Below, piece by piece: positions 1 to 23,295 of a stretch of DNA of 23,295 bases (its first letter is position 1; the number at the start of each line of letters is the position of its first letter). Source of the stretch: a virus. The notes under the pieces are model-generated. The model was given only the letters and a program-made list of their open reading frames with translations. It made no database searches and was not told the origin of the DNA. The translations under genes were made by a program, and so were the position numbers. The stretch lies in IMG/VR virus record IMGVR_UViG_3300034064_000092, positions 1-23,295 of that record. One strand, written 5' to 3'.

Positions 1-135
1 CAAATGGTAAAGATTACACAAGCAGGTGGCACTTTTGACTATTGTGCTGGCTATCCAAAAAAAGGTGATGCTTTGGTTGCTTGTAAAAAAGGTTATCGTC
101 CAGAACAATTTTCAGAATTAATGGAGGCCGCATAA
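1..135 (+). CDS. 3' end of an unidentified gene (partial)
   Basis: The first frame is open from the window edge to a TAA at 133-135, giving 44 residues that end in FSELMEAA. An ATG at position 4 could be the true start, but the frame is still open at the edge, so I treat the gene as cut. The peptide has two cysteines and several lysines; I recognise no motif. Its stop overlaps the ATG of the next gene by one base (TAATG), so the two are probably translated in sequence from one transcript. Function unknown. It could equally be a complete 43-residue protein starting at position 4. Confidence 0.5.
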   Translation, partial: QMVKITQAGGTFDYCAGYPKKGDALVACKKGYRPEQFSELMEAA

Positions 136-362
136 TGAAACTACTCTTACTATTATTACTTGCGGCCAATGCCCAAGCCGAAACCAAGTATAATCCATAT
201 ACTCGAAGCTATGAAACAACACAGTCCGGAGTTCAAACAGTTCAACCTCGTTATAATCCATATACTACAAAATATGAAATGACCACACGAGATAGCCAAC
301 TAGTATACAATCCTTACACCAATGGCTATACCTATGCACCCAAACCAGCCAAAAAGCCTTAG
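135..362 (+). CDS. Small exported protein with three YNPYT repeats
   Basis: This 75-residue protein starts with a textbook signal peptide: MK, then a run of leucines, then AANAQA before a Glu, which fits signal peptidase I cleavage after residue 15. The mature part is about 60 residues and contains the motif YNPYTxxY three times (near residues 19, 40 and 58), rich in Tyr, Thr and Pro, with a basic Pro/Lys tail. There is no lipobox cysteine and no other membrane segment, so the product is predicted to be periplasmic or secreted. The start overlaps the upstream stop as TAATG. The repeats suggest a small binding or structural peptide, but I cannot assign a function. The signal peptide and repeats are seen directly; export is inferred. 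Confidence 0.7.
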   Translation: MKLLLLLLLAANAQAETKYNPYTRSYETTQSGVQTVQPRYNPYTTKYEMTTRDSQLVYNPYTNGYTYAPKPAKKP

Positions 363-615
363 TTATAGTCTAGACTATCCAGCCGAGCTTTGGGTTACCT
401 ATGCTAATCCAGCTATAGCTGCCATTGCTGAATTACGCAAGCACAGTCAGGAACTAGATGACATGCTGGCTAATAGTTTAACCTACACCTGGACTACTAC
501 TTGGCAGACTAATCAAAACCTAGTAAGACTGGTAATCTACATTGAGTTTACCGAAGAACAACTTAGTTGGATGTTACTGAAATACCCTAAGAACAAACGA
601 GTGGTTGACATTTAA
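322..615 (+). CDS. Small protein of unknown function
   Basis: The ORF encodes 97 residues with ordinary soluble-protein composition: Trp- and Tyr-rich, with a helical middle (AIAAIAELRKHSQELDDML) and a beta-like stretch before EEQLSWMLLKYPKNKR. It overlaps the end of the preceding gene by 41 bases in another frame. No Shine-Dalgarno sequence precedes the first ATG. A second in-frame ATG at 334 would shorten the overlap, and translation may depend on coupling to the upstream gene. It ends eight bases before the -35 box of the next promoter. No family recognised. The C-terminal two thirds look coding; the start is uncertain. Confidence 0.55.
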   Translation: MAIPMHPNQPKSLSYSLDYPAELWVTYANPAIAAIAELRKHSQELDDMLANSLTYTWTTTWQTNQNLVRLVIYIEFTEEQLSWMLLKYPKNKRVVDI

Positions 616-622
616 ATTTCGG

Positions 623-651
623 TTGCTTTTTAATATAATTGATGTTATAAT
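623..651 (+). promoter_or_regulatory. Sigma70-type promoter P1 of the first ATPase operon
   Basis: TTGCTT at 623-628 and a perfect TATAAT at 646-651 are separated by exactly 17 bases. The region just upstream is AT-rich. The promoter lies in the only gap between the small genes at the left end and the first ATPase gene. Downstream of the -10 box is a leader shared almost word for word with promoter P2 at 2100-2128. Confidence 0.8.
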
Positions 652-655
652 GTTT

Positions 656-696
656 ACATACACTGCAATAACGCAGTTAATAAGTGAAAGGTAATA
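656..696 (+). promoter_or_regulatory. Conserved 5' leader, copy 1 (hairpin plus RBS)
   Basis: Positions 656-676 are identical over 21 bases to 2134-2154, and positions 682-696 are identical over 15 bases to 2160-2174. The first block contains a short inverted repeat, CTGC-AATAAC-GCAG, extended here to five base pairs by flanking A and T. The second block holds the ribosome binding site (AAAGG). Comparison of the copies shows that the GTG at 684 lies inside the conserved RBS block and is not the start codon. Confidence 0.75.
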
Positions 697-698
697 AA

Positions 699-1517
699 GT
701 GAAACCTAAATTAGAAGATATTTTGCAAAGAAAAGTATTTGATAATAGTTTAACTAATCAACTATCTATTATTGCGCAAGACTTAGCAGATGCCAAAGAT
801 ATTATTGATGATGTTATAAAAGGTATTCATAGTCATTGTTTAGTATACGGGGCTCCAGGTATGGGCAAAAGCCACTTGGTAAGAGACGCATTTATCCGCG
901 CTGGTAAAGAGTCTAATGAAGATTATGTTATTGTTTCTGGTGGCACTATAAGCCCAATGACTCTGTATTCAGTGCTATATCATATGCGTAACAAAGGTAA
1001 ATTTGTTGTATTAGATGACTGTGATGCTATTCTTGCTAACGAGATTGGACTTAGCATAATAAAAGGTGCCACAGACGATTATACTAAAACAGTCAGTTGG
1101 GCAACTACACAGACTATTATCTGCCCAATTACACAAGAAACAGTTCCTAGTTCTTTTAAGTTTGAAGGCACAATGATTATTTTAACTAACATTAGCCATA
1201 CTAAAGGTGCTAGTCGTCGCGCAGAACACTATAAGGCAATAACAAGTCGTTTAGTGCCAGTTGAATTAAGATACAACAGCATACAAGAACAATTTGCACA
1301 GATATTCTATATGGTATACGAACTTGATTACCTAAACACTCGTTCTGAAACTCAAATTACCTGGGCACAGAAAATTGAGTTATTAGAATTTCTAGCTGGT
1401 AATTTAAGTATTGTTTCTAATATAGACTTACGCTTGCCTGAACAACTTGCCCGTATTGTAAAAAACAATCCGCTTACTTGGCATAGTCAAGCTCGTAGAA
1501 TTATGAGGTCAAGATAA
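699..1517 (+). CDS. AAA+ family ATPase (first copy)
   Basis: The 272-residue protein has a Walker A motif GAPGMGKS at residues 51-58, a Walker B strand FVVLDD at 102-107, a sensor-1-like Asn at about 164 (MIILTN) and a candidate arginine finger in SRL near 184, which is the motif order of AAA+ ATPases. A C-terminal helical region follows. I place the start at the GTG at 699, seven bases after AAAGG, because the earlier in-frame GTG at 684 lies within the RBS block conserved in the second copy. The stop overlaps the next gene (TAATG). The same motif spacing is seen in the second ATPase at 2178, so the two are probably paralogues. Its role is unknown: helicase loading, DNA remodelling or recruitment by the DNA-binding-like partner next door are all possible. 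Confidence 0.85.
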   Translation: MKPKLEDILQRKVFDNSLTNQLSIIAQDLADAKDIIDDVIKGIHSHCLVYGAPGMGKSHLVRDAFIRAGKESNEDYVIVSGGTISPMTLYSVLYHMRNKGKFVVLDDCDAILANEIGLSIIKGATDDYTKTVSWATTQTIICPITQETVPSSFKFEGTMIILTNISHTKGASRRAEHYKAITSRLVPVELRYNSIQEQFAQIFYMVYELDYLNTRSETQITWAQKIELLEFLAGNLSIVSNIDLRLPEQLARIVKNNPLTWHSQARRIMRSR

Positions 1518-2071
1518 TGGCTACGAAAACATTTGACCTACAGTCAGCGTTGGATAATGCAGAGCAGTTAGCTGACCTGCAGCGGAAGGCCATAGCTAAA
1601 AGTAGAGGTATTAGTCTTAGTAAAACTTTCGCCGCCAATCCAGATATCAGAGTAAGAATGGCTAAAAAACTCAAAGCAACATTAGCCGCAGACCCAAATA
1701 TCTTAAAGAAAGCACAGATTAAAAGACTAGCAACTATAGCCGCAGATCCGGATATTATGAAAAGAAGAGCAGCAACATATCAAGCAACTTTAGCTACTAA
1801 TCCAGAGATTATAGAAAAAAGGTCAGCTCGCCGCGCTGATCCGGATATTATGAAAAGAATATCCGAAGCAATATCAGCAGGTAAAGCTAAAAAACGCGAT
1901 CCGCATCGCAAATTACATACACCATATGGGATCTTTACAGCTAGATGTGAGGCCATTCGGGCCCTAGTTAATCAAGATGGATTTACTAAAAATAAAAGTT
2001 CAACAGGCAACAAAATTAATCTATTAATAAAAACCAATCCCAAAGAATGGTATTGGGTTAAAAAAGACTAA
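1517..2071 (+). CDS. Basic repeat protein, NUMOD-like DNA-binding modules
   Basis: This 184-residue, strongly basic protein has an 18-residue periodic block from about residue 39 to 122, with units resembling A-(N/D)-P-D-I-x-x-(K/R). The last unit (RISEAISAGKAKK) resembles the NUMOD3 motif of homing endonucleases. The C-terminus, TPYGIFTARCEAIRAL through NPKEWYWVKKD, resembles the NUMOD1-type helix-turn-helix found at the end of many phage HNH and GIY-YIG proteins. No HNH or GIY-YIG catalytic motif is visible. Start ATG 1517 overlaps the ATPase stop and has GAGG eight bases upstream. Sequence-specific DNA binding is inferred from the motif resemblance. The partner ATPase is probably co-translated. 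Confidence 0.75.
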   Translation: MATKTFDLQSALDNAEQLADLQRKAIAKSRGISLSKTFAANPDIRVRMAKKLKATLAADPNILKKAQIKRLATIAADPDIMKRRAATYQATLATNPEIIEKRSARRADPDIMKRISEAISAGKAKKRDPHRKLHTPYGIFTARCEAIRALVNQDGFTKNKSSTGNKINLLIKTNPKEWYWVKKD

Positions 2072-2095
2072 CATACTATTCACCCAGATTAATAA

Positions 2096-2119
2096 TCACT
2101 TGACTGAAAAGTCAAGTGA
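2096..2119. promoter_or_regulatory. Perfect 10-bp inverted repeat overlapping the -35 box of P2
   Basis: TCACTTGACT, a four-base loop GAAA, then AGTCAAGTGA form a perfect ten-base-pair inverted repeat. The TTGACT -35 element sits in the left arm. No T-run follows, so it is a poor rho-independent terminator. It may be an operator for a dimeric repressor, or an RNA hairpin with a GNRA (GAAA) tetraloop at the 3' end of read-through transcripts. Promoter P1 has no matching palindrome. Confidence 0.7.
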
Positions 2120-2128
2120 GTGTATAAT
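2100..2128 (+). promoter_or_regulatory. Sigma70-type promoter P2 of the second ATPase operon
   Basis: TTGACT at 2100-2105 and TATAAT at 2123-2128 are separated by 17 bases, which is close to the ideal sigma70 consensus. The promoter lies in the 106-base gap between the first module and the second ATPase gene and is followed by the second copy of the conserved leader. Confidence 0.85.
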
Positions 2129-2133
2129 GTTAC

Positions 2134-2174
2134 ACATACACTGCAATAACGCAGAGACAAAGTGAAAGGTAATA
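2134..2174 (+). promoter_or_regulatory. Conserved 5' leader, copy 2
   Basis: This is the second copy of the leader described at 656-696: a 21-base identical block with the CTGC/GCAG mini-hairpin and a 15-base identical block containing AAAGG, here eight bases before the ATG at 2178. The spacer between the two blocks differs in sequence but is nearly the same length, so the blocks themselves appear to be under constraint or recently duplicated. Confidence 0.75.
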
Positions 2175-2177
2175 CAA

Positions 2178-3047
2178 ATGGCATTCAACGATCACTTCGG
2201 TGCATTACATCAATCATACCTCCTTAAAGGACAAGAATATCGCAGTCTATTTGTAAGTGCTGTTGATGAATTCTTTGAAGATAAAGATCATCACTTATAT
2301 ATAGCAGGACAACCAGGTGTGGGTAAAACATGGACTGTAGAAGAACTTGCTGAACAAAAACAAATCAAAACATTAGTAATCAAAGGTAATATGAGTCAAT
2401 GGGCCTTTGTTAAACTTATTGCTGTGGCAGTATACCTATTACAACCTAAAGAATATATTGCTGTTTATATAGATGATATGAATGATATATTTGTTCCTAG
2501 CAAGGGATTCTTAGATATGTTTAAGATTGCCATGGATAAGTCTAGTGATAGATTAGAATATAATGTTAGCTTAGGTGCGCAATTAAGTCAGTCTGAAGAA
2601 TTAGAACAAGAAGCAATAGAACATTGGAAGAGCTTAAATCCTAATAGAACTGGATTTGTTATTCCATTTGATAATCGTGTTAAGTTTTGTTTTACAATGA
2701 ATACTCCTCTAGCTACTAAACAAGATTTAGAAAAACATCCAGTGGGCAGTACAAAATGGACGGTATTAAATAACAAGCATGCTATCTATAGCCGAGTAAC
2801 TCCAGAAGATCTTATCATGGATCAAGAAACATATTGGGGATGGATTGCAGATGTAGTTTGGAATAGTAATATGTGTGTTGGCGCCACAGAGGATCAACGA
2901 TCTGAAATGCTTAATTGGTTGTGGGATAATTGGGATAATGTTAAAGAAACATCAGTTAGATTTGTAGAAGATAAACTTTGGCGTTACATGGCCAAATATC
3001 CAAATCGTCGAGATTACAAAGCTCGTTGGGAAAAACAAAAGGCTTAG
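2178..3047 (+). CDS. AAA+ family ATPase (second copy)
   Basis: The 289-residue protein has Walker A GQPGVGKT at residues 44-51, Walker B IAVYIDD at 94-100, a sensor-1-like Asn at 175 (CFTMNTP) and a conserved-looking SRVTP with Arg 206, parallel to SRLVP in the first ATPase. After the sensor region the protein is Trp-rich and helical. The motif order and the hydrophobic strand before each motif match the ATPase at 699, although overall identity looks low, so this is an old duplication or a fast-evolving pair. ATG 2178 has a good RBS in the conserved leader. Its stop is two bases before the start of its own basic partner. Role unknown; probable ATP-driven action with a DNA-binding partner is inferred. 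Confidence 0.85.
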   Translation: MAFNDHFGALHQSYLLKGQEYRSLFVSAVDEFFEDKDHHLYIAGQPGVGKTWTVEELAEQKQIKTLVIKGNMSQWAFVKLIAVAVYLLQPKEYIAVYIDDMNDIFVPSKGFLDMFKIAMDKSSDRLEYNVSLGAQLSQSEELEQEAIEHWKSLNPNRTGFVIPFDNRVKFCFTMNTPLATKQDLEKHPVGSTKWTVLNNKHAIYSRVTPEDLIMDQETYWGWIADVVWNSNMCVGATEDQRSEMLNWLWDNWDNVKETSVRFVEDKLWRYMAKYPNRRDYKARWEKQKA

Positions 3048-3049
3048 AA

Positions 3050-3622
3050 ATGGATAAAAAAACCTTTGATCAAATCATAGCTGAACTTCGTGCTAGTAAG
3101 AAACACAATACCAGCGATTATAATGAAAGATATCCAGAAAGATCAATTGCTCAGAAAGAAGCAATAAAAAGACTATTTGCGGACGAAGATTACAAAAATA
3201 GAAGACTATCAGCATTGAAAGAAAAACAACAAACTTCAGAATGGAAAGAAGCAGTTGCTAAATCTAATAAATTAAAAGCACAAGATCCAATAATTTGTCA
3301 AAAAATTAAAGATAATCATCCTAGTAAACACAATGCTGAATGGCATGCTAAAATGAAAGAGATATTATCTACTCCTAATCCAAAAAGAAATGCCGCAATG
3401 AAAGAAGCCTGGAAAGAAAGAGATTCTGAATGGCGAAAACAAATGGTTAATACATTAACTAAAAGTACACGCAAACCAATACAAACTCCAGAAGGACAAT
3501 TTGAAAGTAGAACAGCAGCCGGTAATTACTACAAATCCTTAGGCTTAGCAAATGCTCATAAAATGATTGACAAATGGATTAAAGAAAAACCTGACGATTA
3601 TTACTACATTAAAAAAGACTAA
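3050..3622 (+). CDS. Basic helical protein with NUMOD1-like C-terminal domain
   Basis: This 190-residue, Lys- and Arg-rich protein has a long helical middle with recurring units ending in EW (SEWKEA, AEWHAK, SEWRKQ), similar in style to the repeats of the protein at 1517. Its C-terminus, KPIQTPEGQFESRTAAG through KPDDYYYIKKD, is a clear match in style to the NUMOD1-type helix-turn-helix of phage homing endonuclease-like proteins. No HNH or GIY-YIG catalytic residues are visible. I start it at ATG 3050 because AAAAGG lies seven bases upstream and the ATPase stop is two bases away; an in-frame ATG at 2978 would overlap the ATPase by 70 bases. It is the last gene before a terminator. Confidence 0.75.
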   Translation: MDKKTFDQIIAELRASKKHNTSDYNERYPERSIAQKEAIKRLFADEDYKNRRLSALKEKQQTSEWKEAVAKSNKLKAQDPIICQKIKDNHPSKHNAEWHAKMKEILSTPNPKRNAAMKEAWKERDSEWRKQMVNTLTKSTRKPIQTPEGQFESRTAAGNYYKSLGLANAHKMIDKWIKEKPDDYYYIKKD

Positions 3623-3627
3623 ACACT

Positions 3628-3654
3628 AACCCACTCTTAGCAGTGGGTTTTTTT
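3628..3654 (+). terminator. Rho-independent terminator after the ATPase modules
   Basis: AACCCACT and AGTGGGTT form an eight-base-pair stem with a six-base loop, running directly into a run of seven T. It starts six bases after the stop of the second basic protein and separates the ATPase operons from the packaging genes. Confidence 0.9.
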
Positions 3655-3659
3655 ACGGC

Positions 3660-3666
3660 ATAAATA
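3660..3666 (+). promoter_or_regulatory. T4-type late promoter box (ATAAATA) before terS
   Basis: ATAAATA matches the core of the T4 late promoter TATAAATA and sits just after the terminator. One of five such boxes in gaps before structural genes. Measured as in T4, transcription would start about six bases downstream, on or next to the ATG at 3672. Confidence 0.6.
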
Positions 3667-3671
3667 TTGGC

Positions 3672-4157
3672 ATGGACAATGACAATAATATTCCCACCTC
3701 CGAAACGGAAGCACTATACATAGTAGAGTGTGAACCGCAGGAGTTCATGAAACCTATAATAGCCAGAGCCAAGACTGGTCCTAAGGCCAAACAGACCATA
3801 GATGCTATCTATTCGGGTATTCAAATTGGCCGTGATAAGATAGTAGTAGACCCTGAAGAAGTATTCAAACTTGCCCAACTTGGACTTAAGAATACAGAAA
3901 TAGCCAATTACCTAGGTGTAACAGAAGAAAGCATTAGATACAATTTCAACGCAGATCTAGCAAAAGGCCGTGAACAGCTAAAAATCACACTTCGCAGAGC
4001 AATGCTACACAATGCTATTGTTAACAATAGTGCAGCAGTTCAAATTTTTCTCGCAAAAAATTGCCTCGGGATGTCGGATTCACCAATCAACTCAGACGAT
4101 CAAGCTCCTCTACCATGGATTGAACATAATACCGAGACTACTGATGATACTGAGTAA
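3672..4157 (+). CDS. terS: Terminase small subunit (probable)
   Basis: The 161-residue protein lies directly before the terminase large subunit. It contains a helix-turn-helix-like segment near residues 58-85 (VDPEEVFKLAQLGLKNTEIANYLGV, then ESIRYNF), typical of small terminase DNA-recognition domains, followed by a basic helical region and an acidic tail. In phages this subunit recognises the packaging site and assembles into a ring that recruits the large subunit. No Shine-Dalgarno sequence precedes ATG 3672, and the late promoter box is only five bases away, so the mRNA may be leaderless. An alternative is ATG 3747, which has AGGAG but only three bases of spacing. The 3' end overlaps the large subunit gene. 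Confidence 0.75.
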   Translation: MDNDNNIPTSETEALYIVECEPQEFMKPIIARAKTGPKAKQTIDAIYSGIQIGRDKIVVDPEEVFKLAQLGLKNTEIANYLGVTEESIRYNFNADLAKGREQLKITLRRAMLHNAIVNNSAAVQIFLAKNCLGMSDSPINSDDQAPLPWIEHNTETTDDTE

Positions 4158-5382
4158 GTGTCAACAAACAGTAGCTAATGATCGGCATAGATTCAAAGTT
4201 GTAATTGCCGGGCGTCGGTTTGGCAAATCATATCTTGCTATTAGAGAACTATGCTATAATGCTCGTATGCCTGATAAGACAGTATGGTATCTAACATCCA
4301 GTTATCGTGCGGCTAAGATGATTGTATGGAAACCACTTAAGAAGCAATTACTTGAACTTAAATGGGTTGAGAAGATTAATGAAAGTACTCTTGAGATTAC
4401 ACTAAAGAATGGTAGCATTATATCACTTAAAGGATCTGACAATCCTGATAGTCTGCGTGGTGCCAGTCTTAGTTATTGTGTAATAGATGAAGTAGCCGAA
4501 GTTGATCCTGAATTGTTTTATGAAGTAATTCGTCCTGCATTATCGGATCAACAAGGTGGTGCATTGTTCATTGGTACTCCAAAAGGTAAGAGTAATTGGA
4601 GTTATGACTTATTCACTAATCAACTTGACTATGCTGAACAATGGGCAAGTTGGCAGTTTACTACATTAGAAGGTGGCTTTGTTAGTGCCAGTGAAATAGA
4701 AGCCGCTCGTAGGGATATGAGTGATAGACAGTTCAGACAAGAGTTTGAAGCAACATTCGAAACATTTGAAGGTAGAATTGCTTGGTCATTTGAACGCGAT
4801 AAGAATGTAATGATAATCAAAGACCCTAATACTCAAGTATTACATATAGGTGTCGACTTCAATGTAAGCCCTATTACAGCCGCAATCTTTGTTAGACACA
4901 ATGATGACATGCTACAGATAGATGAAGTAATGATGCACAGTAGTAATACACAAGAGTTAGCAGATGAAATAAAGAATAGATATCCACGCAGTAGAATATT
5001 TGCTTACCCAGATCCAAGTGGTCGTGCGAGAAAGACTGCCGCCGGTGGAGCAACTGACTTTACTATATTACAGAACGCTGGCTTCACAGTCAAAGCACCA
5101 TATAGACATAATGCAGTAAAAGACCGTATCAATAGTTTCAATGCGAGATTATGCAGTAGTGATTCAGTTAGACATCTATTCATTGATCCAAAGTGTAAGC
5201 ACACTATCGAATGTTTAGACAAGTATCAATTTAAGACAGATACACAGATTCCAGATAAGGATCACGGTTGGGATCACATGTTCGACGCGGCAAGTTATTG
5301 TGTTGACTTCTTGTTTCCACTTACTAAAGACATACCAGAGGACTTTGATAGTCCGCAGACTTGGGGCCACGCCCTTGCGTAA
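4144..5382 (+). CDS. terL: Terminase large subunit (packaging ATPase and nuclease)
   Basis: This 412-residue protein is the DNA-packaging motor. The ATPase domain shows the terminase-type Walker A AGRRFGKS at residues 22-29, Walker B CVIDEVAE with Asp 115 and Glu 116, and the coupling motif FIGTPKGKS. The C-terminal RNase H-like nuclease has acidic residues in VDFNVSP (Asp 238), YPDPSG (Asp 290) and DHMFDAASY (Asp 377 and Asp 381). The frame is open back to 4012, but I choose ATG 4144 because Walker A then lies about 20 residues from the N-terminus and the overlap with terS falls to 14 bases. The length is at the short end for the family. Translation is probably coupled to terS. Confidence 0.93.
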   Translation: MILSKCQQTVANDRHRFKVVIAGRRFGKSYLAIRELCYNARMPDKTVWYLTSSYRAAKMIVWKPLKKQLLELKWVEKINESTLEITLKNGSIISLKGSDNPDSLRGASLSYCVIDEVAEVDPELFYEVIRPALSDQQGGALFIGTPKGKSNWSYDLFTNQLDYAEQWASWQFTTLEGGFVSASEIEAARRDMSDRQFRQEFEATFETFEGRIAWSFERDKNVMIIKDPNTQVLHIGVDFNVSPITAAIFVRHNDDMLQIDEVMMHSSNTQELADEIKNRYPRSRIFAYPDPSGRARKTAAGGATDFTILQNAGFTVKAPYRHNAVKDRINSFNARLCSSDSVRHLFIDPKCKHTIECLDKYQFKTDTQIPDKDHGWDHMFDAASYCVDFLFPLTKDIPEDFDSPQTWGHALA

Positions 5383-5384
5383 TG

Positions 5385-5391
5385 CTAAATA
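5385..5391 (+). promoter_or_regulatory. T4-type late promoter box (CTAAATA) before the portal gene
   Basis: CTAAATA lies two bases after the terL stop and 25 bases before the portal start, leaving room for a leader of about 20 bases with AGGA as ribosome binding site. CTAAATA is the variant I associate with T4-like marine phages. Confidence 0.6.
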
Positions 5392-5416
5392 TACATTGCA
5401 CCATATAGGATAACAT

Positions 5417-6844
5417 ATGAATACTTTAATCGAATTATATAAACAGGTTACATCATCAAACTATGTTTACAATCAGAACTATGCTCGTTGGTTGTTTATG
5501 TTGGAAAGCTATATGGGTGGTGAAGAATATAGACGCGGACAACATCTAAATCAATATGCTTTAGAAACACCTCAACAATATGAACATAGACTTAATACTA
5601 CACCACTTGATAATCATTGTCGTAGTGTGGTAAATGTCTACAATAGTTTTATGTTCCGCGAATGTCCTGACAGAGACTTTGGTGGACTTACAACTGACCC
5701 AACACTTCCTGACTTCTTAGAAGATGCAGACTTAGAAGGTCGTGACTTAGACTCAGTAATGAAAGAAGTTAGTACATGGACAAGTGTATTTGGACATTGC
5801 TGGATACTAATGAGCAAACCAAATATCAATGCACTAACCCGTGCTGATGAGATTGCTGCTGGAGTTAGACCTTATGTTAGTCTTGTTACTCCACTTACAG
5901 TATATGATTGGACATATGAACGCAGTGCCGTCGGTCGTTATGAACTTACATACTTCAAATATGTAGATGATGTTAATGAACAAATCACCACAGTTATCGA
6001 ATGGTACAAAGATAAGATTATTACTACAATAACTAATCGCAAACACAAAGAAGTAGTTAGTCAATCGACTGATGTAAATGAATTGGGTGTTATCCCAGTT
6101 GTCATTGCATACAATCAACGCAGTCCTATTCGTGGTATTGGTATGTCGGATTTACAAGACATCGCTGATCAACAAAAAGCAATCTACAATGAACTAAGTG
6201 AAATTGAACAGGGTATTAGATTAGATGGACATCCAAGTTTAGTAGCTACCGAAACAACTAAAGTAGGCTCAGGTGCTGGTAGTATATTATATGTGCCAGA
6301 GACAATGGACCCTGGACTGAAACCATACTTACTTGATCATGGTAACACAGCCACAGAAGGTATTTGGACTTCGATTGGACATAGAGTAGATGCTATTGAT
6401 AAGATGGCTAACACTGGTGCTGTTCGTGCTACTGAAAGTCGTACACTATCTGGTGTTGCTATGCAAACTGAATTCCAATTGCTTAACGCAAAATTAGCTG
6501 AGAAGTCAGACAACTTACAATTAGCCGAAGAACAACTGTGGCAGTTGTATGCAATGTATCAAGGTGCTGTATGGGATGGTGAGATTGATTATCCTGGTAG
6601 CTTTGCAATACATGATGTACAAAATGAATTCACAAGTTTACAAACAGCTCGACAAGCCGCAACTGGTATTGATGCTATGAGTTTAATTGACCTACGATTA
6701 AGACAATTGCTTGAAGATCCACGCTTATCAAATGAAATTGAAGAGCCAGAAGAATTAGCCAAATATGCAGTTGAGTTAGCAGTATTAGCAAACCCAACAG
6801 TTATGGCAAGTGACATTGTTCCACCACAACCAGAAGAACTATAG
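5417..6844 (+). CDS. Portal protein
   Basis: The 475-residue protein sits between terL and the scaffold gene, the usual place of the portal, and has portal-like length and sequence. It has an N-terminal helical region with Trp and Tyr, a central beta-rich part (VYDWTYERSAVGRYELTYFKY), then the stem and crown region beginning at SDLQDIADQQKAIYNELSEIEQGIR, and a long helical C-terminal part with ESRTLSGVAMQTEF. Portals form a dodecamer at the capsid vertex, serve as the entry channel for DNA and dock the terminase. ATG 5417 is preceded by AGGA. It ends in an acidic, proline-rich tail. Confidence 0.85.
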   Translation: MNTLIELYKQVTSSNYVYNQNYARWLFMLESYMGGEEYRRGQHLNQYALETPQQYEHRLNTTPLDNHCRSVVNVYNSFMFRECPDRDFGGLTTDPTLPDFLEDADLEGRDLDSVMKEVSTWTSVFGHCWILMSKPNINALTRADEIAAGVRPYVSLVTPLTVYDWTYERSAVGRYELTYFKYVDDVNEQITTVIEWYKDKIITTITNRKHKEVVSQSTDVNELGVIPVVIAYNQRSPIRGIGMSDLQDIADQQKAIYNELSEIEQGIRLDGHPSLVATETTKVGSGAGSILYVPETMDPGLKPYLLDHGNTATEGIWTSIGHRVDAIDKMANTGAVRATESRTLSGVAMQTEFQLLNAKLAEKSDNLQLAEEQLWQLYAMYQGAVWDGEIDYPGSFAIHDVQNEFTSLQTARQAATGIDAMSLIDLRLRQLLEDPRLSNEIEEPEELAKYAVELAVLANPTVMASDIVPPQPEEL

Positions 6845-6869
6845 GACGACAATAGAATATATTCAGCAA

Positions 6870-6932
6870 ATGAATACACCTAGAGGAAAATATGCGGCAC
6901 AGAAGGTAAGAGCCGAAAAAGCAAATAGCTAA
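6870..6932 (+). CDS. Possible 20-residue basic peptide
   Basis: An ATG at 6870 opens a 20-residue basic peptide (MNTPRGKYAAQKVRAEKANS) that fills the space between the portal and the late promoter box before the scaffold gene. Its stop codon lies inside that box. The same frame stays open upstream into the end of the portal gene, with no stop between 6816 and 6870. There is no clear ribosome binding site. It could be a tiny gene, the remnant of a longer one, or chance. Confidence 0.25.
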   Translation: MNTPRGKYAAQKVRAEKANS

Positions 6933-6935
6933 ATA
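6929..6935 (+). promoter_or_regulatory. T4-type late promoter box (CTAAATA) before the scaffold and capsid genes
   Basis: CTAAATA lies 38 bases before the scaffold start in a 129-base gap that carries no other convincing gene. It would drive the scaffold, capsid, connector and tail tube genes up to the terminator at 9943. Confidence 0.6.
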
Positions 6936-6973
6936 ATGTATTAAACAATACTCTTAAAGGGAGGCACCGCGAT

Positions 6974-7648
6974 ATGAGCGATAACCAAATCATAGCAGGC
7001 AATACTACAGGTACTGACACTACAGCCACAGATACAACAAGTCAGGTAACAGCAAGAACTTATACTCAAGAAGAATTCGACAGTCATATGGCAGGGTTAA
7101 AATCCAGTCTGACTAAGAAATTACTTAAACCTTATGAAGATTTAGGTGATCCAACTGAGTTGCGTACACTTAAAGAACAAGCTGCTCATAAAGCTCAAGA
7201 CGAGCAAATGAAGCGCGGTGAGTTTGAGAAAGTACTACAAGATCTTGCACAAAAGAAAGACTCTGAAATATCTAAGAGAGATACAGTAATTGAACAGTTT
7301 AAAGTTGAACAACCACTATTGCAGGCCGCAAGCGAGTTTAGAGCAGTTAATGCCGAACAAGTAAAACGACTATTGCGTGGTAGTGTTAGACTTAATTCAG
7401 ACGGTGATGTAGAAGTAATTGATGATAAAGGCACAGTGCGATATAATGATGCAGGTCAACTTATTCAAGTAAAAGACCTTGTAAAAGAATTCTTAGACAC
7501 TAATCCACATTTCTTATCTGCAACTCCAGCTACTGTCAATTCAAATCATTCAATTAATGCCAATTCTGGTAGTGTTGATGTATCGAAACTTGATATGAAG
7601 AATCCAGAACATAGAAAACTTTATGCCCAAACTAAGGGCATTGCCTAA
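6974..7648 (+). CDS. Capsid scaffolding protein
   Basis: This 224-residue protein directly precedes the major capsid gene. It has a low-complexity Thr-rich N-terminus, a charged coiled-coil-like region at about residues 34-110 (LKSSLTKKLLKPYEDLG through KRDTVIEQFKVEQ), and a C-terminal part ending NPEHRKLYAQTKGIA. High charge, helical content and position match phage scaffolding proteins, which guide coat assembly inside the procapsid and then leave. GGGAGG eight bases before the ATG is the strongest ribosome binding site in the window, consistent with a protein needed in many copies. Confidence 0.8.
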   Translation: MSDNQIIAGNTTGTDTTATDTTSQVTARTYTQEEFDSHMAGLKSSLTKKLLKPYEDLGDPTELRTLKEQAAHKAQDEQMKRGEFEKVLQDLAQKKDSEISKRDTVIEQFKVEQPLLQAASEFRAVNAEQVKRLLRGSVRLNSDGDVEVIDDKGTVRYNDAGQLIQVKDLVKEFLDTNPHFLSATPATVNSNHSINANSGSVDVSKLDMKNPEHRKLYAQTKGIA

Positions 7649-7666
7649 CTTTAAAAGGAAAATAAA

Positions 7667-8506
7667 ATGGCTAATAACACAACAAATAATTCAGAATTAT
7701 TCCAAAATCTTTTGGTTCAATCTCAATATGCTCTATATGAGACATCAATTGCTCGCGCAGTATCAACAGTATTCGACTATCCAGTTGGTGCTGGTAAATC
7801 AGTATCAGTTCCATTATGGGCTGGTATTACTTCAACTAAACCTGGTGATGGCGTTGCTCCTGCAGCTGCTGACACAAACACAACAAGCAAATCAATCGAC
7901 TTAGTTGAACATGTTGTTTACGCTCAAATCACTGATTTCTTGCGTGATTCAGCTCAAGAATCAGTTATTGCTGGTCTTGCTAATCAATCTGGTTCAGCAC
8001 TTGCTGAAGGTATCGACAAAGAATTAGTAGCATTGTTCAATGATGCTCTTGTAACACAAGAAATCGGTGCTGCTGGTGCTGATAATACAGTTGCTCACAT
8101 TATGAAAGCTGCGGCAAAAATTCGTGCTAACAAATACACAGGTCAACTATTCGGCTTGTTAAACCCAATCCAAGCATACGGCTTGAAAGCAGCATTAACT
8201 GCAACTAACTCATACCAAGCAGCTACAACTGTTGGTAACCGTGTTTTAGAGGCTGGTTATGTTGGTACTGTAAGTGGTGTTCAATTATTTGAATCAGCTT
8301 TAGTTAATATTGATGGTGCTGGTGATGCTTCTGGTTGCGTATTTGCTCCAGGCGCATTCGGTGTTGCACAACGCGGTGGTGTTAACATGGAAGAACAAAG
8401 AGTAGCTACAAAACGAGCAACTGACTTAGTATTATCTGTTGTTGCTGGTGCAGCTGTATTGCGTCCTGAATTAGCAGTTCGTATTTACGGTAACTCAGTA
8501 CTTTAA
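7667..8506 (+). CDS. Major capsid protein
   Basis: This 279-residue protein, rich in Ala and Gly, follows the scaffold gene by 18 bases with AAAAGGA as ribosome binding site. N-terminal helical residues are followed by a region like the extended loop of HK97-fold coat proteins (VSVPLWAGITSTKPGDGVAP), a long helix with LANQSGSALAEGIDKELVALFND, and beta-rich C-terminal strands ending ATDLVLSVVAGAAVLRPELAVRIYG. The composition and the terminal strand pattern fit an HK97-fold coat protein of an uncultured-aquatic-phage type. The codon use looks cleaner and richer in GCT and GGT than its neighbours, as expected for a highly expressed gene. Fold assignment is inferred from position and pattern. Confidence 0.88.
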   Translation: MANNTTNNSELFQNLLVQSQYALYETSIARAVSTVFDYPVGAGKSVSVPLWAGITSTKPGDGVAPAAADTNTTSKSIDLVEHVVYAQITDFLRDSAQESVIAGLANQSGSALAEGIDKELVALFNDALVTQEIGAAGADNTVAHIMKAAAKIRANKYTGQLFGLLNPIQAYGLKAALTATNSYQAATTVGNRVLEAGYVGTVSGVQLFESALVNIDGAGDASGCVFAPGAFGVAQRGGVNMEEQRVATKRATDLVLSVVAGAAVLRPELAVRIYGNSVL

Positions 8507-8525
8507 TTGTTAAGGAAAACATAGA

Positions 8526-9029
8526 ATGGCTTTTATTCGATCAGGCACGACAATAATTAGTTTCGCAGAATATCAAGATGTTTACGATACTGACCCAACT
8601 CTGTTTGATGAGAATGAAGGTCTAACTGATGATGTAATAGAGAATGCTCTAATTAGATCAACGGAAAGAATTCTAAGTCAACTTAAAAATACAGTTTGGT
8701 ATAGAACACTTGCCTTACAAAATGGGGCAAGTGTCCTAACTATTCCAGCTTTAAATGCATCAAAGATTATAAGTCGAGACAATGACTTCACTGACCTTTG
8801 TGTGTATTATAGCTTGTATCAATACATACTTCCAAAAGTAGCAGACTTCGGACAAGCAGGTGGAGCAGATACTAATGAAAAAGCTAAGATTGGTTTTTAC
8901 CATGAAAAGTTTACTACATTATTAGATGAACTCTTGTTTAATTCAGATTGGTATGACTACGATAATGGCGGTACAATTGGTGAAAAAGAATACAAACCAA
9001 TGCCAACAAACTATGTGAGAATAAGATAA
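8526..9029 (+). CDS. Head-tail connector (adaptor) protein
   Basis: The 167-residue protein immediately follows the capsid gene, where most siphoviruses encode the adaptor that binds under the portal ring. The N-terminal half has helices with acidic turns (ENEGLTDDVIENALIRSTERILSQL) and the sequence ends in YKPMPTNYVRIR. Family members are typically 100-200 residues with several helices, which fits. AAGGAAA precedes the ATG. Its stop overlaps the next start (TAATG). The role is assigned mainly from position and helical pattern. Confidence 0.7.
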   Translation: MAFIRSGTTIISFAEYQDVYDTDPTLFDENEGLTDDVIENALIRSTERILSQLKNTVWYRTLALQNGASVLTIPALNASKIISRDNDFTDLCVYYSLYQYILPKVADFGQAGGADTNEKAKIGFYHEKFTTLLDELLFNSDWYDYDNGGTIGEKEYKPMPTNYVRIR

Positions 9030-9436
9030 TGCGTAGTGAATTACTTGCTTATCTAAAAACACAGAACTTTGGGACTGTAAAAGTTGCCAGTGAATTTCCG
9101 TTTAGTACTAAAGCGGGCACTGAACCACTCTATGTAAAAAATACTAAAAGTATCTATGTAGACCAAGACCAAACAACTCAAGAGCCTTTGTTTAATACAA
9201 TGGATGGCGGTAGCATAGTAGCTCAAACTACTAAAGTTATAGCTTACCTAACATTAGATGCAAAAGCTCCATTAGTGAATTATGATAGTATTGTATCGAA
9301 ATTAACAGCAGCACGAAATTTATTAGCCATTGATGGTAATTTAGATCGTACTGTCTCAGTAGCTAAAAGCTATGATGGCGATATAATGCTAACCGAATTT
9401 ACTTTTGAATTTAAAGAAATATTAACAACACAATAA
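9029..9436 (+). CDS. Tail terminator or tail completion protein (probable)
   Basis: The 135-residue protein lies between the connector and the tail tube protein, which is where tail terminators are usually encoded. Its pattern is an N-terminal helix (SELLAYLKTQNF), beta strands, a helix with NYDSIVSKLTAARNLLA and a final strand LTEFTFEFKEILTTQ, similar to the alpha/beta fold of lambda gpU-type proteins. Such proteins cap the growing tail tube and make the joining surface to the head. The function is inferred; no diagnostic motif is visible. The start overlaps the connector stop, so expression is coupled. Confidence 0.6.
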   Translation: MRSELLAYLKTQNFGTVKVASEFPFSTKAGTEPLYVKNTKSIYVDQDQTTQEPLFNTMDGGSIVAQTTKVIAYLTLDAKAPLVNYDSIVSKLTAARNLLAIDGNLDRTVSVAKSYDGDIMLTEFTFEFKEILTTQ

Positions 9437-9448
9437 AAGGAAAAAACC

Positions 9449-9925
9449 ATGGCTTATATACAATCAGCAGTGGGGCAAGCGACAAATCCAACGCTAAAAT
9501 TAACAGTTGCGGGTAAAACAGGACTTTTAGAAGTTCCTTACTTACAAGATGTAACTATTAACAATGCTAACGATGTGTTTACTTGGACCCAACTTAACGA
9601 ATCTGCTAAGTTACAAGTAGCAACAACAGCAACAAACAGTATCTCAACTAACATCGTTGTAGATCCAACAACATTCTTTGGAACAGGTTCAGGAAATGTT
9701 GGCAGTGCTTCAAATCTAGGTATCATCGGTCTAAGCGATGCTAAAACACTTATTAATTTTACAATTAATATGGGTAACATTGCAACTGGTGGTGGCGGCC
9801 GTACATTGTCCGGTGAAGCTTATGTAACAGGTCTTGCTCCAACAGTAAGTGCGGATAGCCCAGTTTGGGTAACTCCATTAACATTAACTGTTGATGGTCC
9901 ATACACTGTTTCAGCAGCAGCTTAA
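9449..9925 (+). CDS. Major tail tube protein (probable)
   Basis: The 158-residue protein is rich in Thr, Asn, Val and Gly and beta-strand-like almost throughout, with no charged helices. It lies right after the tail terminator gene and before the chaperone genes, the expected site of the tail tube gene. AAAAGGA precedes the ATG, consistent with strong expression. Tube proteins stack as hexameric rings along the tape measure protein. No contractile sheath gene precedes it, so the tail appears non-contractile. A terminator follows. Confidence 0.72.
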   Translation: MAYIQSAVGQATNPTLKLTVAGKTGLLEVPYLQDVTINNANDVFTWTQLNESAKLQVATTATNSISTNIVVDPTTFFGTGSGNVGSASNLGIIGLSDAKTLINFTINMGNIATGGGGRTLSGEAYVTGLAPTVSADSPVWVTPLTLTVDGPYTVSAAA

Positions 9926-9942
9926 TCAGCAATAAAACAAAC

Positions 9943-9967
9943 AACAGGAGCTCAGGCTCCTGTTTTT
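9943..9967 (+). terminator. Rho-independent terminator after the tail tube gene
   Basis: AACAGGAGC, loop TCAG, GCTCCTGTT form a perfect nine-base-pair stem ending in a T-run. It lies 17 bases after the tail tube stop and just before the next late promoter box, so it separates two late transcription units. Confidence 0.9.
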
Positions 9968-9972
9968 GTATG

Positions 9973-9980
9973 TATAAATA
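9973..9980 (+). promoter_or_regulatory. T4 late promoter box, perfect TATAAATA
   Basis: TATAAATA is the exact T4 late consensus. It starts five bases after the terminator's T-run and lies 21 bases upstream of ATG 10002, so the transcript would carry a short leader including AAGGAG. It is the best match of the five boxes in the window. Confidence 0.75.
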
Positions 9981-10001
9981 ACATTGTAAGGAGACTAACA
10001 G

Positions 10002-10178
10002 ATGTCAGATATATTCGACGAAAAAACAGATCAAGAGCTATTAGAGAGCTTGCTTGCTGAAACAGCCAAAGCATCAAATGAGATGAAATGCGCACAGCGA
10101 GATATCAATAAGGCCACAGGCCGAATTCAATTTGCCGTAATGGCACTTAACACAATGATTAATAGAAAAAAGGATTAA
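10002..10178 (+). CDS. Small helical protein (58 residues), unknown function
   Basis: The ORF runs from ATG 10002, preceded by a strong AAGGAG, to TAA at 10176-10178. The 58-residue product (starting MSDIFDEKTDQELLESLLAE) is predicted to be mostly helix, acidic at the N-terminus and basic at the end (INRKKD), which may favour coiled-coil formation. It is the first gene of the late unit that makes the tail. Its position between the tube protein and chaperone genes suggests a tail-assembly role, but I recognise no family. The ribosome binding site, promoter and neat spacing support it as a real gene. Confidence 0.75.
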   Translation: MSDIFDEKTDQELLESLLAETAKASNEMKCAQRDINKATGRIQFAVMALNTMINRKKD

Positions 10179-10183
10179 CAGAA

Positions 10184-10525
10184 ATGAAACTTTCAACTTT
10201 AGCAGCAAAACCACAATTATTATCAGTAGTAATCGACGACGAAGAAGTTAGAGCCGCATATGGCGAACCACTTGAGTTTTACATATGGGATCGTCAATCA
10301 ATGGACACCTTTGTAAAATTAGCCACAATCGACTATACAAACTTTGGTGCCTTAACTGAAATTGTAAAAGAATTAGTATTAGATGAAGAAGGTAAGCCAG
10401 TTATTCACGATGATGTAGTATTACCAAATAACATATTGATGAAAGCCATTAATGTGGTGGTAGAAACATTGGGAAAGTCAATAGCGGCACCCTCTACAAC
10501 GAACAAGACAGAAGATTCCAAATAA
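10184..10525 (+). CDS. Tail assembly chaperone, first component (probable)
   Basis: This 113-residue protein lies two genes before the tape measure gene, where lambda gpG-type chaperones are encoded. Its pattern is typical: an N-terminal MKLSTL, a strand with SVVIDDEEVRAAYGEPLEFYIWDRQS, then helices (FVKLATIDYTNFGALTEIVKELVLDEEG) and an unstructured Thr/Lys tail. Such chaperones bind the tape measure protein and recruit tube protein. AAGGA lies upstream of the ATG. The stop codon overlaps the next gene's ATG (TAATG), a coupling arrangement in place of the usual programmed frameshift. Confidence 0.7.
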   Translation: MKLSTLAAKPQLLSVVIDDEEVRAAYGEPLEFYIWDRQSMDTFVKLATIDYTNFGALTEIVKELVLDEEGKPVIHDDVVLPNNILMKAINVVVETLGKSIAAPSTTNKTEDSK

Positions 10526-10731
10526 TGTTAACTCTAGACTTTGTTGCTGAAAGATATGGAGTACTTCCCAGTACTTTACTTCGAGATGGCAACAGTCTAG
10601 ATATTGTAATTGCTGATCTTGCGCAGGGTTATCGTAATCGACAACAGGCAAAAGCCTCAGGAAAAACAGACGCTAATCATGGCTTGACTGAAGAAGAATT
10701 ACTGGCAATGGTTGCTCAGACAAGGAGATAA
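10525..10731 (+). CDS. Tail assembly chaperone, second component (probable)
   Basis: The 68-residue protein starts at the ATG overlapping the previous stop, in the -1 frame, the same relative frame as lambda T to G. The sequence (LDFVAERYGVLPSTLLRDG) and the short C-terminal helix TEEELLAMVAQTRR are like the short second chaperone ORF of many siphoviruses. In lambda it is made only as a fusion by -1 frameshifting; here a stop-start overlap would let it be made by reinitiation as a separate protein. No XXXYYYZ slippery heptamer is visible at the junction. Assignment rests on position and style. Confidence 0.6.
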   Translation: MLTLDFVAERYGVLPSTLLRDGNSLDIVIADLAQGYRNRQQAKASGKTDANHGLTEEELLAMVAQTRR

Positions 10732-10732
10732 T

Positions 10733-11005
10733 ATGGCTATTGATAAAATGACACCTAGTTTAGCTAAGATTCAACAGCAACTTAATAAGTTACCTAAGCA
10801 GGCCTATGATGTTTTTCTTGCTAATACCCCAGTAAATAGCGGTAATGCTCGACGCAGAACTAAATTAGTTGGTAATACCATTGAAGCCAAATATGCTTAT
10901 GCCACTAGACTTGATAATGGCTGGAGTAAACAAAGTCCTAAAGGTATGTCTGAGCCTACTGATAAGTTTATACGGACACAATTAACAAAGATTATAAGGA
11001 AATAA
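10733..11005 (+). CDS. HK97 gp10-like neck or tail protein (probable)
   Basis: The 90-residue basic protein has the motif ANTPVNSGNARRRTKLVGNT followed by YAYATRLDNGWSKQSP, which is the pattern of gp10-type proteins of HK97-like phages (P-V-x-T/S-G-x-A-R, then Y-A-x-R-L-D-x-G-W-S-K-Q). Family members act at the head-tail joint or in tail completion. I choose ATG 10733, five bases or so after AAGGAGA, over an ATG at 10712 that would overlap the chaperone. These genes usually lie next to the connector and terminator genes; here it lies between the chaperones and the tape measure gene. Confidence 0.65.
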   Translation: MAIDKMTPSLAKIQQQLNKLPKQAYDVFLANTPVNSGNARRRTKLVGNTIEAKYAYATRLDNGWSKQSPKGMSEPTDKFIRTQLTKIIRK

Positions 11006-11006
11006 T

Positions 11007-13598
11007 ATGGCTAGAGATTTAGATTATACCGTTGGTGTCAATACTCAACCTGCAGTGGCCGGACTTGAAAAATTAAAAGGCACGATTAAGACTACCAGTG
11101 ACAGCTTTGAGAAGTTTAGGAATCTATTTGCCGGGCTAGCACTTGCTTCATTTGTGAGAAGTGCTTATCAAGTAGCCGACAGCATCAGTGAAATTGGTCT
11201 AGCCAGTGGCATGGGCACACAATTTGTCTTGGGCTTTAGTCAGGCTATCAAAGCCAATGGTGGTGAATTAGAATCAGCACAGGCATCATTTGGTAAATTT
11301 GCACAACAAATTCAATCAGCCTTAGGTGGCAACAAAGATGTAATTAAAAGTTTCGAATCCTTAGGCATTAGTCTAAATGATATCGCTACCTTAACAGATA
11401 AAGAAATATTTACAAAGACTATTAGTGGTCTAGCTGGTATGGGTCGAGGTGCGACAGCAACTGCCCTGGCTCAAGACTTACTAGGTAAGAAAATGGCCAG
11501 TGTGGACTTTGCTGGTGTTAATCGCGGACTAAGTGAATATGTTCGTATCGCAGGCTCCAGTGCCGAAGCTGTAGATTCAGCAGGTGCGGCCAATGACAGC
11601 TTTAATGGAGCCATAGCCACCTTACAACAAGAATTACTTAAAGTATTAAAACCAATCAGTGACATGGTTGTTGCCCTTAGTGAAAGTGGTGAATCAATAC
11701 GAAACTTTATCAGCATAGCAGTTAAAATTGGTATGGTAATTGCTACATTTACTGTAGTTGGTAAGGCCGCAAGAGCAGTAGGTGCTATTTTTGGTGAACT
11801 AAAAACTGCTGCGACAGCAGTTGGTAGTGTTGCAACAACAGTCACAAATGGCTTTAGAAATTTTGGTGCTATATTAGAAAATTTAAAATTAACTAGTTTA
11901 GCAGGCGGCTTTAGAGTTATTGGAAATCTATTAAAAGAATTTGGTAGTTGGGCACTTAAAAGTATCCCAGGTGTAGCCGCATTAGGTGTTGCTTTAAGTT
12001 ATATATGGGACACAGCTAAGGGTGCTGTTACTGGTCTATTAGAACTATTAGGCATTTCATCTAAGCAAGATAAGGCCACAGCTGACAGTGCTGCGGCCGC
12101 TAAGAAAGCCGCAGAGGAGAAAATTGCCCAGCAGGTTGAAATAGCCAACAAACAAAAATTATTAAATGCTCAGCGTGTTGAAGAAGAACAAAAATTACAA
12201 GATAAAATTAATGCAGGTGTAGCCAGTGAAAGATCTGCCATTGCCGGCAAACTTGACTCATTAAAACTTAATAATCAAGAACAGTTACGAGCATTTGAAT
12301 TAACAAAATCACTTGTAGGCTTGTCAGAAAGAGAGCGTACAATCAAAGAAGCCACTGCCGATGTTGAAAATCGTCGAATCAGTAGTCTAGCTGAATTAAC
12401 CGCAAGGCAAGCTGAATTACAAAGAACAGTAACTGAAGGTACTGGATCGGCTACTGCCGCACAAAAAGAAGCGGCCGCAGTGGCCAAGGCAGAGTTACCA
12501 TTAGTTGAAGAAGCTATCAAGAGAGTCACTGCTGAATATGAAAAACAAATACCAGCAGTACAAAAACTTGCCGCAGAAAGTTATGATGCCGCACAAAAAC
12601 AAATTGCCGCAGAGAACTTAAAAGCATTTAGTGTAAGTGAAACAACTCGTGCTACTGATGAATTACTTCGCTTACAAGATGAAATGGCAATGATGACATT
12701 GCCTGAAATAGATAGAAAATATAAAGAAATAGAAATCTCAGCTCGTAACAGTGCCAATGCGGCAATTGCCGCTGAGAATGAGCGTCGTCGACTTGCTGGT
12801 TTAGGTGTAATGAGTGAAGCTGAACGAGCAAAATATGTTGAAGCTGCCTCAGTGGGTATGAATCGACTTAAAGATCAAACTAAGGCAAACTTTGAAGCAA
12901 GCCGTAGTTGGAATACTGGTTGGAAGCGTGCATTTAATGATTATGTACAAAATGCTACTAATGCCGCACAACAAGCACAAAATATATTTGCCAAAGCCAC
13001 TAAAGGTATGGAAGATATGATTGTAAACTTTGCCAAGACTGGTAAGTTTGAATGGAAATCATTTATATCGATGATGTTAGAAGAACTATTGCGCAGTCAG
13101 ATACAACAGGTGTTTGCTCAGATGATGGGCAACATGTCAGGCACAATGAATTCATTTACTGGCGGTGGTGGCAATATCATAGGTAATCTATTAGGCAGTG
13201 TAGGCAGTCTATTTGGTGGTGGCTCAAGTGCTGGAGCAACTCCTCCTTTCATGCCAACTCAGAGTAGTTCTAGTAATGTATTCGGTGATCTATTAGGTGG
13301 CATTGGGTCAGGTATTACTTCAGTGTTCTCAGGCATAGGTGATTTATTTGGTGGCTTCTTTGCCAATGGTGGTAACTTAGGTGCTGGTCGTTGGGGCATC
13401 GCCGGGGAAGCTGGTCCAGAGTTAATATCAGGTCCAGCTACAGTAACACCTATGGCGGGTGGCGGAGTTACTAATGTCACATACAACATTACAGCTACCG
13501 ACGCAATGAGTTTTAAACAATTAGTGGCACAAGATCCAGGCTTCATTCATGCTGTGGTAATGCAGGGAGCTAAATCAATGCCCGGAACAAGGAGATAA
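11007..13598 (+). CDS. Tail tape measure protein
   Basis: At 863 residues it follows the chaperone genes, as expected. Hydrophobic stretches occur near residues 38-56 (LFAGLALASFV), 232-260 (KIGMVIATFTVVGKAA) and 315-345 (PGVAALGVALSYIW). A long Ala/Glu/Lys/Gln-rich coiled-coil region covers about residues 350-560. A Gly/Ser-rich part follows, then the signature FANGGNLGAGRWGIAGEAGPELI near residue 783, common at the C-terminus of siphovirus tape measure proteins. The protein sets tail length, fills the tube lumen and leaves during DNA ejection. By the rule of about 1.5 angstroms per residue the tail would be roughly 130 nm; this is a family rule of thumb, not a measurement. Confidence 0.92.
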   Translation: MARDLDYTVGVNTQPAVAGLEKLKGTIKTTSDSFEKFRNLFAGLALASFVRSAYQVADSISEIGLASGMGTQFVLGFSQAIKANGGELESAQASFGKFAQQIQSALGGNKDVIKSFESLGISLNDIATLTDKEIFTKTISGLAGMGRGATATALAQDLLGKKMASVDFAGVNRGLSEYVRIAGSSAEAVDSAGAANDSFNGAIATLQQELLKVLKPISDMVVALSESGESIRNFISIAVKIGMVIATFTVVGKAARAVGAIFGELKTAATAVGSVATTVTNGFRNFGAILENLKLTSLAGGFRVIGNLLKEFGSWALKSIPGVAALGVALSYIWDTAKGAVTGLLELLGISSKQDKATADSAAAAKKAAEEKIAQQVEIANKQKLLNAQRVEEEQKLQDKINAGVASERSAIAGKLDSLKLNNQEQLRAFELTKSLVGLSERERTIKEATADVENRRISSLAELTARQAELQRTVTEGTGSATAAQKEAAAVAKAELPLVEEAIKRVTAEYEKQIPAVQKLAAESYDAAQKQIAAENLKAFSVSETTRATDELLRLQDEMAMMTLPEIDRKYKEIEISARNSANAAIAAENERRRLAGLGVMSEAERAKYVEAASVGMNRLKDQTKANFEASRSWNTGWKRAFNDYVQNATNAAQQAQNIFAKATKGMEDMIVNFAKTGKFEWKSFISMMLEELLRSQIQQVFAQMMGNMSGTMNSFTGGGGNIIGNLLGSVGSLFGGGSSAGATPPFMPTQSSSSNVFGDLLGGIGSGITSVFSGIGDLFGGFFANGGNLGAGRWGIAGEAGPELISGPATVTPMAGGGVTNVTYNITATDAMSFKQLVAQDPGFIHAVVMQGAKSMPGTRR

Positions 13599-13601
13599 GA
13601 T

Positions 13602-13961
13602 ATGTCATTCCAATGGATATTCGATAAGGCAGAAACAATTAGTGTAAACAGTAGACCAGTAGTATTACAGACTATTACTCGTAACAATACTGTTCGTGCT
13701 ACTAATCTCGGCGGAGCAGTTAAACGATACACAGTAAAATTACCAGATGGTATTCCTTACAATCAGATATCGGCTAACATTACTGCCGCTGAAACATTAG
13801 GTCAACATACTTCTAGCAATGTAACAGTACGATTAGATGGTACAGTATATGATACAGGCAATGTTATCTGTACAGTGTTTCCTAATTGGACATTATTTGG
13901 CTCAGGCAATATTAACCAAGTGAGCTGGGATAGCGCATTTGAATTTTATGAGGTAGTATAA
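13602..13961 (+). CDS. Minor tail protein, lambda gpM-like
   Basis: The 119-residue protein follows the tape measure gene by three bases. The sequence is mostly beta strand, with FQWIFDKAETISVNSRPVV and TITRNNTVRATNLGGAVKRY leading into KLPDGIPYN. The length and position match lambda gpM, which acts at the tail tip between the tape measure and gpL. AAGGAGA lies before the ATG. The stop overlaps the next start (TAATG). The family is inferred from gene order and strand pattern. Confidence 0.65.
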   Translation: MSFQWIFDKAETISVNSRPVVLQTITRNNTVRATNLGGAVKRYTVKLPDGIPYNQISANITAAETLGQHTSSNVTVRLDGTVYDTGNVICTVFPNWTLFGSGNINQVSWDSAFEFYEVV

Positions 13962-14551
13962 TGGCTATACAGGACCTAAGCAGTTACTCAAGTATCTATG
14001 CCGCATTATTTGTGCGCATGGACATACCTAACTATGAGGTTTTACGATATAGCACACATTTTGAACCCTATACAGTTACAGAAAGTGATGGCACTTCACA
14101 TAGTTACACAAACTTAGGTACACTTGTAGGTGTCACAGACAACACATTTGGTATTAGAACTAATCCAGAAGAGATTACCATTACCATATCAGGTGTGCCA
14201 TTAACTAATGTTAGTATGGTCTTAGATGAATCGATTAAAGGCAGTCGAGTAGAAGTTCGCAGACAATATTTCCGTGGTAATAACTATGCGGCTATCAACA
14301 CGCCGATAGTCAAGTTTAAAGGAATAGTAAATAACTATAATGTTGTAGAAGGATGGCCTGATTCATCTACTCGTGTAGGCACCTGTACTATTAGCTTTCA
14401 ATGTAGTACATTAATTGACCTAATGTCAGAGAAACGAGCAGGGCGTAGAACAAATCCCATGGATGAGAAGACATTCTTTCCAAATGATTTAGCTATGGAT
14501 CGTGTACCCACATTAGCAGGTAGTAGCTTTAACTTTGGCGCACCAAAATAA
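13961..14551 (+). CDS. Minor tail protein, lambda gpL-like
   Basis: The 196-residue protein is beta-rich and contains GTLVGVTDNTFGIRTNPEEITITISGV followed by RVEVRRQYF, the pattern of tail-tip proteins related to lambda gpL and DUF2163. Its end, RRTNPMDEKTFFPNDLAMDRVP, then an NFG-containing tail, is a motif I associate with aquatic phages. Members lie between gpM- and J-like proteins, as here. Only two cysteines are present, so the Fe-S cluster of lambda gpL is unlikely. Starts with overlap on the preceding stop. No gpK or gpI homologue follows. Confidence 0.7.
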   Translation: MAIQDLSSYSSIYAALFVRMDIPNYEVLRYSTHFEPYTVTESDGTSHSYTNLGTLVGVTDNTFGIRTNPEEITITISGVPLTNVSMVLDESIKGSRVEVRRQYFRGNNYAAINTPIVKFKGIVNNYNVVEGWPDSSTRVGTCTISFQCSTLIDLMSEKRAGRRTNPMDEKTFFPNDLAMDRVPTLAGSSFNFGAPK

Positions 14552-14561
14552 GGATTAATAG

Positions 14562-15350
14562 ATGAGCGGATTTCTAGACAGTATTGTAGATGTAGGCAAA
14601 GGCTTGTGGAACTCAGTCACAGGATCAGGTATTGGTGGTACTCTAGTTAGTACTTTATTAACTGGTCTAGCACTTAACCAGGTTACTAAATCAATTAACA
14701 AAAGTTCTAATACCACTGCTTCACAAACACAAACAGCACAGGTAGAAACCGGCAATAAAATAACACTTAGTCCGGCTACAGAGAATCGTGTGCCTATAGT
14801 CTATGGTGGTGCTATGCTATCGGGCATAGTCACAGACGCTCGCATGAGTGCTGACAATCAGAAGATGACCTACTGCTTAACCATATGTGAAGTTACTGGC
14901 ACAAAGATGTCAGATGGCTTAGCCAGTGAATTCCTATTTGAAGATGTCTATGCTAATGGCAATCGAATTGTGTTCCGAGCAGATGGTATTACTGCTAGTT
15001 ATATGATAGACGCAGATGGCAATGTGGATAAGAGTATCGACGGATTAATTAAAGTTTATCTATACAAGAATGGCAGTAGTAGTCCGGCAATATTAGACAA
15101 TTATACTGCTGGTGCAACCAGTAATGCTAATACCTACATGCCAGGCTGGACAAGTAATCATACTATGAACAGTCTAGTATTTGCCATAGTAGAAGTAACC
15201 TATAATAAAACAAAGAATGTTACAGCATTGCCTAACATCTCATTTGCTATTCAAAATAATATGACTATGCCAGGTGATTGTTTATGGGATTACATGACCA
15301 ATACCCGTTATGGCGCAGGTATTCCACCTTCGGAGATTAAAGATGCATAG
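14562..15350 (+). CDS. J-like tail-tip hub protein, N-terminal half (split gene)
   Basis: The 262-residue protein has a hydrophobic N-terminal helical segment (about residues 20-45), then ENRVPIVYGGAMLSGIVTDA, DNQKMTYCLTICEVTGT and WTSNHTMNSLVFAIVEVTYN, and ends with WDYMTNTRYGAGIPPSEIKDA. This is the N-terminal part of the J-like host-specificity hub known from aquatic phages and lambda-like tails. In related proteins I expect the chain to continue past NTRYGAGI into a SL(D/E)QLNVYS stretch. Here it hits TAG at 15348. In the +1 frame the next codons read SLEQLNVYSN, the expected continuation. The gene is therefore shortened, by a natural split, a frameshift site or a sequence error. RBS AAGGAT. 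Confidence 0.8.
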   Translation: MSGFLDSIVDVGKGLWNSVTGSGIGGTLVSTLLTGLALNQVTKSINKSSNTTASQTQTAQVETGNKITLSPATENRVPIVYGGAMLSGIVTDARMSADNQKMTYCLTICEVTGTKMSDGLASEFLFEDVYANGNRIVFRADGITASYMIDADGNVDKSIDGLIKVYLYKNGSSSPAILDNYTAGATSNANTYMPGWTSNHTMNSLVFAIVEVTYNKTKNVTALPNISFAIQNNMTMPGDCLWDYMTNTRYGAGIPPSEIKDA

Positions 15351-18093
15351 TTTAGAACAATTAAATGTCTACAGTAATGTAAGTATTGTCACTGGTGATG
15401 AAAGACCACCTAGTATTACAACGACTCCAGCTAATACCTCAAACTTAACTTCAACTGTTTATAGTACAGAAGATACTAGTCATAATTTGGTTGTTCCGTT
15501 TACCATTGATTCAGCTATATCTCTTAATATAATTTATACTGTAAATGTGTCTATGTATTCGGGTGCTACTGTAACTTGGCCGACACAAGATTTAAGTTTA
15601 ACCTATACAAACCCCAGTACTGGTATATACCGAGTTAGTGGAATAGACACCATAACAAAATGGAACACACAAAAAAATCCATTAGTGTTTATGGGTCCAG
15701 ATAGAAATGGAAATTTAACATATAAGGCTAATATATCTGTTGGAGGATCAACTATTAGTTGGAATAACAATGCTATTCTAGCCGCTACCGCAGAAATTAA
15801 TACCGGAATCCTTCTCGATCAAGACTATGATGAAGACACCCCTATAACATTTAACTGCGGATTATTAATTACTGATACAATAAGTTCATCATATAGTGTA
15901 GCCATTAGTAAAAGTAACAATGCCGCTGGCGTATTGTCAAGTACAGGGGTTGGCGGAACTAGTACCTATACAGCAAATGTTTTAACTATTGCTGGTACTA
16001 GAACACAGGTCAATAGTCGACTTGGCAATATTACTTTAACTCCAGGAGAAGGCTTTGCTAATGATTTTGCCTTAACCTATAATGTTCTCAATGTTACATC
16101 AGGTGAGCCAAATAGTGCTCAACAGGCAATGAAAATAAGATTTATATCTGATGAAGTTAACACTAACACCTTAACAAATCAAATTTATAATCAAGATGAT
16201 CCTATTACATTTGACAGTGGGTTAATTATTACCAATGCGTCAACTGTTGCCACATATTCATTAACTATTAGTAAACCGAGTAATGCCACAGGTGTAATGT
16301 ACAGCACAGGGGTAGGTGGTACTAGTAGTTACGCAAATAATACTTTAACTATTACCGGTAACAAAGGTCAGATTAATACTAGATTAACTGCTATAACTTT
16401 TGTCCCCACAGCAGGTCCTTACACAAATTTTACTTTAACCTACACTGTGACTAATTTATTGTCCGGACAAGTAGAGGTTGCTACTCATACTATGACACTT
16501 GATTATCTAAGTAATAATATCTCAAATATGAATGTGTCAAGGACATACACACAAAATTTACATAATAATTTATTTGCAACTAATATTCCAGCAATAACAG
16601 AAGATATTCGTAGACCAACCGCGCCATTTGTAGCAGATGCTAATACAGCATTATTATTACACTTTGATGGTAATGTTACTGATAGTAGTAATAATGCTTA
16701 TACTCCTGTAACAAATACTTCGGTAAATTTTGATAGCGTCTATAGACAATGGGGTACAGGTTGTGCTAGTTTTGATGATACATCAGTATTAAAATTTAAT
16801 AATGATGCCTTAAAGAATAATAGTTCAGCGTTCACTGCTGAATGTTGGGTTGATCCTAAAGCGGTTGAAACTAATGGCGGAGGTATTTTTTTACTCGGTC
16901 CTTACACTGTATCAGCCGGCGTAACTTCGAGCAATCAGATACGAATATTTTTCCCTAATGGTAGTTCTTATGTGGGACCAGTTATAGAAAGTAATAAATT
17001 TACACATATTGCTGTGACCTATAATAATGGTAATTGGTATGTTCATATTAATGGTACAATGAAATATACAGTTTATCAATTAATATCTGGAACAGAACCA
17101 ACCTGGAATGGTATATTTGTTGGTGTATCACACATCTGTAGCATTGACGAGTTCCGTTATTCAAAAGGAATTGCAAGATATTCTAATTCTAATTTTGCTG
17201 TTGAATCATATAATGTACCTCAATATACTATTAGTTTACAACTATCTACTGATATCGGATTTATCAGTACAGATACCTATGAAGGCTATTTTAATAAATT
17301 AAATTATAATACTACTACACGCACTTATACATTTACAGGCTATCGTGATGAGTGTAACAGTATATTTGCTGATTTACAATTTTATCCTAATAAAAATACA
17401 ACTTCAAGTGCGGTTATTACTTATTCTCAAAGTAAAAATGGATTTTTCCAATTCGATACAACTTTTAATTTAACAGGAATAGTTGATACAACTGCAATTC
17501 CGGGCACTGGGTTAACAACTTATACTGCTGGCACATATTCATTAACACCAACATTCCAACAACTATATTACTTAAAATGTGATGCTATGGTTATTGGTGC
17601 TGGTGGAACGCCTGGCTCTAATTATATTGTTTATCAACCAGGCACTTCTAATGTTTTAATTACTTTATATGGTGGAGCTGGTGGTGCTGGTAAATTAACT
17701 ATATTCACATTATTAAATTTACAGTTTACAAATACAATATATGTTGCTGCAGCTGGCGGTGGAGCAAGTTATATTGGATCTTATTCAAGTGCTGGCGGAT
17801 CAAATGGTAGCAATGGAACTCCACAAGCTGGAGGCTCAGGTGGAGCAAGTGCTACTGGGTTTGGTGGTGGATCAGGGACTAGTAATGGAGCGTCAGGCGG
17901 TGGTGGTGGACAACTCGGAGCAGGAGCAAATGCGCCAAACGGTACTGGCGGAACAGGTATATCAAGTGACTTTACCGGAACTGCTGTTACATATTCAAAA
18001 GGCGGAGTAAGTGCCTTAGGTGGCGGAACAGCTCCAACGACTCAAGGGTCGGGCAATCAACCAGGTTTAATTGTAGTTAAATTTTATGAATAA
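15343..18093 (+). CDS. Large tail adhesin inserted in the hub gene
   Basis: This 916-residue protein begins with a scrap of the hub (MHSLEQLNVYSNVSIV) and then changes character. Residues 162-400 hold two tandem repeats of about 120 residues, each starting Y(D/N)(E/Q)D(T/D)PITF and containing a STGVGGTS motif, with an Ig- or cadherin-like look. Residues 436-621 match the laminin-G/concanavalin-like fold (ALLLHFDG, CASFDD, FTAECWVDP, THIAVTYNNGNWYVHING, SIDEFRYSKG). The C-terminus from about 750 is glycine-rich and ends PGLIVVKFYE, as phage fibre glycine-rich domains do. A glycan-binding tail fibre is inferred. I start it at ATG 15343, with GGAG seven bases upstream, overlapping the hub stop by eight bases, over ATG 15310. 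Looks more AT-rich than its neighbours. Confidence 0.8.
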   Translation: MHSLEQLNVYSNVSIVTGDERPPSITTTPANTSNLTSTVYSTEDTSHNLVVPFTIDSAISLNIIYTVNVSMYSGATVTWPTQDLSLTYTNPSTGIYRVSGIDTITKWNTQKNPLVFMGPDRNGNLTYKANISVGGSTISWNNNAILAATAEINTGILLDQDYDEDTPITFNCGLLITDTISSSYSVAISKSNNAAGVLSSTGVGGTSTYTANVLTIAGTRTQVNSRLGNITLTPGEGFANDFALTYNVLNVTSGEPNSAQQAMKIRFISDEVNTNTLTNQIYNQDDPITFDSGLIITNASTVATYSLTISKPSNATGVMYSTGVGGTSSYANNTLTITGNKGQINTRLTAITFVPTAGPYTNFTLTYTVTNLLSGQVEVATHTMTLDYLSNNISNMNVSRTYTQNLHNNLFATNIPAITEDIRRPTAPFVADANTALLLHFDGNVTDSSNNAYTPVTNTSVNFDSVYRQWGTGCASFDDTSVLKFNNDALKNNSSAFTAECWVDPKAVETNGGGIFLLGPYTVSAGVTSSNQIRIFFPNGSSYVGPVIESNKFTHIAVTYNNGNWYVHINGTMKYTVYQLISGTEPTWNGIFVGVSHICSIDEFRYSKGIARYSNSNFAVESYNVPQYTISLQLSTDIGFISTDTYEGYFNKLNYNTTTRTYTFTGYRDECNSIFADLQFYPNKNTTSSAVITYSQSKNGFFQFDTTFNLTGIVDTTAIPGTGLTTYTAGTYSLTPTFQQLYYLKCDAMVIGAGGTPGSNYIVYQPGTSNVLITLYGGAGGAGKLTIFTLLNLQFTNTIYVAAAGGGASYIGSYSSAGGSNGSNGTPQAGGSGGASATGFGGGSGTSNGASGGGGGQLGAGANAPNGTGGTGISSDFTGTAVTYSKGGVSALGGGTAPTTQGSGNQPGLIVVKFYE

Positions 18094-18103
18094 GGATTAA
18101 GAG

Positions 18104-19780
18104 ATGGCAACTGAACTACCATACAGATATAGAATTAATGGCACATTAAACACCAGTGATGGTGTTTTAGCCAACATGGAAAAGTTAGCCAACAGTACCG
18201 CAAGTTGGATTAGTTTTGATATGTTTACCGGCAAGTGGGATGTCGTAATCAACAAGGCAGAGGATGTTAGTGCCGCATTTGATGACAGCAATATCATTGG
18301 CAGTATTCAATTGAACATCTTAGGTTTAAAAGAAATGTACAATGCTGTTGAAGTACAGTTTCCACATAGTGACCTAAATGGACAAAAAGATTATATCCAT
18401 ATTAGTATTCCTCCTGAAGATAGACTACCTGGTGAATTAGACAACACCTTAACTATTAACTATGAACTTCTTAATGATCCAGTACAAGCACAGTTCTTAG
18501 GACTTATCGAATTAAAACAATCAAGACTTGATAAGACTATTGTATTTCGTGCTGACTACAGCAAGATTAATATCCCAGCTGGAGCAGTCATCTCAGTTAC
18601 CAACACAACATTCGGTTGGACAGCAAAACAATTTCGTATTGTTACTGTGAAAGAAATTAGTGATAATGATGCCTTACAAACAGAAATTACTGCTATTGAA
18701 TATAATATTAATACCTATTCAACAGATGATTTATATAGATATATCCGTAGCAATGCCACAGGTATTGTAACATTTGGTGCTATTGGGCAACCAGATGCTC
18801 CACAGGTAACTAAATTAGAAGGTGTTAGTCGTCCAGGTATTATTATCGAAGCTGATGTGCCAGGTGGATTAGTTAATGGTATGGAATTTTGGTTAACTCG
18901 TGAAACTACTATAAGTTCCGATGATCTAAGAAAATATGATTTAATCGGCACTGTATATGGTACTGGCGGAACTAACCTTGTGCAAGGCGATACTGTTGAA
19001 ATTGATTACGATACACTCGACACTGGTAACTTGTATGTTAAGGTTAGAGGTATCAACGGTGACATTACAGGTCCATATAGTACACCAAGTGGATTAATTA
19101 ATTTTAATGCTAAACAGGTAACTGATGCTATTGGTGCTAACACCGCAGTTAATAATTCTGCAGGTAATTCTATTACTGGTTTAGTTGGAACAAATGCTCT
19201 ACTATGGTTACTAAGCCAATTAATGTCAGGTGGTAATACCAGCAACACAGCGGCTACTATTAGCAGTCTCGGTTCATTGTTTGGCATAACTGGTAATATT
19301 GCTAATACTGTAAGTGGCACATTACAAGGTGTAGGTAGTGCCGCTCAAGCCGGAAATAAATTAATGATTATTGCTGAGGCTGGCACAGTAAAAAATATTG
19401 TTAATGCTCCGGGGTCAGGATTGACATTATATACAAAAACATTTGTACCTACAATCTCTGGTACTTATAAATTAGATGTTATTGTAGATCAAAATAATTC
19501 AGGAGCACGAGGTGGTCGTGGATCAACTTGGGGTGAGCCTTCTGATATTGTAGCTACGGCAGCTTATATATATAACGGGGCAACAGAAATACAACATGCA
19601 AATTCAGGTGGGGTTGGCGCCCACTCTTGGACTGACTTTGCTTTTACAACTATTTTTTCATTAACAGCCGGAGTAACTTATACATTAAAGTTTTATGCAG
19701 ATGTTATTACAGCTTCTAATCCTACACAAAATTGTGATTTTGATATCAGTTGGAATATCTACACCATTGCTATCGCATAA
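18104..19780 (+). CDS. J-like tail-tip hub protein, C-terminal half (split gene)
   Basis: The 558-residue protein starts at LPYRYRINGTLNTSD and carries the rest of the hub: WDVVINKAEDV, FDDSNIIGSIQLN, YNAVEVQFPHSDLN, LNDPVQAQFLGLIELKQSR, FRADYSKINIPAGAV and YSTDDLYRY, all of which I would expect downstream of the SLEQLNVYS segment in an undivided J-like protein. A fibronectin type III-like module follows at about 226-330, a hydrophobic helix near 355-370 (LVGTNALLWLLSQLM), and a beta-rich C-terminal domain from about 415 that looks like a separate adhesin cap. Its RBS region AAGGATTAAGAG repeats the one in front of the N-terminal half. The hub would need to be assembled from two chains. Confidence 0.82.
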   Translation: MATELPYRYRINGTLNTSDGVLANMEKLANSTASWISFDMFTGKWDVVINKAEDVSAAFDDSNIIGSIQLNILGLKEMYNAVEVQFPHSDLNGQKDYIHISIPPEDRLPGELDNTLTINYELLNDPVQAQFLGLIELKQSRLDKTIVFRADYSKINIPAGAVISVTNTTFGWTAKQFRIVTVKEISDNDALQTEITAIEYNINTYSTDDLYRYIRSNATGIVTFGAIGQPDAPQVTKLEGVSRPGIIIEADVPGGLVNGMEFWLTRETTISSDDLRKYDLIGTVYGTGGTNLVQGDTVEIDYDTLDTGNLYVKVRGINGDITGPYSTPSGLINFNAKQVTDAIGANTAVNNSAGNSITGLVGTNALLWLLSQLMSGGNTSNTAATISSLGSLFGITGNIANTVSGTLQGVGSAAQAGNKLMIIAEAGTVKNIVNAPGSGLTLYTKTFVPTISGTYKLDVIVDQNNSGARGGRGSTWGEPSDIVATAAYIYNGATEIQHANSGGVGAHSWTDFAFTTIFSLTAGVTYTLKFYADVITASNPTQNCDFDISWNIYTIAIA

Positions 19781-19790
19781 TTTAATCTAA

Positions 19791-19797
19791 CTAAATA
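19791..19797 (+). promoter_or_regulatory. T4-type late promoter box (CTAAATA) before the fibre genes
   Basis: CTAAATA lies 11 bases after the hub stop and about 64 bases before the next start. The predicted leader would contain the hairpin at 19813-19841. Confidence 0.55.
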
Positions 19798-19812
19798 ATA
19801 GCTATAACATGC

Positions 19813-19841
19813 AACTTGTACTGCCTCATGCGGTACAAGTT
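19813..19841 (+). terminator. Strong hairpin between hub and fibre genes, weak T-run
   Basis: AACTTGTACTGC, a CTCAT loop and GCGGTACAAGTT form a 12-base-pair stem with one G-U pair, followed by only TTTAA. It may end transcripts from the hub operon, or act as a leader hairpin for the transcript starting at the box at 19791. The short T-run makes a strong terminator doubtful. Confidence 0.5.
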
Positions 19842-19860
19842 TAACCCTAAGGAGCATAAC

Positions 19861-20364
19861 ATGGCTGGTATTTTATCGTTCGACCAATATCTCGGCGGTC
19901 CTGATCAAATTCAAATTGAACAGGTATTTCCAAAAAATCAAAAAACAATGATCTATAACTTCAATCAGAATATTACTGGTTGGACTTTCGAATTAGATCA
20001 ACAAACTCTCGTCGTTGATACAATGACCTTTAATAGAAATACAGGGCAACCTAATTTCTCAACCAGCTCAGTTATCGGCTTCTTTCCTAAAACAGAACTT
20101 ACATCAGGCAATGTTACTGTAACCAATTCAACAACTGGTCTAGTAAATGTAACTTTTCCACAGAATATGTACACTGGTCCAATCATCCCTGATGCTAGAT
20201 TAAATGTACCTATCACAGTGGTGGCACTTACTTGGACTGATGCACAAACTCCAGCTCAGATTAACACACATCGTTGGGCTCTTGTTCAATGCTGGGAACC
20301 AGATGTTACTCCAGGTGATCCAACTGCTAGTACTAATCCACTTTATACAGCAATAGGAGTTTAA
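19861..20364 (+). CDS. Tail-associated protein of unknown role
   Basis: The 167-residue protein starts at ATG 19861 ([18 protein letters not shown]), six bases after AAGGAG; an earlier in-frame ATG at 19816 lies inside the hairpin and is unlikely. It is mostly beta-like, with [17 protein letters not shown] and [11 protein letters not shown] followed by [20 protein letters not shown]. It lies between the hub and the collagen fibre and is probably a structural protein that joins fibres to the tail tip. This is inference from position; no named family is recognised. Confidence 0.65.
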
Positions 20365-20366
20365 TC

Positions 20367-23295
20367 ATGGCCTATACCATTGAAGTTACTGACTTGGGCA
20401 GTAACCCTAATGTCTCTACGACATCAAACACTATTACTATCACAGAAATTACCACGGATGTTAATGTAGAGAACCCAAATACAGTTATTGAAATTACTAA
20501 TAACACAATTGCACCTTTTGAAATCTCTTATAACAGTGTGGCTGTAGTAGGTCCTCAAGGACCACAGGGCATTCAAGGTAATGTAGGAGCTACCGGTGCT
20601 ACTGGTGCAACTGGACCACAGGGCATTCAAGGTATACAGGGAATACAAGGAATACAAGGTAATGTAGGTGCTACTGGTAGTACTGGCGCTACTGGCTCTA
20701 GTGTAGTATTGAAAGGCAGTGTTAATTTAATTTCTGATCTAAACAATATTGTAGGTCCTACAACTGGTGACTTATATGTAGTTTTAGAAGATGGTAATGG
20801 TTATGTCTACGATGGCAGTGCTTGGGATAATGTTGGACAGATTCGTGGTCCGCAGGGCATTCAGGGTAATGTTGGCGCAACTGGCGCAACTGGCAGTACG
20901 GGTGCTACAGGCCCACAGGGCATTCAAGGTAATGTTGGGGCTACTGGCGCAACTGGTAGTCAGGGTATTCAGGGCATTAAAGGCGACACCGGAGCACAAG
21001 GGATAGAGGGTAATGTTGGCGCAACTGGCGCAACTGGCTCACAAGGAATACAAGGCATACAGGGAATTCAGGGTAATGTTGGTGCCAAAGGCGATAAAGG
21101 CGACACTGGTAATACTGGTGCACAAGGTGCTAGTCTTACAATTTTAGGAACAGTCAGCAATGTAGCTAGTTTACCAGCAACTGGTAACATTGGCGAAGCA
21201 TATATTATTGCTACTACAGCTAGTGAACCCGAAGCAGGTAATTTATATGCTTGGAGTTCTACTTCAAGTAACTGGGCAGATGTAGGACAAATTGTAGGTC
21301 CAAAGGGTGACACAGGTGCTACTGGCGCTACTGGTGCTACTGGTGCTACAGGCCCACAAGGGATACAGGGCATTCAAGGCATTCAGGGAAATGTTGGTGC
21401 TACTGGTAGTACTGGTGCTAAAGGCGATAAAGGCGATACTGGTGAGCAAGGCATACAAGGGATACAAGGCAATGTTGGTGCAACAGGTTCACAAGGCATA
21501 CAAGGCATTCAAGGTGATGTTGGTGCTACTGGTGCTACTGGACCACAAGGGATACAGGGAAATGTAGGAGCTACTGGTGCAACTGGTGCAACTGGTGCAA
21601 CTGGTGAGCAAGGCAATGTTGGTGTTGCTGGAACTAGTATTAGTTCTGCTGAAATAGATCAAGACACTGGTAATTTAATTATTACATTAACTAATACTAC
21701 TTCTATAGATGCTGGATTAGCAGTTGGTGATACAGGACCACAAGGCATTCAAGGTAATGTAGGGGCTACTGGTGCTACAGGACCACAAGGCATTCAAGGT
21801 AATGTTGGTGCTATTGGTGATACAGGACCACAAGGCATTCAAGGTAATGTAGGGGCTACTGGTGCTACAGGACCACAAGGCATTCAAGGTAATGTAGGGG
21901 CTACTGGTGCTACAGGACCACAAGGCATTCAAGGTAATGTAGGGGCTACTGGTGCTACAGGACCACAAGGCATTCAAGGTAATGTTGGTGCTTCTGGGCC
22001 AGTATTTGGTGATCCGGGATCATTTAGTACCACAACTACTGTTACTACAACTTTTGATGGTCAAGTTAGATTTAACAATGCTACTGTAGGCAGTGTAACA
22101 CAAGTGGCTATTGGTGATTATGGTAACGCTAATGCTTGGGCTTTGGCGCTAGCTGGCAAACAATTAATTATCAGTGAGACCAATGGTCAATTATTAACTA
22201 TATTCACAGTTAGTACTGTAACCTATACCATAGCAGGCGGCTATTACTATTATCTATTAGCAGTATCAGCAGGTCAAGGATCTCGTCCAGCTAATGGGCA
22301 ATCTATTAGACTTACTCCAACAGCCACAGGCGCTACTGGTGCAACGGGTGCCACTGGTGCCGCAGGTGATCCAAGCGGTATTTCAGCTTTACTCAGCAGC
22401 AATGTTACTATAGCCAATCCAGGCAATGCCCGATATAGACTTAATAGTAATGTAGCCGCCAGTGTAACTACAATGGCTATTAGCACAACTGGTTATAGTA
22501 GTGCTGACTTATCTAGTTGGATTGCCAGTTGGGATGACAGCACCAGCACTGTAAAAGGCACATTACAATTTAATGACAACGCATATAACAGTGCCTTTTA
22601 TCAAATCTCTAGCATAGTTAACAATACTACCTGGTATCAAGTTAATTTAACCTACACTGGTGGTAGTTTAGGTACTATTGGTGCCGGTGATAATAATCGA
22701 TGGATTAATTTTTATCGCACTGGTGATCGCGGCGAACAGGGCATTCAAGGTAATGTCGGAAATACTGGTGCTACTGGCGCACAAGGCATTCAAGGTAATG
22801 TCGGCGCAACTGGTGCCAATGGATTAAGCACTCTAATTAGTGATACTAGTCCTGAACTTGGTGGCAACTTAGATTTAAATGGTTTTCAAATACAAGCCAG
22901 TGTTGGATCATTAATTCTTGGCAGTGATGATATTATTTTAGGTGCTGGTGATAGTGGTGTAACACCTGAAGTAGCCATATCTACTCTTGGTGGTCAAGGT
23001 TTATTCTTTGATACTAATCAAGGTGTCAACACTGGATCATTTACTATTAATTCAGGTGTTAATGGTGATATTGAAATTACTCCTAACGGTACTGGCCGTA
23101 CAGTAATTACCAATGGTACTACTAATGGATTTAGTGTTGGTTATTTAGAAATGCCTCAGGTAGCTGCTGGCAATGTAACACTTGCTCTCAGTGACAGTGG
23201 TAAACACTATTATTCAACAGCCAGCAGCCCAACTACTATTACTATTCCTAATAATGCCAATGTGGCATTTGCTACAGGCGCAGTGATTACTGTGG
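20367..23295 (+). CDS. Collagen-like tail fibre (3' end beyond window)
   Basis: The frame is open from ATG 20367 (AGGAG upstream) to the window edge, at least 976 residues. Residues 1-61 form a non-collagen N-terminal domain. Gly-X-Y arrays of the [15 protein letters not shown] type occupy about 62-111, 161-254, 311-422, 454-545, 655-669 and 789-820. Globular modules lie between them: two related ones at about 112-160 and 255-310 (GSVNLISDL and [10 protein letters not shown]), and two longer beta modules at about 546-654 and 670-788. The last part, from 821 on, contains [13 protein letters not shown] and looks like a standard fibre C-terminal region. Trimeric collagen-like fibres recognise the host surface. 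The gene lacks a stop in the window. Confidence 0.85.
21735..22004 (+). repeat. Six 45-bp tandem repeats in the fibre gene
   Basis: The start of the unit (GGACCACAAGGCATTC) recurs at 21735, 21780, 21825, 21870, 21915 and 21960, exactly 45 bases apart. Each unit codes for [15 protein letters not shown] or a close variant. Differences between units are few (GTAGGG or GTTGGT, ACTGGTGCT or ATTGGTGAT), so the array looks recently expanded. Confidence 0.95.

Follow-up and report, generated by a model that had tools for sequence, protein, structure and literature searches.

The window analysed here is a stretch of 23,295 nucleotides of viral DNA (IMG/VR record IMGVR_UViG_3300034064_000092), in which three open reading frames, termed N-hub, M and C-hub, follow one another on the plus strand, each in a different frame. 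They are located 3' of the tape measure gene and of distal tail/gpL-like genes, that is, at the position of a hub gene. The features of this region are the following (related loci are designated by L and a number):

11007..13598, plus strand: tape measure protein, a context gene (Pfam Tape_meas_lam_C, 1.4e-20)
13961..14551, plus strand: tail protein at the position of lambda gpL (phrog_2048 tail protein, 6.5e-18)
14562..15350, plus strand: N-hub, first part of a J/pb3-like hub, 262 aa (homology; dN/dS about 0.1)
15332..15335, plus strand: putative GGAG Shine-Dalgarno site of M, within the S-E-I codons of N-hub (sequence)
15343..18093, plus strand: M, putative adhesin gene, 916 aa (8-nt overlap of its start with the N-hub stop, ATGCATAG)
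15346..15378, plus strand: M leader HSLEQLNVYSN, predicted hub helix that is absent from N-hub and C-hub (alignment to L064 260-271)
15415..15837, plus strand: first beta domain of M, residues 25-165 (HMM)
16780..17088, plus strand: Laminin_G_3 (ConA-like lectin) module of M, residues 480-582 (Pfam, 4.2e-10)
17590..18090, plus strand: glycine-rich distal tip of M (drop in identity between the window and L012)
18093..18096, plus strand: AGGA, Shine-Dalgarno-like site of C-hub, 7 nt 5' of the ATG (sequence)
18104..19780, plus strand: C-hub, second part of a J/pb3-like hub, 558 aa (profile against pb3; dN/dS)

As judged from gene order, the product of 13961..14551 probably carries hub domain I. 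N-hub ends at 15350 with NTRYGAGIPPSEIKDA followed by its stop codon, TAG (15348-15350), which overlaps the start of M, and C-hub begins at 18104 with MATELPYRYRINGTLNTSD. The M frame is open from 15310, and the preferred start is the ATG at 15343, with GGAG seven bases on its 5' side and the N-hub stop overlapping it; read from this ATG, M has 916 residues and the N-terminus MHSLEQLNVYSN. The initial annotation had placed two hub pieces here, with the peptides at which the hub ends and resumes, and between them a 916-residue adhesin with its own ribosome-binding site, and its coordinates, peptides and gene length were all correct when checked against the sequence. Further downstream, a large collagen-repeat tail fibre gene (20367-23294; Pfam Collagen, 1.3e-58) runs out of the window; its counterpart in L001 encodes 1031 aa and is followed by a gene for an adhesin-like protein of 480 aa. 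In addition, the N-terminus of the tape measure protein (11007-13598) is unlike that of its relative at L010:2550-5054 despite identical surroundings of N-hub, M and C-hub, which indicates that the tape measure gene is mosaic too.

Homology to hub proteins is found on both sides of M. N-hub matches J of the Methylophilaceae phage P19250A (38.7%, 2e-32), and in tblastn both halves match this protein in order, at a distance of about 88 bases from each other; both also match in order the single-chain J of L017, which has 2128 residues. At the profile level, N-hub matches residues 262-478 of T5 pb3 (9e-4) and C-hub residues 525-717 (7e-24), while the single-chain hub of L064 spans pb3 464-716 unbroken. 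Both halves show homology over the HDII-HDIV region of pb3 and P19250A J, and going by the domain order given in the literature, the cut would fall between HDII and the part comprising HDIII and HDIV. Within C-hub, the hub homology is limited to about 18104-18793. The C-terminal part of C-hub (18794-19780) stands at 56% to L006, compared with 91% in the hub part, and forms a second variable region. Neither half received a name from Pfam, PHROGs or NCBIfam at the cut-offs of these databases.

Viral contigs were scanned with the two halves and with their respective alignments, and the loci with both halves were classified by profile search. Three hub states occur at one site among the related contigs, which derive from uncultivated aquatic phages: single-chain hubs, with the halves in frame and 73-118 nt apart (at least 74 loci), two-gene hubs without an insert (at least 8 loci; 7 rows in the tree sets) and the order N-hub, M, C-hub (at least 55 loci; 43 tree-set rows once near-copies are removed). 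These state counts include near-copies and are not frequencies in nature, since each scan gave the best 80 loci. In the two-gene locus L059, the second gene starts with MKSLTELNTYSDTSVSYTDEALGAGQVLANRYQINGLVDT, which combines the M leader and the start of C-hub in one chain, and no fusion of N-hub with M or of M with C-hub was found in the 81 loci that carry the first domain of M (same-contig duplicates included). Among cellular genomes, both hub parts lie in one frame in 13 of 15 loci, the other two being cut off, and none of the 15 has a split hub; plasmids gave no match. When 50,697 phage records were searched at the protein level, few of them matched, and none of these is an isolate with a split hub; the isolate relatives among the matches listed were single-chain only.

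The expectation of the initial annotation that the two halves are consecutive parts of one protein, normally made as one chain, is therefore borne out: both fit P19250A J, L017 J and pb3 in order, and the uninterrupted gene that it proposed to seek in related phages was found in many contigs and in isolates. The opposite outcomes, homologues that are always separate genes or halves from unrelated families, disagree with these single-chain homologues of one family. As side observations, the hub-bearing contig L182 is binned as Candidatus Nitrosotalea (an archaeon) and is likely a misbinned phage contig; M of L048:6576-8351 is apparently truncated relative to its close relative L045, probably by a local frameshift in the contig; and in-frame insertions occur in the single-chain hubs L112/L113 (roughly 75 residues, in the N-hub part) and L021 (Kolga; a long one, before the YG motif).

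The position of the cuts was examined on an AlphaFold2 model of the single-chain relative L064 (49 sequences; most of residues 70-480 at a pLDDT of about 90), which serves as a stand-in for N-hub and C-hub of the window. This model has the hub fold (Z 20-22), with scores of 21.8 against Sf11, 21.2 against GTA, 20-21 against T5 and 20.1 against lambda J. On L064, the tail of N-hub corresponds to residues 235-259, the M leader to 260-271 and C-hub to residues from 281 onwards, without overlap. The first cut is in the loop 244-257, which joins helix 234-243 to helix 258-268; the second, past the strand 271-276, is in the hairpin turn 277-281. The M leader aligns with helix 258-268 and, given these cut positions, the model predicts that M includes a helix of the hub, and probably a strand as well. 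Moreover, a profile of the 11-residue leader had its best match in the gap between the N and C parts in 41 of 68 distinct single-chain hubs, with about 5% expected by chance. The AlphaFold2 model of M itself (mean pLDDT 68, mostly 80-94 at residues 21-420) has a helix at residues 4-10, followed by confident beta domains to about residue 420. The start of the leader is conserved among M proteins, L7 and N8 being invariant even in distant ones, and the leader is slow-evolving in several pairs (L054/L070, L051/L053); it is short (about 11-20 residues) and has diverged in the clades of L049, L091 and L096. In the clade of L091, L093, L096 and L108, M starts with MSTIQDLN or MNSIIDLN, and N-hub has a roughly 24-residue extra tail past its usual end (L091:2266-2341).

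That the adhesin opens with the next hub segment, as first proposed for this locus, agrees with the alignment of the leader to L064 260-271. The view of a hub cut open with a cassette inside is likewise retained, but not that of a hub in two chains: there are two cuts, the hub piece that they delimit is part of M, and three chains would thus make up the hub.

The first beta domain of M was detected by HMM in every testable M gene, including those of the distant L091 clade, and in no other open reading frame of the loci; it is a probable hub-proximal docking domain. The distal part carries surface-binding modules, Laminin_G_3 in the window and Gly_rich_2, FG-GAP_2 and Lcl_C in relatives (n=25: Gly_rich_2 in 8, Laminin_G_3 in 5, FG-GAP_2 in 4 and Lcl_C in 1), and from these domain types we infer that M is a receptor-binding adhesin. 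When the M model was searched against the PDB, all matches were of generic Ig and cadherin-like types, and no reverse transcriptase (RVT_1) of a diversity-generating retroelement was found in 14 records, all of them fragments.

Nucleotide comparisons locate the variation within M. The window and L005 share 87% up to 15408, have no blastn match from there to 18090 and share 87% thereafter, and against L025 and L006 the matches have their limits at 15365-15366 and 18100-18122. Against L012, M is mostly 80-100% identical (80-93% just before the glycine-rich tip) until the last 480 bases or so, where identity drops to 55-59%, and the start of C-hub is 99% identical. In the pair L054/L070, dS is 0.19 for N-hub and 0.16 for C-hub and 0.9-1.35 for M, whereas in L071/L102 the relation is reversed (0.50, 0.70 and 0.17-0.21, respectively); since dS is discordant in both directions, M seems to have recombined and not merely to evolve fast. 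These comparisons support an exchange of M distal modules between close phages, with sharp limits near the ends of M. The exchanged adhesin may set the host range, and such a swappable adhesin in the middle suggests a built-in way to change the grip of the phage on its host. N-hub and C-hub are under purifying selection, with dN/dS of 0.03-0.14 in the computable pairs and, for C-hub, of 0.05-0.11 in the pairs that involve the window.

The tree requires at least five changes among the three hub states. In it, 57 rows of split and nested single-chain hubs form one group (94/95), the three-gene L091 clade has the single-chain L069 and L115 as its sister (97/97), and single-chain and two-gene hubs intermingle (98/98). 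The hub had originally been read as split by the inserted cassette; the adhesin does lie in the cut, but the insert is not simply the cause of the split, since the first cut is present without any adhesin in 8 loci. Nor is the insert recent, as M has its own first domain, conserved throughout the testable M genes and confined to them within the loci. The tree itself is silent on gain versus loss; as the two three-gene groups have a homologous first domain in M, the simplest reading is that M was gained once, and that losses and a re-joining of the hub came later.

We consider it likely that the locus encodes a J/pb3-like hub in three chains, in which the M helix would complete the hub fold and anchor the adhesin. 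N-hub would supply the first part of the fold, M one helix and the next strand while bearing the adhesin, and C-hub the remaining fold. Ribosomes ending N-hub would most likely restart at the overlapping start of M, aided by the Shine-Dalgarno site in the last codons of N-hub, and C-hub would be translated from its own start and Shine-Dalgarno site. In the particle, the N-terminal helix and strand of M would occupy the gap between N-hub and C-hub, so that the adhesin would be fixed to the hub at the hairpin. Since the genes on either side of M are conserved hub genes and the leader and first domain of M stay constant, recombination could replace the distal binding modules and leave the hub untouched. 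A further proposal, whose chances appear evenly balanced, is that the adhesin is locked in by donating a missing element to the hub core, by analogy with donor strands in pilus subunits, and that the hub gene has thereby become a stable site at which exchangeable binding modules can land, the insert having been lost and the hub re-joined repeatedly in the course of evolution.

The junctions bear on how three chains could be made. In the three-gene loci, the overlap between the N-hub stop and the M start mostly measures 4 bases (41 loci) or 8 (11 loci), and an overlap of this kind could point to programmed frameshifting that fuses N-hub to M, fully or partly. However, the frame change from N-hub to M varies (-1 in 44 loci, +1 in 11), all three frame relations (0, 1 and 2) occur from M to C-hub, no slippery heptamer was found in the stretch with both frames open in any of 63 loci, and the start codon and Shine-Dalgarno site of M are conserved. 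Frameshifting was rejected on the frame counts and the lack of slippery sites, and is very improbable. Translational coupling, with translation restarting after N-hub, would fit better, since the N-hub stop overlaps the M start and the Shine-Dalgarno site lies in the last codons of N-hub. When the comparison is limited to hubs with Glu-Ile/Val/Leu near the junction, GGAG covers the junction Glu codon in 43 of 51 split hubs versus none of 15 single-chain hubs, a contrast whose p-value of 2e-9 is overstated by related rows and by some single-chain matches on a neighbouring motif; elsewhere in N-hub of the split forms, GAG accounts for 56 of 387 Glu codons (14%). C-hub mostly follows M after a gap of 9-10 bases with AGGA, and AGGA lies 5' of C-hub in 44 of the 55 three-gene loci.

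Phage adhesin genes often adjoin the hub gene, and M could accordingly be an ordinary tail fibre attached elsewhere, with a hub of two chains (N-hub and C-hub) and the leader as a remnant of the former gene; this segment is short and variable in places, and in two-gene phages the hub evidently works without the body of M. We regard this as unlikely, given that distant M proteins preserve the leader, which evolves slowly in several pairs, that without it the hub would miss a helix present in nearly every single-chain relative, and that two-gene hubs retain this helix on the C chain. M might instead be a non-structural factor, for instance an assembly aid whose gene lies within the hub operon, but its domain types (LamG lectin, Gly_rich_2, FG-GAP) and the fast exchange of its distal modules are typical of receptor-binding proteins, which makes such a role quite improbable. 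The existence of single-chain relatives, finally, could raise the suspicion of an assembly or sequencing error or of a decaying hub gene; this was rejected, and its probability is negligible, because purifying selection acts on both hub pieces and an identical junction recurs in numerous contigs that are independent and come from different samples.

Few parts of long-tailed phages are as well conserved as the hub core. In the three-gene loci, this core is cut at a fixed site, with an adhesin gene in the cut, apparently over a long evolutionary time. If the first helix of the adhesin does complete the hub, as the three-chain reading proposes, the locus would represent both a natural system for module exchange and a new mode of mounting receptor-binding proteins; the order of events can be tested on the single-chain, two-gene and three-gene relatives.

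One hub subunit can be built of one to three polypeptides (PMC13243795), and HDII-HDIV lie in one polypeptide in the solved hubs that have been compared (PMC10721106), whereas in the window HDII, HDIII and HDIV are not contained in one polypeptide. With three open reading frames in three frames, the window hub is a homologous split variant and not a standard J/pb3-like member. The literature on split or interrupted J-type hubs, in a search whose coverage excluded most subscription journals and which is no proof of novelty, describes multi-chain hubs and not an adhesin in the cut; multi-chain hubs are known already, and a cut HDII-HDIV chain with an adhesin inside appears to be new within the literature searched.

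Host specificity protein J of P19250A (KX815270) is the closest isolate homologue of both halves among the matches listed, but it is a single chain with no insert. Both hub pieces match consecutive parts of T5 pb3 (7ZHJ, 8HQZ), whose fold is shared by L064; however, pb3 is one chain, uninterrupted at the cut site, and the receptor-binding protein of T5 is located at the end of the central fibre and not between hub parts. The hubs of the Roseobacter GTA (6tba, Z 21) and of Megatron and R4C (8gtc, Z 21) have the same fold, and the GTA hub is also spread over two proteins, but its division separates HDI from the rest (PMC10721106) and does not fall inside the HDII-HDIV chain, and an adhesin gene in the division is not described. 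The hub gp25 of Alishewanella phage LSH1 is likewise linked with polyglycine-rich antireceptor domains (PMC13243795), although these are fused to the C-terminus of a single-chain hub. In lambda, the hub also consists of several polypeptides, with L, I and J together as the counterpart of T5 pb3 (PMC10721106); however, lambda keeps HDII, HDIII and HDIV in one chain, gpJ, the C-terminus of which is the receptor-binding domain, whereas in the window the gpJ-like chain itself is cut and the putative adhesin lies in the cut.
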